Shown here: positions 1-64,000 of the stretch, one piece after another
Layout: the number at the start of each line of letters is the position of its first letter
How positions within the stretch are numbered: position 1 is the stretch's first letter
Source of the DNA: Pseudonocardia endophytica
GTDB lineage: Bacteria > Actinomycetota > Actinomycetes > Mycobacteriales > Pseudonocardiaceae
DNA: 64,000 bases
Direction of reading: 5' to 3'
NCBI RefSeq assembly: GCF_004339565.1
Contig: NZ_SMFZ01000002.1
Location: 1-64,000, forward strand
Made by a program: the position numbers and the translations under genes
Notes under the pieces: model-generated
Database searches by the model: none
What the model was told of the DNA's origin: nothing
The model's input: the letters and a program-made list of their open reading frames with translations, nothing else

Positions 1-761
1 ACGCGACCGACGACGCCGCGGCCCTGCTGCGCGACGGCGAGGTGCGGACGGTGCGCGTCCGGATGAGCAACGACCGCGGTGACCTGCGATGGATGTCCAG
101 GCGGGTCACGCCGTTCACCCGTGACCGCGACGGGCGGGTGGTCCAGTTGCTCGGCGTCGCGCGCGACGTCACGGACGTGGTCGAGGTCGAGCAGCGGCTG
201 ACCGACGCCGCGAACCGGGACCCGCTGACCGGGCTGCTGAACCGGCGGGCCCTGCTCGACCGGCTCGGCGTGGTCGTCGCGCGCGCCTCGGACACGGACG
301 CGGCCCCGACCCCGGTGCTGTTCTGCGACCTGGACGGGTTCAAGGCCGTCAACGACTCGCTCGGACACGCCGCGGGCGACCAGCTGCTGACCACGGTGGC
401 CCAGCGGATCGTGGCGTCGCTGCGCGAGGGCGACACCCCGGCCCGCGCGGGCGGCGACGAGTTCGTGCTGCTGCTCGAGCCCCGCATGAGCCGGCCCGCC
501 GAGACGCGGGCCGACGTGCTGGGGCGCGCCCGGATCGTCGCCCGACGGATCCTGGAGGCGGTGTCACGACCGGTCGAGGTGCAGGGCACCCGGCTGGCCG
601 TGACGATCTCGATCGGGATCGCGCTGGTGCGCCCCGGGATCGGCCCCGGCGAGGTGCTCCGGGACGCGGACGCGGCGATGTACCGGGCGAAGTCGACCGG
701 CAAGAACCGCCTGCACGTGTTCGAGGTGGCTCCGGAGCGGAACCGGCCGGACCGAGCGTGA
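1..761 (+). CDS. GGDEF diguanylate cyclase, 3' part
   Basis: The frame is open from the first bases, so the N terminus lies upstream of the window. The first 60 or so visible residues look like the tail of a PAS/PAC sensor domain (LLGVARDVTDVVEVE linker). A GGDEF domain follows, opening with DPLTGLLNRRAL and carrying an intact AGGDEF active-site loop. An RxxD motif (REGD) sits five residues before GGDEF, the spacing of the product-inhibition I-site. The enzyme should make cyclic di-GMP from two GTP. No EAL domain follows before the stop. It converges on the methyltransferase gene 7 bp downstream. Confidence 0.9.
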   Translation, partial: ATDDAAALLRDGEVRTVRVRMSNDRGDLRWMSRRVTPFTRDRDGRVVQLLGVARDVTDVVEVEQRLTDAANRDPLTGLLNRRALLDRLGVVVARASDTDAAPTPVLFCDLDGFKAVNDSLGHAAGDQLLTTVAQRIVASLREGDTPARAGGDEFVLLLEPRMSRPAETRADVLGRARIVARRILEAVSRPVEVQGTRLAVTISIGIALVRPGIGPGEVLRDADAAMYRAKSTGKNRLHVFEVAPERNRPDRA

Positions 762-768
762 CCGTCGC

Positions 769-1566
769 TCAGACGGTGACCGGGACCTCCGGGCGCTGGG
801 CCGGGATGGACGGGACCGGTGCGGTCGCGACGACGTCGAACCGGACACCCGCCCCGTCCGGGCCGAGGTCGTCGATCCGCTCGGAGACCACGCCGTGCAC
901 CTTCCCGCCGGCGACGAGCGCGCGGAGCCGGTCGTGGACGTGGTCGGCCCTGTTCACCTGGCCGAAGTCGCCGCGGTAGTGGTAGGCGAGCAGCACGCCG
1001 CCCGCCTCCAGGTGGTCGATCAGCCGGTCCAGGCCGGTGCGCAGCGTCGTCGGCTCCCAGTAGTAGAGGACGTCCGAGCAGACGATCAGGTCGAACGTGC
1101 CGGCCGGCATCTCGGCGGGCAGCATCCGCGTCTCGAACGTGGCCGACGGCACCCGCGCCGCGGCCCGCGCCGTCGCGTCCGCGGAGATGTCGACACCGAG
1201 CAGCTCGCCGGTCACGCCGGCCAGCCGCTCGCTGAGGTGGCCCTCGCCGCAGCCGATCTCGAGCACCCGCCGGTACCGGCGACCGGCCAGCGTGTTCATG
1301 ATCGACGTGTACTTCTGCTGTTCGTACGGGTTGGCGTCGATGCCGTACGGGTTCGCCGTGCGGTAGAGACGGTCGTGTGCGTGCCGGCCCCAGCCCGGCT
1401 GCCACAGCCAGGACACGCCCGCCCAGCGCGGGTCGGTGTCGTCGCGGCCGGCGCGGGCGATCGCACGGACCGGGGCGGCCGCGGCGCGTGTGCCCCGGCT
1501 GAGCGTCATCCGGACGGCATGGCGGGCGAGGTCGACCGGGGAGCGGCGGGGAGCGGGGTCGGACAT
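769..1566 (-). CDS. class I SAM-dependent methyltransferase (NodS-like)
   Basis: The protein has 265 residues. Motif I, VLEIGCGEGHLSERL, is a clear S-adenosylmethionine-binding loop, followed by LLGVDIS and the motif-IV-like FDLIVCSDVLYYW. The sequence resembles the NodS/SAM methyltransferase family, but the substrate cannot be told. The start at MSDPAPRR was chosen because AGGAG lies five bases before it; a start at 1602 would lack a ribosome site. The tail converges on the diguanylate cyclase gene. AT-richer DNA at 1603-1687 probably holds its promoter. Confidence 0.85.
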   Translation of the reverse strand: MSDPAPRRSPVDLARHAVRMTLSRGTRAAAAPVRAIARAGRDDTDPRWAGVSWLWQPGWGRHAHDRLYRTANPYGIDANPYEQQKYTSIMNTLAGRRYRRVLEIGCGEGHLSERLAGVTGELLGVDISADATARAAARVPSATFETRMLPAEMPAGTFDLIVCSDVLYYWEPTTLRTGLDRLIDHLEAGGVLLAYHYRGDFGQVNRADHVHDRLRALVAGGKVHGVVSERIDDLGPDGAGVRFDVVATAPVPSIPAQRPEVPVTV

Positions 1567-1687
1567 GGAGTCTCCTGCTGATCGGGGGCAGTGCAACGGC
1601 ACTTGCCCCGCTGTCGATCGCGAGACTATGTCACGTTAACGGCGTTGCCGACGTTTAGTCCGAATTGAGTACCCGTTCGGGCATCTG

Positions 1688-2239
1688 TCACTTCCCGCGC
1701 GCGGCCATCTCCTGCTTCGCGGAGACGACCTGGACCTGGTCACCGACCTGGAGGTAGTCGAACCATGCCTTCGCGTCGCCGTCGGCGAGGTGGATGCACC
1801 CGGCCGACGAGCGGTCCGGGCTGCCGCTGTGGAACGCGATGCCGCCGTCGGCGAAGAACGTCGACCACGGCATCGGTGCCGGCCGGCCGTCCGGCAGCCG
1901 GGACTCCTCGCTCTTGTGGTCGGCGTCCTTGCGGTAGACGCGCAGCGAGTGGCCGATCGGCGTCTCCTGACCGTTCCCGCCGGAGGAGATGGCGACCGGG
2001 CCCTGCTTGATCTTCCCGTCCTCGAACAGCCATGACCGCTGGGAGTCGAGGTCCACGCACGCCTTCGCGGTGACCGTGCACGGCGTGCCGGCCACGAGTG
2101 GCTGGCGCCTGGCCTCGTCGGCCGCCGGCGAGTCCGCCGCCGCCGATCCGGCGAACGCGACGCCTGCCACCGTGACCAGGCCGAGCACGCCCGCGACGAC
2201 CCGTCGCGTGGTGCGCTTCGTCCGCTGCCTCGTGCCCAT
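1688..2239 (-). CDS. secreted L,D-transpeptidase (YkuD domain)
   Basis: The 183-residue protein starts with an arginine-rich n-region and a hydrophobic core (VVAGVLGLVTVAGVAFAG), a Sec signal peptide ending near AAA. The C-terminal half is a YkuD catalytic domain with the signature HSGSPDRSSAGCIHLAD, including the catalytic cysteine and upstream histidine. Such enzymes form 3-3 cross-links in peptidoglycan or attach proteins to it. No extra Ig-like domain is present, so it is a short family member. The start at MGTRQRT has GAGGAG upstream. Confidence 0.88.
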   Translation of the reverse strand: MGTRQRTKRTTRRVVAGVLGLVTVAGVAFAGSAAADSPAADEARRQPLVAGTPCTVTAKACVDLDSQRSWLFEDGKIKQGPVAISSGGNGQETPIGHSLRVYRKDADHKSEESRLPDGRPAPMPWSTFFADGGIAFHSGSPDRSSAGCIHLADGDAKAWFDYLQVGDQVQVVSAKQEMAARGK

Positions 2240-2552
2240 CGTCCGAGCTCCTCGCCGTGTCGCGCGTGTCCGGCAGAGCGGCCGGTCGCGTCCGTCCGTG
2301 GTCGCCTCTGCGACCGATCGGAGCAACCCTCAGCCGTTCGTCCGGGCGACAGTCTGCCTTCCGGTGCGACCCCACCCGGAACGGGGCCCCCGCGTGTCGG
2401 CGATCGTCGTGCCACCGGATCGGACGTTCGCGACTCCGTCGCACAGAACGACCACATGATCCACACAGGGAGCGGACAGCACCGCGCGCAACGGTGGGTG
2501 ACATCACGGCGCACCGCACCACCGCGGCGGCCGCACGAGTCCGGAGGGACCC
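2240..2552. other. intergenic region between divergent genes
   Basis: These 313 bases separate the starts of the L,D-transpeptidase gene (leftward) and the small Gly-rich membrane protein gene (rightward). Both promoters must lie here. The ribosome sites GAGGAG (leftward) and GGAGGG (rightward) are clear at the edges. No convincing -35/-10 pair, operator or RNA gene could be picked out. Confidence 0.5.
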
Positions 2553-2900
2553 ATGACAGCGTCACCGCAGCACTCCGTCACCGACCACACGGAGGCCCCC
2601 ACCGGGGCGTACTCGCCCACTCCCGCGCCTGCGGCGGGCCGAACCCGCCGGACGTTCACGGCCAGGGTCACGGCCGCGATCGGCGCTGCCGCGCTCGTCG
2701 TCGGCGTCGCGCTGGGCATGGTCACCGGTGGGCTCGTCGGCGGTCCGGGCGGACCCGGCGGCGGACCGGACGGTCAGGGCGGCCCGCCCGGGACGTCGAG
2801 CCAGAACGGTACCGGTACCGGCACCGACTCGGGCACCGGCTCCGCGCCCCAGGGCACCGCGACGGACGGGACGGCCACCCAGGGCACGACCGGTACCTGA
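2553..2900 (+). CDS. small single-pass membrane protein with Gly/Thr-rich tail
   Basis: This 115-residue protein of unknown function has a polar N terminus, one hydrophobic segment at about residues 40-62 (AAIGAAALVVGVALGMVTGG), and a low-complexity tail rich in Gly, Pro, Thr, Ser and Gln. A positively charged RTRR stretch before the helix suggests the N terminus is inside and the tail outside. GGAGGG lies five bases before the ATG. A perfect terminator hairpin follows the stop. No family was recognised. Confidence 0.7.
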   Translation: MTASPQHSVTDHTEAPTGAYSPTPAPAAGRTRRTFTARVTAAIGAAALVVGVALGMVTGGLVGGPGGPGGGPDGQGGPPGTSSQNGTGTGTDSGTGSAPQGTATDGTATQGTTGT

Positions 2901-2922
2901 CTCTGACCCACGCCGGAACGCG

Positions 2923-2956
2923 ACGAGGGCGGCAGCCGAACGGCTGCCGCCCTCGT
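2923..2956. terminator. bidirectional hairpin terminator
   Basis: A perfect 16-bp inverted repeat (ACGAGGGCGGCAGCCG and its complement) with a 2-base centre lies between two convergent genes. There is no U-tract, which is usual for actinobacteria. It can serve both the gene ending at 2900 and the one ending at 2970. Confidence 0.85.
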
Positions 2957-2969
2957 GGTCGTGCGTGGA

Positions 2970-3296
2970 TCAGTGCGGCGTGACCTCGCCCATCTCGACG
3001 AAGGCGTCCTTGCCGTCCTCGCTCTGGAAGTTGATGAGCGGCTTCTCCGGCACCACGGAGCCCATGAAGTCGAAGAACTTCTGCGCGTGGTCGGTGTTGA
3101 CGTGGTCCTCGCCGGCCTTGCTGTCCTTGAACACCTCGACGATCACGAACTCGTTCTTCTTCTCGAAGTTCTCGTGGTAGTCGAACGAGATGTTGCCGGG
3201 CTCGGAGTTCACGTTCTTCTTGTACTCGGAGATGCCGGACAGCCACTCGTCGCGCTTGTCCGGGCGGATCTGGGCCTTGAGGACGATGAGGATCAA
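2970..3296 (-). CDS. antibiotic biosynthesis monooxygenase (ABM) family protein, YgiN-like
   Basis: The 108-residue protein has the ABM ferredoxin-like fold pattern: an N-terminal strand MILIVLKAQIRPDKRDEW, a central EPGNISFDYHENFEK strand pair, FVIVEVFKDSKAGEDHV, then a helix with HAQKFFDFM. Relatives include small quinol monooxygenases and heme-degrading enzymes; the substrate is unknown. The start is TTG, supported by GGAGG five bases upstream. It is unusually rich in Lys, Asn, Phe and Glu for this genome, although its codons end in G or C. Confidence 0.8.
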   Translation of the reverse strand: MILIVLKAQIRPDKRDEWLSGISEYKKNVNSEPGNISFDYHENFEKKNEFVIVEVFKDSKAGEDHVNTDHAQKFFDFMGSVVPEKPLINFQSEDGKDAFVEMGEVTPH

Positions 3297-3443
3297 CCTG
3301 ACCTCCGGTTCACGGTCGTCGGGAACGTCGCCGCGAGTCTTCCACGCGCGACGACGCCCCGGGTGTCTCGATCAGCGACGCTCCGGGGTCTCCGTATCCG
3401 CGGCGGGCGGTCGCAGCTCCCGGCCGCGGCCTACGCTGGCGCG

Positions 3444-3944
3444 ATGCGACTCGGACTGCCCGAGTGGACGGTGCTCGCCGTGACGGGCGAACGTCCCGTG
3501 CACGGATTCGCCGTCGCCGCGCTGACCGCGCCCGACGGCGAGCTCGGACGCGTGTGGCAGGTCCCCCGGCCACTGGTCTACCGCGCGATCGGCCGGCTCG
3601 AGGAGGCCGAGCTCGTCACGGCCGACTCCGTGGAGGCAGCCGGTGGTCCGCCGCGGACGCTCTACGCGATCACCGATCTGGGCCGCAGGCAGGTCGGCGG
3701 GTGGTTGAACGCACCCGTTCCGCACATCCGGGACCTGCGCTCGGAGTTCCTGCTCAAGCTCGCGATCCACCATCGCCAGGGCTCCGACCCGGCCGACCTG
3801 ATCGCGGCCCAGCGGCGCACGCTCGTCCCGATCGTCGACGCGCTGGCCGAGGAGCACGCGGGCGCCGACGCGTTCGACCGCGTGCTCATCGGGTGGCGGC
3901 GGGCGTCCGCACAGGCGGCGCTGGCATTCCTGGACGAGCTCTGA
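3444..3944 (+). CDS. PadR-family transcriptional regulator
   Basis: The 166-residue protein begins with a PadR winged-helix domain (MRLGLPEWTVLAVTGERPVHGFAVAA, then VYRAIGRLEEAELV and the wing RTLYAITDLGRRQ). A C-terminal helical dimerisation region follows (SEFLLKLAIHHR). The gene appears leaderless: TACGCT at 3432-3437 is six bases before the ATG. It precedes an SDR gene by 44 bp in the same direction. Its target is not known. A double ACATGT box at 5528-5550 is one candidate site, but another PadR gene in the window has a similar box. Confidence 0.85.
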   Translation: MRLGLPEWTVLAVTGERPVHGFAVAALTAPDGELGRVWQVPRPLVYRAIGRLEEAELVTADSVEAAGGPPRTLYAITDLGRRQVGGWLNAPVPHIRDLRSEFLLKLAIHHRQGSDPADLIAAQRRTLVPIVDALAEEHAGADAFDRVLIGWRRASAQAALAFLDEL

Positions 3945-3988
3945 ACACCGCAGATGCGGGTCCACCGGTGGAGCGGAACACTCGTGGC

Positions 3989-4816
3989 ATGACGAAGACC
4001 TGGTTCATCACCGGTGCCTCGCGTGGCTTCGGCCGGGAGTGGTCGATCGCCGCGCTGGAGCGCGGTGACTCGGTCGCGGCGACGGCCCGGGACGCGGCGA
4101 CGCTGGACGACCTGGTGGAGAAGTACGGGGAGCGGGTGCTCCCGGTCGAGCTGGACGTCACCGACCGGGACGGCGTGTTCGCCGCCGTCGCCCGCGCGCA
4201 CGAGCGGTTCGGGCGCCTCGACGTGATCGTCAACAACGCGGGCTACGGGCAGTTCGGCCTCGTCGAGGAGATCAGCGAGACCGAGGCGCGCGACCAGATC
4301 GAGACGAACCTGTTCGGCGCGCTGTGGGTGACCCAGGCGGCGCTGCCGTTCCTGCGCGAGCAGCGTTCCGGCCACATCCTGCAGGTCTCGTCGATCGGCG
4401 GGATCAGCGCGTTCCCGCTGGTCGGGATGTACCACGCGTCGAAGTGGGCGCTGGAGGGGATCAGCCAGTCGCTGGCCCAGGAGGTCGCCGGGTTCGGGAT
4501 CAGGGTCACGCTGATCGAGCCGGGCGGGTTCGCGACGGACTGGGCGGGCTCATCGGCGCGGCACGCGACCCCGCTCCCGGCCTACGACGAGTTCCGGGCC
4601 GAGGCGCAGCGGCAGCGTCAGCAGCGCGTGGGGACTCCCGGCGACCCGGCGGCCAGCGGCCGGGCCGTCCTCGCCGTCGTCGACGCCGAGAACCCGCCGC
4701 TGCGGATCTTCTTCGGCGACGGTCCGCTGGCCATCGCCACCCGCGACTACGAGTCCCGGCTCGACGAGTGGCGCCGCTGGGAGTCGGTCTCGGTGGACGC
4801 GGGCGGCAAGGGCTGA
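3989..4816 (+). CDS. short-chain dehydrogenase/reductase
   Basis: The 275-residue classical SDR has the cofactor loop TGASRGFG, the NNAGYGQFG segment, and a catalytic Ser (VSSIGG) with YHASK. The chain is longer at the C terminus than a minimal SDR and resembles oxidoreductases annotated as SDR family NAD(P)-dependent. The substrate is unknown. It lies 44 bp after a PadR regulator and just before a small hypothetical gene, so co-transcription is likely. Confidence 0.88.
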   Translation: MTKTWFITGASRGFGREWSIAALERGDSVAATARDAATLDDLVEKYGERVLPVELDVTDRDGVFAAVARAHERFGRLDVIVNNAGYGQFGLVEEISETEARDQIETNLFGALWVTQAALPFLREQRSGHILQVSSIGGISAFPLVGMYHASKWALEGISQSLAQEVAGFGIRVTLIEPGGFATDWAGSSARHATPLPAYDEFRAEAQRQRQQRVGTPGDPAASGRAVLAVVDAENPPLRIFFGDGPLAIATRDYESRLDEWRRWESVSVDAGGKG

Positions 4817-4820
4817 CACG

Positions 4821-5078
4821 GTGCCCGACGGCCTGCACGACCCCGGGCCCGGCCTGCGCTGGGAGTCGGTGGCGGACATCCGGGCCAGCACGTGGGTCGA
4901 GGTCCCGATCGACGAGGGCCCGCTCCGCTGGCTGCGGGTGGTCGCCGTGAAGCCGCCGTCCTGGACGGGCGAGCGGCGGTGGGCGCTGTCCGTCGCCGAC
5001 GGGCCGGAGGAGTGGTGGATCAAGGTCGCGCCGGGGCTGGTTTTCCGCACCTGCGACCGGGAGACGCCGCCCGGTTAG
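4821..5078 (+). CDS. hypothetical 85-residue protein
   Basis: This small frame starts with GTG four bases after the SDR stop and has strongly G/C-biased third positions, so it is probably translated by coupling. The product is rich in tryptophan (six of 85 residues) and looks like a compact beta protein (WVEVPIDEGPLRWLRVVAV, EEWWIKVAPGLVFR). No family was recognised. Confidence 0.6.
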   Translation: MPDGLHDPGPGLRWESVADIRASTWVEVPIDEGPLRWLRVVAVKPPSWTGERRWALSVADGPEEWWIKVAPGLVFRTCDRETPPG

Positions 5079-5131
5079 GTGGGGGACCGCCGACGCGGTT
5101 GCCGACGCCGGCCTCGGGTATTCGTGGACCC

Positions 5132-5530
5132 ATGGACCGAACCTGGTTTCCCCGCCTGCTCGGCGTCGCCACGGCCGCGTACAGCGTCGCCATCATCGCC
5201 AAGCCGGAGCTGTTCCTGCGCCCCACGGGCCTGCTGGAGGACTCCGCGTCCCCGAGCGACGAGCAGAAGGTGATGACCCGCGCGATCGGCGGGCGAGACC
5301 TCGCGACCGGCGTGGCGATGGCCGTCGCACCGGCGGGCGACCCGCTACGCACGGCCGTCGCCGTGCGGGTGGGTGCCGACGTCGTCGACCTCGTCGCGCT
5401 CGGGTCCGGCCTGCCGGATCAGGAGAGCCGGGAGAAGGCGACGCTCGTCGCGGCCGGTTGGGGTGCGCTGTGTGCGCTGTCCCTGCTCGCTGCCGCCCCG
5501 AGGAAGAAGGGCCTCCTCCGCCGAAACTGA
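5132..5530 (+). CDS. small membrane protein (DUF4267-like)
   Basis: The 132-residue protein has an N-terminal hydrophobic segment (LLGVATAAYSVAIIAK), a middle region AIGGRDLATGVAMAVAP, and hydrophobic stretches at TAVAVRVGADVVDLVAL and VAAGWGALCALSLLAAA. This suggests three to four membrane helices ending in a basic tail. The pattern fits DUF4267-type proteins of unknown role. The start at MDRTWF was chosen because the reading frame upstream is a shadow of the preceding gene. Confidence 0.65.
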   Translation: MDRTWFPRLLGVATAAYSVAIIAKPELFLRPTGLLEDSASPSDEQKVMTRAIGGRDLATGVAMAVAPAGDPLRTAVAVRVGADVVDLVALGSGLPDQESREKATLVAAGWGALCALSLLAAAPRKKGLLRRN

Positions 5531-5550
5531 CATGTAAATATTGACATGTA
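5528..5550. promoter_or_regulatory. double ACATGT box, candidate PadR operator
   Basis: TGACATGTA occurs twice, at 5528-5536 and 5542-5550, exactly 14 bp apart, in an AT-rich patch before the DUF1707 gene. The first copy includes the stop codon of the upstream gene. Similar twin boxes with the same spacing precede the PadR gene at 19283-19831. PadR regulators often bind ATGT/ACAT palindromes, so this is a likely operator (inference). Confidence 0.5.
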
Positions 5551-5599
5551 CGTCGCGACCGGAGCATGCTTCTCGCACAGCCGAGGAGCGGGGGTCGTG

Positions 5600-6028
5600 A
5601 TGGCGGTCGAGCAGCAGGTACGGATCGGGGACGACGAGCGGGAGCGGGCGGTCGGCCGCCTGAGCGAGCACGTCGGGTCCGGGCGCCTGGACCTGGCCGA
5701 GTTCGAGACCCGGAGCGCGGCCGCCTACGCGGCGCGGACCCGGGTCGATCTGGACGCGGTGTTCGCCGACCTGCCGGTCGGCCGACCCGCCCCGGCACCC
5801 AGCCGCGAGCGGGACCCGCGCGCCGTGCACCGGATCGTGATGACGTCGGTGTGGGGATCGTGGGTGGCCAGCAGCGTGATCTGCCTGGTCATCTGGGCGA
5901 TGGTGGCCGTCGGGACGGGGTCGCTCGGCTACTTCTGGCCGATGTGGGTGATCGGCCCGTGGGGCGCGATGCTCGCGATCGGCACGGTGACCGGCGGCCG
6001 GGTGTGCGGATCGCGCCGGACGGTCTGA
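5600..6028 (+). CDS. DUF1707 (SHOCT-like) protein with 2TM domain
   Basis: The 142-residue protein opens with the actinobacterial DUF1707 motif: RIGDDERERAVGRLSEHVGSGRL, then LAEFETRSAAAYAARTRVDLDAVFADLP. Two membrane helices follow (about 85-105 and 112-135). Function is unknown; such domains often occur near signalling genes. A paralogue lies at 30580-31023. The start at MAVEQQ has GAGG and G-rich sequence upstream; an adjacent GTG three bases earlier is also possible. Confidence 0.75.
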   Translation: MAVEQQVRIGDDERERAVGRLSEHVGSGRLDLAEFETRSAAAYAARTRVDLDAVFADLPVGRPAPAPSRERDPRAVHRIVMTSVWGSWVASSVICLVIWAMVAVGTGSLGYFWPMWVIGPWGAMLAIGTVTGGRVCGSRRTV

Positions 6029-6064
6029 TCCCCGCCGGGGCCCGGATCGGGCGATGATGACCCG

Positions 6065-6697
6065 ATGGCCACGAACACCGGCGGAAACCCGCACCTGGAA
6101 CGCGCCTACGCCCTGAACGGCCCGGACGACGTCCGCGAGCTCTACGACGAGTGGGCCACGACCTACGACGAGGAGCTCGGCGGCGAGGAGCAGGGCTACG
6201 TCGCGCCGGCCCGGGCGGCGGACGCCGTGGCCGCCGCGGCCGGTGTGGACGGCGAGATCCTGGACGCGGGCTGCGGCACCGGGCTGACCGGTGTCGAGCT
6301 CGTCCGTCGCGGCGCGACCGTCGTCGACGGGCTGGACCTGTCCGAGGGGATGCTGGAGCGGGCCAGGGCGACCGGGGCCTACCGCACCCTCGCCACGGCG
6401 GACCTGACGCAGCCGATCGACGCGCCCGACGGCCGGTACGACGTGGTCGTCTGCGTCGGCACGCTGACCCACGGCCACGTCGGGCCGGCCGTGCTCGGCG
6501 AGTTCGCGCGCGTCACGAAGCCCGGCGGCGTCGTCGTCGCCACGGTGCTCGACGACATCTGGGAGCCCGGTGGCTACCGGGCCGAGGTGGACCGCCTCGC
6601 GGCGGGCGACGTCGTCGAGGCCGTGTCCACCGACGTCACCCCGTACCGCGCGGGTCAGGGCGTGGACTGCCGGATGGTCGTGTTGCGCGTCCGCTGA
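6065..6697 (+). CDS. class I SAM-dependent methyltransferase
   Basis: The 210-residue protein contains LYDEWATTYDEEL, a common entry to small-molecule methyltransferases, then motif I ILDAGCGTGLTGVELVRRG, DGLDLSEGML, and YDVVVCVGTLTHGH. It is full length for a compact Methyltransf_11/25-type enzyme. Substrate unknown. GATGAT six bases before the ATG fits a leaderless start. It converges on paaK, with a 34-bp tandem duplication between them. Confidence 0.85.
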   Translation: MATNTGGNPHLERAYALNGPDDVRELYDEWATTYDEELGGEEQGYVAPARAADAVAAAAGVDGEILDAGCGTGLTGVELVRRGATVVDGLDLSEGMLERARATGAYRTLATADLTQPIDAPDGRYDVVVCVGTLTHGHVGPAVLGEFARVTKPGGVVVATVLDDIWEPGGYRAEVDRLAAGDVVEAVSTDVTPYRAGQGVDCRMVVLRVR

Positions 6698-6806
6698 TCC
6701 GGCACCCCGCGCAGCGCACCCGCCGCGCGGCGGACCGCACCGGTCCCGAGGTCGACGGCTGCCGCGTGGACCGCGTCGAGCAGTTTCTCGGCGCGGGCGC
6801 CGGTCG

Positions 6807-6874
6807 TCGGTGTCGTCTGCTCGTTCCGCTGGCGCTTCTCTCGGTGTTGTCTGCTCGTTCCGCTAGCGCTTCTC
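6807..6874. repeat. 34-bp tandem duplication at the paaK 3' end
   Basis: Two adjacent 34-bp units, 6807-6840 and 6841-6874, differ at only two positions. The second holds the last codons and stop of paaK; the first lies just beyond the stop. It looks like a recent tandem duplication that left the paaK reading frame intact. Confidence 0.85.
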
Positions 6875-8188
6875 TCGCCGATCCAGCAGCCGCTGCAACT
6901 TCCCGACCGAGCGCTCCAACGTGTCCGGATCGACGACGTCGCACACCACGCTGACACCGACGGTCTCCTTGATCGCGGTGACCAGCTCCCGGCCGGCCGC
7001 CTGCCTGCGGTCGGCCGGGGTGTCCGCGCGCGCCTCGACCCGGACGGTCAGCGCGTCCATCCGGCCCTCGGTGGTCAGCTCCAACTGGAAGTGCGGGGAG
7101 AAGCCCTGCGTGCGCAGGACGATCTCCTCGATCTGCGTCGGGAACAGGTTCACGCCGCGCAGGATGATCATGTCGTCGCTGCGGCCGGTGATCTTCTGGA
7201 TCCGGCGCATCGACGGGCGTGCGGTGCCGGGCTGCAGCCGGGTCAGGTCCCGGGTGCGGTACCGGATGATCGGCAACGCCTCCTTCGTGAGGCTGGTGAA
7301 GCAGAGCTCGCCCTCCTCGCCGTCCGGTAGCACGGTGGCATCGACCGGGTCGATCACCTCGGGGTAGAAGTGGTCCTCCCAGACGTGCAGGCCGTCCTTC
7401 GTCTCGACGCACTCCTGCGCGACGCCGGGGCCCATCACCTCGGACAGGCCGTAGATGTCCACGGCGTGCATGTCCATCCGCTCCTCGATCTCGGAGCGCA
7501 TCTGCTCGGTCCACGGCTCCGCGCCGAAGATCCCGACCCGCAGCGACGTCGACGTCGGCTCGATGCCCTGCCGCGCGAACTCGTCGAGGATCGTGAGCAT
7601 GTAGCTCGGGGTCAGCATGATGACCTCGGGCTCGAAGTCCTGGATCAGCTGCACCTGGCGCGGGGTCATGCCGCCGGAGACCGGGATCGCCGTCGCGCCG
7701 AGCTTCTCGATGCCGTAGTGCGCGCCGAGCCCGCCGGTGAACAGGCCGTAGCCGTACGCGTTGTGCACCCGGTGGCCCGGACGGCCGCCCGCCGCGCGGA
7801 TCGAGCGGGCGACGACCGTCGCCCACACGTCGATGTCGTGCTCGGTGTAGCCGACGACGGTGGGCTTGCCGGTCGTCCCTGACGACGCGTGCACCCGCCG
7901 GACCTGCTCGCGCGGCACGGCGAACAGGCCGAACGGGTAGTTGTCCCGCAGGTCGGCCTTCGTCGTCGTCGGGAACTTCGCGAGGTCCGCCAGCTCGCGG
8001 CAGTCGTCCGGATGGACGCCGTGCTCGTCGAAGCGCCGACGGTAGTGCGGCACGTTCTCGTAGGCGTGCCGCAGCGTCCACTGCAGACGCTCCAGCTGCA
8101 GCGCCCGCAGCTCGTCGACGGACATGCGCTCCGTCGGGTCGAGCAGGTCCTTGTCCGGCGCGTCCCCGAGCCGCTGGGTGACCGTCAT
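6863..8188 (-). CDS. paaK: phenylacetate-CoA ligase
   Basis: The 441-residue AMP-forming ligase activates phenylacetate with ATP and CoA, the entry step of the aerobic phenylacetyl-CoA pathway. It shows the PaaK start (WTLRHAYENVPHYRRRFDE), the ATP-binding P-loop-like SSGTTGKPTVVGYT, the YGLSEVMGPGV motif, and the C-terminal ITGRSDDMIILRGVNLFP hinge. The lysine region is at VGKLQRLLDRREKR. Its ATG overlaps the paaZ stop (ATGA), so the two are translationally coupled. The length matches the family. Confidence 0.97.
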   Translation of the reverse strand: MTVTQRLGDAPDKDLLDPTERMSVDELRALQLERLQWTLRHAYENVPHYRRRFDEHGVHPDDCRELADLAKFPTTTKADLRDNYPFGLFAVPREQVRRVHASSGTTGKPTVVGYTEHDIDVWATVVARSIRAAGGRPGHRVHNAYGYGLFTGGLGAHYGIEKLGATAIPVSGGMTPRQVQLIQDFEPEVIMLTPSYMLTILDEFARQGIEPTSTSLRVGIFGAEPWTEQMRSEIEERMDMHAVDIYGLSEVMGPGVAQECVETKDGLHVWEDHFYPEVIDPVDATVLPDGEEGELCFTSLTKEALPIIRYRTRDLTRLQPGTARPSMRRIQKITGRSDDMIILRGVNLFPTQIEEIVLRTQGFSPHFQLELTTEGRMDALTVRVEARADTPADRRQAAGRELVTAIKETVGVSVVCDVVDPDTLERSVGKLQRLLDRREKR

Positions 8189-10215
8189 GATTCCTTCTTC
8201 GCGACGAGGGTGAGGACGTCGTAGCGGGCGACGGACTGGCCGTCCTGGCGGGTGACGTCGGCGTCCCAGCGGACTTCGCCGTAGCCGGCGGATTCGCGGG
8301 GGGTGAGTTGTTTGCAGGTCAGGGTCACGGTGAGGGAGTCGCCGAACGTGACGGGGGTGAGGAAGCGCAGGTTGTCGACGCCGAAGTTGGCGAGCACGGG
8401 GCCGGGGTCGGGGTCGACGAACAGGCCCGCGGCCAGCGACACGATCAGGTAGCCGTGCGCGACGCGTTCGCCGAACAGCGGGTTCGCCGCGGCGGCCTCG
8501 GCGTCCATGTGCGCGTAGAACGTGTCGCCGGTGAACTTGGCGAAGTGTTCGACGTCTTGCTGGGACACCGTGCGGGGGCCTGCGACGAGGGTGTCGCCGG
8601 GTTTGAGTTCTTCGAGGTGCAGCCGGAACGGGTGCACGTCGGTCTCGCGGCGCTCGGCCCCCTGAACCCAGCGGCCGGTGACCGCGGCGATCGTGTCCGG
8701 GTCTCCTTGTAGGGCGGTGCGTTGCATGTGGTGCAGCACGCCGCGGATGCCGCCCATTTCCTCGCCGCCGCCGGCGCGGCCGGGTCCGCCGTGGACGAGT
8801 TGGGGCATCGGGGAGCCGTGGCCGGTGGACTCCTTCGCGTCCCGCTCGTTGAGGACGAGCAGGCGGCCGTGGAACGGTGCGGTGCCGAGCGCGATCTCGC
8901 GGGCGAACGCGGTGTCGGCGGTGACGATCGAGCCGGCCAGGCTGCCCTGCCCGCGGGCCGCGAAGTCGATCAGCTGGTCGGTGCCGTCGTAGGGCAGGAT
9001 CGTGGAGACCGGGCCGAACGCCTCGACCTCGTGTGGTTCGGCGCGTTGCGGGTCCCCGAGCAGCAGCAGCGGGGACACGAACGCGCCCCGCTGGGCGTCG
9101 GCGCCGGTGACCTCGACGGTGTCCGGGTCGCCGAACACGATCCGGCCGGCGTCGCGCAGCGCTTTCACGCTGCGCCGGACCTCCTCGCGCTGGTCCAGGC
9201 TGGCCAGCGCGCCCATGGTCGTGCTCTCGGCGTCCGGTGCGCCGACGACGACCTTGGACAGGCGTTCGGAGGTGGCCGAGATGACGGCGTCGACGTGCTG
9301 GGAGGGCACGAATGCGCGGCGGATCGCGGTGCATTTCTGTCCGGCCTTGACTGTCATCTCGGTGACCAGGCCGGTGACGAACAGGTCGAACTCCGCCGTG
9401 CCGGGTGTGGCGTCCGGGCCGAGTGCGGAGAAGTTCAGTGAGTCGGCCTCGGCGGAGAACCGCACCGAGTTCCGGACGATCGCGGGGTGTGTGCGCAGGG
9501 TCTGTGCGGTCGACGCGGAGCCGGTGAAGCTGACCAGGTCCTGGCCGGTGAGGTGGTCGAACGCGTCGCCGAGGGAGCCGGCGACGAACTGCAGTGCGCC
9601 GTCGGGGAGCAGTCCGGAGTCGACGATCAGCTCGACCAGGGTCGCGGTCAGGAACGCGGTCGGGCTGGCCGGTTTGATCAGGGTCGGCACGCCGGCCAGG
9701 AACGCGGGGGCGAGTTTCTCCAGCGGCCCCCACACGGGGAAGTTGAACGCGTTGACCTGTACCGCGACGCCGCGGCGTGGGGTGCAGACGTGTTGGCCGA
9801 GGAACGTGCCGCCCTTGCCGAGGGGTTCGATGTCGCCGTCGACGTAGACGGTGTCGTTCGGCAGTTCCCGTTTCGCTTTGGACGCGTAGGCGAGCAGTAC
9901 GCCGATTCCGCCGTCGACGTCGAACTTCGAGTCGCCGAGCGTGGCGCCGGTGCGCGCCGAGACGGTGTAGAGGTCCTTGCGGTGCTCGCGCAGGTGCCCG
10001 CCGAGCGCCTTGAGCAGCGCCGCCCGCTGGTGGAACGTCAACTCACGCAACGCAGGGCCACCGACCGCACGTCCATAGTCCAGGGCCGCACCGGCGTCCA
10101 GGCCGTCGGTGGACAGCCGGGCAACCTCCTCGCCGGTCACCGCGTCGTACACCGGCCGGCCCTCGCCGGTCCCGGTGTGCCAACCGCCCTGGACATGGCT
10201 ACGGAGCAGGGGCAT
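8185..10215 (-). CDS. paaZ: bifunctional oxepin-CoA hydrolase / semialdehyde dehydrogenase
   Basis: The 676-residue fusion has an N-terminal aldehyde dehydrogenase domain (to about residue 520) with catalytic Cys295 (KAGQKCTAIRR) and Glu256 (RFSAEADSLNF). The C-terminal MaoC-type hydratase domain carries the Asp/His pair in GDTFYAHMD...RVAHGYLIVS. It opens the oxepin-CoA ring and oxidises the aldehyde to 3-oxo-5,6-dehydrosuberyl-CoA. The length is like the 681-residue E. coli enzyme. GGAGGA precedes the ATG, and a PaaR-type operator lies at 10241-10254. Confidence 0.97.
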   Translation of the reverse strand: MPLLRSHVQGGWHTGTGEGRPVYDAVTGEEVARLSTDGLDAGAALDYGRAVGGPALRELTFHQRAALLKALGGHLREHRKDLYTVSARTGATLGDSKFDVDGGIGVLLAYASKAKRELPNDTVYVDGDIEPLGKGGTFLGQHVCTPRRGVAVQVNAFNFPVWGPLEKLAPAFLAGVPTLIKPASPTAFLTATLVELIVDSGLLPDGALQFVAGSLGDAFDHLTGQDLVSFTGSASTAQTLRTHPAIVRNSVRFSAEADSLNFSALGPDATPGTAEFDLFVTGLVTEMTVKAGQKCTAIRRAFVPSQHVDAVISATSERLSKVVVGAPDAESTTMGALASLDQREEVRRSVKALRDAGRIVFGDPDTVEVTGADAQRGAFVSPLLLLGDPQRAEPHEVEAFGPVSTILPYDGTDQLIDFAARGQGSLAGSIVTADTAFAREIALGTAPFHGRLLVLNERDAKESTGHGSPMPQLVHGGPGRAGGGEEMGGIRGVLHHMQRTALQGDPDTIAAVTGRWVQGAERRETDVHPFRLHLEELKPGDTLVAGPRTVSQQDVEHFAKFTGDTFYAHMDAEAAAANPLFGERVAHGYLIVSLAAGLFVDPDPGPVLANFGVDNLRFLTPVTFGDSLTVTLTCKQLTPRESAGYGEVRWDADVTRQDGQSVARYDVLTLVAKKES

Positions 10216-10240
10216 CCGCGACTCCTCCCTGAGTGAACCG

Positions 10241-10254
10241 ACCGTTCGTTCGGG
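10241..10254. promoter_or_regulatory. PaaR-type operator upstream of paaZ
   Basis: ACCGTTCGTTCGGG matches the palindromic core ACCGNNCGNNCGGT (recalled for the corynebacterial PaaR site) at all but the last base. It sits 25 bp before the paaZ start. A possible leftward -10, TAGCTT, lies at 10264-10259, which would place the operator across the transcription start. Binding there would repress paaZ-paaK. Confidence 0.7.
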
Positions 10255-10292
10255 AGGAAAGCTAGCACCGGAACGGCGCGGCTACCAGTGCC

Positions 10293-10532
10293 CTACCCGA
10301 CGTCGAACTCGCCGTCGCGCACACCGAGCACGAACGCGTCCCACTCGCCCTTCGTGAAGTACAGGACGGATCCGTCCGGACCGTCGGCGGCGTTGCGCAT
10401 CGCGTGCCCGCCGTCCGGCAGCGGCGCGATCTCGACGGCGTCGCCCGCCTCGCCCGGGTCACCGCCGGGGCGTTCCCAGATCAGCTCCGACGGGTCCGGC
10501 CTGGTCTCGCCCGAGGTGTCCGCGCTGGTCAT
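10293..10532 (-). CDS. DUF397 domain protein
   Basis: The 79-residue protein shows the DUF397 pattern: WERPGGDPGEAGDAVEIAPLPDG for the usual N-terminal strand, then AMRNAADGPDGSVLYFTKGEWDAFVLGVRDGEFD. These small actinobacterial proteins are usually encoded next to a helix-turn-helix (XRE) regulator and act with it; no such partner is adjacent here. It lies between the paaZ and paaG promoters and its role in this locus is unclear. Confidence 0.85.
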   Translation of the reverse strand: MTSADTSGETRPDPSELIWERPGGDPGEAGDAVEIAPLPDGGHAMRNAADGPDGSVLYFTKGEWDAFVLGVRDGEFDVG

Positions 10533-10587
10533 CCCGTGTCCTCCTCGTCCAGGCGCCGTCGCGCGGAGCGTACCAACGCGGTAGCTG

Positions 10588-10614
10588 ACCGATCGTTCGG
10601 TCGAAGGCTACGAT
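10588..10614 (+). promoter_or_regulatory. paaG promoter with perfect PaaR-type operator
   Basis: ACCGATCGTTCGGT at 10588-10601 fits ACCGNNCGNNCGGT exactly. A -35-like CTGACC (10585-10590) and a -10 TACGAT (10609-10614), 18 bp apart, frame it, so the repressor would cover the core promoter. The -10 is six bases from the paaG ATG, indicating a leaderless transcript. Confidence 0.72.
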
Positions 10615-10620
10615 GCGCGG

Positions 10621-11427
10621 ATGGCCGACACCGACCCCGCCGTCCTGGTCACCCGCGACGAGACCGACAAGGCCGTCGCCGTCCTCACGCTGAACCGTCC
10701 GGACCGCTACAACGCGATGACGGTCGAGCTGAAGGAGGCCCTGCTCCCGGCCGTCCGCGAGATCGCCGACGACGAGTCCGTGCGCGCCGTCGTGATCACC
10801 GGCGCCGGCAAGGCGTTCTGCGTCGGGCAGGATCTCGGCGAGCACGCGACGGCGCTGGAGAAGGACGCGACGAGCGCGTTCGACACGGTCGCCCAGCACT
10901 ACAACCCGCTCGTGCTGGCGCTGACCGGCATGCCCAAGCCGGTGATCGCCGCCGTGAACGGGCCGTGCGTCGGGGCCGGGCTCGGTATCGCGCTGGCCGC
11001 CGACCTGCGGGTCGCCGCCGCCGGTCTGAAGTTCGCGACGGCGTTCACCGGCATCGGGCTGACCGCCGACACCGGGCTCTCCGCGAGCCTCGCGCACGCC
11101 GTCGGCGTGTCGCGGGCCACCGAGCTGCTCCTGCTCGGCGAGCCGTTCTCGGCCGAGGACGCGCAGGCGTGGGGTCTCGTGCGATCGGTGGTGCCGCGCG
11201 AGGAGGTCGTGGACGCCGCGCTGGAGCTGGCCCGCACCATGGCCTCCGGTCCGACGGCCGCGTACGCCGAGGTCAAGGCCGCCGTCCGGTTCGGCGCGGT
11301 GAACGAGCTGCCCGCCGTGCTGGAGAACGAGAGCGACGGGCAGAAGCGTCTCGCGCACACCCGTGACCACCAGAACGCCGTCGCGGACTTCCTGGCCAAG
11401 CGCACGCCGACGTTCGAGGGGCAGTGA
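10621..11427 (+). CDS. paaG: enoyl-CoA hydratase/isomerase, ring epoxyphenylacetyl-CoA isomerase type
   Basis: The 268-residue crotonase has the oxyanion-hole segments GAGKAFCVGQDL and NGPCVGAGLGIALAADLRVA, and an Asp in FTGIGLTADTGLSASL, where PaaG isomerases keep their catalytic aspartate instead of the hydratase Glu pair. In the paa pathway PaaG isomerises ring-epoxyphenylacetyl-CoA to oxepin-CoA, the substrate of PaaZ. Position next to paaZ and paaR supports this role. The gene is leaderless and followed by paaR after 34 bp. Confidence 0.85.
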   Translation: MADTDPAVLVTRDETDKAVAVLTLNRPDRYNAMTVELKEALLPAVREIADDESVRAVVITGAGKAFCVGQDLGEHATALEKDATSAFDTVAQHYNPLVLALTGMPKPVIAAVNGPCVGAGLGIALAADLRVAAAGLKFATAFTGIGLTADTGLSASLAHAVGVSRATELLLLGEPFSAEDAQAWGLVRSVVPREEVVDAALELARTMASGPTAAYAEVKAAVRFGAVNELPAVLENESDGQKRLAHTRDHQNAVADFLAKRTPTFEGQ

Positions 11428-11461
11428 GTGAGCGTGCGAACGGACGGACGGTGCGGCGCTC

Positions 11462-12067
11462 GTGAGTGAGTCCACCGCTCCGGCGCGTCGGGCCCGGCGT
11501 CCCAGCGGCGGCGCCGGGTCGCTGCTGGAGATCGCCGTCGGCGAGTTCAACACCCGCGGCTACGACGCGACGTCCATGGAGGACCTCTCGCGCGCCGCGG
11601 GGATCACGAAGTCGTCGTTCTACCACCACTTCTCCGGCAAGGAGGCGCTGCTGCGCGCCGCGCTGGAGCGGGCGGTCGACGGCCTGTTCGGCGTCCTCGA
11701 CTCACCGTCCGCGACCACCGGGTCCCCGACCGAGCGCCTGCGTACGATCGTCCGTGACCAGGTCGCCGTCCTGATGGCCGAGCTGCCGTACGTCACGCTG
11801 CTGCTGCGCGTGCGCGGCAACACCGAGACCGAACGCTGGGCCCTGGAACGCCGCCGCGCGTTCGACGCCGCGATCGCCACCCTGGTCCGCGACGCCGTCG
11901 ATGCGGGCGAGGTCCGTTCCGACGTCGACCCCGCCCTGGCCGCCCGCCTGCTCTCCGGCGTGGTCAACTCGATCGTCGAGTGGTACCGCCCAGGGCGTCC
12001 CGGCACGGCCACCCTCCCCGACGACGTCGCCGCCGCCGCGTTCACCGGCATCCTCCCGGCCCGCTGA
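11462..12067 (+). CDS. paaR: TetR-family regulator of phenylacetate catabolism
   Basis: The 201-residue protein has an N-terminal TetR helix-turn-helix (FNTRGYDATSMEDLSRAAGITKSSFYHHFSGKEALL) and a variable ligand domain rich in leucine. Its location between paaG and paaABCDE, together with three matching palindromes at the paaZ, paaG and paaA promoters, makes it the likely PaaR repressor, released by phenylacetyl-CoA (established for PaaR homologues, inferred here). GTG start. Two 14-bp tandem copies beginning CCCGCTGAG overlap its stop, at the edge of the nuclease/repeat module. Confidence 0.88.
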   Translation: MSESTAPARRARRPSGGAGSLLEIAVGEFNTRGYDATSMEDLSRAAGITKSSFYHHFSGKEALLRAALERAVDGLFGVLDSPSATTGSPTERLRTIVRDQVAVLMAELPYVTLLLRVRGNTETERWALERRRAFDAAIATLVRDAVDAGEVRSDVDPALAARLLSGVVNSIVEWYRPGRPGTATLPDDVAAAAFTGILPAR

Positions 12068-12206
12068 GGTCGACCCGCTGAGATCGGCCCGCGGAAACGT
12101 TCCACTCGACCGACGGTTCAGATCGAGAGGAACGTTCGCGCGGTCGTCTGCGCGGAAACGTTCCACTCGATCCGCGCAGACCGTCGGCCGGTACGTTCGC
12201 GCGGTC
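12060..12206. repeat. two tandem 61-bp palindromic units downstream of nuclease A
   Basis: The 20-mer CGCGGAAACGTTCCACTCGA occurs at 12090-12109 and 12151-12170, exactly 61 bp apart. Unit 1 has a complementary right arm, TCGAGAGGAACGTTCGCGCG (12123-12142; 17 of 20 bases pair), and unit 2 a more diverged one at 12190-12206. Unit 2 ends on the stop codon of the leftward nuclease gene. A 14-bp tandem duplication (12060-12073, 12074-12087) marks the paaR side. Confidence 0.9.
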
Positions 12207-13119
12207 ACCAGGCGGACCGGTCCCGGCGGAACGCGAGCGCGTGGCGGACGCGGTCGGCGACGACGTCGGGCCGGCCGAGAACCTCGAAGTCCGGTGGACG
12301 CAGGACCGTCCAGCCCCTGGAGTCGACGTACGACTGGCGTTCGAGGTCGTAGCGCGCCTGCTCAGCCGTCCGATGGTGCTCGCCGTCGTACTCGATGGCC
12401 AGCATCGCCGCGGGATAGGCCAGGTCGAGGCGGTAGCGACCGAGCTCGAACTGCAGCTCGGGAGCGGGCAGTCCGCCGTCGAGAAGAGCCAGCCGGATCC
12501 GCGTCTCCATCGGGGACTCGGCGCGGACGTCGGCGAGCGCGATCAGACCGGGGAGCCGGTCGAGCCCACGCACGCCGGGGTGGCGAGTCGCGAGCCCGAG
12601 CACCTCGGCCGGGTCGACGCCACACTGACATCCGAGGGCGTCGAGCGCGATGACCGCCTCGATCCGCGGCTCGCGTCGAGCCAGGTCGAAGGCCGTCCGC
12701 AGCGGCGAGGTGGTGTCGACCGTCCGTCCGGGCAGCACCCGCCATCGTCCCCGACGGTCGCGGACGCGTATCGGGACGTCGTGCAGGATCTCGTCGTCGA
12801 GGACGGTGTCGCGGTGCGCGACCAGCCCGGCGCGGTCGCGACGCTTCCGGCCGTCCGTCGTGACGAGCTCGACCGGGGCACGCGCCGGCGCGCAGTCCGC
12901 CCCCAGGATCTCGGACGCGGCGTACCCCGCGAGTGCTCCGTGCCCGCGGACGGCGAGGAACCCGGCCTCGCAGCGCGTCGTGAACGTGTCCGGTGCGTCG
13001 GCGGCGACGTGGATGCCGCGGAACGGCGAGCGGTACCGGGGTCCGCGCAGCTCGGCCGGGGTGACCGCGCCCGCCGCGATCGCCTCGGCTCCGACGAAGG
13101 GTCGTCCTGTCGTGGTCAT
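12205..13119 (-). CDS. AbiEi-like/DUF559 (Vsr-fold) endonuclease-like protein A
   Basis: The 304-residue protein has an N-terminal region ([20 protein letters not shown], then [10 protein letters not shown]) typical of actinobacterial AbiEi-like/DUF559 proteins, and a C-terminal DUF559 PD-(D/E)XK nuclease-like domain ([35 protein letters not shown], ending [12 protein letters not shown]). The Asp and Glu-x-Asp residues fit the metal site. It may cut DNA; no biochemical role is established for the family. It splits the paa locus and is framed by 61-bp palindromes. The start at 13119 follows AAGGG; an alternative ATG at 13164 would add 15 residues. Confidence 0.82.
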
Positions 13120-13194
13120 GGCCCTTGGACGGGACGGGCGTGCCGACCGGTTCCACTTGATCATGCTCCGGAACGGGGAGCCGCGGTCCAGCAA

Positions 13195-13390
13195 CGCGAA
13201 CGTTCCTCCCGACGGCGCCGCGGAATCGAGTGGAACGTTTCCGCGGGGGCAACCGCCCGAACGTTCCTCCCGACGGCGTGCCGGGATCGGGAGGAACGTT
13301 TCCGGGGGACGGAGCGCGCGAACGTACCTCTCGATCGCGGACCCGGGTCGGGAGGAACGATTCCGCGGGGTCGAGCGGCCTCGAGCGGTC
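13195..13390. repeat. three tandem 61-bp palindromic units upstream of nuclease A
   Basis: Units start at 13197, 13258 and 13319, an exact 61-bp period. Left arms read CGAACGTTCCTCCCGACGGC in units 1 and 2 and a variant in unit 3. Right arms are at 13226-13245, 13287-13305 and 13348-13367. The unit 1 right arm is the exact 20-base reverse complement of the left arms downstream of the gene, so the two arrays face each other across the nuclease gene. Tandem 10-mers TCGAGCGGYC (13371-13390) close the paaA side. The arrays fill most of the 340 bp between the nuclease and paaA starts. Confidence 0.92.
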
Positions 13391-13429
13391 CGGCCTTGCG
13401 TACGGACGCCGACTCGGCCATGCTGGTAG

Positions 13430-13446
13430 CCGAACGAACATTCGGT
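13430..13446. promoter_or_regulatory. PaaR-type operator upstream of paaABCDE
   Basis: AACGAACATTCGGT (13433-13446) matches 12 of 14 positions of ACCGNNCGNNCGGT and lies inside a longer palindrome, CCGAA(N6)TTCGG. It is 15 bp before the paaA GTG. A possible promoter, TTGCGT (13396) and CATGCT (13419) 17 bp apart, would start transcription at the operator. Confidence 0.65.
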
Positions 13447-13461
13447 ACGAGGAGGTGTCCG

Positions 13462-14415
13462 GTGCCCGACGACGCGGAGCTCCTGGCGGGGTTCGAGGCG
13501 ACGATCGCCGCCGACCAGCGGATCGAGCCGAGGGACTGGATGCCGGAGGCGTATCGGAAGTCGCTGGTCCGGCAGATCGCCCAGCACGCGCATTCCGAGA
13601 TCATCGGTATGCAGCCGGAGGGCAACTGGCTGCTGCGGGCGCCGTCGTTGCGCCGTAAGGCGATCCTGCTCGCCAAGGTGCAGGACGAGGCCGGGCACGG
13701 GATGTACCTGTACGCGGCCGCCGAGACGCTCGGCGTGGACCGCGAGGAGCTGACCGAGAAGCTGATCTCCTCGAAGCAGAAGTACTCGTCGATCTTTAAC
13801 TACCCGACGCTGTCCTGGGCGGACATCGGCGTGATCGGCTGGTTGGTCGACGGCGCCGCGATCTGCAACCAGGTGCCGTTGTGTCGGTGCAGCTACGGGC
13901 CGTACGCCCGGGCGATGATCCGTGTTTGCAAGGAGGAGTCGTTCCACCAGCGGCAGGGCTTCGAGCTGCTGCTCGCGCTGGTGGGCGGCACCGACGCGCA
14001 GCGCGAGATGGTGCAGGAGGCGACGAACCGCTGGTGGTGGCCGTCGCTGATGATGTTCGGTCCCGGTGACGCGGACTCGCCGAACACGCAGCAGTCGATG
14101 GCGTGGGGCATCAAGCGGCACACGAACGACGAGCTGCGCCAGCGCTTCGTCGACATGACCGTGCCGCAGGCCGCGGCGCTCGGTGTCACGTTGCCGGACC
14201 CGCAGCTGCGCTGGAACGACGAGCGAGGCGTGCACGACTTCGGTGAGCCGGACTGGGACGAGTTCGCGGCCGTGATCTCGGGCTCCGGTCCGGCGAACGC
14301 GCAGCGGCTGGCGCACCGCCGTCGGGCGCACGAGGACGGTGCCTGGGTGCGTGAGGCGGCGCAGGCGTACGCGGACAAGCAGGCGGCGCGGGCCGCGAAG
14401 GGAGCGGTGGCATGA
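13462..14415 (+). CDS. paaA: 1,2-phenylacetyl-CoA epoxidase, catalytic subunit A
   Basis: The 317-residue ferritin-like di-iron subunit shows the metal-binding Glu and ExxH motifs in [29 protein letters not shown] and [15 protein letters not shown]. The PaaABCE complex inserts one oxygen into the ring of phenylacetyl-CoA. GTG start with GAGGAGG seven to eight bases before it. The open frame upstream is a shadow through the repeats. It overlaps paaB by ATGA. Confidence 0.97.
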
Positions 14416-14789
14416 GCGTGTCGGCCGGGGGTTCGTATGTCGCGGAGGGCGGGCACGGCGCCGTCCCGCAGACCGGCGTCGAGTCCGGTGTGGACGAGAA
14501 GTCGACGCGGAAACCGTGGCCGCTGTGGGAGGTCTTCGTGCGCGGCAAGCGCGGGCTGAACCACGTCCACGTCGGATCGCTGCACGCGGCGGACGCGGAG
14601 ATGGCGCTGCACAACGCGCGCGACGTCTACACGCGACGCAACGAGGGCGTGTCGATCTGGGTGGTCAGGGCCGACGACGTGACGGCGTCCAGCCCGGCGG
14701 AGAAGGACCCGTTCTTCTCGCCCGCCGCGGACAAGGTCTACCGGCACCCGACGTTCTACTCGATCCCGGAGGAGGTCCCGCACCTGTGA
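14412..14789 (+). CDS. paaB: 1,2-phenylacetyl-CoA epoxidase, subunit B
   Basis: The 125-residue protein holds the PaaB core [40 protein letters not shown], followed by [13 protein letters not shown] and the conserved KVYRHPTFY. An extra N-terminal stretch of about 35 residues precedes the core. PaaB bridges PaaAC units in the oxygenase. It overlaps paaA by ATGA and paaC by GTGA. Confidence 0.97.
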
Positions 14790-15730
14790 CGGGCACCGAC
14801 ACGGACGAGAACGCCTACCAGGCCCTGTCCGAGACGACCGCGCACGACGACCCGCGCTGGGCGTTCGGCACCGGCATGGACGACGAGCTGGCGGCCGAGA
14901 TCACGGCCGCGGTGCCGGACGGCGCCGACCCGGCCGACCTCGCGCTCTACTGCCTGATGCTCGGCGACGACGCGCTGGTGATCAGCCACCGGCTCTCCGA
15001 GTGGGTGTCCAACGCGCCGGAGCTGGAGGAGGAGGTCGCGCTCGCGAACACCGCGCTCGACCTGCTCGGGCAGGCGCGGATCCTGCTGTCCCGCGGCGGG
15101 CACGTCGAAGGCTTGAGCTCGACGGCCGCCTCCGCGGGCCCCGACGGACGTGGCCGCGACGAGGACGCGCTGGCGTACTTCCGCACGGAGACCGACTTCC
15201 GCAACGTCGCGATCGCCGAGCTCTCCGACGACCGCGACTTCGGCCAGGCGATCGCCCGACTGCTCGTGTTCTCGACCTGGCGTCTCGCGCTGCTGTACCG
15301 CCTGCAGACCTCGGCCGACCCGGTGATCGCCGCCGTCGCCGTCAAGGGCGTGCGCGAGCTGGCTTACCACCGCGACTACGCCGCGCGCTGGACGCTGCGC
15401 CTCGGCGACGGCACCGACGAGTCGCACCGGCGCATGCAGGCCGGGCTGGACGCCGTGTGGCCCTACGTCGACGAGCTGTTCCGCACGTCCGATGTGGAGC
15501 GACGCCTCGTCGGGGCGGACGTGGCCGTCGACCCGGCGGAGCTGCGCGAGGAGGTCGACGCCGTGCTGGACGAGGTGATCGGCCGGGCCACGCTGACCCG
15601 CCCGCAGCGTGCCGCCGCCGGCACGATCGGCGGCCGCGGCGGACGCCATGGCGTGCACACCGAGCAGCTCGGCAACGTGCTCGCGACGATGCAGGCGCTG
15701 GCCCGCGCCCACCCGGGGGCGTCGTGGTGA
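14786..15730 (+). CDS. paaC: 1,2-phenylacetyl-CoA epoxidase, structural subunit C
   Basis: The 314-residue PaaC-type ferritin-like subunit contains LYCLMLGDDALVISHRLSEW, NTALDLLGQARILL, FRNVAIAELSDDRDFGQAIARLL and KGVRELAYHRDYAARWTLRLGDGTDESHRRMQ. It pairs with PaaA but keeps fewer metal ligands, as expected of the non-catalytic partner. GTG start overlapping the paaB stop, with GGAGG upstream. Confidence 0.96.
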   Translation: MTGTDTDENAYQALSETTAHDDPRWAFGTGMDDELAAEITAAVPDGADPADLALYCLMLGDDALVISHRLSEWVSNAPELEEEVALANTALDLLGQARILLSRGGHVEGLSSTAASAGPDGRGRDEDALAYFRTETDFRNVAIAELSDDRDFGQAIARLLVFSTWRLALLYRLQTSADPVIAAVAVKGVRELAYHRDYAARWTLRLGDGTDESHRRMQAGLDAVWPYVDELFRTSDVERRLVGADVAVDPAELREEVDAVLDEVIGRATLTRPQRAAAGTIGGRGGRHGVHTEQLGNVLATMQALARAHPGASW

Positions 15731-16305
15731 CCGCCGTGTGGAGCGATGTCGCGCCGGTGCACGAGCCGGAGACCGGCCGCAGCATGCCGGGTCCGGCTGC
15801 GCCGCACGAGGACTCCGGTAGCGCGTGGGACGTCGTCGCGCGCGTGACCGATCCCGAGATGCCGATGCTGACGCTCGCCGACCTCGGCGTCGTCCGGTCC
15901 GTGACCACCGACGGCGACGCCGTGACCGTGACCCTCACGCCGACCTACTCCGGCTGCCCGGCCGTCGAGGCGATGCGCGAGGACCTGGACGCTCGGCTGC
16001 GCGCCGCAGGCTGGGGCCCGGTGGACGTGCGCGTCGTGTTCAGTCCACCGTGGACGTCCGACCTGATCACCGACCAGGGCCGTCGCAAGCTGGCCGAGGC
16101 CGGCGTCGCGCCCCCGCACCATCTGGGACCGCGCCCCACGGGCCCGGTGCCGCTGACGCTGGAGGCTCCCCGTGAGTCGGTGCGCTGCCCGCACTGCGGA
16201 GCGGCCGCGACCGAGGAGATCTCGCGCTTCGGTCCGACCGCCTGCACGGCCCTGCGCCGCTGCCGGAGCTGCCGGGAACCGTTCGAGCACATGAAGGAGA
16301 TCTGA
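15727..16305 (+). CDS. paaD: phenylacetyl-CoA epoxidase assembly protein D
   Basis: The 192-residue protein has a MIP18/DUF59 domain (DPEMPMLTLADLGVVRSV, then PTYSGCPAVEAM) and a C-terminal zinc-ribbon-like segment CPHCG...CRSC. PaaD helps mature the iron-sulfur reductase. The GTG start overlaps the paaC stop (GTGA) and is supported by this coupling; about 45 non-conserved residues precede the domain. Confidence 0.95.
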   Translation: MTAVWSDVAPVHEPETGRSMPGPAAPHEDSGSAWDVVARVTDPEMPMLTLADLGVVRSVTTDGDAVTVTLTPTYSGCPAVEAMREDLDARLRAAGWGPVDVRVVFSPPWTSDLITDQGRRKLAEAGVAPPHHLGPRPTGPVPLTLEAPRESVRCPHCGAAATEEISRFGPTACTALRRCRSCREPFEHMKEI

Positions 16306-16307
16306 TC

Positions 16308-17510
16308 GTGAGCGACCGGCGTCGTGCCGCGGCGTGGCAGGCCCGCGGGAACCAGGCTCACGGGAGGACCACCCGTCTGTCGCTCTCCGACGAGATCGAT
16401 GCGCTGCTCGCGGACCCCGGGTTCCTGCCGGACGCCCCGGCGGAACTGCCGGAGGGCTTCCACCGGCTCGCTGTCGCGTCCGTCGAACGGCTCTGCGACG
16501 ACGCCGTCGCCGTCACGTTCGACGTGCCGGCCGAGCTCGAGGAGCACTACGCGTTCCGCCCCGGCCAGTACCTCACGTTGCGCCGCACCGACGACCTCGG
16601 TGAGCACCGCCGCTCCTACTCGATCTGCGCACCCGCCGGTGAGCGGCCGCGGGTCGGCGTGCGCAAGGTCGACACCGGCATGTTCTCCGAGTGGCTGGTG
16701 GATCGACTCGAGGTCGGCGACGAGGTCGAGGTCGGGCCGCCGTCCGGCTCGTTCACACCGGATCTGGAGGCCGGCACGCACCACGGGCTCGTCGCGGCCG
16801 GCTCCGGGATCACGCCGGTGCTCTCGATCGCCGCGTCCGTGCTCGCCGCGCACCCCGACACCCGCGTCACGCTGCTCTACGGCAACCGCCGCACGGACAC
16901 GGTGATGTTCACCGAGGAGCTCGCCGACCTGAAGAACACCTACGGCGCGCGGCTGCACCTCATCCACGTGCTGTCCCGCGAGCCCACCGAGGCCGAGATC
17001 GTCAACGGCCGCCTGGACGCGGATCGCCTGCGCACGTTGCTGTCCGCGCTCGTGGACACCGACGACGTCGACCACTGGTGGCTCTGCGGCCCGCTCGGGA
17101 TGACCGAGGACGCCCGCACCGTGCTGTCCGAGCGCGGCGTGGAGAAGAAGCGGATCCACCGCGAGCTGTTCTATGTGGACGAACCGCCGCCCGAGGTGCA
17201 CCGCGCCGAGGACGACGTCGTCGACGACGGTGAGGGCAGCGACGTGACGGTCGTCCTCAACGGACGGTCGACCCAGCTCGTCCTGCCGCGCAACGAACCG
17301 GTGCTCGACGCCGCGCAGAAGGTCCGCGCCGACCTGCCGTTCGCCTGCAAGGGCGGCGTGTGCGGTACGTGCCGGGCGCTCGTGACGTCCGGCGAGGTGA
17401 CGATGCGGCGCAACTTCGCCCTCGAGGACGACGAGGTCGACGCCGGCTTCGTCCTGACCTGCCAGGCGCTCCCCTTGTCCGACAAGGTGACCGTCGACTA
17501 CGACGCCTGA
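16308..17510 (+). CDS. paaE: phenylacetyl-CoA epoxidase reductase E
   Basis: The 400-residue reductase passes electrons from NAD(P)H to the oxygenase. It has an FAD-binding beta-barrel (RPGQYLTLRR, RRSYSIC), a nucleotide domain (AAGSGITPVLSIA, LLYGNRRTDTVMF) and a C-terminal plant-type 2Fe-2S ferredoxin with CKGGVCGTC and a final Cys in LTCQALP. About 45 residues precede the barrel, longer than in E. coli. The 3' end overlaps the convergent MarR gene by 13 bp. Confidence 0.96.
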   Translation: MSDRRRAAAWQARGNQAHGRTTRLSLSDEIDALLADPGFLPDAPAELPEGFHRLAVASVERLCDDAVAVTFDVPAELEEHYAFRPGQYLTLRRTDDLGEHRRSYSICAPAGERPRVGVRKVDTGMFSEWLVDRLEVGDEVEVGPPSGSFTPDLEAGTHHGLVAAGSGITPVLSIAASVLAAHPDTRVTLLYGNRRTDTVMFTEELADLKNTYGARLHLIHVLSREPTEAEIVNGRLDADRLRTLLSALVDTDDVDHWWLCGPLGMTEDARTVLSERGVEKKRIHRELFYVDEPPPEVHRAEDDVVDDGEGSDVTVVLNGRSTQLVLPRNEPVLDAAQKVRADLPFACKGGVCGTCRALVTSGEVTMRRNFALEDDEVDAGFVLTCQALPLSDKVTVDYDA

Positions 17511-18016
17511 TCCCCCGGGGCGCCCTTCGCGTCGGGTGCCCCGAGGTGGCGGTAGCCGGGGTGCACCCCCGGAGTGAGGCCGTGCGCGTCCGCGAGCTTG
17601 CCGAGCAGCTCGCGCAGACGCGCGCGCTCGTCGTCGTCCAGCGGGGCGAGGACCGCGTCGTCGTGCTCGCGGGCGACGTCGCGGATCTCGCCCATCAGCT
17701 TCTCGCCCGCCGGTCCGAGGTGGACGGCGTGCAGCCGCCGGTCGCCGGGGTTCCGGCGCCGCTCCAGCAGCCCGCGCTCCTCCAGGCCGTCGACGAGCGC
17801 GACCAGACGCGTCGGTGGCGTCCCCAGCTGCTGCGCCAGCGCCTGCTGGCTGCGCCCCGGCTCGGACGCGACGACCCGCAGCAACCCCGTCTGCGGCGGC
17901 GTCAGGTCCAGCCGCGCGATGCGTTCGGCGAACGCGGACGCGGCGTGCGTGCCCAGCTGGGTCAGCAGGAACGCGGAGCCGGCGGGTGGGACGCGCGGAG
18001 GCTCTGACGTGCTCAC
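17498..18016 (-). CDS. MarR-family transcriptional regulator
   Basis: The 172-residue protein has a MarR winged helix: LTPPQTGLLRVVASEPGRSQQALAQQLGTPPTRLVALVDGLEERGLLERRRNPGDRRLHAVHL. It is divergent from a membrane protein gene, with an AT-rich spacer and a TTACA palindrome between them, so it likely controls that gene and itself. The start is uncertain: GTG at 18016 is used here; ATG at 18043 would add nine residues. Neither has a good ribosome site. Confidence 0.85.
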   Translation of the reverse strand: MSTSEPPRVPPAGSAFLLTQLGTHAASAFAERIARLDLTPPQTGLLRVVASEPGRSQQALAQQLGTPPTRLVALVDGLEERGLLERRRNPGDRRLHAVHLGPAGEKLMGEIRDVAREHDDAVLAPLDDDERARLRELLGKLADAHGLTPGVHPGYRHLGAPDAKGAPGDQAS

Positions 18017-18034
18017 GGTCGTCGACCATACCGC

Positions 18035-18075
18035 TTGACACATCGTCTGTCTCGCGTAACTCTTACAAACTGTAA
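18035..18075. promoter_or_regulatory. divergent promoter region with TTACA palindrome
   Basis: A consensus -35 TTGACA (18035-18040) is followed by an AT-rich stretch ending in TTACAAACTGTAA (18063-18075), a perfect 5-bp inverted repeat with a 3-base centre. This size and position fit a MarR operator for the divergent pair. No good -10 hexamer could be fixed. Confidence 0.5.
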
Positions 18076-18103
18076 TGATTATCCGAGAGAACGAGGTGTC
18101 GTC

Positions 18104-18778
18104 ATGTCCGTTGCCCTCGAGCCGCCGACCGTCCGGGTGCAGGGCGGTCCGCCGCTCTGGGCCCCGATCGCGGCGTACGTCCTGCTGGCCGTCGCCGGTG
18201 CCGTCCTCTACCCGGGGGCGGGGCCGGGGTCGAGTCCGGCCACCGCACTCGCCGTCCTGCGGGACGCCCCGGTGCGGGCCGACGTCGCCGCCGCCCTGCT
18301 CGTGATGTCCGCGGCGCCGCTGGCCGTGTTCGCCGCCGCTGCGGCACAACGGCTGTGGGCGCTCGGCGCCCGCGTCGCCGGACCGGTGATCGGCCTGGTG
18401 GGCGGGCTGCTCGCCCCGTCGGCGCTGGTCCTGAGTGGACTGGCCGCCTGGACGGCCGCGACGGCCGCCCAGTGGGGCGACGGCGCCGTCGTGCTGACGG
18501 CGAGCACGCTGTCGTTCGCGGCGGGCGGCGTGGGGTTCGCGCTCGGGTCGGCGCTGCTGCTGGCCGGGCTCGCCGTCCCGGCGGGACTGATGCGGCTGCT
18601 GCCGCGACCGCTCGCGGTGGCCGGCGTCGTCGTGGCCGTGCTCGCGGCGCTGGCACCGCTCTCGCTGATCACGTCCGCGCTGTACGCCCTGCTCCCGATC
18701 GCGCGCTTCGGGGGCATGCTGTGGTTCGTGGCGGCGGCCGTGCTCCTGCCGCGGGTCGTGCCGGCCAGGGCGGCGTGA
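18104..18778 (+). CDS. multi-pass membrane protein
   Basis: The 224-residue protein has about six hydrophobic segments (for example WAPIAAYVLLAVAGAVLY, LLVMSAAPLAVFAAAAA, VAGPVIGLVGGLL, FALGSALLLAGLAVPAG, LAVAGVVVAVLAAL, MLWFVAAAVLL). No catalytic motif is visible. It resembles DUF4386-like membrane proteins in size and helix pattern, with low certainty. The start at MSVALEPP has a GAGG eight bases upstream. The divergent MarR gene probably regulates it. Confidence 0.7.
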   Translation: MSVALEPPTVRVQGGPPLWAPIAAYVLLAVAGAVLYPGAGPGSSPATALAVLRDAPVRADVAAALLVMSAAPLAVFAAAAAQRLWALGARVAGPVIGLVGGLLAPSALVLSGLAAWTAATAAQWGDGAVVLTASTLSFAAGGVGFALGSALLLAGLAVPAGLMRLLPRPLAVAGVVVAVLAALAPLSLITSALYALLPIARFGGMLWFVAAAVLLPRVVPARAA

Positions 18779-18818
18779 TCGGTGCAACCGGTCCGGCCAC
18801 TCCGGGGTTCTGCCCGGC

Positions 18819-19301
18819 ATGAGCATCACGGTGCACGAGACGACGTTCGGCCCTCTGACCCTGTCGGCATCGGACGCCGGCCTCACCCGGGTCCGGTTCG
18901 GATCGGCGGAGGTCGGGGACGGTGCGGGGAACCCGATCCTGGACCAGGCCCGCCGGGAGATCGACGAGTACCTGGCGGGCGAGCGGGAGCGGTTCACCGT
19001 GCCGGTGGACCTGGACCGCGTGCAGGGCGAGCACCGCACGATCCTGGACGCCCTGTCCGACGTGCCGTTCGGCGAGACGACGACGTACGGGGCGCTGGCC
19101 GCCCGCCTCGGTCTCGACAGGGACGGGGCGCGCAGGGTCGGTGGGGCGATGGCCCGCAACCCGGTGCTGATCGTGGTGCCGTGCCACCGCGTGCTGGGGG
19201 TGGACGGGAGGCTCGTCGGCTACGCGGGCGGCACGCTCGTCAAGCGAGCGCTGCTGGACCTGGAGGCGCGCGACCGCGCCGGTCAGGCCGTGCTCTGCTG
19301 A
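18819..19301 (+). CDS. ogt: methylated-DNA-protein-cysteine methyltransferase
   Basis: The 160-residue repair protein has the active-site motif VVPCHRVLG, with the acceptor cysteine, preceded by the helix-turn-helix region FGETTTYGALAARLG and RRVGGAMARNP, and followed by YAGGTLVKRALLDLE. It removes alkyl groups from O6-alkylguanine in DNA by suicide transfer. The length is standard. The 3' end overlaps the convergent PadR gene by 19 bp. Confidence 0.93.
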   Translation: MSITVHETTFGPLTLSASDAGLTRVRFGSAEVGDGAGNPILDQARREIDEYLAGERERFTVPVDLDRVQGEHRTILDALSDVPFGETTTYGALAARLGLDRDGARRVGGAMARNPVLIVVPCHRVLGVDGRLVGYAGGTLVKRALLDLEARDRAGQAVLC

Positions 19302-19831
19302 GAGCCGGGCTCCGGGGCCGGCGCGACGTCGTCGAACTGCTCGATCGCCCAGTGCGCCCACTCGACCTGCATCCGGTAGTAGCGCAGGCCGAACTCGGCG
19401 GCGAGCTGGCCGAAGCCGAGCGGGGACTCGTCCCGGCCCCGGATCCCGGACAGGACGCCGACCTTCTCCTGCCCCTCGGCGGCGAACCGCTCCAGCGCGG
19501 TGCGCGCGTCGTCGGGCGGGAGGGCGGGGATCAGGAACATCCGCAGCACGTCCTCGTTGCGGACGCCCGGCGAGTCGGACTCGGACAGCAGCCAGCGCTG
19601 CAGCTCGGCCCTGCCGTCGTCGGTCAGGCCGTAGGTGCGGCGGTTGCGCGCGCCACTGCCGACGACCGTGAGCAGGCCCTCGTCGGCCAGCTTGTTCAGC
19701 TCCGGGTAGATCTGGCTGTGCCGCGCGTGCCACGCGTGCTGCTGCAGGCTGGCCTCGAACGTGCGGGTCAGCTCGTAGCCGCTCGCCGGGTGGTCGGCCA
19801 GCAGACCGAGCAGGGCGTGGCGCAGTGACAT
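19283..19831 (-). CDS. PadR-family regulator with C-terminal helical domain
   Basis: The 182-residue protein starts with the classical PadR domain MSLRHALLGLLADHPASGYEL, IYPELNKLADEGLLTV and RRTYGLTDDGRAELQRWL. A Vir_act_alpha_C-type helical region follows (RYYRMQVEWAHWAIEQFDD). Twin boxes CGACAGGTCG/CGACATGTCG lie 19-42 bp before its start, so autoregulation is likely. Confidence 0.9.
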   Translation of the reverse strand: MSLRHALLGLLADHPASGYELTRTFEASLQQHAWHARHSQIYPELNKLADEGLLTVVGSGARNRRTYGLTDDGRAELQRWLLSESDSPGVRNEDVLRMFLIPALPPDDARTALERFAAEGQEKVGVLSGIRGRDESPLGFGQLAAEFGLRYYRMQVEWAHWAIEQFDDVAPAPEPGSQQSTA

Positions 19832-19849
19832 CGCTCAACAGTAGCAACC

Positions 19850-19873
19850 GACAGGTCGGGAACGACATGTCGC
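19850..19873. promoter_or_regulatory. twin PadR-type boxes
   Basis: CGACAGGTCG (19850-19859) and CGACATGTCG (19864-19873) are spaced 14 bp start to start, just upstream of a leftward PadR gene. The second is a perfect palindrome around ACATGT. The same hexamer and spacing occur at 5528-5550. Confidence 0.6.
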
Positions 19874-20195
19874 GGATCGACCGCGCCTGTCGGGTCGTCC
19901 CCATGTGGTGGCCGTTCGGGCGCCGAGGACGGGTCCGAACGGCCGCTGCCGGCTACGTCCGGAAGGCGTCAAGTCGGCACGGGTCTTCAACGCGCGAGCG
20001 GCCGTCGAGGTTCCCGCGCGGCGGCCGTCATGGCTGAAATAGATCCGTAATGAAAGTTCCAATGGGCGTCGAAGATCGACTATCGGGTGCATAAAGCGGC
20101 TCTGAGCTGCGACGATGATTAGTCGTTTATCGTAGTGTTATTCGTCACGATGCCATTGCTTGACCCTCGACCCGGTGATCCGCCTACCTTCGTTG

Positions 20196-20390
20196 CGGCT
20201 CGCCCCGACCGGAGCGGGCCGAACCGGAATGCCGGAACCGCCGCGTCACACGGACACCCCCGTCCCGCGGTTTCCGGACAGTCGACCTGCACAAGGCGGG
20301 ACGGGGTACGGGCCGCGGGCGCAGTCGCCCCCGAACGTCGCTCCCCATGCGTCGTGCGGTCGCCCGGTCGACGCGGGTCTGGATCCTGGG
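20196..20390 (+). promoter_or_regulatory. long structured 5' leader of the rpf-like gene (possible riboswitch)
   Basis: If transcription starts near 20196, the mRNA has a leader of about 195 bases, GC-rich and able to fold. In other actinobacteria, genes for Rpf and related wall hydrolases are often controlled by the ydaO-type cyclic di-AMP riboswitch (established). A match could not be confirmed by eye here; only the length, position and a GCCGAACC element are suggestive. Confidence 0.3.
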
Positions 20391-20747
20391 ATGAGCGAAA
20401 TGAGCAGCACTGGTATGTCCACCCGTGGGCGAATTGTCGGCTTCGCGATGGCCGGCCTGATCGCAGTGGGTGGCCCGGTGATGATGGCCGGCACGGCGAA
20501 CGCCGCCTCGGCGAGCACGTGGGACCGCCTCGCGCAGTGCGAGAGCGGCGGTGACTGGTCCATCAACACCGGCAACGGCTTCGGTGGCGGCCTCCAGTTC
20601 ACCGACTCGACCTGGAAGGCCTTCGGCGGCAAGGGCCAGCCGGAGAACGCCTCGCGTTCCGAGCAGATCGCCGTCGCCGAGAAGGTCCTGGACGCGCAGG
20701 GCTGGAAGGCCTGGCCGGCCTGCTCGAAGAAGCTCGGCCTCCGCTGA
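20391..20747 (+). CDS. Rpf-type transglycosylase (resuscitation-promoting factor family)
   Basis: The 118-residue secreted protein has a signal peptide (RGRIVGFAMAGLIAVGGPVMMAG, cleavage near ANA-AS) followed by a single Rpf domain: STWDRLAQCESGGDWSINTGNGFGGGLQF, then STWKAFGG and the closing cysteine in WPACSKKLG. The Glu in CESGGDW is the expected catalytic residue. It should cleave glycan strands of peptidoglycan and promote growth or resuscitation. No LysM or G5 domain is attached. Start at 20391 used; ATG at 20400 is also possible. Confidence 0.9.
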   Translation: MSEMSSTGMSTRGRIVGFAMAGLIAVGGPVMMAGTANAASASTWDRLAQCESGGDWSINTGNGFGGGLQFTDSTWKAFGGKGQPENASRSEQIAVAEKVLDAQGWKAWPACSKKLGLR

Positions 20748-20788
20748 GCCGTCCCGCCGGCACGCCCGGCGGACGGACGGTGGGACCT

Positions 20789-20825
20789 CGCACGGCCGGC
20801 GACCGACATGGTCGCCGGCCGTGCG
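20789..20825. terminator. bidirectional hairpin terminator
   Basis: A perfect 16-bp inverted repeat beginning CGCACGGCCGGCGACC with the 5-base loop GACAT lies between the rpf-like gene and the leftward gene ending at 20838. Confidence 0.85.
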
Positions 20826-20837
20826 CCGTGTCCGGGG

Positions 20838-21500
20838 TCATCCGCTCCCCCGGGGCCCGACGGCGACCAGCACGACGTCCGGTTGTCCACGGTCGACCGG
20901 AATCTCGTGACTGTGGACGGTCGCGAAGTGACCGGCGAGCCGGGCCTCGAGATCCGGTGCCGGAGCGGCACTCCAGACCGTCAGCACGCCACCGGGGGAC
21001 AGTGCCCGCGCGGCGCGGGCCAGCCCCCGGTCCCGGTACAGGTCGTCGTTGGACGGTGTGACCGTCCACTCCGGGCCGTTGTCCACGTCCAGGCAGAGCG
21101 CGTCGACGCCGGCCGGTTCCGCCGCATCCATCCAGTCGGTGAGATCGGTGACGTGGACCCGCACCCGGTCGTCGTCGAGCGCGTGACCGTGCACCGGGGC
21201 GAGCGGGCCGCGGTTCCAGCGGACCACCGCCTCCTCCCGCTCGATCACGTGCACCTCGCGCACGGCAGGTCGGGTGAGCGCCTCCGCGAGCGAGAACCCG
21301 ACGCCCAGGCCGCCGATCACCATCCGGCCCCTGGCCGGCATCGCGTCGGCCGCGGCGCCGACGAGCAGCCGCTCCGAACGACCGTCACGGGTGTCCATCA
21401 GGAACACGCCGTTCTCGACGATCTCGAACACACCGTCCCTGTGGCGCAGGACGAGCTCGCCGCCCCGGCCCGTCGTGCGCTCGACGACGCGGGAGTCCAT
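20838..21500 (-). CDS. spermidine-synthase-like methyltransferase-fold protein
   Basis: The 220-residue protein contains GVFLMDTRDGRSERLL, MVIGGLGVGFSLAEAL, VREVHVIEREEAVVRWNRG and DALCLDVDNGPEW, the pattern of polyamine aminopropyltransferase-like proteins without the N-terminal domain. A true aminopropyl transfer role is not assured. Its start overlaps the stop of the acyl-CoA dehydrogenase gene by one base (TGATG), so it is the last gene of that operon. Confidence 0.75.
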   Translation of the reverse strand: MDSRVVERTTGRGGELVLRHRDGVFEIVENGVFLMDTRDGRSERLLVGAAADAMPARGRMVIGGLGVGFSLAEALTRPAVREVHVIEREEAVVRWNRGPLAPVHGHALDDDRVRVHVTDLTDWMDAAEPAGVDALCLDVDNGPEWTVTPSNDDLYRDRGLARAARALSPGGVLTVWSAAPAPDLEARLAGHFATVHSHEIPVDRGQPDVVLVAVGPRGSG

Positions 21501-22663
21501 CAGTACGAGCGCGGGAGCCCGAGGACGTGCTCGGCCACGTAGTTGAGCACCATCTCCTGCGGCAGCGGGGCGAGCTTCATCAGGCGGGACTCGGTGAAGT
21601 AACGCGTGACGTCGTACTCGGCGGCGTAGCCGAATCCGCCGTGCGTCTGCATCGCCCGGTCCGCCGCGAAGTGCGCCGCGTCGGCGGCCAGGAACTTCGC
21701 CGAGTTCGCATGTTCGCCGCAGGGCAGGCCCGCGTCGTAGCGCTCGGCGGCCTCGCGCACGACCAGGCTCGCCGCGTGCAGCCGCATGTGGGCCTCGGCC
21801 AGCGGGAACGAGATCCCCTGGTTCTGGCCGATCGACCGTCCGAACACGACGCGTTCCTTCGCGTACTCCGTGGCCGCCGCCATCGCGGCCCTTCCGATGC
21901 CGAGCGCCTCTGCGGCGATCAGGATCCGCTCCGGGTTCAGACCGTCCAGGATGGACCGGAAGCCCTTGCCCTCCTCGCCGACGAGGTCCGCGGCGTCGAC
22001 CGGCAGGTCGTCGTAGACCACCTCGCAGGACACGACGGCGTTGCGCCCCAGCTTCTCGATCGGCGTGATCGTGACCTCGGGGCGTTGCAGGTCGGCGAGC
22101 AGCAGCGAGAGCCCGTCCGTGCGCTTGGTGCACTCCTCGATCGGTGTCGTGCGGACCAGCAGCAGGACCTTGTCGCAGTACGGTGCCTTCGACGTCCACA
22201 CCTTGCGTCCGCGCACGAGGTACCGGTCGCCGTCGCGGCGGGCGGCCGTGCGGATGGCCGTCGTGTCCAGCCCGGCGTCCGGCTCGGTCACGCCGAACGC
22301 GACGTGCAGGCTGCCGTCCGCGACGCGCGGCAGGTACGTCCGCCGCATCTCGTCGCTGCCGTACTTCACGACCGGGTTCATGCCGAACACCGAGAGATGG
22401 ATCGCGGAGGCGCCGTTCATCGCGGCACCGGACGCGGCGACCTCCTCCATCACGACGGCCGCCTCGCCGATCCCGGCGCCACCACCCCCGTACTCCTCGG
22501 GGATGGCGATGCCGATCCAGCCGCCGTCGGCCAGCGCGTTGTAGAACTCCCACGGGAACTCGTGGTCGCGGTCGTGGGCGCGCCAGTACTCGCCGTCGAA
22601 CTGACGGCAGACGTCACGGACGCCCTCGCGGATCTCCTTGTACGGGTCGTCCTGGACGTCCAC
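21500..22663 (-). CDS. acyl-CoA dehydrogenase
   Basis: The 387-residue flavoenzyme has IPEEYGGGGAGIGEAAVVMEE, the FAD/substrate loop VAFGVTEPDAGLDTT, WTSKAPYCDKVLLL, and the C-terminal AMQTHGGFGYAAEYDVTRYFTESRL. It introduces the alpha,beta double bond of an acyl-CoA. Neighbours upstream (LLM oxidoreductase, hydrolase) suggest catabolism of an unusual acid or ester rather than ordinary beta-oxidation. The gap to the LLM gene is 10 bp. Confidence 0.92.
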   Translation of the reverse strand: MDVQDDPYKEIREGVRDVCRQFDGEYWRAHDRDHEFPWEFYNALADGGWIGIAIPEEYGGGGAGIGEAAVVMEEVAASGAAMNGASAIHLSVFGMNPVVKYGSDEMRRTYLPRVADGSLHVAFGVTEPDAGLDTTAIRTAARRDGDRYLVRGRKVWTSKAPYCDKVLLLVRTTPIEECTKRTDGLSLLLADLQRPEVTITPIEKLGRNAVVSCEVVYDDLPVDAADLVGEEGKGFRSILDGLNPERILIAAEALGIGRAAMAAATEYAKERVVFGRSIGQNQGISFPLAEAHMRLHAASLVVREAAERYDAGLPCGEHANSAKFLAADAAHFAADRAMQTHGGFGYAAEYDVTRYFTESRLMKLAPLPQEMVLNYVAEHVLGLPRSY

Positions 22664-22673
22664 GGGTTCCTCC

Positions 22674-23684
22674 TCAGGCCGCGCGCAGCCTCGTCACGAC
22701 GTCCAGGACGAGCCCGGGGTCGGCGTCGTAGGGCGTGTACAGCGAGATCCGGTCGACCAGGTCGCGGTAGCGGTCGACCATCCCGGACGCCACCTCCTCC
22801 GGTGAGCCGGCGACGGCGAACGCGTCCAGCACGTCGTCGTCGATCAGGCCGGCCATCTCGTCCCACGCCTGCTGCTTGGACAGCCCGTTCAACCGTTCCG
22901 CCAGCTCGCCCCAGCCGTGGTGCTCGAGCACCGGGCGGTACGGCGGGGTGGACGCGTAGAACGCGATCTGGCGGCGGACACCCTGCTCGGCGGCGGCGCG
23001 GGCGTCGGCGTCCGCGCCGAGCACGGCGAACACCGGCAGGCACACGTCGAAGCCGTCCAGGTCGTCCCGCCCGCGGCCGCGCTTCAGCGAGGGGACGGTC
23101 ACCTCGGCCATGTACGACGGCGTGGTGAGCGAGTGCGCGAGGATCCCGTCGGTCACGCGGCCCGCGACCTCGGTCATCCGCTCGCCGACGGCGGCCAGCA
23201 TGATCGGCGGGTTGCCGTGCGGGTTCGGGCCGGGCGAGAAGAACTCGGTCATCAGCGTGTGCGAGTAGTACTCGCCCTTGTACTGCAGCCGTTCGCCGGT
23301 CGCCCACGACTCCCAGATCGCCCGCACCGCCCGGATGAAGTCCTCCATGCGAGCGGCCGGGTTGCTCCACGGCATCGAGAACCGGCGCTCGATGTGCGGC
23401 TTCACCTGGGAACCGATGCCGAGGTCGAACCGCCCTCCGGACAGCAGTGCCACGTCGTTGGCCTGGTAGGCGAGCGTCATCGGGTTACGGGCGAACGCGA
23501 CCGCGATCCCGGACTGCAGCCGGATCCGCGACGTGGCACGGGCGGCCAGTCCGAGCGCGACGAACGCGTCGTGCGCGGTCTCGGGGACCGACACCCCGTC
23601 GTAGCCCTCCTTCTCGGCCGCGACGGCGACCTGCTCGGTCTCCAGCGGGTCGGCGGTGAAGCTGCCGGTGGTGTCGACGCGCAC
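22674..23684 (-). CDS. LLM-class (F420-type) oxidoreductase
   Basis: The 336-residue luciferase-like protein shows EGYDGVSVPETAHDAFVALGLAA, RIRLQSGIAVAFARNPMTLAYQANDVALLSGGRFDLGIGSQVKPHIERRF and WSNPAARMEDFIRAVRAIW, as in the F420-dependent TIGR03617 subgroup. It likely uses reduced F420. GTG start five bases after the hydrolase stop, so it is within the operon. Confidence 0.9.
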   Translation of the reverse strand: MRVDTTGSFTADPLETEQVAVAAEKEGYDGVSVPETAHDAFVALGLAARATSRIRLQSGIAVAFARNPMTLAYQANDVALLSGGRFDLGIGSQVKPHIERRFSMPWSNPAARMEDFIRAVRAIWESWATGERLQYKGEYYSHTLMTEFFSPGPNPHGNPPIMLAAVGERMTEVAGRVTDGILAHSLTTPSYMAEVTVPSLKRGRGRDDLDGFDVCLPVFAVLGADADARAAAEQGVRRQIAFYASTPPYRPVLEHHGWGELAERLNGLSKQQAWDEMAGLIDDDVLDAFAVAGSPEEVASGMVDRYRDLVDRISLYTPYDADPGLVLDVVTRLRAA

Positions 23685-23689
23685 GCTCG

Positions 23690-24577
23690 TCAGTTCCTCT
23701 CGGGTACGACCCGGTCCAGCCAGGTCAGCAGGTCCGCGACGATCTCGTCGCGGTTGGTCTCGTTGAACACCTCGTGGCGCGCGCCGGGCCAGACCTTCAG
23801 CGTCACGTCGGTGAGGCCCGCCGCGCGGTAGCGCTCGGGCATCGGGTTCACCAGCGCGAGCCCGGCGTTGACGGGGTCGGCGTCCCCGACGGTGATGTAG
23901 ATCGGCAGGTCACGGACCGCGGACAGCGTCCCGGCGTCGGCCAGCGGGCGGGCGTCGGTGAACATGGCGACGGTGCCGGGCGTGTCCAGGCCGAAGCCGC
24001 AGCGCTCGTCGCCGACGTAGAGGTCGACCTGCTCGGCGTCGCGGGAGAGCCACTCGTAGCCGGTGCGGTCCTCGAACGGCGCGTTGAACGACGCCAGGTC
24101 CAGGGGCCCGGACAGGTCCAGCGCCGGTTCCAGGAGGTCCAGTAGCCCGGTGCCGGACAGGATCACGGCGTCGACCCGGTCCGAGTGCGCCGGCAGGTAC
24201 TGCTGCACCGCGAACGAGCCCATGCTGTGCCCGAGCAGCACGACCGGGACGCCGGGGAACGTGTCGCGGCCGATCCCGACGAGCACGTCGATGTCGTCGA
24301 CCAGGCCGGCCCATCCGGTCTCGCCGAGCACGCCGTGCCGGTCCGGCGACCCGGCGGTGGCGCCGTGCCCGCGGTGGTCCTGGCCCTGCACGACGAAGCC
24401 GCCCGCGGTGAGTGCGGTGGCGAGCGCGGCGTAGCGGAGCATGTGCTCGCCCATGCCGTGCGTGATCTGGACGATCCCGCGCGGCGGGCCGTCCGGGAGC
24501 CACCGGTACGCCGCGATCGCGGTGTCGTCGGCCGCGGTGAACGTGAACGTCTCGTGCGTGCGGACCGAGTCCGACAT
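23690..24577 (-). CDS. alpha/beta hydrolase, monoacylglycerol-lipase-like
   Basis: The 295-residue protein has the serine-lysophospholipase pattern: VQITHGMGEHMLRYAALATAL for the oxyanion region, QDHRGHGATAG, the nucleophile elbow LLGHSMGSFAVQQYL, an Asp in TVGDADPVN, and the His in WPGARHEVFNETNRDE. It should cleave lipid or ester bonds. The start at MSDSVRTHE is preceded by GAGG; the upstream extension lacks support. Confidence 0.9.
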   Translation of the reverse strand: MSDSVRTHETFTFTAADDTAIAAYRWLPDGPPRGIVQITHGMGEHMLRYAALATALTAGGFVVQGQDHRGHGATAGSPDRHGVLGETGWAGLVDDIDVLVGIGRDTFPGVPVVLLGHSMGSFAVQQYLPAHSDRVDAVILSGTGLLDLLEPALDLSGPLDLASFNAPFEDRTGYEWLSRDAEQVDLYVGDERCGFGLDTPGTVAMFTDARPLADAGTLSAVRDLPIYITVGDADPVNAGLALVNPMPERYRAAGLTDVTLKVWPGARHEVFNETNRDEIVADLLTWLDRVVPERN

Positions 24578-24664
24578 GCGACCACCTCGTCGTCCGCTGG
24601 CGAGTCCGAGTGGATCGCTCGGACCTTTCCCCGGATCGTGCTGCACCGCAGTCCGGCCGGTCAA

Positions 24665-25294
24665 TCAGCGTGCCGGAGTACTCGCCCACACCGCGTACAG
24701 CGGGTCCCCGCCGTCCGGTGTGTCCCATCGCCCGGCCTCCGGCACGTCGAAGCCGCCGCTGCGCCGGAAGTACTCGCCGACGATCCGGACGTGCGTCTCG
24801 TCGTCGGTGGCCAGCCAGCCGCGGATCGCCTTCGTCGGGAAGCAACGGTTGGAGAACGTGCACGCGAACGTGCCGCCGGGGACCAGCACGCGGGCGACCT
24901 CGGCGAACACCGCGACCGGCTGCACGAGGTAGTCCACCGAGACGGTGCACACGCAGGTGTCGAACACGCCGCCGTCGAACGGGAGCACCGGGTCGGCGTT
25001 CAGGTCGTGCCGCACCCGGTCGCGGGCCATCGGGTTCTGCGCGAGCTCCTCGGCGTTCATCCCCAGCACGGTCAGGTGCGCCGGCTCGGTCCGCAGGTGC
25101 GAGACCCACGACGACATCAGGTCCAGCACCCGTCCGGTGGCCCCGATGTGGGCGTAGAACTCGCCGACGGCGGCGATCGCACCGTCGTCGATGTGCTGGA
25201 CCAGGCGCGGCGGGCCGTAGAACGCGGCGTCGTCGACCTCGTCGGTGCGCGAGAAGAAGCCCGGCGGGAAGTCGCCCGGAGCGTCGGTGCTCAT
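24665..25294 (-). CDS. SAM-dependent methyltransferase-like protein
   Basis: The 209-residue protein has a diverged motif I (VLDLMSSWVSHL) in place of the usual glycine-rich loop, then LTVLGMNAEELAQNP, PFDGGVFDTCVCTVSVDYL and VLVPGGTFACTFSNRCFPTKAI. This variant is common in actinobacteria and SAM binding is not certain. The ATG at 25294 is preferred over a GTG one codon upstream. It heads the leftward operon, 87 bp before the hydrolase. Confidence 0.78.
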   Translation of the reverse strand: MSTDAPGDFPPGFFSRTDEVDDAAFYGPPRLVQHIDDGAIAAVGEFYAHIGATGRVLDLMSSWVSHLRTEPAHLTVLGMNAEELAQNPMARDRVRHDLNADPVLPFDGGVFDTCVCTVSVDYLVQPVAVFAEVARVLVPGGTFACTFSNRCFPTKAIRGWLATDDETHVRIVGEYFRRSGGFDVPEAGRWDTPDGGDPLYAVWASTPAR

Positions 25295-25380
25295 CACGCG
25301 CCCTGGCCGCGCCCGGTCGACGGGCGGCTCATCGCGCGCCCTCGCTGCGCTCGATCGACGGGTGGGTGCTCATCGCGCGC
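25290..25380. repeat. three imperfect tandem repeats around the methyltransferase start
   Basis: On the minus strand GGCGCG(T/C)GATGAGC occurs three times, its ATG at 25294, 25332 and 25373, with similar GGGCG...CCCGTCGA spacers. Only the first ATG opens the methyltransferase frame; the others lie in different frames. The repeat looks like duplication of the start region and fills the gap to the divergent hydrolase. Confidence 0.7.
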
Positions 25381-25438
25381 CAGTGTTCCTCCCCTTCGCC
25401 GCTCCCCGCAGGACGGGGCGTGCGGCACGATCACGACC

Positions 25439-26140
25439 ATGACCACGTTCGTGCTGGTGCACGGCGCCTGGGGCGGCGCGCACGGTTTCCACCTCCTCCG
25501 TCCGCGGCTGCGCGCCGCGGGCCATGACGTCGTCGCGCCGCCGCTGACCGGCATCGGTGAGCGCTCGCACCTCGCCGCACCGACCGTCGGACTTCACCTG
25601 CACGTCCTCGACGTGGTGAACGCCGTGCTCTACGAGGACCTCACCGACATCGTGCTGCTCGGCTTCTCCTACGGCGGCATGGTCGTGACCGGCGCGCTGG
25701 ACGCGATCGGCGACCGGGTACGCGAGCTCGTGTATCTCGACGCGTTCGTCCCGGCCGACGGCCAGAGCGCCGCCGACCTGGCGCCCGCGATGGCCGCCGC
25801 GATCCCGACCGGGCTCGGTGCTCCGTGGCTGATCCCGGGCCCGGACCGCGAGTACGAGGACCCGGCCGAGGGTGCCTGGAACGCACCGCGGCGCAGCCCG
25901 CAACCGGTCGCGACGTTCACCGAGGCGGTACGCACCGCCGTGCCGGTGGACGATCGCCCGCTCGGCCGCACCTACATCCGCGCGACCGGGGGGCCGGACG
26001 TCACCGGCGGAGCGTTCGAGGCCGCGGCCGCGCACGCCCGCTCGTCGAACGCGTGGCGTTACCACGAGATCGAGACCACCCACATGGTCCCGCAGAACCG
26101 CCCGGACGAGCTCGCCGCGATCCTGCTCGGGCTCGCCTAG
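25439..26140 (+). CDS. alpha/beta hydrolase (esterase EstC/salicylate-esterase type)
   Basis: The 233-residue protein resembles plant-type methylesterase/hydroxynitrile lyase-like bacterial hydrolases: FVLVHGAWGGAHGFHLLRPRLRAAGHDVVAPPLTGIGER, the nucleophile elbow LLGFSYGGMVVTGA, and the C-terminal His in IETTHMVPQNRPDELA. CACGAT seven bases before the ATG suggests a leaderless start. Its TAG stop shares the CTAG tetramer with the stop of the convergent NERD gene. Confidence 0.88.
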   Translation: MTTFVLVHGAWGGAHGFHLLRPRLRAAGHDVVAPPLTGIGERSHLAAPTVGLHLHVLDVVNAVLYEDLTDIVLLGFSYGGMVVTGALDAIGDRVRELVYLDAFVPADGQSAADLAPAMAAAIPTGLGAPWLIPGPDREYEDPAEGAWNAPRRSPQPVATFTEAVRTAVPVDDRPLGRTYIRATGGPDVTGGAFEAAAAHARSSNAWRYHEIETTHMVPQNRPDELAAILLGLA

Positions 26141-26784
26141 TAGGCGATCCAGGTGCCGGTGCGCCGCGCGACGGCGTACACCTCGTCCACGGCCCACGCG
26201 TCGAGCGCCGGCGTGAGCCCGCGCAGCGCCGCGACCAGCGCGCCCTCGGTCGCGACGATCACGTCGTCCGGCCACCGGCGCACCTGCATCGCGGCACCGA
26301 CGAGCGCGACGACCGGCCGGACCGGCAGCGTGCGCAGCACCGGAGGGAGCCGCGGCACGAGCAGGTCCCGCGCCCGCGCCGCCTCCCGACGGGCGTCCGG
26401 CACCGCCGTGGTGCGGAACCCGTCCACGACCAGCGCCTCACCGTCCAGCTCGATCCGCCCGCCGCGGTGGTGCCGGGTGTTGACCGTGCACACCCCGGGT
26501 GGCCCGACGAGCACGTGGTCGATGTCCGCGCCACCGTCCAGCGGCACCGAGTGCAGCACCCGCCAGGACGGTGGCCGGTGCAGCAGCCGGTCCCGCCTGC
26601 GTCGCCGCTGGGTCAGCGACTCGAGCAGAGCCGCCGCCCGTTGCTCCCCGTCCGCTCCGACCCGCCAGTTGCGGTCGGCACCCGGGCCGTGCGCCACGCG
26701 GCGGCGGGCGGCCTCGTGCCCGACCACGCGGCCGGGGTAGCTGGCGGTCAGGTCGTCGGGTGCGTGCAGCGTTCCGTGGTCCAT
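26137..26784 (-). CDS. NERD (nuclease-related) domain protein
   Basis: The 215-residue protein has a NERD core: GADGEQRAAALLESL, WRVLHSVPL, then DIDHVLVGPPGVCTVNTRHHRGGRI. NERD is distantly related to PD-(D/E)XK nucleases. Here the usual Glu/Asp-x-Lys position reads Asn-Thr-Arg, so nuclease activity is doubtful. No kinase or helicase domain is attached. Stop codons of this and the convergent gene overlap in CTAG. Confidence 0.82.
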   Translation of the reverse strand: MDHGTLHAPDDLTASYPGRVVGHEAARRRVAHGPGADRNWRVGADGEQRAAALLESLTQRRRRRDRLLHRPPSWRVLHSVPLDGGADIDHVLVGPPGVCTVNTRHHRGGRIELDGEALVVDGFRTTAVPDARREAARARDLLVPRLPPVLRTLPVRPVVALVGAAMQVRRWPDDVIVATEGALVAALRGLTPALDAWAVDEVYAVARRTGTWIAY

Positions 26785-26845
26785 ACGCGCAGTGTGGCGC
26801 GGACCACCGACAGAAACGGATAATGTCGAGGTGGGAGGAGGGCCC

Positions 26846-27355
26846 ATGCACCGAATGCACCGCCCGGCCGACCCGCGGTTCGAGTCGCCCGTCGAGAAGC
26901 AGATCCGCGAGGCCACCGAGCGCGGCGACTTCGACAACCTGCCCGGCAAGGGGAAGCCGCTCCCCGGCGCCGGGAAGACCGGGCCGATCGACGAGACCTG
27001 GTGGGTGCGCGGGTACCTGCAGCGCGAGGGCCTGTCGACGGACGCGCTGCTGCCGACGTCGCTTCAGCTGCGCAAACAGATCGACAAGCTCCCGGAGACG
27101 CTGCGCCCGCTGCGCGACGAGCGCTGGGTCCGCGACCGCGTCGAGGAGCTGAACCGCCAGATCGTCGACCACATGCGCCACCCCGTCGGGCCGCGCGTTC
27201 CGATCCGCAAGCTGGACCCGGACGAGGTGGTCGCCGCCTGGAGGGCGGACCGCCTGGCCCGGGAGACGGCGGTCCCGGCGTCGCGTCCGGAGACCGGGCC
27301 GGTGCCCGCGCCCGCGCGCCGCTCCTGGTGGACCCGCCTGCTCGGCCGCCGCTGA
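26846..27355 (+). CDS. DUF1992 (DnaJ-homologue C28 conserved domain) protein
   Basis: The 169-residue protein contains the DUF1992 signature FESPVEKQIREATERGDFDNLPGKGKPLPG and a long helical stretch (LLPTSLQLRKQIDKLPETL, WVRDRVEELNRQIVDHM). The family is widespread but of unknown function. The start at MHRMHR has GGAGGAGG upstream. A PVPAPARR tail ends in a basic WWTRLLGRR patch. Confidence 0.85.
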   Translation: MHRMHRPADPRFESPVEKQIREATERGDFDNLPGKGKPLPGAGKTGPIDETWWVRGYLQREGLSTDALLPTSLQLRKQIDKLPETLRPLRDERWVRDRVEELNRQIVDHMRHPVGPRVPIRKLDPDEVVAAWRADRLARETAVPASRPETGPVPAPARRSWWTRLLGRR

Positions 27356-27407
27356 CAGCCTCGCGCCCGGCACCGGCCCGGCCGTCGCCGGCGCCCCGGA
27401 CCGAGTT

Positions 27408-27542
27408 GCGCGAGAGCAGCTCTCGTACGGTCGCGCGGCGCGAAAGGAGCTCTCGTCCAACCAGGGCCGGGACGCCGCGATCCGCGGGAAGCCCTGCGAG
27501 AGCAGCTCTGGCGCGGCAATACGGTGCGAGAGGAACTCCCGT
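27408..27542. repeat. orphan palindromic repeat cluster
   Basis: GCGCGAGAGCAGCTCTCGT (27408-27426) and GCGCGAAAGGAGCTCTCGT (27438-27456) are direct repeats, 17 of 19 identical, and the first contains a perfect 15-bp palindrome. A second pair with the same 30-bp offset starts near 27494 and 27524, 86 bp downstream. The reverse strand of the last copy shares GTTCCTCTCG with the 61-bp palindromes near nuclease A. It fills the gap between the DUF1992 gene and the convergent SRPBCC gene. Confidence 0.75.
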
Positions 27543-27561
27543 CCAGCAGCGGCGGGCCGGA

Positions 27562-28053
27562 TCAGGCCCGCGTCGCCGGTGTGCGTGGCGCGAGATGCCC
27601 TGGGCTGGGCAGCGGTGTCCCCGACTCGAGCAGCGTCTTGAGCGCGGACAGGATGGCCGGCCAGCCCTCGCCGATGTCGCGGTGGTCCTGCTCGCCCTTC
27701 GCGTCGGCGGTGAAGCCGGTGTGCAACACGGAGAGCTTCACCACCTCGTCGCCGAACGGGGAGATCGTGAACTCCACCGTCGTCGCCGGGCGTCCGGCCT
27801 CCTGCTCGGCGCGGCCGGTGAACGTGTAGGACAGCCTGGTCGGCGGCTCGACGACGAGCACCTCGCCGATGAAGTCGTCGCGCTCCGGGTGGTAGGCCTC
27901 CAGTAGCGCGCCGGGCGTCCAGTCCGAGCGCAGCTCCGCGCCTCCCCAGTACTGCATCGTGAACTCGGGCGTGGTCAGCGCGTCGAACACCTGCTGCGGC
28001 GTCGTACGGATGTAGGTCGTGTAGACGTACGTACGGTCACTGATCTCGGTCAT
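27562..28053 (-). CDS. SRPBCC/AHSA1-type protein
   Basis: The 163-residue protein has the START/AHA1 fold pattern: YVYTTYIRTTPQQVFDALTTPEFTMQYWGGAELRSDWTPG, then GEVLVVEPPTRLSYTF and a C-terminal GWPAILSALKTLLESG helix. Such proteins bind hydrophobic ligands and are commonly paired with ArsR regulators, as here: the genes overlap by 17 bp. The start at MTEISD is preceded by GGAGGAG. Confidence 0.88.
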   Translation of the reverse strand: MTEISDRTYVYTTYIRTTPQQVFDALTTPEFTMQYWGGAELRSDWTPGALLEAYHPERDDFIGEVLVVEPPTRLSYTFTGRAEQEAGRPATTVEFTISPFGDEVVKLSVLHTGFTADAKGEQDHRDIGEGWPAILSALKTLLESGTPLPSPGHLAPRTPATRA

Positions 28054-28369
28054 CGGTCTCCTCCAGCGCGGCCCGCAGGTTCGTGATCGCCTGCACGCGC
28101 GCTCGTTCGTACTTGCCGATCCACCGGTCGTGGATCTCCTGGATGGGCACCGGGTCGAGGTGGTGGAGCTTCTCCCGGCCACGGCGGAGGGTCGAGACCA
28201 GCCCGGCGGACTCCAGCTGTGCCAGATGCTTCGAGACGGCCTGGCGCGTCATCGCCAGGCCGGTGCACAGCTCGCCGAGGGTCTGCCCGTTGCTCGCGTG
28301 CAACCGGTCGAGGATCTCCCGCCGCGTCGGGTCGGCCAGCGCCCGGAACACGGCGTCCACGTCGGTCAC
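28037..28369 (-). CDS. ArsR-family transcriptional repressor
   Basis: The 110-residue protein is a compact winged helix: VDAVFRALADPTRREILDRLHASNGQTLGELCTGLAMTRQAVSKHLAQLESAGLVSTLRRGREKLHHL. No ArsR metal-binding cysteine motif is present, so it is of the SRPBCC-linked type rather than a metal sensor. The GTG at 28369 was chosen because a consensus promoter puts the transcription start there. It is likely autoregulated with the SRPBCC gene. Confidence 0.9.
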   Translation of the reverse strand: MTDVDAVFRALADPTRREILDRLHASNGQTLGELCTGLAMTRQAVSKHLAQLESAGLVSTLRRGREKLHHLDPVPIQEIHDRWIGKYERARVQAITNLRAALEETDDRDQ

Positions 28370-28376
28370 GGACGCC

Positions 28377-28406
28377 ACAATAGGCAACCAAAAAGTTGCA
28401 TGTCAA
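28377..28406 (-). promoter_or_regulatory. arsR promoter and operator, leaderless
   Basis: Reading leftward: TTGACA (28406-28401), an 18-bp spacer, TATTGT (28382-28377), then seven bases to the GTG start at 28369. The spacer contains GCAACTTTTTGGTTGC (28399-28384), a 5-bp perfect inverted repeat typical of ArsR sites. Repressor binding between the -35 and -10 would block polymerase. Confidence 0.8.
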
Positions 28407-28489
28407 TCGGTCGAGCCCGATGGGCGCCGTTCGTCCTGTGCGCGTGACGAACCCGTCCACCGGGACGAGGGATCGGGTGAGGAGGACCG

Positions 28490-28882
28490 ATGGACTACAT
28501 GCTTCTGATCTACGGGTGCGAGCGGACGGAACCGGACAGCGCCGCGTTCCGGGCCACGCTGGCGGCCGTGAACGCGTTCACCGAGGAGTGCCGCGCCCGC
28601 GGTGTCTGCCGAGGCTCGAACCCGTTGGAGGACACCGGGACCGCGACCACCGTGCGGGTCCGCGACGGCGAGGCGTTCACGACCGACGGCCCGTTCGCCG
28701 AGACGCGCGAGCAGCTCGCCGGCTACTACCTGCTCGACTGTCGCGACCTGGACGAGGCGCTCGAGCTGGCCGCCCGTTGTCCGCTGGCGGCCGAGGGGTC
28801 GATCGAGGTCCGCCCGGTGCGCCGGGTGCCCGGCCTGGCGGGCGATCCGGCCGCCGAGCTCCACCGGCTGCTCTCCGAGTGA
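28490..28882 (+). CDS. YCII-domain (DGPF) protein
   Basis: The 130-residue protein shows the YCII/DGPF pattern: [11 protein letters not shown] at the start, [38 protein letters not shown], and GSIEVRPVR. Proteins of this family are encoded next to ECF42-type sigma factors, as here: its stop overlaps the start of the sigma gene (GTGA). GGAGG precedes the ATG. Confidence 0.92.
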
Positions 28883-30102
28883 TCGCTGTGCTGACGACGG
28901 GTGCCGCGCTGGCGGACGTCTACGCGCGTGAGCGCGGCCGCGTCCTGGCCGGTCTCGTCCGGGCGCTCGGCGACGTGGGGCTGGCGGAGGACGCGCTGCA
29001 GGACGCGGCCGCGAAGGCCGCGACGAGCTGGGCCGACGGCTCGGTCCCGGACGACCCGGCCGCCTGGCTGATGACGGTCGGACGCCGCTGCGCTCTGGAC
29101 CGGCTGCGCCGCGAGTCCGTCGGCCGGGAGAAGTACCGCACGCTCGCCGCGACCGACAGGGGGGAGGTCTCCGAGTTGTCTACATGGGACGGATCGCTGG
29201 AGCGGCTCGGCGACGACCGGCTCAGCCTGCTGTTCACCTGCTGCCACCCGGCGCTCGCGATGCCGGCCCGGGTCGCGTTGACGTTGCAGCTGGTCGGCGG
29301 CCTGACCGCGGCGCAGATCGCGCGCGGCTTCCTGGCCACGGAGGCGACGACGGCGCAGCGGCTCGTGCGGGCCAAGCGCAAGATCCGCGACGCCGGGATC
29401 CGGATCGCCGTCCCGTCCGACGCGATGCTGCCGGACCGCCTGGACGGCGTCCTGACCGTGCTGTACCTGATCTTCACCGAGGGCTACGGGATGCACGCGA
29501 AGGATCTCTGCGACGAGGCGTTGCGGCTGTCCCGGCTGCTCGCCCTGCTGATGCCGGACGAGCCGGAGGTGCTCGGCCTGTGCGCGCTGATCGCGTTGCA
29601 GCACTCGCGCTCCGACGCCCGCACGGACGCCGACGGCGGGCTGGTCCTGCTCGCCGACCAGGACCGGGACCGCTGGGACCGGGGCCTCGTCGAGGAGGGC
29701 ACCGGGCTCGTCGAACACGCCCTGCGTCGTGGACGGCCCGGGCCGTACCAGATCCAGGCCGCGATCGCGGCCGTGCACGCGGCGGCGCCGAGCGCGTCGG
29801 AGACGGACTGGGAGCAGATCGTCGCGCTCTACGGCGAGCTGCGACGACGGGCGCCGGGCCCGGTCGTCGAGCTGAACCGGGCCGTCGCGGTGGCGATGGC
29901 CCGCGGTCCGGCCGCCGGGCTGGAGCTGATCGACGCGATCGACGGCCTGGACCGCTACCACCTGCTGCACGCCGCCCGTGCCGATCTGCTCGACCGGCTC
30001 GGCCGGTCCACGGAGGCCGCCGACGCCTACCGGACGGCCCTGCTCACCGTGGACGACCCGGCCGAGCGCCGCTTCCTGCAGGGACGCCTGAACGGCCGGT
30101 GA
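28879..30102 (+). CDS. ECF42-type RNA polymerase sigma factor
   Basis: The 407-residue sigma factor has region 2 ([40 protein letters not shown]) and region 4 ([40 protein letters not shown]), followed by a roughly 200-residue C-terminal extension with TPR-like helices ([43 protein letters not shown]). This extension defines the ECF42 group, where it replaces an anti-sigma factor in control. Coupled to the YCII gene. Its tail overlaps the convergent membrane protein gene by 59 bp. Confidence 0.92.
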
Positions 30103-30583
30103 GACGGCCACCCGGCTTCTCCACCGACAGCACGGTCGACGCGATCAGCGCCACCTGGTGCGCGACCGACACGCCGGCCAGCCACCACAGCACGTCCGTC
30201 CCGCCTGCAGCCTGCGCGGTCGCCAGCAACCGGGTGCTCACCGCGACCGAGCTGGCGATCACGGCCAGCGCCAGCACCGTCTTCGCGACGACCCACCGGT
30301 ACCGGAACACCCCCCACGGTGTTCCGAGCCCGGCGACGACACCGGTCAGCACGGTGCCGACGGCGAAGAACGGGATCATCCCTTCGCCGACGACCGCCAT
30401 CACGTCCAGCACGAACGTGCTGTGCGGTCCGGTCCCGCCGAGCAGCAGCGCGACCGGCAGCGCCAGCATCACCAGCGCCAGCCCGGTCCAGCCGATCCCC
30501 AGCACGACGTGCGCGGAACGCACCCCCGACCGTGCCGGTCGCGCGAGCCGGAACCGCACGGGTGCCGGGGACCGGACGGTCAC
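30044..30583 (-). CDS. integral membrane protein (DUF2269-like)
   Basis: The 179-residue protein has four hydrophobic segments ([26 protein letters not shown] region, [66 protein letters not shown]). The pattern resembles DUF2269-type proteins of unknown role. GTG start overlapping the DUF1707 stop (GTGA), so the two are one operon. Confidence 0.72.
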
Positions 30584-31023
30584 CGCAGGGCCTCCGGCAT
30601 CAGCTCGTCCGCCGACGGCTCGCGCTCGGCGCGGCGGCTGTGCACGAACAGCGCCAGCGCCAGCCAGAACGTCGGGAACGCCGGGAAGAAGAACGGCGCC
30701 GGGCTGAACGCCCACGCGATCACCAGCGCCACGACGACGACGGCGGTCACCGCCGCGTGGATCGTGAAGATCCGCCGGGCGCGCGGGGTCATCGGGCCGC
30801 GGCGCGGACGTGACGGGCGGCGGACCGCGGGCAGATCCGCGACGAGCGGGACCAGCTCGTCCCTCGTCCGCGCCGCGTAGGCGGCGGCCTGGCGCTCGTC
30901 GGACTCGGCCAGCGTCAGCCTGCCCTCGACGGCCGCCTCGCGGAGCCGGTCGGTGACCCGCTCGCGCTCCGCGTCCGAGGCCAGCACGGCCGGAGCCGGT
31001 GTGGGTGTGGTGTCGGTACTCAT
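30580..31023 (-). CDS. DUF1707 protein with 2TM domain
   Basis: The 147-residue paralogue of the gene at 5600-6028 has LASDAERERVTDRLREAAVEGRLTLAESDERQAAAYAARTRDELVPLVADLP, then two membrane helices (IHAAVTAVVVVALVIAWAF and FPTFWLALALFVH). It is divergent from a two-component system, a common setting for DUF1707, but a direct link is unproven. Confidence 0.82.
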   Translation of the reverse strand: MSTDTTPTPAPAVLASDAERERVTDRLREAAVEGRLTLAESDERQAAAYAARTRDELVPLVADLPAVRRPSRPRRGPMTPRARRIFTIHAAVTAVVVVALVIAWAFSPAPFFFPAFPTFWLALALFVHSRRAEREPSADELMPEALR

Positions 31024-31214
31024 GGTGTCCCGCCTCTCGTGGGTGATGGCGGCAAGCCTCCGCGCGGCACGCCCCGCGCGCGTCCGCCCGGCGGCGGCGA
31101 TCCGGCTGCTGTCCTCGGGCGACGGGCCGGGTGCCCGCTACACCCGTGGGAGTAGCAGCCCGGTCTTCTCCAGGAGGACGCTTTCTGTCGGTGCCCTGCC
31201 CTACCGTGACCCAC

Positions 31215-32399
31215 GTGCCCGCCGCGACCCGTCCGAGCTGGTGGGGCGGTGTCCCCCGGACACTCGCCCTGCCGGCCGTCGTCGCGTTCCTGACGTTCGG
31301 CAGCACGGCGTTCGCGGCTCTGCGCCAGCCCTACGCGCGCCCGCTGGACGTGCTGGGCGTGGTGCTGCTCGTGATCGGGCCCGCCGCGCTGGTCGTGCGG
31401 CGGGCGTACCCGCGCGAGGTCGTCGTGCTGGCCGCCGCGGCCGTCGTCGTCTGGTTCGGGCTCGGCTATCCGGGGAGTCCGATGCCCGCCGCGGCGGTGA
31501 TCGCGCTGTTCGGGGCCACGGTGGCCGGGCACCACCACGTCGCGGCGATCACCGCGGCGACGTCCATCGCGGTGCTCGCGGTGTGGACGTACGTGGCCGG
31601 CGGGACGGTCTCGTGGCCGGGCGTCCTGATCGTGCTCGCCTGGCTCACGGTCGTCGTGGCGGCCGGTGTCCTGTGGCGGTTCCGCCGGGAACGCCGTGAG
31701 CAGGTCCGCGCGGCGCTCGCCGAGGAGCAGCGACGCAAGGCGGGCGAGGAACGGCTGCGAATCGCCCAGGAGCTGCACGACGTGCTCGGCCACCACGTCT
31801 CGCTGATCAACGTCCAGGCCGGCGTCGCGCTCTTCCTGCTCGACGACGATCCGGAGCAGGCCCGCACGGCGCTCGCCGAGATCAAGCGGTCCAGCCGGGA
31901 CCTCCTGCGCGAGATGCGCTCCACGCTCGGCGTGCTACGGGGAGTGGACGCCGCGGCGCCGCACCAGCCGACTCCCGGGCTGGACCGTCTGGACGCCCTG
32001 CTCGACGACGTCCGCGCCGCAGGCCTCGAGGTGACACTACGGACGGCAGGCGACACGCGACCGCTGCCCACCGGCGTCGACCTGGCGGCGTACCGGATCG
32101 TGCAGGAGTCGCTGACGAACACCCGCCGGCACGCGGGCGCGTCGACCGCGACCGTGCTGATCGGCTACCGGGACCGGGAGCTCGAACTGCGCGTCGACGA
32201 CGACGGCACCGGACCACCGGCCGTCGAGACCACGGGTGGGAACGGCCTGCTCGGCATGACCGAACGCGCGCACGCGCTCGGCGGGACCCTGGAGGCCGGC
32301 GCCGGGCCCGACGGCGGGTACCGCGTCCGTGCCCGGCTCCCGCTCCCCGAGCCGGCGGAGGCCGTCGTGGAGACCGGCGACGCCACGGTCCGCCGATGA
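31215..32399 (+). CDS. NarL-type sensor histidine kinase
   Basis: The 394-residue kinase has about five N-terminal membrane helices, then HisKA_3 with the phospho-accepting His in EERLRIAQELHDVLGHHVSLINVQAG, and an ATPase domain (YRIVQESLTNTRRHAGAS for the N box, VDDDGTGPP and GGNGLLGMTERA for the G boxes). The sensed signal is not evident. The GTG at 31215 follows TACCGT by seven bases, so a leaderless start is preferred. It overlaps its regulator by ATGA. Confidence 0.9.
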   Translation: MPAATRPSWWGGVPRTLALPAVVAFLTFGSTAFAALRQPYARPLDVLGVVLLVIGPAALVVRRAYPREVVVLAAAAVVVWFGLGYPGSPMPAAAVIALFGATVAGHHHVAAITAATSIAVLAVWTYVAGGTVSWPGVLIVLAWLTVVVAAGVLWRFRRERREQVRAALAEEQRRKAGEERLRIAQELHDVLGHHVSLINVQAGVALFLLDDDPEQARTALAEIKRSSRDLLREMRSTLGVLRGVDAAAPHQPTPGLDRLDALLDDVRAAGLEVTLRTAGDTRPLPTGVDLAAYRIVQESLTNTRRHAGASTATVLIGYRDRELELRVDDDGTGPPAVETTGGNGLLGMTERAHALGGTLEAGAGPDGGYRVRARLPLPEPAEAVVETGDATVRR

Positions 32400-33064
32400 T
32401 CCGGGTCCTGCTGGCCGACGACCAGGCGCTCGTCCGTTCCGGGTTCCGGGCGCTGCTCGGGTCGCAGCCCGACCTGGAGGTCGTCGGCGAGGCGGCGGAC
32501 GGGGCCGAGGCGCTGGCCCGTGTGCGGGAGCTGGTCCCGGACGTCGTGCTGATGGACATCCGGATGCCGGGCACCGACGGCCTCGCCGCCACCCGGGAGA
32601 TCACCGCCGACGCGGGCCTGGAGACCGTGCGGGTGATCGTGCTGACCACGTTCACCGAGGACTCCTACGTGTTCGACGCGATCCGCCACGGCGCGAGCGG
32701 GTTCCTCGTCAAGGACTCCGAGCCGGAGGACCTGATCAAGGCGATCCGGATCGTGCACGGCGGTGACGCGCTGCTCGCGCCGGCCGTGACCCGCACGCTG
32801 ATCGCCGAGTTCGCGGCCCGTTCACGGCCGGGGCCGGGCACCGCGCGGGCGCTGGAGGGACTCACCGACCGGGAGCGTGAGGTCGTCGCCCAGGTCGCGG
32901 CCGGTCTGACGAACGAGGAGATCGCCGGGACGCTGTTCATGAGCCCGACGACGGCGAAGACGCACGTCAGCCGCGCGATGTCGAAGCTCGGCGCGCGGGA
33001 CAGGGCCCAGCTCGTCGTGCTCGCCTACGAGAGCGGCCTGGTCCGGCCCGGCTGGGCGACCTGA
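32396..33064 (+). CDS. LuxR/NarL-family response regulator
   Basis: The 222-residue regulator has a receiver domain (VLLADDQALVRSGFRALL, phosphorylated Asp in VVLMDIRMPGTDGL, LTTFTEDSYVFDAI, LVKDSEPEDL) and a LuxR-type DNA-binding domain (LTDREREVVAQVAAGLTNEEIAGTLFMSPTTAKTHVSRAMSKLGARDRAQLV). It is translated by ATGA coupling with its kinase. Confidence 0.95.
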   Translation: MIRVLLADDQALVRSGFRALLGSQPDLEVVGEAADGAEALARVRELVPDVVLMDIRMPGTDGLAATREITADAGLETVRVIVLTTFTEDSYVFDAIRHGASGFLVKDSEPEDLIKAIRIVHGGDALLAPAVTRTLIAEFAARSRPGPGTARALEGLTDREREVVAQVAAGLTNEEIAGTLFMSPTTAKTHVSRAMSKLGARDRAQLVVLAYESGLVRPGWAT

Positions 33065-33078
33065 GTACGGTCACGCCC

Positions 33079-33543
33079 GTGACGACCGTGTTCGTGTTCA
33101 ACGGCCCGAACCTGAACCTGCTCGGCGTGCGGCGCCCGGACGTCTACGGCACGACCGTGCTCGCCGACGTCGAGGCGCTGTGCCGCGACGAGTGCGCCCG
33201 CCACGACCTGGAGCTGGACTTCCGGCAGACGAACCACGAGGGCGTGCTCGTCGACTGGGTCCAGGAGGCGGGCGCCGCGGTGAAGGCGGGCACGGCCCTC
33301 GGCGCGGTGCTCAACGCCGCCGCCTACACCCACACGTCGGTCGCGCTGCACGACGCCGTCGAGGGCGCCGAGCTGCCGACGATCGAGGTGCACGTGTCCA
33401 ACGTGCACGGACGGGAGACGTTCCGGCACCACTCGTACGTCTCGCCGGTCGCGGCCGGGATCGTCGTCGGGTTCGGCGTCACCGGGTACGCACTGGCGAT
33501 CGACGGCCTGGTGCGGCTCCGGCGCCCGAGCCGCAGCGTCTGA
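33079..33543 (+). CDS. aroQ: type II 3-dehydroquinate dehydratase
   Basis: The 154-residue enzyme has FVFNGPNLNLLGVRRPDVYG with the catalytic Tyr, QTNHEGVLVDWVQEA, AYTHTSVALHDAV, and EVHVSNVHGRETFRHHSYVSPVAAGIVVGFG with the catalytic His. It makes 3-dehydroshikimate in the shikimate or quinate pathway. The usual NPG before AYTHTS reads NAA. The GTG start lies seven bases after TACGGT (33066-33071), fitting a leaderless mRNA. No other aro gene is adjacent. Confidence 0.93.
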   Translation: MTTVFVFNGPNLNLLGVRRPDVYGTTVLADVEALCRDECARHDLELDFRQTNHEGVLVDWVQEAGAAVKAGTALGAVLNAAAYTHTSVALHDAVEGAELPTIEVHVSNVHGRETFRHHSYVSPVAAGIVVGFGVTGYALAIDGLVRLRRPSRSV

Positions 33544-33561
33544 AGCCCGGAACACGGCGAA

Positions 33562-33592
33562 GGCCCGCCCCCGGAGGTTCCGGGGACGGGCC
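33562..33592. terminator. bidirectional hairpin terminator
   Basis: GGCCCGCCCCCGG (33562-33574) pairs with CCGGGGACGGGCC (33580-33592) with one mismatch and a 5-base loop, between aroQ and the leftward repeat-protein gene. Confidence 0.8.
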
Positions 33593-33607
33593 GTGGTGCG
33601 GTGCGGA

Positions 33608-35479
33608 TCAGCCCGCGGCGACCGGGTCGGCGTGGTCGGCCGCGTCCGCCCCGGAGTCCGGAGCGTCGTCCAGCGAGGACGACTCGTGCGACGCGGTCGT
33701 CTCGGCGGGCTCGGTGGCGACCGGCTCGTGCGACGTGGGCTCGTCCCGGAACCCGCCGTCGTCGTCGGAGTCCTTCACCGTCGTCGCGACGGTCTCCTTC
33801 GGCGCCTCGGTGTGCGCGAACGGATCCTCGTCGTCGGTGTCGCGCGGCTCGGGCACCGTGACCTTCCCGTCCGTGGGCACGGTCGTCGGGACCATCGGGT
33901 CGGTCGGCTCCGTCGTCGGAACCGTCGGGTCGGTCGGCTCGGCCGGGCTCTCCGTCTTGCCGAAGATGTCGCCGGGCTCGCCCATCTCGTCCACCGGCGG
34001 GTCGACGAGGATCTCGGTCCCCGGCGCGAACGGGCCGGTGTTGCCCGGCTCGTCGACGATCGTGCCGTCGTCCTCGCCGATGTTCGGCTGGTTCAGGTCC
34101 TCCGGCTCCTCCGGCGTGCGGGGTCCCGGGTACATGAGGTCGTTCTCGTCGAGCAGCCACGGGTTGATCGCGCCGTCGACCGGGTCGCCGTCCTCGTCCA
34201 CCGGCTCGCCGGTACGCGGGTCGTAGCCCACGACGTCCTCGGGCTTCGGCGGCAGGTACACCGGCGGCTGCGGGACCTGGTAGCCGTTCTGGTCGTACTG
34301 GATCGGACGGCCGGTGGAGGCGTCGTAGTTCGGGCGCTGGTAGGGGTTCTCGACGCCGTCGACGACGTGGCCGAACGGGTCGAGCGGCTCGCCGGTCTTC
34401 TCGTCGTAGCGGTACACGCCGTCCGGCTTCTCGGTGTCGACGTTGAACACGTAGGGCTGGCCCTGACCGTCGTAGTAGATCGGCAGGCCGGTGTCCTCGT
34501 CGTACATCGGGCGCTGGGCGACCACGTGACCGGCCGGGTCGACGCCCTCGCGGTCGGACAGGTTCGTGGTGAACGTGTGGTCGCCGTGCGGGTTGTCCAC
34601 GCCCTCGACGACCTTGCCGTGCTCGTCCACCGGCTCACCGGTGTACGGGTCGTAGCCGGCGACGCCGTCCGGCAGCGTCGGCGTGTAGCCGAGGTCGACG
34701 GCCGGGTACGGGTTGCCGTGCTCGTCGTACTCGAGCGGGAAGCCGGTCTCCGGGTCGAAGTTCGGGAGACCCTCGTGCTCGGGCTCCGGCCGGTCCTCGG
34801 GTCGCCAGTTCGGGTTCACGGCGCCCTCGACGGGCACGCCGTACTCGTCGAGCGGCTGCCCGGTGATCGGGTCGTAGCCGTCCACCCCGGGCGGGTTCTC
34901 CACGTGGACGTTCGGGACGAGCGGGTTGCCGTGGTCGTCGTAGGTGATCGGCAGGCCGGTCTCGGAGTCGTACTGCGGCCGCAGGTGCGGGTTGTCCGCC
35001 CCGCTGACCGGCTCGCCGTGCTCGTCGACCGGCACGCCGGTGTAGGGGTCGAACCCCGCCACGCCCTCCGGGAGGACGACGCCGATCAGGTTGACCATGC
35101 CGACGCCGTTCTCGTCGTAGTGGATCGGCTGGCCGTTGTGCGTGTCGTAGAGCGGGCGCTGGGCGATGACGTGCCCGGCCGGGTCCACGCCGCCGCGGTC
35201 CTCGAGGCGGGTGGTGAACGTGTGCTGGCCGAACGGGTTGTGCTCGCCGTAGACGGGGTGGCCGTGCTCGTCGAGCGGCTTGCCGGTGTACGGGTCGTAT
35301 CCGGTGACGCCCTCCGGTAGCTCCGGCGGGTCGACCAGGACGATCGGCGAGTACGGGTTGCCGTGCGTGTCGTACTCGATCGGGAGCCCGGTGTGCGGGT
35401 CGAAGTTGAACGGCTTCGGTGTGGGGAAGCAGCCCCCGGGAAGGAACGGGGCGGGCTGGGTCATCGGCAACTGGGACAT
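33608..35479 (-). CDS. acidic tandem-repeat protein (YD/TG/NP repeats)
   Basis: The 623-residue protein is unlike any family recognised here. Residues about 20-470 contain six double repeats of roughly 70 residues: a YD..TG.PI.YD.HGNP half and a GYDPYTG.P.DE.G.PV.G..NP half. Repeats 1 and 4 share an insert (HTFTT.L.DR.GVDPAGHV.AQRP), so the array is two copies of a three-repeat block. The last 150 residues are disordered and rich in Thr, Pro, Glu and Asp. No signal peptide or membrane segment is seen. Asp-rich turns might bind calcium (inference). GAGG precedes the ATG. Confidence 0.85.
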   Translation of the reverse strand: MSQLPMTQPAPFLPGGCFPTPKPFNFDPHTGLPIEYDTHGNPYSPIVLVDPPELPEGVTGYDPYTGKPLDEHGHPVYGEHNPFGQHTFTTRLEDRGGVDPAGHVIAQRPLYDTHNGQPIHYDENGVGMVNLIGVVLPEGVAGFDPYTGVPVDEHGEPVSGADNPHLRPQYDSETGLPITYDDHGNPLVPNVHVENPPGVDGYDPITGQPLDEYGVPVEGAVNPNWRPEDRPEPEHEGLPNFDPETGFPLEYDEHGNPYPAVDLGYTPTLPDGVAGYDPYTGEPVDEHGKVVEGVDNPHGDHTFTTNLSDREGVDPAGHVVAQRPMYDEDTGLPIYYDGQGQPYVFNVDTEKPDGVYRYDEKTGEPLDPFGHVVDGVENPYQRPNYDASTGRPIQYDQNGYQVPQPPVYLPPKPEDVVGYDPRTGEPVDEDGDPVDGAINPWLLDENDLMYPGPRTPEEPEDLNQPNIGEDDGTIVDEPGNTGPFAPGTEILVDPPVDEMGEPGDIFGKTESPAEPTDPTVPTTEPTDPMVPTTVPTDGKVTVPEPRDTDDEDPFAHTEAPKETVATTVKDSDDDGGFRDEPTSHEPVATEPAETTASHESSSLDDAPDSGADAADHADPVAAG

Positions 35480-35792
35480 CGGGGGCCTCGGCTCTCGGCT
35501 CTGCTCGGCGGGGTCGCTGCGGTGCTGGAGACGAGAATGCGACCCGGCCGCCCCGAGTACATGAGTAAAGCGCTACTCAACCGACCGTCACGGACTACCC
35601 ACAGCGGCCCCCCGAACGTCAAGGCTGCCCCTTGTGATCGGGCTGCCGGCAGTCCGGACGGACACATCTGTCCGCCCCGGCTACCGAGGACCCGATCATG
35701 GGCCCGATCATGGGCCGCGGGCGTCGATCACGCCTGCGAACGTCGACACCGTTCGGCGCCGTACGGTGCTCCCGTACCGGCACCGTCGGAGG
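35480..35792. other. intergenic region between repeat protein and nuclease B
   Basis: Positions 35480-35633 should hold the leftward promoter of the repeat-protein gene; no clear hexamers were found. The left palindrome of nuclease B covers 35634-35714. A short inverted repeat, GTACGG...CCGTAC (around 35761-35777), precedes the nuclease start. Confidence 0.5.
35634..35714. repeat. left palindromic repeat flanking nuclease B
   Basis: An imperfect hairpin runs from GATCGGG (35636) to CCCGATC (35697), with inner arms CGGACA (35659-35664) and TGTCCG (35669-35674). It aligns along its length with the right repeat at 36650-36721, sharing GTGATCGG, CGGCAGT, GGACA, TCTGTCCGCC and ACCCGATCA. A tandem 12-mer CCCGATCATGGG (35691-35702, 35703-35714) closes it. 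Confidence 0.88.
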
Positions 35793-36656
35793 GTGCGCCT
35801 CGAGAACGTGCTCGCCCGCCAGCACGGCGTGGTCTCCCGGAGCCAGGCCGTGGGGTGCGGGCTCTCGGTCCGGACGGTCCGGCGCCGCGTGCTCACCGGC
35901 CGGTGGAGGGAACCGCTGCCCGGTGTCTACCTCGTGGACGGCCACACCTTCGACGACACGGCCCGCGTGTGGGCGGCGGCCCTGTGGGCGGGCCGGGACG
36001 GAGTCGTCAGCGGACCGGCGGCGGCGTACTGGTCCGGCCTCCTGGACCGGGCCCCGCCGGTCGTCACGATCACGTTGCCGCGCAGCACGACCCGGCCGTC
36101 ACGTGATCTGGTCCGGGTGCGTCGCCGGAACCTCGATCCGATCGACCGGACCGTCCGTCGCGGGGTCGCCGTCACGGCCGTCCCGCTGACCGTCCTGGAG
36201 ACGGCGGCCGTGCTGCCGGACGGCGAGACGTTCCTGGACCGCGTTCTCCAACGACGGAAGGTGACGTTCGCGCAGCTCCACGCGGCCTACTGCCGTGCGG
36301 AGGGAGCCCGGGGCATGGGTCGAGCCGGCGAGCTGCTCGTCGCCGCGGGGGTCGGGGTGGACTCGACCCTGGAACGCCGCCTCGTGGCGCTGCTGCGCCG
36401 GGCCGGGCTGGACGGTTTCGTGCCGCGGTACCCGTTCGGCGACACCCGGGTCGATCTCGCGTTCCCCGACGAGCGGGTGGCCGTCGAGATCGACAGCTGG
36501 GCGTGGCACACCGATCCGGCCCGGTTCGCGGCGGACCGGGACAAGGGCAATGCGCTCGCGCTGGCCGGATGGACCGTCCTGCGCTTCACGTGGCGGGACA
36601 TCACCCGGCGCCCGGAGCGGGTCGTCGCCCGCATCCGGGCCGCGCTCCACCGGTGA
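35793..36656 (+). CDS. AbiEi/DUF559-type endonuclease-like protein B
   Basis: The 287-residue protein has an AbiEi-type winged-helix N terminus (LARQHGVVSRSQAVGCGLSVRTVRRRVLTGRWREPLPGVYLV), a middle domain with the family motifs VSGPAAAYWSGLL and AVTAVPLTVLETA, and a C-terminal DUF559 nuclease-like domain (STLERRLVALLRRAGL, DTRVDLAFPDERVAVEIDSWAWH, WTVLRFTWRDI). Asp and Glu-x-Asp of the PD-(D/E)XK site are kept. The start is uncertain: GGAGG touches the GTG at 35793, and GTG at 35766 is an alternative. Its stop codon lies inside the right palindrome. Confidence 0.8.
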   Translation: MRLENVLARQHGVVSRSQAVGCGLSVRTVRRRVLTGRWREPLPGVYLVDGHTFDDTARVWAAALWAGRDGVVSGPAAAYWSGLLDRAPPVVTITLPRSTTRPSRDLVRVRRRNLDPIDRTVRRGVAVTAVPLTVLETAAVLPDGETFLDRVLQRRKVTFAQLHAAYCRAEGARGMGRAGELLVAAGVGVDSTLERRLVALLRRAGLDGFVPRYPFGDTRVDLAFPDERVAVEIDSWAWHTDPARFAADRDKGNALALAGWTVLRFTWRDITRRPERVVARIRAALHR

Positions 36657-36721
36657 TCGGCTCCTCGGCAGTGCGGAAGGACAACTCTGTCCGCCTGCAC
36701 TGCCCGGAACCCGATCACCGG
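36650..36721. repeat. right palindromic repeat flanking nuclease B
   Basis: The outer arms CCGGTGATCGG (36650-36660) and CCGATCACCGG (36711-36721) are perfectly complementary. Inside are GGCAGTGC/GCACTGCC and GGACA/TGTCC, giving a 72-base hairpin. The nuclease B stop codon (TGA, 36654-36656) is part of the left outer arm. Confidence 0.92.
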
Positions 36722-36737
36722 ACGGTGGGCGGGCTGC

Positions 36738-37142
36738 TCAGCCCTGGACGGCCGACGGGTCCATCCAGACGAACTCCCAGCGGTGGCCGTCCGGGTCGTC
36801 GATGCTGCGGCCGTACATGAACCCGTGGTCCTGGGTGTCCCCGCCGACCGTCCCGCCGGCGCCGAGCGCGGCGTCGGCCAGGCGGTCCACCTCGTCGCGG
36901 GCCTCCACGCCGAGGGCGATGATCGTCTCGGTGGTCGTGTGCGCGTCGGCGATCTCCTTCTTCGTGAAGTCGGCGAACCGGGGCCGGCTCAGCAGCATGA
37001 TCACGATGGACTCGTTGACGACCATCGACGCCGTGTTCTCGTCGGAGAACTGGGCGTTCGGCGTGAAGCCGAGCGCGGCGTAGAAATCGCGGGAGCGGTC
37101 GACGTCGGCGACCGGCAGGTTCGGGAAGATCATGTTGACCAT
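36738..37142 (-). CDS. VOC-family (glyoxalase-like) protein
   Basis: The 134-residue protein has the paired beta-alpha-beta motifs of vicinal oxygen chelate proteins: MIFPNLPVADVDRSRDFYAALGF, SMVVNESIVIMLL, and SIDDPDGHRWEFVWMDPSA. The Glu in WEF fits a metal ligand. The closest pattern is the PhnB/lactoylglutathione-lyase-like group without assigned substrate. Confidence 0.88.
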   Translation of the reverse strand: MVNMIFPNLPVADVDRSRDFYAALGFTPNAQFSDENTASMVVNESIVIMLLSRPRFADFTKKEIADAHTTTETIIALGVEARDEVDRLADAALGAGGTVGGDTQDHGFMYGRSIDDPDGHRWEFVWMDPSAVQG

Positions 37143-37267
37143 GGCGGGCTCCTGGGGTGCGGGGTGTGCTGATGCGGTCGAACGGATGGACCGGCGACGG
37201 CCGGGTGACTCATCGGTCGGTCGCCGGGGATTTTTCGGGCGTCACCGGATCGGGCAGGATCGCGTGC

Positions 37268-38257
37268 ATGACCGTGCGGTGGGGTGTGATCGGACCGGGC
37301 CGGATCGCCGACAAGCTCGTGCAGGACTTCGTGCACGTCCCGGGCGCCGAGCTCGTCGCCGTGGCATCGCGCTCGAAGGACCGGGCGGCGGAGTTCGCGT
37401 CCCGCCACGGCATCCCGACCGTGCACGATGGCTACCGCGCGATCCTCGAGGACGACGGCGTCGACGTCGTCTACGTCGCGACGCCGCACCCGCAGCACCG
37501 CGCGATCGCCCTCGCCGCACTGAACGCAGGCACGGCCGTGCTCGTCGAGAAGGCGTTCACGGTGACCCCGGAGGCGACCCGCGAGGTCGTCGCCGCGGCA
37601 CGGGCCACCGGGGTGTTCGCCATGGAGGCGATGTGGACCCGGTTCTTCCCGGCCGTCGTCCGGATGCGGGAGCTGGTCGACTCCGGTGCAATCGGCGAGG
37701 TCCGCTCCGTGCAGGCCGATCTCGGGGTACGCAACACGGCGGGCCCCGACGACCGCTTCTGGTCCCCCGAGCTCGGCGGCGGCGCGCTGTTCGACCTCGG
37801 CGTCTACGTCGTGTCGTTCGCGCAGATGGTGCTCGGGGCGCCGACGTCCGTCGCGGCGTCGGGCTCGATGGCGCCGACCGGCGTGGACGTCGAGGAGTCG
37901 ATCGTCCTCGGTTTCGACGACGGGTGCAGCGCGGCCCTGCAGGTCTCGCTGCGGTGCGCGATGCCCGGCAGCGCGCGCGTGATCGGCACCGACGGCTGGA
38001 TCGAGGTGCCACCGCGCTTCCATCACCCCGACCGGATCGTGCTGCACCGCAACGGCTCCGACCCGGAGGAGATCGTCGCTCCCTCCGTCGGCGGCGGCTA
38101 CACCCACGAGCTGGCCGAGGTGACCGAGCGGATCGCGGCCGGTGAACCGGAGAGCCCGGTGATGCCGTTGTCGGACACCGTCGCCGTGCAGGACGCGATG
38201 GCGGCGGTCGCGGAGCGGCTGGGCATGCGCCCGATCGAGGGTTCTGCCGAACTCTGA
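37268..38257 (+). CDS. Gfo/Idh/MocA-family oxidoreductase
   Basis: The 329-residue protein has an N-terminal Rossmann fold (VRWGVIGPGRIADKLVQDF, VAVASRSKDRAAEFASRHGIP, DVVYVATPHPQHRAIALAALNAG) with VLVEKAF in place of the usual EKP, and a C-terminal domain with GGGALFDLGVYVVSFAQMVLG. It resembles trans-dihydrodiol or sugar dehydrogenases. The start at MTVRWG is used because the open frame upstream has no conserved content. Confidence 0.9.
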   Translation: MTVRWGVIGPGRIADKLVQDFVHVPGAELVAVASRSKDRAAEFASRHGIPTVHDGYRAILEDDGVDVVYVATPHPQHRAIALAALNAGTAVLVEKAFTVTPEATREVVAAARATGVFAMEAMWTRFFPAVVRMRELVDSGAIGEVRSVQADLGVRNTAGPDDRFWSPELGGGALFDLGVYVVSFAQMVLGAPTSVAASGSMAPTGVDVEESIVLGFDDGCSAALQVSLRCAMPGSARVIGTDGWIEVPPRFHHPDRIVLHRNGSDPEEIVAPSVGGGYTHELAEVTERIAAGEPESPVMPLSDTVAVQDAMAAVAERLGMRPIEGSAEL

Positions 38258-38318
38258 CCCTCAACACCTGCTCAAGATCGTTGCGTGACGCACGGGCGGA
38301 GGAGTAATCCGGAACCCC

Positions 38319-39779
38319 GTGACCAACACCGTCTCACCACGGCCCCGGGAACGGACCTTCCTCGGCCATCCCACCCAGCTCGGAACGCTGTTCGGCGTCG
38401 AGATGTGGGAGCGCTTCTCCTTCTACGGGATGCAGGGGATCCTGCTCCTCTACATGTACTACGAGGCCGTCCAGGGCGGTCTCGGGATCGACCAGGGCGT
38501 CGCGGCCGGCATCGTCGGTGCGTACGGCGGGACGGTCTATCTGTCCACGATCCTCGCGGCCTGGGTCGCCGACCGGCTGTTCGGCCCGGAGCGCGTCCTG
38601 TTCGGCAGCGCGATCTCGGTCATGGCGGGCCACATCGCGCTCGCGCTGGTCCCGGGCGGTGTCGGGCTCGCGATCGGCCTGGTGCTGGTCGCGTTCGGCA
38701 GCGGCGGGGTGAAGGCGAACGCCAGCACGATCCTGGCGACGCTCTACGGCGAGGGCGACGACCGTCGCGACGCCGGGTTCTCGATCTTCTACCTCGGCGT
38801 GAACATCGGCGCGCTCGTCGGTCCGCTGCTGACCGGCCTGTTCCAGGAGACCTGGGGCTTCCACGCCGGGTTCGGGCTGGCGGCGGTCGGCATGGCGGCC
38901 GGTCTGACGCAGTACGCGTTCAACCGCCGCAAGCTGCCGGAGACCGGCCGTGAGGTGCCGAACCCGTTGCCACCGTCCGGCCGGACGGTCGTCGGCGGGA
39001 TCGTGCTGGTCGTGGTCGTCCTCGTCGCCGTGCTGATCGCCACCGACGTGATCACGCCCGACCGTCTCAAGTGGATCGTGTTCGGGATCGTCGTGGTCGC
39101 CACGGTGTCCTACTTCTCGCTGATGCTCTCCAGTCCGAAGGTGGACCGGATCGAGCGGCGCCGGGTGCTCGCGTTCCTGCCGATGTGGGTCGCGAGTGCC
39201 GTGTTCTGGGCGATCTTCCAGCAGATCTTCACGGTGCTCACGATCTACGCCGACGAGCGCCTCGACCGGACGGTCTTCGGCTGGGAGATGCCGGTCACCT
39301 GGACCCAGTCGATCGAGCCGGTGTTCGTGATCCTGCTGGCGGGCGTGTTCGCGGCGGTGTGGACGACGATGGGGCCGCGGCAGCCGTCGTCACCGCTGAA
39401 GATGGCGTTCGGAACGATCATCGTCGGCCTCGGGTTCCTGCTGTTCGTGCCGATGGCGGGAACCGGCCCGAACGGGTCGCCGCTGATCGCGCTCGTCGGG
39501 ATCCTGCTCGTGTTCTGCGTGGCCGAGCTGCTCACGTCCCCGGTCGGGCAGTCGCTGTCCACCAAGCTCGCGCCGATGGCGTTCCGGACGCAGATGGTGG
39601 CGCTGTTCTTCCTGTCCGTCTCGATGGGCACCGTGCTGTCCGGCCTGCTCGCCGACTACTACTCCGCCGACGCCGAGGTGGCCTACTTCGGGATCACCGG
39701 TGGGGTCGCGATCGTCGTCGGTCTGGTGGTCGTCGCGATGGTGCCGAAGCTGAAGGTGCTGATGGAGGGCGTCCGCTGA
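38319..39779 (+). CDS. POT-family peptide:proton symporter
   Basis: The 486-residue transporter has about 14 membrane helices and the POT signature GVEMWERFSFYGMQGILLLYMYY (the ExxERF proton/peptide motif), GSGGVKANASTILATLYG (PTR2 signature region) and FSIFYLGVNIGALVGPLLTG. It imports di- and tripeptides with protons. GTG start with GGAGGAG 14 bases upstream, which is far. Confidence 0.93.
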   Translation: MTNTVSPRPRERTFLGHPTQLGTLFGVEMWERFSFYGMQGILLLYMYYEAVQGGLGIDQGVAAGIVGAYGGTVYLSTILAAWVADRLFGPERVLFGSAISVMAGHIALALVPGGVGLAIGLVLVAFGSGGVKANASTILATLYGEGDDRRDAGFSIFYLGVNIGALVGPLLTGLFQETWGFHAGFGLAAVGMAAGLTQYAFNRRKLPETGREVPNPLPPSGRTVVGGIVLVVVVLVAVLIATDVITPDRLKWIVFGIVVVATVSYFSLMLSSPKVDRIERRRVLAFLPMWVASAVFWAIFQQIFTVLTIYADERLDRTVFGWEMPVTWTQSIEPVFVILLAGVFAAVWTTMGPRQPSSPLKMAFGTIIVGLGFLLFVPMAGTGPNGSPLIALVGILLVFCVAELLTSPVGQSLSTKLAPMAFRTQMVALFFLSVSMGTVLSGLLADYYSADAEVAYFGITGGVAIVVGLVVVAMVPKLKVLMEGVR

Positions 39780-39833
39780 CGTCGCGTCGTTCGGCGTGAC
39801 CCCGAACACCTGTTCGAGTTGTCCCCACGGTCA

Positions 39834-39847
39834 TCCACAGATGTGGA
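39834..39847. terminator. short palindrome between convergent genes
   Basis: TCCACA-GA-TGTGGA is a perfect 6-bp inverted repeat between the POT gene and the leftward hypothetical gene. A weaker GTTCGG...CCGAAC pair lies at 39789-39807. Either could aid termination. Confidence 0.35.
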
Positions 39848-39850
39848 GAA

Positions 39851-40120
39851 CTACCGGCGGCGGGTCCGCCGGACCGTGGGGCGGTCCATCCCGTCGCCGA
39901 CCAGCTCCCGGCACACCCGCACGACGTACAAGCGGTAGGCGGGGTCCTGGTCGGCGATCCGGATCGCGAACATCTCGAGCATCGAGGCGAGCGAGAACGC
40001 GTGCTCGGGGCGGTCCAGCCCGGCGTAGCTGCGCTGGACGGCGGCGTGCCGCAGCCACGCCGCCGCGGCCAGGACGGCCTCGCGGTCGGCGCGCAGGGCC
40101 GCGCGCTGCTGGTGGTTCAT
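39851..40120 (-). CDS. hypothetical 89-residue helical protein
   Basis: The small protein is mostly helical and Ala/Arg-rich (MNHQQRAALRADREAVLAAAAWLRHAAVQRSYAG, SLASMLEMFAIRIADQD, YVVRVCRELVGDG). Codon use is G/C-biased at third positions and GGGGGAG precedes the ATG. No family was recognised. Confidence 0.65.
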   Translation of the reverse strand: MNHQQRAALRADREAVLAAAAWLRHAAVQRSYAGLDRPEHAFSLASMLEMFAIRIADQDPAYRLYVVRVCRELVGDGMDRPTVRRTRRR

Positions 40121-40228
40121 GCTCCCCCGGTGCCGGTCGGTGTCTCCTGGCCCGGGGGAGCGGGCAGGTGTTCAGAGTGCATGCCCGGCGGGGTGGAATC
40201 CAGGCCCCGCCGGGGTGGCCTCCCGCAC

Positions 40229-40693
40229 TCAGGTCGTCCGCAGCGCCAGCGTCAGCGCGACGGCGGCGACGAGCGAGGTGACCGCCCGCACGTGGTTGGC
40301 CGGCACCCACTGCGCCAGGAACTGCGTCCAGACCTGCACACCCTGGGCGTCCAGCCGGTTGTTGAGCGGGATGTTCACCGCGGCCGTCGAGACGAACCCG
40401 AGCAGCCCCACCGCCCCGCCCGCGACCCGCCACCCGCTCCCGTCGCCGCCGACGACGAGCGGTGACCCGGCCGTCAGCAGGCAGGCCAGTGCCGTGCCGG
40501 CGAACAGCAGTCCGAACACCGGGTTGACGATCACACGGTTGATCTCCTGCATCGCGGCGGCCGACTCCCCCGCCGGTCGTGCCGCGAGCGCGGGCATCAC
40601 CGCCACCGAGAACGCCAGGTAGATCCCGCCGAGCAGGCCGGAGCCGATCGTCGCGACCCACAGGACGCCGCGGGTGATCCACAGGCCGGTCAT
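40229..40693 (-). CDS. DUF1772 (anthrone-oxygenase-like) membrane protein
   Basis: The 154-residue protein has four hydrophobic segments and the DUF1772 pattern LGGIYLAFSVAVMPALAA, MQEINRVIVNPVFGLLF, and FVSTAAVNIPLNNRLDA...WVPANHVRAVTSL. Members include fungal-type anthrone oxygenases and many uncharacterised bacterial proteins. Its start overlaps the stop of the NmrA-like gene (ATGA), so they form a pair. Confidence 0.85.
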   Translation of the reverse strand: MTGLWITRGVLWVATIGSGLLGGIYLAFSVAVMPALAARPAGESAAAMQEINRVIVNPVFGLLFAGTALACLLTAGSPLVVGGDGSGWRVAGGAVGLLGFVSTAAVNIPLNNRLDAQGVQVWTQFLAQWVPANHVRAVTSLVAAVALTLALRTT

Positions 40694-41583
40694 CGCGCGA
40701 CCGCCGTCAGCGTCGCGACCCAGTCCCCGACCGTCGTCGGCGTGCTGTTCTCCGCGCCGCGACCGGCGAGCGAGGCGACCCGGCCCTCGTTGAACGCGCG
40801 GTTCATCGCCACGTGCAGCCGCGCGCCGTCGGCGGGCATGCCCGCCTCCCGCAGGACGCCGACCATCTCCTCGTCCGGGACGCGGACATACGTCAGGTCC
40901 GGCAGACCGAGCGCCGGCCCGAGCGCCGCGACGACGTCCGGGACCGTCACGTCGGCCGCCCCGAGCACCTCGCGCACGACCACCCCCTGCGGTCCGGTCC
41001 GGCGGAGCTCCTCGGCCGCGACGTCACCGACGTCGCGGGTCGCGACCATCGGCAGCGACACCTGCGGGTCGATCGAGTCCGCGTGCACGCCGTGCCCGCG
41101 CATCGCGTCGACCGCGAACAGGAACGACTCGAGGAACATGCCCGGCCGCAGCAGCGTCACGGCGGCGTCCAGCGTCCGCAGCCGTCCCTCCTGGTCGTGC
41201 AGCGTCCCGAGGTAGCCGGTGGCCTCCAGGTCCGGCCCGCCGGGCACGTCGGCGCCGAGCGAGCTCAGCGCGACGACCCGCGGGACCGCGGTCGCGGCCA
41301 GCGCCCCCGCGATCGCGGTGCCGACGGCGGCCTGCTGGCCCGCGTAGCCGGCGGCCGCGACGTCCATCGGCATCAGGACGTACGCGGCGTCGGCGCCGTC
41401 GAACGCGACGCGCAGGAACTCCGGGTCCCGCGCGTCACCGACGACCGGCTCGGCCCCCTGCGCGACGGCCGCGGCCAGGCGGTCGGCGTCGCGGCCGACC
41501 GCACGCACCCGTTCCCCCTCGGCGCACAGCCGCTCGACGACCCGTCCGCCGGTGTTCCCGCTCGCTCCCAGCACGGTGATCAT
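40690..41583 (-). CDS. NmrA-like NAD(P)-binding protein
   Basis: The 297-residue atypical SDR has the glycine-rich loop ITVLGASGNTGGRVVERL, VRAVGRDADRL, then VVGDARDPEFLRVAFDGADAAYVLMP and VALSSLGAD. It lacks the Tyr-x-x-x-Lys pair, as NmrA/ergot-type proteins often do. Divergent from an AraC regulator, which probably controls this gene and the DUF1772 gene. Confidence 0.88.
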   Translation of the reverse strand: MITVLGASGNTGGRVVERLCAEGERVRAVGRDADRLAAAVAQGAEPVVGDARDPEFLRVAFDGADAAYVLMPMDVAAAGYAGQQAAVGTAIAGALAATAVPRVVALSSLGADVPGGPDLEATGYLGTLHDQEGRLRTLDAAVTLLRPGMFLESFLFAVDAMRGHGVHADSIDPQVSLPMVATRDVGDVAAEELRRTGPQGVVVREVLGAADVTVPDVVAALGPALGLPDLTYVRVPDEEMVGVLREAGMPADGARLHVAMNRAFNEGRVASLAGRGAENSTPTTVGDWVATLTAVAR

Positions 41584-41715
41584 GTCCACTCCCTGTTCGT
41601 TGGTGGATCCAGAATCGGGGAGGCCGCGTGGACGTAGAAGCTCAAACCGTCCTGTCTTCATGCTCGATCGTCCGACCTCGTGGACGACCTCGTGGTTCGG
41701 GGGGAGCCTTGGTCC

Positions 41716-42705
41716 ATGGACATCGCGCCTCCGTTCGCGACCGCCGACCCTGTCGGCGAAGCCCTGCACGTGCTGCGGATGAGCGGGACGTTCTACGGGC
41801 GCTCGGAGCTCTCCGCGCCGTGGGGCATGTCGTTGCCGCCGACGCCGGGCTGCCTGTGGTTCCACGTCGTCACGTCGGGTTCGTGCCTGCTCGACGTCGA
41901 TGTCGACGGCGGCGCCCGCGTCGACATGCGCCCCGGCGAGCTCGTGCTGGTCCCGCGCGGTGAGGGGCACCGGCTGCGCAGCGCGGAGGGTGCCGCGGTG
42001 CCCGACATCCGATCGATCCCGCACCCCATGATCGACGACCGGTACGCGCTGCTGCGTCACGGCGGCGGCGGGGACATGACCCGGATGGTGTGCGGTGCGG
42101 TGCGGTTCGAGCACCCGGCCGCGCAGAGCCTGGTCGACGTGCTGCCCGGGATCATCCGGGTGGAGCCGACGGCGCTGTCCGGCCGGTTGGAGGACACGCT
42201 GCGGCTGCTCGCGGCCGAGGTCGAGGACCTGCGTCCCGGCGGCGAGGCGGTGATCACCCGGCTGGCCGACGTGCTGGTCATCCAGGCCATCCGGACCTGG
42301 CTGGCCCACGATCCGGCCGCCCGCACCGGATGGCTGGGCGCGCTTGCCGACGACCGGATCGGTGCCGTACTCGCCCGCGTGCACCGCGAGCCGGAGCGGG
42401 ACTGGACGGTCGGCACGCTGGCCGCGGCGGCGTCGATGTCGCGCTCGGCGTTCGCGGCGCGGTTCACCGAGTTGGTCGGCGAGCCGGCGATGAGCTACGT
42501 GACGCGCTGGCGGATGCACTCGGCCGTCGACCAGCTGAGCACCGGGAACGTGACGGTGTCCGAGCTGGCCGGCCGCATGGGCTACCGGTCGGAGGCGGCG
42601 TTCAGCCGGGCGTTCAGCCGCGTGGTCGGCGAGTCGCCGGGAGCCGTCCGCCGCCGCGGCGATCGCCTCGTATCCGCATCTCTCATCAATTCGCTATACG
42701 CCTGA
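41716..42705 (+). CDS. AraC-family regulator with cupin domain
   Basis: The 329-residue protein has an N-terminal cupin_6 domain (CLWFHVVTSGSCLLDVD, MRPGELVLVPRGEGHRL) and a C-terminal AraC double helix-turn-helix (TVGTLAAAASMSRSAFAARFTELVGEPAMSYVTRWRMHSA, VTVSELAGRMGYRSEAAFSRAFSRVVGESP). It is divergent from the NmrA/DUF1772 pair. The start at MDIAPP is preferred to GTG at 41680 because conservation begins there. Confidence 0.9.
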   Translation: MDIAPPFATADPVGEALHVLRMSGTFYGRSELSAPWGMSLPPTPGCLWFHVVTSGSCLLDVDVDGGARVDMRPGELVLVPRGEGHRLRSAEGAAVPDIRSIPHPMIDDRYALLRHGGGGDMTRMVCGAVRFEHPAAQSLVDVLPGIIRVEPTALSGRLEDTLRLLAAEVEDLRPGGEAVITRLADVLVIQAIRTWLAHDPAARTGWLGALADDRIGAVLARVHREPERDWTVGTLAAAASMSRSAFAARFTELVGEPAMSYVTRWRMHSAVDQLSTGNVTVSELAGRMGYRSEAAFSRAFSRVVGESPGAVRRRGDRLVSASLINSLYA

Positions 42706-43034
42706 AGATTCCGCGATCGAGCCGAGGTCGGGGCCGGCCGCCGTTCCCCGGCGCACCGCCCTCGACCCCGAACGAACGGCACCTTCGAGCAATGTCATTG
42801 CCCGAACGGCCCGCTCGTTCGGAGAGGGGGCGGGGCGGTGCGGAAGGGTCTTGGCGCGACGGCGCCGTATTCCGGTGTCTCGGTGAGGATCTATACCGCC
42901 GGATACGACGCGATCGGTGTCCGATCGGTTCGTCTGCCCGACTATCGGGTGTGATCTAGACGGTCCGAGAATCCTCGATTCGCGATGAGTCCGGCCGGTC
43001 CGGGTGGTCATGGGGGTGACGAACGGAGGATCCC
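42706..43034. other. intergenic region with nested palindromes
   Basis: This 329-bp gap holds a nested palindrome at 42768-42822, an AT-richer stretch around 42880-42960 with TATACC and a CCGATCGG palindrome, and the ribosome site GGAGG before the gene at 43035. No protein gene is supported. Confidence 0.5.
42768..42822. repeat. nested palindrome
   Basis: CCGAACGA (42768-42775) pairs with TCGTTCGG (42815-42822), and between them GCAATGTCATTGC (42789-42801) is a 13-bp palindrome. It may be a regulator site downstream of the AraC gene or a diverged member of the palindromic repeat class. Confidence 0.5.
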
Positions 43035-43538
43035 GTGATCGATCTCGCGCCCGCGTGCACCGTGACCGCATCGCTGGTCGCGGACGTACCCGCCGACCGG
43101 CTGGACGACCCGACCCCTTGCACCGACCTCGCGGTGCGCGACCTGATCGCCCATCTCGACCAGGTCGCCCGCGGCGCCGACACCGCCGACCCGCTCGGTC
43201 CCGGCTGGCGGACGGACGTCCCGGAGCGTCTCGACGCGCTCGCGGCCGAGTGGGCGGATCCGGCCGCGTGGGAGGGCGTCGGCGCCCTGGACCTGCCGAA
43301 CGCGGTGTGGGGCCGGATCGTGCTCACCGAGATGGTCGTCCACGGCTGGGACCTCGCCCGCGCGATCGGCCGGCAGTTCGACCTCTCCGACGAGCCGACG
43401 CTGCGGGCGTGCCTGGACCACGTCGCCGAGTTCGTGCCCGACGCGCCGGTGCCGCAGCTGTGGGGACCACCCGCCGTCGTCGACGAGGGTGCTCCGCTGA
43501 TCGACCGGATCGTCGCGATCACCGGCCGGACGCCGTAG
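43035..43538 (+). CDS. TIGR03086-type DinB-like metal-binding protein
   Basis: The 167-residue protein has the actinobacterial maleylpyruvate-isomerase-like N-domain pattern: DRLDDPTPCTDLAVRDLIAHLDQVARG with the metal-binding His, VLTEMVVHGWDLARAIGR with a second His, and LRACLDHVAEF. Such proteins are four-helix bundles that bind a divalent metal and probably mycothiol. GTG start with GGAGG upstream. Confidence 0.85.
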   Translation: MIDLAPACTVTASLVADVPADRLDDPTPCTDLAVRDLIAHLDQVARGADTADPLGPGWRTDVPERLDALAAEWADPAAWEGVGALDLPNAVWGRIVLTEMVVHGWDLARAIGRQFDLSDEPTLRACLDHVAEFVPDAPVPQLWGPPAVVDEGAPLIDRIVAITGRTP

Positions 43539-43821
43539 CGAGCCGGTCCACGATCTCCCGGCGGCCGGACGCGACGAGCGCCCGGTCGCCGGTGTCCAGC
43601 CCGTGCGCGACCGCGTGGAACGGGCCGACCGGCAGCCAGCCCCCGCGCGGGACACCTCGTCCGGCGTCGACCGGTAGGCGTCCGCCACGGCCGCGGCGAA
43701 CCCGGCGGGCGCACCGCGCAGGGCCCACGCGAGGTCCTCGGCCGGGTCGGCGCTCCGGGCGTCGCTCCAGTCGATCACGCCGGTGACCAGGTCGCCGCGT
43801 ACCAGCGACTCCGGCCGGGCA
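43519..43821 (-). pseudogene. remnant of an APH/macrolide phosphotransferase
   Basis: Reading leftward, ESLVRGDLVTGVIDWSDARSADPAEDLAWAL matches the C-terminal metal-binding part of aminoglycoside/macrolide phosphotransferases, but the usual HGDLHPGNVL stretch and everything upstream are missing. Near 43650 the homology jumps frame to GWLPVGPFHAVAHGLDTGDRALV, the expected C terminus. The gene is therefore 5'-truncated, internally deleted and frameshifted. Its end overlaps the gene at 43035-43538. Confidence 0.8.
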
Positions 43822-43824
43822 GAC

Positions 43825-43884
43825 GTCGATCAGGACATCAGCGCTGTTCGATCGTGCGGTGACCGCTCCCCTGTCCTGATCGAC
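43825..43884. repeat. 13-bp perfect inverted repeat next to the pseudogene
   Basis: GTCGATCAGGACA (43825-43837) and TGTCCTGATCGAC (43872-43884) are perfectly complementary, 34 bp apart. The pair lies at the broken end of the phosphotransferase remnant. It may be a scar of a mobile element, an operator pair, or another palindromic unit of about 60 bp. Confidence 0.75.
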
Positions 43885-43995
43885 ACGTGGCCGACGGGCA
43901 TCGCGCCGTCTCGCCGCGTATCGGATCTGCGGTAGACGCGCCGAGACGATGCGATGCCGGTGACGGGGACCGACGAGCGGTGCGAGAGTGCGTGC

Positions 43996-44733
43996 ATGGG
44001 TGGCGTGGCGGTGGTGACCGGGGCGAGCTCGGGGCTCGGGGAGGTGATCTCCCAGGCGTTGCTCGGCGCGGGATGGCGCGTCGCGCTGGCCGGGCGGCGG
44101 GCGGAGCGGCTGGAGGCCGTCGCTGGCGGGCACCCGGAGTCGCTGACCGTGCCCACCGACGTCTCCGACGAGTCGTCGGTCGCCGCCCTGTTCTCCGCCG
44201 TGCGGGACCGCTGGGGGCGGGTGGACCTGCTGGTCAACAACGCCGGCACGTTCGGTCCGGGCGGCACGGTGGACGAGATCGCCGTCGCGGACTGGAAGGC
44301 CGCCGTCGCGACGAACCTGACCGGCTCGTTCCTCTGCGCCCGGGAGGCGTTCGCGGCCATGCGCTCCCAGGACCCGCAGGGCGGGCGGATCGTCAACAAC
44401 GGGTCGATCTCCGCGCACGTGCCGCGCCCCGGCAGTGCCGCGTACACCGCGACGAAGCACGCGATCACCGGCCTGACCCGCTCGTTGTCGCTGGACGGGC
44501 GCGCGTTCGGGATCGCCTGCGGGCAGATCGACATCGGGAACGCGGCCACCGACATGACGTCCGGGATCGCGACGGGCGCGAAGCAGGCGGACGGCTCGGT
44601 GCGCCCGGAACCGACGTTCGACGCCCGGCACGTCGCCGACGCGATCCTCTACATGGCGTCCCTGCCGCTGGAGGCGAACGTCCAGTTCCTCACCGTCACG
44701 GCGACGACCATGCCGTTCATCGGCCGCGGCTGA
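43996..44733 (+). CDS. short-chain dehydrogenase/reductase
   Basis: The 245-residue classical SDR has [68 protein letters not shown] with the Ser-Tyr-Lys triad, and a C terminus typical of 3-ketoacyl-reductase-like enzymes. The start at MGGVAVV fits the fold; a start at 43954 would add 14 residues. Substrate unknown. Confidence 0.88.
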
Positions 44734-44748
44734 TGCCTCGGCACTGTG

Positions 44749-44777
44749 ACGGGCGTCTCGCGATGAGACGCGCCCGT
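44749..44777. terminator. hairpin terminator after the SDR gene
   Basis: GCGTCTC-gcgat-GAGACGC forms a perfect 7-bp stem, extended by ACGGGC/GCCCGT with a small bulge, 16 bp after the SDR stop. Confidence 0.6.
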
Positions 44778-44836
44778 GCCGGTGGTCCGGTGAGAATGGA
44801 GGATCAGCGTCAATGGCTCTGTCCTGCGGAGGCGGC

Positions 44837-45382
44837 GTGAGCGTCAAGTCCATGCATGTCCTGCGGCTGATCGTGCACGCACGGTCGCGGCAGCCGGTCC
44901 TGCTCCTCGGGGAGATCGAGGGCACGCGATGTGTTCCGATCTTCCTGCGACCGGCGCAGGCCGAGGTGATCGCCGTCGGGCCCCGGGACGGTGACTCCAC
45001 GTCGCTCACCCAGGACGTGCTGCTGCCGGTCGTCGAGGCGCTCGGGCACAGCCTCGAGCGGATCGAGATCACCGACCTCACCGACGGCGTCTACACGGCA
45101 GAGCTCGTGTTCGACACCGGGGAGCGGGTCGAGGTCAAGCCGAGCGACGCGCTGTCGGTCGCGGTGCGCGAGCGGCTCCCGATCGGGATCGCCGAGCACG
45201 TGCTGGAGGAGGTCGGCCAGAACGTCGACGACGTCATCCCGCCGGACTCGGAGGATCCCTCCGGTCAGGGCGCGCAGACGCGGGCGGCCGCGGGCGCCGA
45301 CGGGCCGGACGCCCCGCCGGAGGACCAGCTGCGGGAGTTCAAGGAGTTCATCGACGAGGTGTCGCCGGACGACTTCCGCTGA
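44837..45382 (+). CDS. bifunctional nuclease (DUF151) family protein
   Basis: The 181-residue protein has the DUF151 domain: MHVLRLIVHARSRQPVLLLGEIEGTRCVPIFLRPAQAEVIAV, PVVEALGHSLERIEITDLTDGVYTAELVF, and SDALSVAVRERLPIGIAEHVLEE. Plant and bacterial members have DNase and RNase activity. A 35-residue acidic tail follows. The GTG at 44837 is used because GGAGG lies five bases before it; ATG at 44813 is the alternative. Confidence 0.87.
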   Translation: MSVKSMHVLRLIVHARSRQPVLLLGEIEGTRCVPIFLRPAQAEVIAVGPRDGDSTSLTQDVLLPVVEALGHSLERIEITDLTDGVYTAELVFDTGERVEVKPSDALSVAVRERLPIGIAEHVLEEVGQNVDDVIPPDSEDPSGQGAQTRAAAGADGPDAPPEDQLREFKEFIDEVSPDDFR

Positions 45383-45390
45383 GCAGGCGC

Positions 45391-46608
45391 TCAGCGCCGG
45401 GCCAACCGCTTGCGCCAGGCCGAGAACGACGTGACCGGCCCGTCGTGCGGGCGGTGGAGCCACGGCCACGGGTGGATCACCGCCGGTTCGACGGCGTCGC
45501 GGCGCCGGCCGAATCCGGGCACCGGTGCGTGGGTGACGGCGACGGCCGCCCCGGCCAGAGCCTCGCCGGGCGTCCTGCGGTACACCCGCACCTCGCGCCG
45601 CGTCGCGAGATCGGCGAGCGTCTCGGCGAGGAACACGAGTCGCTTGCCGGACAGGGACAACCGTCGTAGCAGCGGCTCGTCGAACACGAACACGGCCGGC
45701 AGACCCGGGTGCGCGGCGAGCGCTGGGTCGGCGTCCCCGAGCGACTCCGCGGTCAGCCACACGGCGTCCGGGGCGTCGTCGCCCACCGGCTCCGACGGGC
45801 CGCCGGTCGCCTCCGGATCGGGGTCCGAGCGCAGTCGCGGGTCCCGCTCCGGCGCCGGGCGCGACGACGGGATGTCCGGCCACCTCTCGATCGGGCAGTC
45901 GTCGGACAGGGCGCAGGACCGGCACAGCTGCGGCGCCCGCTTGCGGACCTGCCAGCGCGAGAAGCCGTAGGGCTTGCCGGTGCCCGCACCGATCGTCCAC
46001 TGCCACCCGACCCGGTTCGCCGCGCGCGACCCGTCGAGCAGGTGGGCGAAGAACTCCGACTCGCCGTCGGCCCAGTCGTGCCCGGCCCGGACCGTCCACT
46101 GCGAGGACATCCACATCCGGGTCTGGTTCACCAGCCAGCCGTCGTCGTGCAGTTCGGTCACGCACGCGTCGACGCAGGCCATGTCCCGCGGCCAGGGTTC
46201 GTCCCAGCCGTCCGTCGCCCTGGCCGGCGCGGCCCGCAGTGCGGACCGGGTCCGGGTGCCGAGCCGCGCGTAGAGGTGCCGCGAGTACTCCTGCCAGCAC
46301 AGCTCGTCGCGGAACTTCCTGCGGTCCGACGGCGGCGTGTCGGCCACGGCGTCCCACACCCTCGGGAGGTCGAGCAGCCCGTGCCGGATCCACGGCGACA
46401 GCCCGGTGGCGCCGCGCCGGGACCTGGGCAGCACCTCGTTGCGGCGGCGGGCGTAGAAGCTGATGTCCAGCGCGCCCAGCGCGTCGTCGGCAGCCGTCTG
46501 GCCACCGCGGAACGCGCCGGAGGCGTGGGGCTCGTCGCGGCACAGGTCGCCGAGGTGCTCGGCGACCCAGGAGGTCTCCTCGCCGGTGCCGGGAGTGGGG
46601 AGTCGCAC
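45391..46608 (-). CDS. photolyase/cryptochrome-like protein with permuted domains
   Basis: The 405-residue protein begins with the FAD-binding helical domain of photolyases (RRNEVLPRSRRGATGLSPWIRHGLL, FRDELCWQEYSRHLYARL, VNQTRMWMSSQWTVRAGHDW, HLLDGSRAANRVGWQWTIGAGTGKPYGFSRW) and a CRSCALSDDCPIE cysteine cluster. Only after this comes a Rossmann-like segment (DAVWLTAESLGDADPALAAHPGLPAVFVFDEPLL, RLVFLAETLADLATRREVRVY) that normally precedes it. DNA repair or light sensing is possible. GTG start chosen where homology begins. Confidence 0.82.
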   Translation of the reverse strand: MRLPTPGTGEETSWVAEHLGDLCRDEPHASGAFRGGQTAADDALGALDISFYARRRNEVLPRSRRGATGLSPWIRHGLLDLPRVWDAVADTPPSDRRKFRDELCWQEYSRHLYARLGTRTRSALRAAPARATDGWDEPWPRDMACVDACVTELHDDGWLVNQTRMWMSSQWTVRAGHDWADGESEFFAHLLDGSRAANRVGWQWTIGAGTGKPYGFSRWQVRKRAPQLCRSCALSDDCPIERWPDIPSSRPAPERDPRLRSDPDPEATGGPSEPVGDDAPDAVWLTAESLGDADPALAAHPGLPAVFVFDEPLLRRLSLSGKRLVFLAETLADLATRREVRVYRRTPGEALAGAAVAVTHAPVPGFGRRRDAVEPAVIHPWPWLHRPHDGPVTSFSAWRKRLARR

Positions 46609-46693
46609 GCGATCGAGTGTGCGGTCGGGCGGGTCGGCCCGCGCGGCAGCGGCTCGGGAGGCCTCCCCGGAGATCGTCCTAGCGTCCCGGCCC

Positions 46694-47020
46694 ATGAGAT
46701 CGACGTTCATGACACGGATGGCGTTCGGGACGGTCGCGGCCGCCGGGATCCTCGGCGCGTTGGCGACGGCCGAAGAGGCCGCCGACCAGGTCACCGCACC
46801 GGTCGCCGTCGCGGTCGCCGTGCCGATGCAGCCCCCGGTGCCGCCGGGGCCTCCGGTCCCGCCGCCGATGCAGGAGCCCGGCCAGGAGGGACCCGGTTCC
46901 AGCCAGTACGACCAGCCCCCGCCACCCGCGCCTGCGCCGCCGAACGAGAACGCGATCTGCCAGGACATCATGGGCGTCCCGCTCCCGCCCGGATGCCACG
47001 ACCCGCGCAACGACGTCTGA
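46694..47020 (+). CDS. small secreted proline-rich protein 1
   Basis: The 108-residue protein has an N-terminal hydrophobic signal-like segment (MTRMAFGTVAAAGILGALATA), a Val/Ala stretch, then a proline-rich middle (PPVPPGPPVPPPMQEPG, PPPPAPAPPNEN) and two cysteines near the C terminus (AICQDIMGVPLPPGCHDP) that could form a disulfide. No family was recognised. TAGCGT lies eight bases before the ATG. It is followed by a similar small gene. Confidence 0.68.
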   Translation: MRSTFMTRMAFGTVAAAGILGALATAEEAADQVTAPVAVAVAVPMQPPVPPGPPVPPPMQEPGQEGPGSSQYDQPPPPAPAPPNENAICQDIMGVPLPPGCHDPRNDV

Positions 47021-47040
47021 CGACACCGAACGGGAGACGC

Positions 47041-47304
47041 ATGATGAGGACGACCATCACGACACTGCTCACCGCCGCCGCGCTGACCGGAGGCGGACTC
47101 CTGCTGGGCGCCGGGCCCGCGATGGCCGCCGCCGACCCGCCTCCCGGTCCGCCCGGTGTGCCGGGGGCCGTGCCCTGCACGCCGGACAACCCGGAGGGTC
47201 GCGCGATCATCATGACGACGCCGCAGCCGAGCACGCCCCAGCCCGAGCCGCCCGCGGGTGGCTACTACGGACCGCTCGGCAACGGGCCGTTGAACACGCC
47301 GTAG
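47041..47304 (+). CDS. small secreted proline-rich protein 2
   Basis: The 87-residue protein has a clear signal peptide (MMRTTITTLLTAAALTGGGLLLGAGPAMA) and a mature part of about 58 residues rich in Pro and Gly (DPPPGPPGVPGAVPC, TPQPEPPAGGYYGPLGNGP) with a single cysteine. GGGAGA precedes the ATG, 20 bp after the previous stop, so the two small secreted proteins are probably co-expressed. Function unknown. Confidence 0.72.
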   Translation: MMRTTITTLLTAAALTGGGLLLGAGPAMAAADPPPGPPGVPGAVPCTPDNPEGRAIIMTTPQPSTPQPEPPAGGYYGPLGNGPLNTP

Positions 47305-47308
47305 CGCG

Positions 47309-47527
47309 TCAGCGTTCGTGGCCGCGCGTCTCCAGGAACAGCGAGAGCAGGAAGTCGCCGTTCGGCAGCGGGGTGAGGTTGTGGGACACCACCCGCCGGT
47401 CCGCCCCGAGGTGGTCCAGCAGGTCCGGGTTCCCGGCGTAGTCGATCGCGAGGGACGCCACGTCACCGACGGAGGACGGCATGCGGTCGGCGGACACCCG
47501 GGTCACGACCAGCGAACGCTCGATCAC
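47309..47527 (-). CDS. hypothetical 72-residue protein
   Basis: The small protein reads as a compact alpha/beta domain (SVGDVASLAIDYAGNPDLLDHLGAD, VVSHNLTPLPNGDFLLSLFLE). G/C-biased third positions support coding. The GTG at 47527 lies six bases after a TATCGT -10-like element, fitting a leaderless start. No family was recognised. Confidence 0.6.
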   Translation of the reverse strand: MIERSLVVTRVSADRMPSSVGDVASLAIDYAGNPDLLDHLGADRRVVSHNLTPLPNGDFLLSLFLETRGHER

Positions 47528-47619
47528 CTGCGAACGATAGCGCGGATCACCGAGGTCAGAGCCGCAGGCGCGATCGTGCGGCCGGGCCACCTGCCGCGGC
47601 CGCACGGTCGTTCCGATGG

Positions 47620-49497
47620 TCACGCGGCGACCGGCGCCGGCGTGTCCGCGAACTGCGTCCGGTACAGCTCCGCGTAGCGGCCGTCGCGGAGCAGCAGGTC
47701 GGAGTGCGTACCGCGCTCGGCGACCCGTCCGGACTCCAGCACCAGGATCTCGTCGGCCTCGCGGATCGTGGACAGCCGGTGCGCGATCACGATCGCGGTC
47801 CGGTCGGTCAGTGCCTCGGCCAGCGCGGCCTGCACGGCGGCCTCCGACGTCGAGTCCAGGCTGGCGGTCGCCTCGTCCAGTACGACGACGCGTGGCTGGG
47901 CCAGCAGGATCCGCGCGATCGTCATCCGTTGCCGCTCGCCGCCGGAGAGCCGGTAGCCGCGCTCGCCGACGACCGTCTCCAGCCCGTCCGGCAGCGACGC
48001 GACCAGCTCGCCGAGGCGGGCCCGCTCCAGCGCGCCCCACAGGTCGGCGTCGGCCGCGTCCGGCGCGCCGATCCGCAGGTTTGCGGCGATCGTGTCGTGC
48101 AGCAGGTGCCCGTCCTGGGTGACGAAGCCGATCGTGCGGTGGATCGACTCGGAGGTCAGGTCGCGGACGTCGACCCCGGCCAGTCGGACCGCGCCGGAGT
48201 CCACGTCGTACAGCCGCGCGAGCAGCTGCGCGACCGTCGACTTCCCGGCCCCGGACGACCCGACGAGCGCCAGCATCCGCCCGGGTGCCACGGAGAACGA
48301 GACGTCGTGCAGCACCTCGTCGCCGCCCCGGGTGTCCAGCGTGGCGACCTCCTCCAGCGAGGCAAGCGACACCTTGTCCGCCGTCGGGTAGGCGAACCGG
48401 ACGTGGTCGAACTCGACCGCGACGCCGCCGTCCGGGACCGGGCGGGCCGTGGGCGAATCCGTGATCATCGGCTTCAAATCCAGCACCTCGAACACGCGCT
48501 CGAAGCTCACCAGCGCGCTCATGATCTCGATCCGGGCGCCGGCCAGCGCCGTCAGCGGCGCGTAGAGGCGGGTCAGCAGCATCGCCAGCGACACGACGTC
48601 GCCCGCGTTCAGGCTGCCGCCCAGCGCGAAGTACCCGCCGACGCCGTAGACCAGTGCCACGGCCAGCGACGACGCCAGCGTCAGCGCCGTCACGAACACC
48701 CACTGCACCATCGCCGAGCGCACGCCGATCGAGCGGACCTTCTCGGCCCGGTCGGAGAACTCGGCGGACTCCTGGGCCGGGCGGCCGAACAGCTTGATCA
48801 GCGTGGCGCCGGGCGCGGAGAAACGCTCGGTCATCCGGGTGCTCATCGCCGCGTTGTGCTCGGCGGCCTCGCGCTGCAGGGTGGCCAGCCTGCGGCCCAT
48901 CATCCGGGCCGGCAGCACGAACACAGGGAACAGGACCAGCGTCAGCAGCGTGACCGGCCCGGAGATCACCAGCATCACGCCGAGCGTCAGCGCGAGCGTG
49001 ACCAGGTTGCTGACCACCCCGGACAGCGTGTCGCTGAACGCGCGCTGTGCGCCGAGCACGTCGTTGTTCAGCCGGCTGACCAGTGCGCCGGTGCGGGTCC
49101 GGGTGAAGAAGGCGACCGGCATCCGTTGGACGTGGTCGAACACCGCCGTGCGCAGCTGCCAGATCAGGCCCTCGCCGAGACCGGCGGACAGCCAGCGCGT
49201 GAACAGGCCCGCGCCGGCCTCCACCAGCGCGATCGCACCGATCAGCAGTGCGATCCCGGCCAGCACGCCGATCGGCGCGCGGCCGTTGATGGCGTCCACC
49301 GCCTCGCCGGCCAGGAGCGGCGTCGCGACGGTGAGCACGGCGCCGACCACGCTGGCGACGAGGAACCATCCGATCCGTCGTCGGTGCGGCCGGGCGAACT
49401 CCATGATCCGCCGGACCACGCGACCGGTCGGCTGCGTGTGCCGTCCCGGCCGCTCGCTGACGTTGCGCAGGGCCATCCAGGCGTTCATGTCCGTCAT
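47620..49497 (-). CDS. ABC exporter, fused permease and ATPase
   Basis: The 625-residue half-transporter has six membrane helices (residues about 35-330) and an ATPase domain with Walker A LVGSSGAGKSTVAQLL, Q-loop GFVTQDGHLL, signature YRLSGGERQRM, Walker B RVVVLDEATASLD and H-loop IVIAHRLSTI. It resembles multidrug or lipid exporters and probably works as a homodimer. The ATG at 49497 is seven bases from a TACCGT -10; a GTG two codons upstream is possible. Confidence 0.93.
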   Translation of the reverse strand: MTDMNAWMALRNVSERPGRHTQPTGRVVRRIMEFARPHRRRIGWFLVASVVGAVLTVATPLLAGEAVDAINGRAPIGVLAGIALLIGAIALVEAGAGLFTRWLSAGLGEGLIWQLRTAVFDHVQRMPVAFFTRTRTGALVSRLNNDVLGAQRAFSDTLSGVVSNLVTLALTLGVMLVISGPVTLLTLVLFPVFVLPARMMGRRLATLQREAAEHNAAMSTRMTERFSAPGATLIKLFGRPAQESAEFSDRAEKVRSIGVRSAMVQWVFVTALTLASSLAVALVYGVGGYFALGGSLNAGDVVSLAMLLTRLYAPLTALAGARIEIMSALVSFERVFEVLDLKPMITDSPTARPVPDGGVAVEFDHVRFAYPTADKVSLASLEEVATLDTRGGDEVLHDVSFSVAPGRMLALVGSSGAGKSTVAQLLARLYDVDSGAVRLAGVDVRDLTSESIHRTIGFVTQDGHLLHDTIAANLRIGAPDAADADLWGALERARLGELVASLPDGLETVVGERGYRLSGGERQRMTIARILLAQPRVVVLDEATASLDSTSEAAVQAALAEALTDRTAIVIAHRLSTIREADEILVLESGRVAERGTHSDLLLRDGRYAELYRTQFADTPAPVAA

Positions 49498-49535
49498 GGG
49501 CACGACGGTATGAGTTGAAGCTGACTTCAGGTCAA
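49498..49535 (-). promoter_or_regulatory. promoter of the ABC exporter with TGAAG palindrome
   Basis: Reading leftward: TTGACC (49535-49530), then TACCGT ending seven bases before the ATG. Between them TGAAG-CTGA-CTTCA (49516-49529) is a 5-bp inverted repeat that could be an operator. No regulator gene is adjacent. Confidence 0.5.
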
Positions 49536-49539
49536 GAAG

Positions 49540-50832
49540 TCATGCGGCGGCGGGCAGCGCGTCCCCGTCGAGCTCGTCGTCGGTGGTGTCCGCGTCGTCG
49601 CCCAGGTCGGGCAGCGTCCACGGCCGCACGACCGCGAGCAGCGCCAGCGCGCCGAGCGCCGTCGCGCCGAACATCGAGGTCGCCATCGCCCACGCGTCGT
49701 TGCCGAGCACGCCGACCACGGGGGATGTCGCCGCCCCGATCCCGAACTGCAGCGCACCGAGCAGCGCGGCCGCGGTGCCGGCCGACTCGCCGTAGCGGGC
49801 CAGCGCGAGCGCGGGCGCGTTCGGCAGCACGAACCCGGCCGACAGCAGCAGCGCCCACACGCCGGCGAGCAGCGCGGGTAGCCCGCCGGTGCCGGTCGCC
49901 GTCAGCGTGAACAGCACGGCACCGATCGCGACGCCCGCCAGCACGGCGACGGTCAGGATCCGCCGCGGCTCGTAGCGGCGCAGGAAGACCGGGTTCAGCT
50001 GCGTGCCGATCACGAGCCACACCGCGCCCGCGCCGAACAACAGCCCGAACGTCTGCTGGTCCATGCCGAACTGCTGCTGGTAGACGTACGCGGCGCCGGA
50101 GACGTAGCTGAACAGCCCGGCCATCGCGAGGCCCGCCACCAGGACGAGCCCGACGAACGTGCGGTCGCGCAGCAGCGTCCCGTACGTGCGCAGCGTCGGG
50201 CCGAGCCGTGCGCTGCGCCGGTGGTTCGCCGGGAGCGTCTCCGGGAGCCCTCGCGTGACGACCACGAGCATGACCAGCCCGTAGACGGCCAGGAACAGGA
50301 ACACGCCGCGCCAGGACGTCCAGCGCAGCAGGAAGCCGCCGAGCGTCGGGGCGATCACCGGGAACGCGCCCATCACGAGGATCAGGCGGGACAGCATCGT
50401 GGCGCCCTGGCGTCCGGTGTAGAGGTCGCGGACCACGGCCAGACCGACGACGGCGCCCGCGGACGCACCGACGCCCTGAAGTACCCGGAGCACGGCGAGC
50501 ACCTCGATCGAGGGCGCGACCGCGACGGCGGCCGAGGCCAGCACGTGCAGCGCCGTGCCGGCGAGCAGCGGGAGCCGGCGCCCCCACGCGTCGGACAGCG
50601 GGCCGATCAGCATCTGGCCGAGCGCCAGCCCGAGAAGCGTTCCGGTGAGCGTGAGCTGCACCGTCGTCTCGGCGGCCTGCAGATCGGCGCCGACGCGCGG
50701 CAGCGCGGGCAGGTAGGTGTCGATCGTCAGGGGGCCGAGCGCGATCAGCGCACCGAGGATCAGTGCGACCCGCAGCCGGCCGGGGATCCCGGTCGGCCCG
50801 GACGCGAAGGACCGCAGGAGGCCCGAGCTCAC
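49540..50832 (-). CDS. Bcr/CflA-type MFS drug exporter
   Basis: The 430-residue transporter has 12 predicted membrane helices and Bcr/CflA motifs: GPLTIDTYLPALPRVGADL in helix 1, the A-motif GPLSDAWGRRLPLLAG, and RVLQGVGASAGAVVGLAVVRDLY. It should expel drugs or metabolites by proton antiport. GTG start. An acidic cytoplasmic tail (DLGDDADTTDDELDGD) is unusual. Confidence 0.92.
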   Translation of the reverse strand: MSSGLLRSFASGPTGIPGRLRVALILGALIALGPLTIDTYLPALPRVGADLQAAETTVQLTLTGTLLGLALGQMLIGPLSDAWGRRLPLLAGTALHVLASAAVAVAPSIEVLAVLRVLQGVGASAGAVVGLAVVRDLYTGRQGATMLSRLILVMGAFPVIAPTLGGFLLRWTSWRGVFLFLAVYGLVMLVVVTRGLPETLPANHRRSARLGPTLRTYGTLLRDRTFVGLVLVAGLAMAGLFSYVSGAAYVYQQQFGMDQQTFGLLFGAGAVWLVIGTQLNPVFLRRYEPRRILTVAVLAGVAIGAVLFTLTATGTGGLPALLAGVWALLLSAGFVLPNAPALALARYGESAGTAAALLGALQFGIGAATSPVVGVLGNDAWAMATSMFGATALGALALLAVVRPWTLPDLGDDADTTDDELDGDALPAAA

Positions 50833-50905
50833 GAGGTCGTCCGGTTCGGAGTCGTCGTCGGAATCGTCACAGCCACGTCAGGGGCCAACCCCGGTCGGCG
50901 AGGAG

Positions 50906-51529
50906 TCATTCCCCCGCCGGTGTGACGGCGGTCGCACCCGACCACGAGGTGGAGATCGAGTTCAGGTCGTAGGTCAGCCGGTCGGGTGCCCGGACGAACG
51001 CGACCGTGCCGGCCACCCCGATTCCGAGTGCGATCAGGCCGAGTACGGCCCCGGTGACGGCGGCGCCCCGCTTCGACACCAGCCCGGCCCGGAATCGCGA
51101 CCATCCGGCGATCCCGAACGCCAGCGCGAGGACACCGAGCCCGGCCGCCATGAACCCGGTGACCGGGACCAGCCCGAACGGCAGCCCGACCGCCCCGAGA
51201 CACACGGCGGCGATGCCGAGCCCGTCGCGTGCCGTCCCGGTCACCGGGCGGACGTCGTGGACGGCGCTGCCGACCGCGGGGCGCGGCGGGCGCGGCGCGT
51301 GTGTCGGCCGCCACGGGGCGGGGTGCGGGGTGGCGGAGGTCGCGGGGCGGGCCTCGGCCGACCGCTGCGCCGGGATCACGATCGGCAGTCGCTCGGTCAC
51401 GTCGGCGACGGCGTGCCGTGGCATGTAGGCGGCGGGACGTGACACGGAGATCGGCCGTCGCGCGGGGCCGCCCTCGCGCTCACGGCGGGTCGGCCACGGC
51501 GCGACGGGTCGTTCGGTCGTGCTCGTCAT
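50906..51529 (-). CDS. DUF4190 membrane protein
   Basis: The 207-residue protein has a long, Pro/Arg-rich cytoplasmic N terminus (about 105 residues) and then the DUF4190 pair of helices: DGLGIAAVCLGAVGLPFGLVPVTGFMAAGLGVLALAFGIAG and KRGAAVTGAVLGLIALGIGVAGTVAFV. A short extracellular tail follows. Function unknown. Confidence 0.78.
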   Translation of the reverse strand: MTSTTERPVAPWPTRREREGGPARRPISVSRPAAYMPRHAVADVTERLPIVIPAQRSAEARPATSATPHPAPWRPTHAPRPPRPAVGSAVHDVRPVTGTARDGLGIAAVCLGAVGLPFGLVPVTGFMAAGLGVLALAFGIAGWSRFRAGLVSKRGAAVTGAVLGLIALGIGVAGTVAFVRAPDRLTYDLNSISTSWSGATAVTPAGE

Positions 51530-51647
51530 CTCGGCCTCCGGTGGATCACGGCCGGTCCCCGACGACCGCGCCTGTCATCTGCTCCACGTCGCTGGGCCGA
51601 ATGCCGTTAGCGACTCGCCCGGGCAGCTCATCAGGACTGATGAGGCG

Positions 51648-52979
51648 ATGCACTCTCTCGACGGAGACCGCCTACGCTCTGACGCCGTGGCGCGGTGGCG
51701 GAACTGGACCGGCGACCAGATGTGCCGGCCCGCCGAGTACGCGGAACCCTCCGATGTGGACGGCGTGGTGGACGTCGTCCGCCGGGCGGAGAGCACCGGC
51801 CGGGTCGTACGCGTGGCGGGCAGCGGCCACTCGTTCTCCGACGTCGTCGCGACCGACGGCGTGCTGGTCCACCTCGGACGGTTGCGGGGGATCCGGTCGC
51901 TGGAGCGCACCGGCCGTGGTGCCGTCGTGACCGTCGGTGCCGGGACCCGGTTGCACGAGCTGAACCGGGAGCTCGACGGTCTCGGGCTGGCGATGCCGAA
52001 CCTCGGCGACATCGACCGGCAGACCGTCGCCGGCGCGGTCGCGACCGCCACCCACGGCACCGGCGCCCGGCACGGGAACCTGGCCACGCGCGTCGTCGCA
52101 CTCGAGATGGTGACCGCGGACGGGACCGTCACGACGATCGACCGGGGGGATCCGGAGACGCTCGCCGCGGCGCGGGTCCCGCTCGGCGCGCTCGGTGTCG
52201 TCACCGCCGTCGCGCTCGACGTGGTCCCGGCCTTCCGGCTGTGGGCGCGAGACCGGCCGATGCCGCTGGCCGAGGTGCTCTCCGGGATCGACGAGCTGGC
52301 AGATCGCCACGACCACTTCGAGTTCCACCTGTTCCCGCACACCGCGACGGCGCTGACCCGCACGAACGACGTCACCGGCGTACCGGCCCGGCCGCAGGGG
52401 CGCGCGTCGCGGTGGGTCGACGAGACGCTGCTGCGGAACCGCGGGCTGGGCGCCGTGTGCCGGCTCGGGCGGACGGCGCCCACCGCGATCCCGCTGCTCA
52501 ACCGCCTCGCCGCGACGGCGTTGCGTCCTGCGGAACGGGTCGACGTCGCCCACCGGGTGTTCTGCTCCCGCCGGACCGTCCGGTTCACCGAGACGGAGTG
52601 GGCGATGCCGCGGTCCGCCGCCGCCGACGCGGTGCGCGCGATCCACCTGGCCGGCGGCCGCTACGACGTCACCCTCCCGATCGAGGTGCGGTTCGGCGCC
52701 GCGGACACCGACGCGTTCCTCTCGCCCTCCTGGGACCGCGACACGGTGTTCGTGGCGGCGCACGTGTACCGCGGGATGCCGTGGGAACCGTACTTCCGGG
52801 CCGTGCAGGACATCGCGCGGTCGTTCGACGGTCGCCCGCACTGGGGCAAGCGCCATCTGATGCGCGCGGACGCACTGGCCCCGCTGTACCCGGCGTGGGA
52901 GCGGTTCGCCGCCGTCCGCGAGCGGCTGGACCCGCAGCGGCGTTTCACGAACCCGCACGTCACGCGCGTGCTGGGCTGA
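51648..52979 (+). CDS. FAD-linked oxidase, D-arabinono-lactone/alditol oxidase family
   Basis: The 443-residue enzyme has the FAD-binding PCMH domain (VRVAGSGHSFSDVVATDGVLV, PNLGDIDRQTVAGAVATATHGTGARHGNLA with the flavin-linking His context) and the ALO domain with a C-terminal HWGKRHLM motif. It resembles L-gulonolactone/D-arabinono-lactone oxidases. ATG at 51648 starts where the conserved WRNWTGDQ segment needs it. Stop followed by a GC hairpin. Confidence 0.92.
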   Translation: MHSLDGDRLRSDAVARWRNWTGDQMCRPAEYAEPSDVDGVVDVVRRAESTGRVVRVAGSGHSFSDVVATDGVLVHLGRLRGIRSLERTGRGAVVTVGAGTRLHELNRELDGLGLAMPNLGDIDRQTVAGAVATATHGTGARHGNLATRVVALEMVTADGTVTTIDRGDPETLAAARVPLGALGVVTAVALDVVPAFRLWARDRPMPLAEVLSGIDELADRHDHFEFHLFPHTATALTRTNDVTGVPARPQGRASRWVDETLLRNRGLGAVCRLGRTAPTAIPLLNRLAATALRPAERVDVAHRVFCSRRTVRFTETEWAMPRSAAADAVRAIHLAGGRYDVTLPIEVRFGAADTDAFLSPSWDRDTVFVAAHVYRGMPWEPYFRAVQDIARSFDGRPHWGKRHLMRADALAPLYPAWERFAAVRERLDPQRRFTNPHVTRVLG

Positions 52980-52989
52980 GCCGGCGCAG

Positions 52990-53013
52990 CGCGCCGTCAC
53001 CGTTGGCGGCGCG
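52990..53013. terminator. hairpin terminator
   Basis: CGCGCCG (52990-52996) pairs with CGGCGCG (53007-53013), ten bases apart, between convergent genes. Confidence 0.45.
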
Positions 53014-53035
53014 AGCCGCGGCCGGCGACGGCGAG

Positions 53036-53905
53036 CTACCCGCGAACCGGCGTGATGATCTCGTCCGCCACCCGCCGGGCGACGCCGTCCGGGTACGGCG
53101 ATCCCAGGCCGAGGATCACGTGCGTGAACCCGGCACCGACGGCCGCCTCGACCTGCTTGCGCGTGGCACCCGGGTCCTCGTAGGACACCGACAGGTGGAT
53201 CGAGCGCGTGATCGACGACGGGTCGCGGCCGATCTCGGCGCAGTAGCGGTCGAGCAGCCTGCCGCGTCCGAGCAGGTCCTCCACGTCGCCGCCGCCCGGG
53301 ATGTTCCACAGATCGGCGTGCTCGGCCACCACCCGCAGCGTCGACGACGCCCGCCCGCCGATCATGATCGGCGGGTGCGGCTCCTGCACGGGCTTCGGGT
53401 TGCCGAACGCCCCGGTGAGGTGGACGTGCTCGCCGTCGAAGTCGAACGGCTCGTTCTCGGTCCACAGCCGACGGATCACCGTGCACGCCTCGCCCAGTGC
53501 CTCGACGGCCTCCGGTCCGGTCACGTAGGGCAGGCCGTGCATGTCGTACTCGCGTCGGGCCATCGGGACGCTCGGCCGTGACCCCGCTCCGATGCCGAAG
53601 TCGAGCCGTCCGCCGGAGACGACGTCCACGGTCGTCGCGATCTTGGCCAGCAGTGCGGGCGGCCGGATCCGGTTGCTCGTCACGAGCAGTCCGATGCGCA
53701 GCCGCCGGGTGCTCGCGGCGAGCGCGGAGAGCATCGTCCAGCCCTCGAACACCGGGCCGTCCGGGTCACCGCCGATCGGCATGAGGTGGTCGAACAGCCA
53801 CGCGTGCTCGATCTCGGGGATCTCGTCGGCCTCGCGCCAGACGCGCAGCACGTCGTCGTAGCCGACCTGCATCGGCGCGGTCATGATCCCGAACGAGGGT
53901 GCCAT
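53036..53905 (-). CDS. LLM-class (F420-type) oxidoreductase
   Basis: The 289-residue luciferase-like protein shows IEHAWLFDHLMPIGG, RIGLLVTSNRIRPPALLAKIATTVDVVSGGRLDFGIGAGSRPSVP, HPPIMIGGRASSTLRVVAEHADLWNIPG, the pattern of actinobacterial F420-dependent enzymes. Substrate unknown. It ends the leftward unit that begins with the aldo/keto reductase; the intergenic gap is a single base. Confidence 0.9.
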   Translation of the reverse strand: MAPSFGIMTAPMQVGYDDVLRVWREADEIPEIEHAWLFDHLMPIGGDPDGPVFEGWTMLSALAASTRRLRIGLLVTSNRIRPPALLAKIATTVDVVSGGRLDFGIGAGSRPSVPMARREYDMHGLPYVTGPEAVEALGEACTVIRRLWTENEPFDFDGEHVHLTGAFGNPKPVQEPHPPIMIGGRASSTLRVVAEHADLWNIPGGGDVEDLLGRGRLLDRYCAEIGRDPSSITRSIHLSVSYEDPGATRKQVEAAVGAGFTHVILGLGSPYPDGVARRVADEIITPVRG

Positions 53906-53906
53906 C

Positions 53907-54926
53907 TCAGCGCCTCCGCAGCGTCGCGTCCGCCAGCGCAGGCGGGGTGAAGTTCTTCTCCCCCGGCGCGAGGTCGACGCCAGGGGCGACGATCCCGTCG
54001 ATCGCGTCCAGTACGTCCGCGGGCAGCACGGTGTCCGCTGCCGCGAGCTGCGACGTCAGGTGGTCCAGTGTGCGCGGGCCGATGATCGCGCTGGTCACGC
54101 CCGGGTGCGCGGTGACGAAGCCGAGCGCGAGCTGGATCATCGTCAGGCCCGCCCCGTCGGCGACGTCGGCCAGCTTCTCGACGGCGTCCTGCTTCGCGAG
54201 GTTCACCGGGTCCGACGTGTCGAAGTAGTGCGGCACGACGGCGGACCGGTTCGTCGTGACCTCGCGTCCCTTGCGGACGGCACCGGAGAGCCAGCCGGAC
54301 GCGAGCGGGCTCCACACGAGCACGCCCATCCCGTACCGCTCGGTCACCGGCAGCACGTCGGTCTCGATGGCGCGCTGCAGGACCGAGTAACCGGGCTGCT
54401 CGGTGACGTACCGCCCGAGCCCGCGCTCGCGCGCCGTCCACTGGCCCTCGACGATCCGGTACGCCGGGAACGTCGACGATCCGAAGTGGAGGATCTTGCC
54501 GGCCCTCTGCAGGTCGGTCAGCGCGGACAGCGTCTCCTCGTCGTCGGCCGAGGGGTCCCAGCGGTGCACCTGGTAGAGGTCCACGTGGTCCACGCCGAGA
54601 CGGCGCAGGCTCGCCTCCAGCTCGGTGACCAGCCAGCGGCGCGAGCTGCCGCGGTGGTTGCGGTCGTCGTCCATCGGGAGGCCGGCCTTCGTGGCGAGCA
54701 CGACGTCGTCGCGGCGGCCCGCGATCGCCTTGCCGACCATCTCCTCGGACTCGCCGTGCGAGTAGAAGTCCGCGGTGTCGATCAGGTTGACGCCCGCTCC
54801 GAGGGCGGCGTCGACGATCGCCGTGGCGTCGTCCTGCGTGGTGCGGCCGAGGCCGCCGAAGTTCATCGCGCCCAGTACGAGCGTGCTGACCTGAATGCCG
54901 GTCCGGCCCAACGTGCGGTACTGCAC
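53907..54926 (-). CDS. aldo/keto reductase
   Basis: The 339-residue protein has the AKR barrel with catalytic Asp and Tyr in NLIDTADFYSHGESEEMVGKA, Lys in VVLATKAGLP, and His in VDLYQVHRWDP. The NADP-binding end is SAIIGPRTLDHLTSQL. GTG start with AGGAGG upstream. A striking double palindrome lies just ahead (54952-55001) and probably controls it. Confidence 0.93.
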   Translation of the reverse strand: MQYRTLGRTGIQVSTLVLGAMNFGGLGRTTQDDATAIVDAALGAGVNLIDTADFYSHGESEEMVGKAIAGRRDDVVLATKAGLPMDDDRNHRGSSRRWLVTELEASLRRLGVDHVDLYQVHRWDPSADDEETLSALTDLQRAGKILHFGSSTFPAYRIVEGQWTARERGLGRYVTEQPGYSVLQRAIETDVLPVTERYGMGVLVWSPLASGWLSGAVRKGREVTTNRSAVVPHYFDTSDPVNLAKQDAVEKLADVADGAGLTMIQLALGFVTAHPGVTSAIIGPRTLDHLTSQLAAADTVLPADVLDAIDGIVAPGVDLAPGEKNFTPPALADATLRRR

Positions 54927-54951
54927 GAGAGCTCGCCTCCTGCCATCATGA

Positions 54952-55001
54952 ATATCCGGAACCTTGTTCCGCTCACGCTAGCGGAACAAGGTTCCGGATA
55001 T
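54952..55001. promoter_or_regulatory. double palindromic operator and/or terminator
   Basis: Two 22-base arms, 54952-54973 and 54980-55001, form a perfect inverted repeat with a 6-base centre. Each arm also contains its own palindrome: CGGAACCTTGTTCCG (54957-54971) and CGGAACAAGGTTCCG (54982-54996). This looks like twin TetR-type operators upstream of the aldo/keto reductase; the whole could also terminate the acyl-CoA oxidase transcript. Confidence 0.75.
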
Positions 55002-55016
55002 CAAGGCGGTCGTGTC

Positions 55017-56960
55017 TCAGCCGGCGGCGGCGACCTCCGCGGTCTCCTGGGTGGCCGGGAGCGGCGCGGCGCCGTCCAGCATCGGGCAGGCGAGCCAGGG
55101 CTCCGGGATGCCGAACGCGTCCACCAGCAGCCGGGCGTGCGGGCGGAGCTCGGCGCACAGCTCGTTGACCAGCGGCCGGATGCGGCGCGACTCGGTCGCC
55201 GTCAGCCGTCCGGTCTCCAGGTACCAGGCGCGCTCGCGGTCGATCACCGAGAGGACGTGCAGGTCGTAGACCCGCCGGAGCAGGGTGGCGACGTCCTGGT
55301 CGGTCGTGCGCTCGATCGCCTGCCGGAACGACTCCTCGACGAGCGCGTCCACGTGCGCGCGGGCCGCCGTCAGCAGCAGGTCCTGCGAGGAGTTGAACAC
55401 GGTGAACTCGTCGTTGGACCTGCGCAGCGCCGGGGCGAGGTTCCGGATCGCCGTGGCGAGCGTGTCGTCGCGTCGGGTCTCCAGCAACGCCTGTCGACGA
55501 CGGCGGTCGGTCAGGTCCAGCGACAGGCCCGGCAGCCGGCGCAGGGCCGACGCGAGCCCGGTCCGCTCGGCGCCGATGCTCGCGAGCTGGCGGCCGAGCA
55601 GCGGAGCGATCTTCAGCGGGTTGCCGACCTTGATCGTCCGCCCGTAGTCGGACAGCAGCTCCTTGGCCAGCAGCTGGAGCAGGACCGTGTTGTCACCCTC
55701 GAACGTGGTGAACACGTCGGTGTCCGCCTTGAGCGCGGGCAGCTGGTTCTCGGACAGGTAGCCGGCGCCGCCGCAGGCCTCGCGGCAGGTCTGGATCGTG
55801 TGCGTGGCGTGCCACGTGGCGATCGCCTTGATCCCCGCGGCGGACTGCTCGAGCATCCGCTGCTCCCTGGCTCCGGCCGGGGGCTTCCCCGGAGCCTGGA
55901 TCTCGTGCATCCGGGCCACCAGATCGTCCTGCGTGAACTGCAGCGCGTAGCTCGTGGCCAGCGCCGGGAGCAGCTTCTGCTGGTGGGCGAGGTAGTCGAG
56001 GACGGCGATCTCCTCGCCGGTCGTCGGGTCGGCGAACTGGCGGCGCTGCTCGCCGTAGCGGATCGCCAGCGTCAGCGCCTTCTGCGCCGCGGCACCCGCG
56101 CCGCCGGCCACGCTGATCCGGCCGCGCACGAGCGTGCCGAGCATCGTGAAGAAGCGGGCCGTCTCGTTCTCGATGGAGCTGGAGTACGTGCCGTCCTCCG
56201 CGACGTCGGCGAAGTGGTTGAGCAGGTTCTCCCGCGGAACCCGGACGGAGTCGAACGCCAGGCGCCCGTTGTCGACGCCGTTGAGGCCGGCCTTGCGGCC
56301 GTCGTCGGTGATCTCGACGCCGGGCATCGGCTGCCCGTTCCCGTCGCGGAGCGGGACCAGGAACGCGTGCACGCCGTGCTTCTCGCCGCGCGTCATCAGC
56401 TGCGCGAACACGACGGCCATCCGCCCGTCGCGCGCGGCGTTCCCGATGTAGTCCTTGCGCGCGCCCGGGTGCGGGGTGTCGATCACGAACTCCTGCGACG
56501 ACGGGTCGTACGTCGCCGTGGTGTGCAGGTGCTGCACGTCGGAGCCGTGTCCGGTCTCGGTCATCGCGAAGCAGCCGAGCAGCTCGCCGTCGATGATCTT
56601 CCGGAGGTACGTCTCATGATGACGGGACGTGCCGAGCACCTGGACGGCCCCGCCGAACAGTCCCCACTGCACGCCGGCCTTGACCAGCAACGACAGGTCG
56701 CCGTAGGCGAGCATGGCGAACGACGTGACGACACCGCCGACGTCGCCCTCGCCGCCGACGGACGGATCGAACCCGGTGTTCGGCCGGCCGGACGCGGTCA
56801 GGACCTTGAGCGCCTCGAGCGTCCAGGCGCGGTACTGCTCGGTCGTGAAGTCGGGGTCGGCGGACAGGGCGTGCTGCCCCATCTGCTCGCGGGTGTCCTC
56901 GCGGACGTGCGCCCAGCGCCCGTCCAGGACCGTGCGGAGTGCGGAAACCGCGGGGGTCAT
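55017..56960 (-). CDS. acyl-CoA oxidase/dehydrogenase
   Basis: The 647-residue flavoprotein has the oxidase-type N-terminal extension, LGCFAMTETGHGSDVQHLHTTATYD, KDYIGNAARDGRMAVVFAQL, RLAFDSVRVPRENLLNHFADV, and EACGGAGYLSENQLPALKADTDVFTTFEGDNTVLLQLLAKELL, as in peroxisomal-type acyl-CoA oxidases. Its ATG overlaps the stop of the TetR gene. It probably oxidises a fatty or side-chain acyl-CoA, feeding the divergent fadA2-fabG4-htdX genes (inference). Confidence 0.9.
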   Translation of the reverse strand: MTPAVSALRTVLDGRWAHVREDTREQMGQHALSADPDFTTEQYRAWTLEALKVLTASGRPNTGFDPSVGGEGDVGGVVTSFAMLAYGDLSLLVKAGVQWGLFGGAVQVLGTSRHHETYLRKIIDGELLGCFAMTETGHGSDVQHLHTTATYDPSSQEFVIDTPHPGARKDYIGNAARDGRMAVVFAQLMTRGEKHGVHAFLVPLRDGNGQPMPGVEITDDGRKAGLNGVDNGRLAFDSVRVPRENLLNHFADVAEDGTYSSSIENETARFFTMLGTLVRGRISVAGGAGAAAQKALTLAIRYGEQRRQFADPTTGEEIAVLDYLAHQQKLLPALATSYALQFTQDDLVARMHEIQAPGKPPAGAREQRMLEQSAAGIKAIATWHATHTIQTCREACGGAGYLSENQLPALKADTDVFTTFEGDNTVLLQLLAKELLSDYGRTIKVGNPLKIAPLLGRQLASIGAERTGLASALRRLPGLSLDLTDRRRRQALLETRRDDTLATAIRNLAPALRRSNDEFTVFNSSQDLLLTAARAHVDALVEESFRQAIERTTDQDVATLLRRVYDLHVLSVIDRERAWYLETGRLTATESRRIRPLVNELCAELRPHARLLVDAFGIPEPWLACPMLDGAAPLPATQETAEVAAAG

Positions 56961-57643
56961 GCGTCGTCCTCCTGCAACTGCGATGCCAGGCCGGACAGTC
57001 CGGACCAGGCCAGGTCGGTGAGGTGTGTGGTGAGGCGGTCGCGGGTCATGCCGCCGGGGCGGAGCAGCCAGTCGTCGGCGGCGCCGCGCACCAGCCCGAC
57101 GATCGCGTGTCCCCACGGCCGCGCGGCATCACCCGGTTCGACACCGCTGCCGCGCAGGCGCTGTGCGATCACGGCAGCGATCTCGTCGCCGATGACGGAG
57201 ACCAGGTCGTTCACCGGATCGGGTGTCTCGCCGGGCGCCTCACCGCGGGATCCGGTGGGCTGCACCCACAACGGCCGGTGCACCACGAAGCGGTAGAGCT
57301 CGGGATCGGACTCGATCAGACGGAGGTAGGCGTCGATCCCGGCGGACACGGCGGCCCGGGGACCGGTCGGCAGTGCCTCGTCCGTCGCGCGGCGGACCTG
57401 GTCCAACAGCACGGCCGCGACCTGATCGCACACCGCGGTGTACAGGCCGGTGCGGTCGCCGAAGTGCCGGTAGACGACGGTCTTGCTGGTGCCCGACGCG
57501 GCCGCGACGTCGTCCATCCCGACGCCCGCGCCGTGCTCGCGGATCGCCCCGATCGTCGCGGCGACGAGCTCGGCACGCCGCTGCTCCCGATGGGCGTCCC
57601 ACCGGCTGTCGCGTCGATCTCGTGCCGCCTTCACGAAACTCAT
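56957..57643 (-). CDS. TetR-family regulator
   Basis: The 228-residue protein has a TetR helix-turn-helix (AIREHGAGVGMDDVAAASGTSKTVVYRHFGDRTGLYTAV) and a larger ligand domain. It is coupled to the acyl-CoA oxidase gene and divergent from the thiolase gene, so it is the probable local fatty-acid regulator. GTAC-rich sequence at 57645-57664 between them may be its site. Confidence 0.9.
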   Translation of the reverse strand: MSFVKAARDRRDSRWDAHREQRRAELVAATIGAIREHGAGVGMDDVAAASGTSKTVVYRHFGDRTGLYTAVCDQVAAVLLDQVRRATDEALPTGPRAAVSAGIDAYLRLIESDPELYRFVVHRPLWVQPTGSRGEAPGETPDPVNDLVSVIGDEIAAVIAQRLRGSGVEPGDAARPWGHAIVGLVRGAADDWLLRPGGMTRDRLTTHLTDLAWSGLSGLASQLQEDDA

Positions 57644-57644
57644 A

Positions 57645-57664
57645 GTACCGTGTACCTTGAGTAC
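57645..57664. promoter_or_regulatory. GTAC-rich cluster in the divergent promoter
   Basis: GTAC occurs at 57645, 57652 and 57661 in an otherwise GC-rich gap between the TetR start and fadA2. This is a candidate TetR operator; no larger palindrome was certain. Confidence 0.35.
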
Positions 57665-57717
57665 CGGCTACCCCGGTCACTCCGGAGAGCACGCACCCCT
57701 CGGTAGGAGGACGTTCC

Positions 57718-59019
57718 ATGCCAGCCAGTCCCCGGCGCGCCGCCGTCATCGGCGGCAACCGGATCCCGTTCGCGCGCGCCAACGGCGCGTACTCCCGTGC
57801 GTCCAACCTCGACATGCTGACGACCACGCTGGACGGGCTGGTGGCCCGCTTCGGGCTGGCCGGTGAGCGGCTCGGCGAGGTCGTCGCCGGCGCGGTGCTC
57901 AAGCACTCGCGCGACTTCAACCTCACGCGCGAGGCCGTGCTGGGCAGCCGTCTGGACCCGGCCACCGCGGCCTACGACGTCCAGCAGGCGTGCGGCACCG
58001 GCCTGCAGGCCACGATCGCCGTCGCGAACAAGATCGCGCTCGGCCAGGTCGAGAGCGGCGTCGCGGGCGGCGTGGACACCGCGTCCGACGCGCCGATCGC
58101 GCTGAACGACGACCTGCGCCGTGTCCTGGTCCGGATCAACGCGGCGAAGACGCCGGTGGAGCGCCTCAAGCTGGTCGGCCAGCTGCGACCCGGCCAGATC
58201 GTGCCGGAGATCCCGGAGAACCGGGAGCCGCGCACCGGCCTGTCGATGGGCGAGCACGCCGCGCGGACGGCCGCCGAGTGGGGCATCGGCCGCGAGGAGC
58301 AGGACGAGCTCACCGTGCGCAGCCACCAGAACCTCGCCGCCGCCTACGACCGCGGGTTCTTCGACGACCTGGTTACGCCGTACCTGAAGCTGACCAGGGA
58401 CAACAACCTGCGCGCCGACTCCAGCGTGGAGAAGCTGGCGAAGCTCAAGCCGGTGTTCGGCAAGGGTCCGGACGCGACGATGACGGCCGGCAACTCGACG
58501 CCGCTGACCGACGGCTCCGCGCTCGTGCTGCTCGGCTCCGACGAGTGGGCCGCGGAGCACCGGCTGCCCGTCCTCGCGCACTTCGTGGACGCCGAGACGG
58601 CCGCCGTCGACTACGTGCACGGCCCGGACGGGCTGCTCACCGCGCCCGTGTTCGCCGTGCCGCGGTTGCTGGCGCGCAACGGCCTGAGCCTCCAGGACTT
58701 CGACCTGTACGAGATCCACGAGGCGTTCGCGTCCGTCGTCCTCACCACGCGCAAGGCCTGGGAGGACCCGCGGTTCTCCAAGGAGCGCCTCGGCCTGGAC
58801 GCCCCGCTGGGTGCGATCGACGACGCGAAGCTCAACGTCGCAGGCTCGTCGCTCGCGGCCGGGCACCCGTTCGCCGCGACCGGCGGACGGATCGTCGCCA
58901 CGCTGGCGAAGCTGCTGCGCGAGAAGGCGACCGAGACCGGGAAGGACACGCGCGGCCTGATCTCGATCTGCGCCGCGGGCGGCCAGGGCGTCGTCGCGAT
59001 CCTGGAGGCGAAGGCATGA
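57718..59019 (+). CDS. fadA2: acetyl-CoA C-acyltransferase (FadA2/FadI-type thiolase)
   Basis: The 433-residue thiolase has the nucleophilic Cys in AAYDVQQACGTGLQA, the catalytic His in GSSLAAGHPFAATGGR, and the second Cys in LISICAAGGQGVVAIL. It cleaves 3-ketoacyl-CoA or runs the reverse condensation. GGAGGA precedes the ATG. The order fadA2-fabG4-htdX matches the set of adjacent genes known from mycobacteria. Confidence 0.93.
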   Translation: MPASPRRAAVIGGNRIPFARANGAYSRASNLDMLTTTLDGLVARFGLAGERLGEVVAGAVLKHSRDFNLTREAVLGSRLDPATAAYDVQQACGTGLQATIAVANKIALGQVESGVAGGVDTASDAPIALNDDLRRVLVRINAAKTPVERLKLVGQLRPGQIVPEIPENREPRTGLSMGEHAARTAAEWGIGREEQDELTVRSHQNLAAAYDRGFFDDLVTPYLKLTRDNNLRADSSVEKLAKLKPVFGKGPDATMTAGNSTPLTDGSALVLLGSDEWAAEHRLPVLAHFVDAETAAVDYVHGPDGLLTAPVFAVPRLLARNGLSLQDFDLYEIHEAFASVVLTTRKAWEDPRFSKERLGLDAPLGAIDDAKLNVAGSSLAAGHPFAATGGRIVATLAKLLREKATETGKDTRGLISICAAGGQGVVAILEAKA

Positions 59020-60374
59020 GTTCGGACGATCTGCTGACCACGCTGTCCCGCACGCCGATCGCGAAGCAGTTCGGCCTGCCGACGGTCCCGAAGCTGCGCC
59101 GGCACTCCCCGGGTGACCCGCTGCTGGCCGGCCCGGTGCTCGTGACGTCCGTCGGCGACGGGCGGTTCGCGAAGCCGATCACGGCGTTCGTCGAGGAGCA
59201 GGGCCAGAACGCCGTGACCGAGCCGGGCGAGGAGAAGCTGCACGGCGTCGTCGTCGATCTCTCGGGTGCGACGACGCTGGCCGATCTCGCGGCCGCGCAG
59301 CAGATCCTGTCGCCCGCCGTGAAGAAGCTCGGACCGTCCGGGCGGCTGCTGCTGCTCGGGGCGGAGCCGTCCGGGGCGTCCGGCGCGGAGGCGGCCGCCG
59401 TCGCGCAGTCGCTGGAGGGCCTGATCCGGTCCATCGGCAAGGAGCTGCGCTTCGGCGCGACGGCGAACCTGCTCGTCGTGGACGGCGACGCGGCACCGTC
59501 CGCCGTGGACTCCTCGGTGCGGTTCTTCCTGTCCGCCCGTTCGGCCTATGTGGATGGTCAGGTCGTGCACGTCGGCGTCCCGGTCGGGCCGACGCTGGAC
59601 CCGGCCGAGGTGGACGACCCGCGCGGTGAGGAGCGGCCGCTGGCCGGGCGTGTCGCCGTCGTCACCGGGGCGGCGCGCGGGATCGGCGCGGCGATCGCGG
59701 ACACGCTGGCGCGCGACGGCGCGTCGGTCGTCGCCGTGGACGTCCCGGCGGCGGGCGAGGGCCTGGCGCGCACGGCGAACCGGATCGGCGGTACGGCGCT
59801 GCAGCTCGACATCACGGCCGACGACGCGCCGCAGCGCCTGCTCGACCACCTCGCGGAGCGGCACGGCGGCGTGGACCTGGTGGTGCACAACGCCGGCATC
59901 ACCCGCGACAAGCTGCTCGCGAACATGACCGAGGACCGCTGGAACTCCGTGCTCGCGGTGAACCTCGGCGCCCAACTGACGATCAACGAGGCACTGCTGG
60001 CTCCCGGGTCCCCGCTCCGGGACGCGGGCCGGATCGTCTGCGTGTCCTCCCAGTCCGGCATCGCGGGCAACCGCGGGCAGACGAACTACGCGTCGTCGAA
60101 GGCCGGGGTGATCGGAATGGTGCGGGCGATGGCCCCGCGCTTCGCCGAGCGCGGCGCGACGATCAACGCCGTCGCGCCGGGATTCATCGAGACCGAGATG
60201 ACCGGAAGGATGCCGATCGGCACCCGTGAGGCGGGCCGCCGGGTCAACTCGCTCAAGCAGGGCGGGCTGCCGGTGGACGTCGCGGAGACGATCGGCTGGC
60301 TCGGCCGCGCGGAGAGCGGCGGGCTCAACGGGCAGGTCGTGCGCGTGTGCGGCCAGTCGATGCTGGGGGCCTGA
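59016..60374 (+). CDS. fabG4: high-molecular-weight 3-oxoacyl reductase (FabG4-type)
   Basis: The 452-residue protein has an N-terminal flavodoxin-like domain (about residues 1-205) and a C-terminal ketoreductase: VAVVTGAARGIGAAIADTL, HNAGITRDKLLANM, and VSSQSGIAGNRGQTNYASSKAG with the Ser-Tyr-Lys triad. This two-domain form is typical of mycobacterial FabG4, which acts on 3-ketoacyl-CoA with NADH. ATGA overlap with the thiolase gene. Confidence 0.93.
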   Translation: MSSDDLLTTLSRTPIAKQFGLPTVPKLRRHSPGDPLLAGPVLVTSVGDGRFAKPITAFVEEQGQNAVTEPGEEKLHGVVVDLSGATTLADLAAAQQILSPAVKKLGPSGRLLLLGAEPSGASGAEAAAVAQSLEGLIRSIGKELRFGATANLLVVDGDAAPSAVDSSVRFFLSARSAYVDGQVVHVGVPVGPTLDPAEVDDPRGEERPLAGRVAVVTGAARGIGAAIADTLARDGASVVAVDVPAAGEGLARTANRIGGTALQLDITADDAPQRLLDHLAERHGGVDLVVHNAGITRDKLLANMTEDRWNSVLAVNLGAQLTINEALLAPGSPLRDAGRIVCVSSQSGIAGNRGQTNYASSKAGVIGMVRAMAPRFAERGATINAVAPGFIETEMTGRMPIGTREAGRRVNSLKQGGLPVDVAETIGWLGRAESGGLNGQVVRVCGQSMLGA

Positions 60375-61232
60375 ATGGGCACCGTGACCGAACTGGACGG
60401 ACCGCCGTCCCTCGGGCCGCTGTACGCCAGGAGCGTGCTACCGGGTGGACGGGGCGCGACGGAGCTGCCGGACAGACAGATCGTCCGCCGCGGCGTGACC
60501 GTCGAGCAGGACCACCTGGCGGACTACGCGCTGGCCTGCGGGTTCGGCATCGGCGGCACGCTGCCGGCGACCTACCCGCACGTGCTGGCGTTCGGACTGC
60601 AGGTCGTGCTGATGGCCGATCCGGCGTTCCCGGTGCCGCTGCCCGGCCTCGTGCACCTGGCGAACCGGATCACCGTGCACCGCGGCATCGCGCCGACCGA
60701 GACGCTGGACATCGCCGTGCGGGCCGAGCGGTTCGTCGCGCACCGCAAGGGTGCCCAGGTCGACCTCGTGGCCGAGGTGGACTCCGGCGGCGAGCGGGTC
60801 TGGGACGGCCGCAGCACGTACCTGGCCCGCGGCGCGAAGGCCCCGCGAGAGACCGAGGCCGGCTCGGACATCCCGGACCCGGAGACGCCGACCGGACCGG
60901 CCGCGGCGACGTGGAAGGTCGCCGACGACACCGGTCGCCGGTACGCGGCGGCCAGCGGGGACGTGAACCCGATCCACCTGTACGGCCTGACCGCGAAGGC
61001 GATGGGCTTCCCGCGCGCGATCGCGCACGGCATGTGGACGGCCGCGCACGCGCTGGCGTCGTTGCAGGGGAGGGTCCCGGACGCGCTGACCTACGACGTC
61101 GCGTTCCGCAAGCCGTTGTTGCTGCCCAGCCGCGTCGAGCTCGTCACCGCGCAGCGCGACGGCGGGTGGTCGCTCGCCGTGCGCTCGGCGAAGGACGCGG
61201 AGAAGGTCCACCTGGTCGGTCGGGTGTCCTGA
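60375..61232 (+). CDS. htdX: MaoC-type (R)-3-hydroxyacyl dehydratase (HtdX-like)
   Basis: The 285-residue double-hotdog protein has the hydratase-2 motif in YAAASGDVNPIHLYGLTAKAMGFPRAIAHGMW with the catalytic Asp and His, and a first hotdog domain containing DYALACGFGIGGTLPATYPHVLAF. It dehydrates (R)-3-hydroxyacyl-CoA. Its ATG directly follows the fabG4 stop without a gap. A 17-bp hairpin ends the operon. Confidence 0.9.
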   Translation: MGTVTELDGPPSLGPLYARSVLPGGRGATELPDRQIVRRGVTVEQDHLADYALACGFGIGGTLPATYPHVLAFGLQVVLMADPAFPVPLPGLVHLANRITVHRGIAPTETLDIAVRAERFVAHRKGAQVDLVAEVDSGGERVWDGRSTYLARGAKAPRETEAGSDIPDPETPTGPAAATWKVADDTGRRYAAASGDVNPIHLYGLTAKAMGFPRAIAHGMWTAAHALASLQGRVPDALTYDVAFRKPLLLPSRVELVTAQRDGGWSLAVRSAKDAEKVHLVGRVS

Positions 61233-61243
61233 CCCCTGCGGTA

Positions 61244-61285
61244 CTCCGGCACCCCGCGCGGCTCCTGTCGCGCGGGGTGCCGGAG
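61244..61285 (+). terminator. strong hairpin terminator after htdX
   Basis: A perfect 17-bp stem beginning CTCCGGCACCCCGCGCG (61244-61260) pairs with 61269-61285 across the loop GCTCCTGT. A second small hairpin, GCGGCA-ggg-TGCCGC, follows. Confidence 0.88.
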
Positions 61286-61453
61286 AGCGCGGCAGGGTGC
61301 CGCGGTCCGTAACGGGGCGCCGCGGGACATCCGGGGCGCCACCGGGATGCGGTGTGCCGCCCCGGATCGCGCGGGCCTGCTGCCGGAGACGGCCGGGTGC
61401 CGCCGCCGAAATCCGGTGGAACGCGCGCGGCGTCCGTTCCTAGCGTCGGGTGC

Positions 61454-62335
61454 ATGATCCACGAGGACCCGCGGGCCTACCTGCTCGGTGTCGAAGGCCA
61501 GGCGCTGCTGCGGGCGTTCCGCGGTGAGCACGATCGGGAGTTCGTCGCCGACCGCCTCCGGGAGATCCGTGCGCTCCTGGACGACCCGGCGCTGGACGGT
61601 CTCGCGGTCGACGTCGAACAGACCGGGACCGTCGACGGCTACCGCGCCTGGGCGCCCACCTACGACGACCCGGCCAACGCCGCGTTCGGCCTGGAGACCG
61701 CGCTCGTCCACGGCATGCTCGACGACCTGCCGCCCGGCCGGGCACTGGACGCCGCCTGCGGGACGGGCCGGCACACCGCCGCGCTGCTGGACCGCGGGCA
61801 TGAGGTCATCGGCGTGGACCGTTCCCCGGACATGCTGGCCGTCGCCCGCGACAAGATCCCCGCCGCCGAGTTCCGCGGCGGCGACCTGTCCGCGCTCCCG
61901 TTGCCGGACAACGAGATCGACGTCGTCGTCTGCGGGCTCGCGCTGGCCCACCTGCCCGATCTCGCTCCCGCGATGCGCGAGTTCGCGCGCGTGCTGCGAC
62001 CGGGCGGCCGGCTCGTCGTGTCGGACATGCACCACGAGTCCGTACTGCGCAGCTCCGTCCCCACCGTGCGCGACGGCGACGGTCGCCCGGGCCGGCTGCC
62101 CGCGCACCGCCACCTCGTCGGGGACTACCTGCGCGCCGCGCTGCCGCTCGGCCTGGCCGTCGAGCGCTGCGAGGAGCCGGTACCGCCGCCGCCCGCCGCC
62201 ACCGAACCGACGGCCGATCCCGGCCCCTGGGACGTCTGGCCGTGGTCGCTCGCCGCGATGGTGCCGCGGGCCGCCCGGGCGGCGAACGACGGCGTGCCTG
62301 CTCTCGTCGTGTGGCGGTTCCGTCACGACGCGTGA
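61454..62335 (+). CDS. class I SAM-dependent methyltransferase
   Basis: The 293-residue protein has an N-terminal helical part (LLGVEGQALLRAFRGEHDREFVADRLREI), then YRAWAPTYDDPANAAF, motif I ALDAACGTGRHTAALLDRGHEVIGVDRSPDML, and VLRPGGRLVVSDMHHESVLR. The extra N-terminal segment sets it apart from the minimal methyltransferases elsewhere in the window. TAGCGT (61441-61446) is seven bases before the ATG, so it is leaderless. Substrate unknown; the small peptide gene downstream is one speculative target. Confidence 0.88.
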   Translation: MIHEDPRAYLLGVEGQALLRAFRGEHDREFVADRLREIRALLDDPALDGLAVDVEQTGTVDGYRAWAPTYDDPANAAFGLETALVHGMLDDLPPGRALDAACGTGRHTAALLDRGHEVIGVDRSPDMLAVARDKIPAAEFRGGDLSALPLPDNEIDVVVCGLALAHLPDLAPAMREFARVLRPGGRLVVSDMHHESVLRSSVPTVRDGDGRPGRLPAHRHLVGDYLRAALPLGLAVERCEEPVPPPPAATEPTADPGPWDVWPWSLAAMVPRAARAANDGVPALVVWRFRHDA

Positions 62336-62561
62336 GCACCTCTGGTGTTCCGACGCATGTGGCGGTGACAATCGGCGACGGGCGTGGGCAGCGTGGCCCA
62401 CGCCGTCTCCCGAGGGCTCTGGATCGGTTCACAGACCGGAAAAGCTCCTGAGGTGTAATGACCGGCGTTCTTCCGGCGTTCACCATTTCAAGGTCGTGAT
62501 GCAAGCCCGGCGTTCCCGTGGGTCCTCCCCACACCTCGCCGCGCGAACCCGAGGAGGAGCC

Positions 62562-62651
62562 ATGCCCGTCACCGAGCTGACCGCCGAGCGCGAGGACGTC
62601 GAGGTCTACGACGCCGAGGACGAGACGAACATCGTGCGCGGGCTGGACTGA
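62562..62651 (+). CDS. 29-residue acidic peptide
   Basis: This very short gene has a strong ribosome site (GAGGAGGAG four bases before the ATG) and all 28 sense codons after the ATG end in G or C. The peptide begins MPVTELTAERED, has Tyr at position 16 in a run of Asp and Glu (VYDAEDETN), and ends NIVRGLD. It has no cysteine. It could be a RiPP precursor or a regulatory microprotein; no maturation enzyme was recognised next to it apart from the upstream methyltransferase. Confidence 0.7.
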   Translation: MPVTELTAEREDVEVYDAEDETNIVRGLD

Positions 62652-62663
62652 CGTCCTGCCCGG

Positions 62664-64000
62664 TCAGCGCGCCGCGTCCGCCGGGGTGCAGACGTAGTCC
62701 CGGAACGGCGGCGGCGTGCGGCCGAGATGCCGGCAGTGCGTGGCGACCCAGACGATCCGCGGGTCGTGACTCGGGAACGCCAGCACGAGGTGGAACCGCC
62801 CGGCCGCGACGTCCGCGCGCAGCTCGTCGAGCGACGGCGTCGGACCGGTCCCGGTGAAGCCGCCGATCGGCAGGACCTCCTCGTCCGCCTGCTCGGCGAA
62901 CACCGAGGCCACCGCCGACGACTGCACGGCCATCAGGTCCGGAGCGCCCGCCCGGACCTGCTCCAGCACGGGCAGCGTCCCGGCGACCTGCTCCGGCGTC
63001 CGGACGAACAGCCCCCGGATCGCGGTCGTCGCGCGGGCCGGCTCGAACGGCACGTCGAGGGCGCCCTCGTCCCTGGCGACGACCGTCGCCGATGCCACGG
63101 CCGGGGCGAGCAGCACGGCCACCACCGCGAGCGCGAATCCTGCGGCCGCCGTCCGGCCCGCGGTCCGCCGGGCGACGGCCACGAGCACCACCGCGACGAC
63201 ACCCACCACGAGAACGGCGGCCGACAGTCCACGCGGGGCGCCGGGCGCCAGTGACAGCAGCGCCGCGTGCGCCGCGGTGAGCAGCACCAGTACGGCCACC
63301 GCGATCCGGAGCCGCACCGAGTGCCGGTGCGCCCACGCCTGCACCAGACCGATCCCGACGAGCGCGGCTGCGGGCGGGCCGAGCGCCGCCGTGTAGTACG
63401 GGTTCACCGTCGACAGCACGGAGAACGCGACCGCGAACAGCACCAGCCATGTCCCCCACAGGAGCACGGCCGCGCGCACCGGATCGGTGCGCGGCTCGCG
63501 TCGTCGCGCGACGACGCCGGCCACGGCGATCAGGACGGCCAGCGGCAGGATCCAGCCGGTCGTGATCCCGAGCACGCCGAACACCAGCCGAAGCGGGCCG
63601 GGGTCGCTGGCCACGCCGACCGAGAGCCCCTGCCCGGCCAGCACCTGCAGCGGGCTCTGCTGCCCGACCCGGCCCAGCCCGTTGTAGACGAAGACCTGCT
63701 CGAACGGCGAGTTGCCGGTGCTGCCGTCCACCCACGGCCGCGACGACCCCGGGACGAGCGCGACGGCCGTCGTCCAGGCCAGCGAGACCGCCGCCGTGAC
63801 GAGGCCCCCGAGCACGACGTCGAGCGTCCGCCTCCCGGCCCGCCCGGGGCCCGCGACGAGGTACGGCAGCGCCAGCGCGGGCAGCACGATCCAGGCCTCG
63901 ACCATCTTCGCCTGGAACGCCAGCCCCACCCAGACGCCGGCGAGCAGGACCCGCCCGCACCCGCCGCGCACGATCGCGCCGGACATCGCGTCCGCGGCCG
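62664..64000 (-). CDS. membrane glycosyltransferase of the ArnT/PMT superfamily, 3' part
   Basis: The frame runs off the right end of the window, so the N terminus with the usual catalytic Asp is not visible. The visible 445 codons hold about eight membrane helices (LLAGVWVGLAFQAKMVEAWIVLPAL near the start) and the motif STVNPYYTAALGPPAAALVG, then a soluble C-terminal domain of about 120 residues with PIGGFTGTGPTPSLDELRADVAAGRFHLVLAF. Family members transfer sugars from polyprenyl phosphates to wall polymers or lipids. It converges on the 29-residue peptide gene. Confidence 0.85.
   Translation of the reverse strand, partial: AADAMSGAIVRGGCGRVLLAGVWVGLAFQAKMVEAWIVLPALALPYLVAGPGRAGRRTLDVVLGGLVTAAVSLAWTTAVALVPGSSRPWVDGSTGNSPFEQVFVYNGLGRVGQQSPLQVLAGQGLSVGVASDPGPLRLVFGVLGITTGWILPLAVLIAVAGVVARRREPRTDPVRAAVLLWGTWLVLFAVAFSVLSTVNPYYTAALGPPAAALVGIGLVQAWAHRHSVRLRIAVAVLVLLTAAHAALLSLAPGAPRGLSAAVLVVGVVAVVLVAVARRTAGRTAAAGFALAVVAVLLAPAVASATVVARDEGALDVPFEPARATTAIRGLFVRTPEQVAGTLPVLEQVRAGAPDLMAVQSSAVASVFAEQADEEVLPIGGFTGTGPTPSLDELRADVAAGRFHLVLAFPSHDPRIVWVATHCRHLGRTPPPFRDYVCTPADAAR

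Follow-up and report, generated by a model that had tools for sequence, protein, structure and literature searches.

A nuclease gene framed by long palindromes in Pseudonocardia endophytica, with related palindromes dispersed between genes, may belong to a new class of selfish bacterial element

A predicted nuclease gene of Pseudonocardia endophytica is framed by two long palindromes, and it appears to be one member of a larger system that looks like a previously unnoticed kind of self-spreading DNA. The gene lies in the window (the whole stretch of 64,000 nucleotides that was analysed), with which contig 2 of the 7.57-Mb genome begins. Judging from sequence, the system combines framing of the gene, one palindrome subfamily per gene in this genome, intergenic dispersal of the palindromes, replacement of the cassette at one site in another genus, predicted DNA-binding and nuclease domains, and conserved active-site residues. 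The features of the window locus are:

35635-35698, no strand: left palindrome, subfamily D, 64 nt
35793-36656, plus strand: gene for an AbiEi-type winged helix and EDxHD/DUF559 nuclease; probable start from paralogue starts, stop TGA at 36654-36656
35796-35936, plus strand: AbiEi_4 match, predicted winged-helix DNA-binding part (Pfam; structure match 6y8q)
36372-36647, plus strand: MTES_1575 match, the predicted nuclease domain, with a nearly identical DUF559 match (Pfam, structure, invariant residues)
36654-36717, no strand: right palindrome, subfamily D, 64 nt; perfect outer pairing reaches 36650-36721; contains the stop codon

A first-pass annotation had described a homologous hairpin pair flanking a nuclease gene here, and the observation is real: the two palindromes (TGATCGG...CCGATCA) are 74% identical, gap-free, over 65 nt. 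The right copy has outer arms with perfect 11-bp pairing (CCGGTGATCGG at 36650-36660 with CCGATCACCGG at 36711-36721) and the nuclease stop codon inside the arm, as that annotation had also described; both can be read directly in the sequence. The stop codon is the first TGA of this palindrome. Neither palindrome was matched in folding by any of 200 dinucleotide shuffles (z -3.7/-5.3 on the plus/minus strand for the left copy and -7.6/-7.0 for the right). The GC-rich sequence of the window has many stable folds, and listing every one of them did not discriminate; just one palindrome in the window scores 18 or higher, and it lies elsewhere, at 54952-55001, with two perfect 22-nt arms and a 6-nt loop. 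Terminator and structured-RNA readings were rejected because 35400-36900 of the window holds no terminator-like site (GC-rich hairpin with a T-run) and the one Rfam match in 35500-36850 is weak (E 0.67; 19.1 bits, where the gathering score is 90).

For the protein encoded by this gene, AbiEi_4, MTES_1575 and DUF559 all score above their Pfam cut-offs. The longest open reading frame opens at GTG 35634, inside the left palindrome. Close paralogues (L002-L004, below) align only from residue 49-55 of this frame, and hence the left palindrome is probably upstream of the gene, the true start being probably GTG 35793 or 35808. In an AlphaFold2 model (mean pLDDT 92.4), the first ~188 residues resemble the AbiEi antitoxin 6y8q (Z 9.7, rmsd 5.0 over 181), while the last ~95 resemble both the DUF559-like protein 3hrl (Z 10.1, rmsd 2.3 over 89) and the homing endonuclease I-Bth0305I (3r3p; Z 10.0, rmsd 2.2 over 93). 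The very-short-patch-repair endonuclease Vsr (1cw0) matches a longer stretch of the model (Z 8.3, rmsd 4.2 over 116), and TnsA (1t0f, 1f1z) is a middling match at Z 5.4 and 5.3. A profile search also matches I-Bth0305I (E 1e-5), and Foldseek agrees; no HUH or tyrosine transposase is among the family and structure matches listed (Pfam, NCBIfam, PDB sequences, Foldseek). Residues E196, D223, E234, D236 and H241 (numbering of window:35787-36653) are invariant in 56 aligned sequences. The AbiEi models of a defence library match the protein too. Its window neighbours are a 623-aa repeat protein and a glyoxalase, with no known defence gene and no nucleotidyltransferase (AbiEii) match among the two, and the locus is not an AbiE toxin-antitoxin pair. 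The gene for the 623-aa protein (33608-35479, minus strand), which is made up of internal repeats, adjoins the cassette.

A protein search of the same genome gave 14 matches, including four further close paralogues: L002, L003, L004 and the frameshifted L006/L007, which is in three pieces. All five paralogous loci (5/5) are framed on both sides by TGATC...GATCA palindromes of a single subfamily, and the five subfamilies are different: A at L002, B at L006/L007, C at L004, D at the window gene and E at L003. The stop codon is the palindrome's first TGA in four of the five genes and lies ~10 nt outside it in L004. Across 84 loci from this and other genomes, 38 stops read TGATC, compared with 142 of the 902 long stop-to-stop frames found there. 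A palindrome of subfamily A also occurs at a distant homologue (L005, G000:C1:2624934-2625905; 35% identity), whose matched stretch contains one TGA; it lies close to the 5' end of this homologue and not at the stop.

The window holds a second, distant DUF559 gene (12208-13119, minus strand; MTES_1575 match below the cut-off), bordered by palindromic stretches based on GAACGTTCC (12089-12204 and 13199-13335), which are presumably the 61-bp family of the first-pass annotation. That annotation had called the palindromes studied here unrelated, with no evident similarity to the 61-bp family. By eye they do differ from the GAACGTTCC-based ones, but their TGATCGG ends are common to three of the four sister subfamilies and the fourth (E) has at least TGATC ends; the sister subfamilies differ inside.

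We collected palindromes with a script (59-66 nt, ends [TA]GATC...GATC[AT], symmetric pairing of at least 0.6 or a palindrome score of at least 8) from loci fetched for a protein, pattern or model match in the P. endophytica genome, and clustered them by their inner parts. At least 162 were kept (A 81, C 38, B 18, D 11, E 7, and 7 outside), at least 155 of them in the five subfamilies. The pattern TGATCGG N35-65 CCGATCA occurs at 101 places in this genome; elsewhere it occurs 1-19 times in 24 genomes of the genus and 1-15 times in 16 others of the order. Since most of the matches listed from other genera do not look palindromic inside, several chance matches per genome are taken as background. 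A covariance model of subfamily D, built from four copies including both of those in the window, matched 11 genomic places at E <= 1.2e-5, with the next match at 0.02. Seven of these 11 are not in the model, and the hairpins are thus more than chance. Two of the places are at the window gene; the other nine are solitary, and a distance of 1.5 kb around them yielded no nuclease relative. One D-like copy (C2:882080) appears in the clustering only, and one model match (C2:3471023) in the search only. The first-pass annotation had named two outcomes as refuting it, hairpins confined to this locus or common intergenic terminators unrelated to DUF559 genes, and neither was found: the hairpins also occur elsewhere, they do not look like terminators, and the same sequence also stands upstream of the gene.

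With genes called by a home-made codon-usage gene finder (overlap of up to 20 nt allowed), 151 of the 155 subfamily copies are intergenic, though 81.5% of the same loci is coding. Only 11 of the 151 intergenic copies lie between divergent genes, against 29 of the 127 intergenic regions over 60 nt in these loci, and several D copies are at most 40 nt from a gene end. Many are arrayed: 100 of the 155 fall into 33 clusters, each of two to ten copies less than 200 nt apart, and 23 of 49 spacings between A copies are 81-93 nt. One array (L169, G000:C2:3281134-3282187) consists of nine A palindromes and one C palindrome, with spacings that alternate between ~82 and ~128 nt over much of its length.

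Conservation drops within about three bases outside the palindrome. The aligned copies end in TGATC/GATCA, followed in the flank mostly by T/C and then G/C, with no GTAG. Across 28 offset/length combinations examined for target-site duplication, one gave a z of 3.5 and the rest -1.7 to 2.5, which we read as no consistent duplication. Conservation in subfamily A (75 distinct copies, 62 nt) is seen in the outer arms, at a GG/CC pair and in the centre. Pairing at its variable symmetric positions shows no excess (0.392 vs 0.411 shuffled), and we therefore think that sequence blocks are kept, not pairing. Pairing in A is nevertheless higher at symmetric positions than at positions offset by one or two (0.19-0.32), an excess that symmetric column composition alone would give. 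Pairing in B, D and E is not clearly above shuffles (0.451/0.462, 0.462/0.434 and 0.473/0.470), while C shows an excess (0.590 vs 0.546, reached by 0 of 300 shuffles); pairing may matter there, or C perhaps mixes subtypes. A folded hairpin as the conserved feature thus finds no support from covariation in A, B, D and E, and partial support in C. The pattern seems to fit a symmetric protein site better than a folded strand, with the invariant blocks outside the reach of the test.

One genome scan yielded 123 relatives, with 80 loci kept; Pseudonocardia, Rhodococcus, Gordonia and Hoyosella are among the genera represented. With a threshold of E <= 1e-20, 56 of 296 sampled genomes of the class (P. 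endophytica included) contain a relative. No phage record of them was found, and of 13 plasmid records one covers at least 80%. Within the 80 fetched loci, palindromes of score 10 or more occur at 1.01/kb near the gene and 0.41/kb elsewhere. From the end of the left palindrome to the first matched codon downstream is at most ~100 bp in many loci, and the gene's flanks are common to many genome pairs. Nine relatives of the window locus (L107-L115) have a dehydroquinase-like gene (by eye) adjoining a glyoxalase gene, without the nuclease or repeat-protein gene; at only 75-78% identity, the empty-site junction is unreadable in these nine. The nearest relatives of the window locus (L105 and L106, 80%) have other genes upstream.

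Left and right flanks align above a mixed-locus null at its 99% point in 39 of 83 loci and at its 95% point in 60, and in 33 of those 39 the aligned stretches begin 947-1046 nt apart. This null includes related loci; a rank test on 73 non-redundant loci (from 82 usable of 84, own paralogues included) is the better test. There, the best partner of the left flank is its own right flank in 40/73 loci after correction (39 before), compared with 8/73 for a control window 200-300 nt further downstream. The own pair is not ranked first in 33/73 loci, and is eleventh or worse in 15/73. The first-pass annotation had expected paired hairpins always framing this gene, plus solitary ones elsewhere: the nine solitary D copies agree with it, but with a locus-specific pair in 40/73 loci, "always" is too strong. 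Its interpretation is supported in the main, though not in full. Similar nucleases also carry similar palindromes (rho 0.374, against a highest value of 0.116 in 300 permutations) in 51 loci that were chosen for a good left-right palindrome match, a correlation that descent alone could give. At 0.28-0.35, the Mantel rho with the palindrome is similar for all four protein parts and singles out none of them; here, too, shared descent would be enough.

Dispersal can also be seen in other genomes. The pattern TGATCAC N40-60 GTGATCA, searched in nine genomes, has 29 matches in Pseudonocardia parietis, 25 of them 62-63 nt long, and 8 in P. hydrocarbonoxydans, six of which are 62 nt long with at least one of these at a nuclease gene; the other seven genomes have 1-10 matches each. 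By eye, P. parietis (L271, genome G098) has at least two more dispersed 62-63-nt families with TGATCAC ends. In Rhodococcus sp. SMB37, two palindrome types, searched by exact pattern, occur only as a pair at their gene, with no solitary copies; one further pattern match is non-palindromic inside.

One Rhodococcus site, present in 18 genomes, shows replacement of the cassette. A full-length nuclease gene is found in 14 of these (nine in one orientation, five in the other), a remnant in one (L238), and none in three, where another gene occupies the site; no clean single-palindrome, gene-free allele was found in the 18. The 800-nt downstream flanks of L231 and L232 are 97.9% identical, yet their nuclease genes are only 69.4% identical and point in opposite directions. 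The same holds for L234 and L235 (99.0% and 68.8%), while the nuclease genes of L231 and L235 are 97.3% identical. In a 14-kb comparison, one allele is a palindrome-gene-palindrome block of 1015-1016 nt with flanks 92-99% identical, and the other allele, of 1552-1562 nt, has an inverted cassette, framed by different palindromes, in addition to ~540 nt of other sequence. In L254-L256, which have this alternative allele, the extra ~540 nt beside the inverted cassette holds an open frame of up to 163 codons with a signal-peptide-like start by eye. The right break in L253 is the outer end of the right palindrome, and the left break falls 9 nt before the left palindrome, within the last codons of the upstream gene. 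These sharp block ends near the palindromes indicate that the cassette changes as a unit. Replacement could have occurred by homologous recombination through the flanks, although to have divergent cassettes at a single site in both orientations, repeated insertions or inversions would be required as well.

We give about even odds to the explanation that we favour, in which palindrome, nuclease gene and palindrome form one unit whose product acts as a dimer, recognising and cutting the duplex palindrome, with homing-like copying of the cassette. The dimer would recognise its own ~62-66-bp palindrome as double-stranded DNA, with the AbiEi winged helices on the outer arms and the EDxHD nuclease domains toward the centre. 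It would cut the cognate palindrome, or a site allele without the cassette, and repair would copy the cassette or the palindrome into the break, so that the cassette homes and solitary palindromes build up between genes. As for the solitary copies, either recombination between the framing palindromes or faulty repair may have produced them. We infer binding, cutting, copying and the origin of the solitary copies. I-Bth0305I dimerises on a target of nearly 60 bp, according to a review (PMC3943268), and AbiEi is described as binding an inverted repeat whose 11-bp outer arms are separated by 27 bp (PMC3985639). A dimer of a protein that fuses an AbiEi-type with an EDxHD-type domain would be expected to recognise a palindrome roughly as long as those observed, and this is why we favour duplex recognition, cutting and copying repair.

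Support for the duplex model comes from the framing of 5/5 paralogues by five different subfamilies, the stop codon at the palindrome's first TGA in 4/5, the 11 D copies, the intergenic position of 151/155 copies, the 40/73 against 8/73 loci in the rank test, the lack of covariation in A, the matches to I-Bth0305I and AbiEi, and the Rhodococcus replacement. Against the model stand the lack of a clean single-palindrome allele at the Rhodococcus site, of a consistent target-site duplication and of solitary copies in SMB37, as do the excess pairing in C, the 33/73 loci where the own pair is not first, and the possibility that the replacement was ordinary recombination. A nuclease that cut its flanking palindromes would also cut its own locus unless restrained. 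More tentatively, and at somewhat less than even odds, the whole could be a selfish bacterial element of a new class. An AbiEi-EDxHD nuclease would then recognise ~62-66-bp duplex palindromes, keep two of them as the ends of a ~1-kb cassette, home in either orientation and, in some genomes, seed considerably more than a hundred palindromes, solitary or in arrays, with a private palindrome for each nuclease lineage.

Several other explanations deserve consideration. The palindromes might be operators through which the AbiEi-type domain represses its own gene, the solitary copies being spread regulator sites. AbiEi is indeed described as repressing its own promoter via an inverted repeat (PMC3985639), and the left palindrome often ends within ~100 bp of the first matched codon. 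However, the second palindrome is at the stop codon, away from the promoter, copies occur in arrays of up to ten, few (11/151 vs 29/127) lie between divergent genes, where promoters lie, and the invariant nuclease residues would be left without a role; we regard this explanation as unlikely. We see still less chance that the system is REPtron-like by convergence, with a protein acting on a folded single-stranded hairpin and the palindromes as miniature transposons. The layout of a palindrome-bordered gene with dispersed extragenic copies is that described for REPtrons (PMC8266576, PMC3733652), and predicted folding is strong, with some covariation in subfamily C. Against this, A, B, D and E have no clear excess pairing, the nuclease matches Vsr and EDxHD enzymes with no HUH or tyrosine transposase among the matches listed, and target-site duplication is not consistent.

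A domesticated host or defence function, in which the palindromes mark the chromosome or are cut on incoming DNA, strikes us as similarly improbable. It would suit the defence-library AbiEi matches, the conserved blocks with variable spacers, and the flanks common to many genome pairs, from which it follows that the gene can stay long at one site. The window neighbours are nevertheless a repeat protein and a glyoxalase rather than a known defence gene, and cassette replacement in two orientations at one site is more like a selfish element. Finally, ordinary intergenic terminators or chance palindromes in high-GC DNA are already disfavoured, and we give them hardly any credence. Several D copies do lie within 40 nt of a gene end and stable folds are common here, but the locus has no terminator-like site and the same sequence upstream of its gene, related copies number 11 at E <= 1.2e-5, subfamilies are matched to paralogues, and palindromes are more than twice as dense near the gene as elsewhere in the 80 loci.

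If the duplex homing explanation is true, it amounts to an independent invention of a dispersed-palindrome system, with an unrelated nuclease, in actinobacteria, and to a nuclease-driven counterpart of the REP/RAYT systems. In the accounts of PMC3733652 and PMC8266576, dispersed palindromes with a dedicated enzyme have one enzyme type, the tyrosine (HUH) transposases, with one REP class lacking a known enzyme; the word "actinobacteria" is absent from PMC3733652. Among the titles listed from the open-licence literature, none reports palindrome-framed DUF559 genes. The explanation would give a role to part of a large predicted-nuclease family, with relatives in 56 of the 296 sampled genomes of the class. 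It would also supply many natural enzyme-target pairs for the evolution of ~60-bp site recognition, offer new long-target nucleases, and make the spread of dispersed palindromes testable with duplex DNA and a single protein.

The cassette resembles several known systems in part. With Vsr it shares a related nuclease fold; Vsr is without the AbiEi part, and palindrome framing is not known for it. Like the AbiEi antitoxin of the AbiE type IV toxin-antitoxin system, the protein has an N-terminal winged helix and a following domain, and AbiEi also binds a long inverted repeat (PMC3985639). Unlike in AbiE, no AbiEii toxin adjoins the window gene, a nuclease domain is fused, and repeats occur on both sides and elsewhere. 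With the EDxHD homing endonuclease I-Bth0305I it shares the nuclease fold and conserved acidic and histidine residues, and the palindromes are about as long as the target of near 60 bp given for that enzyme (PMC3943268). In contrast to I-Bth0305I, the DNA-binding part is AbiEi-like, no intron was seen and no phage relative found, and the gene, rather than interrupting a palindrome, has an intact one on each side.

The closest parallel in layout is with REP sequences and REPtrons (RAYT/TnpAREP), where a palindrome-bordered gene accompanies dispersed extragenic palindromes (PMC8266576; PMC3733652); intergenic dispersal, arrays and matched families of enzyme and palindrome are likewise common to both. 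REPtrons, as described there, have a tyrosine (HUH) transposase and palindromes of 20-40 nt, one class of which is GTAG-tagged. Here the predicted enzyme is instead an EDxHD-type nuclease with an AbiEi winged helix, the palindromes are 62-64 nt long with TGATC ends in this genome, and the largest subfamily shows no covariation. With a different enzyme and without the tag, the cassette falls outside the REPtrons, even if its mode of action may be similar.
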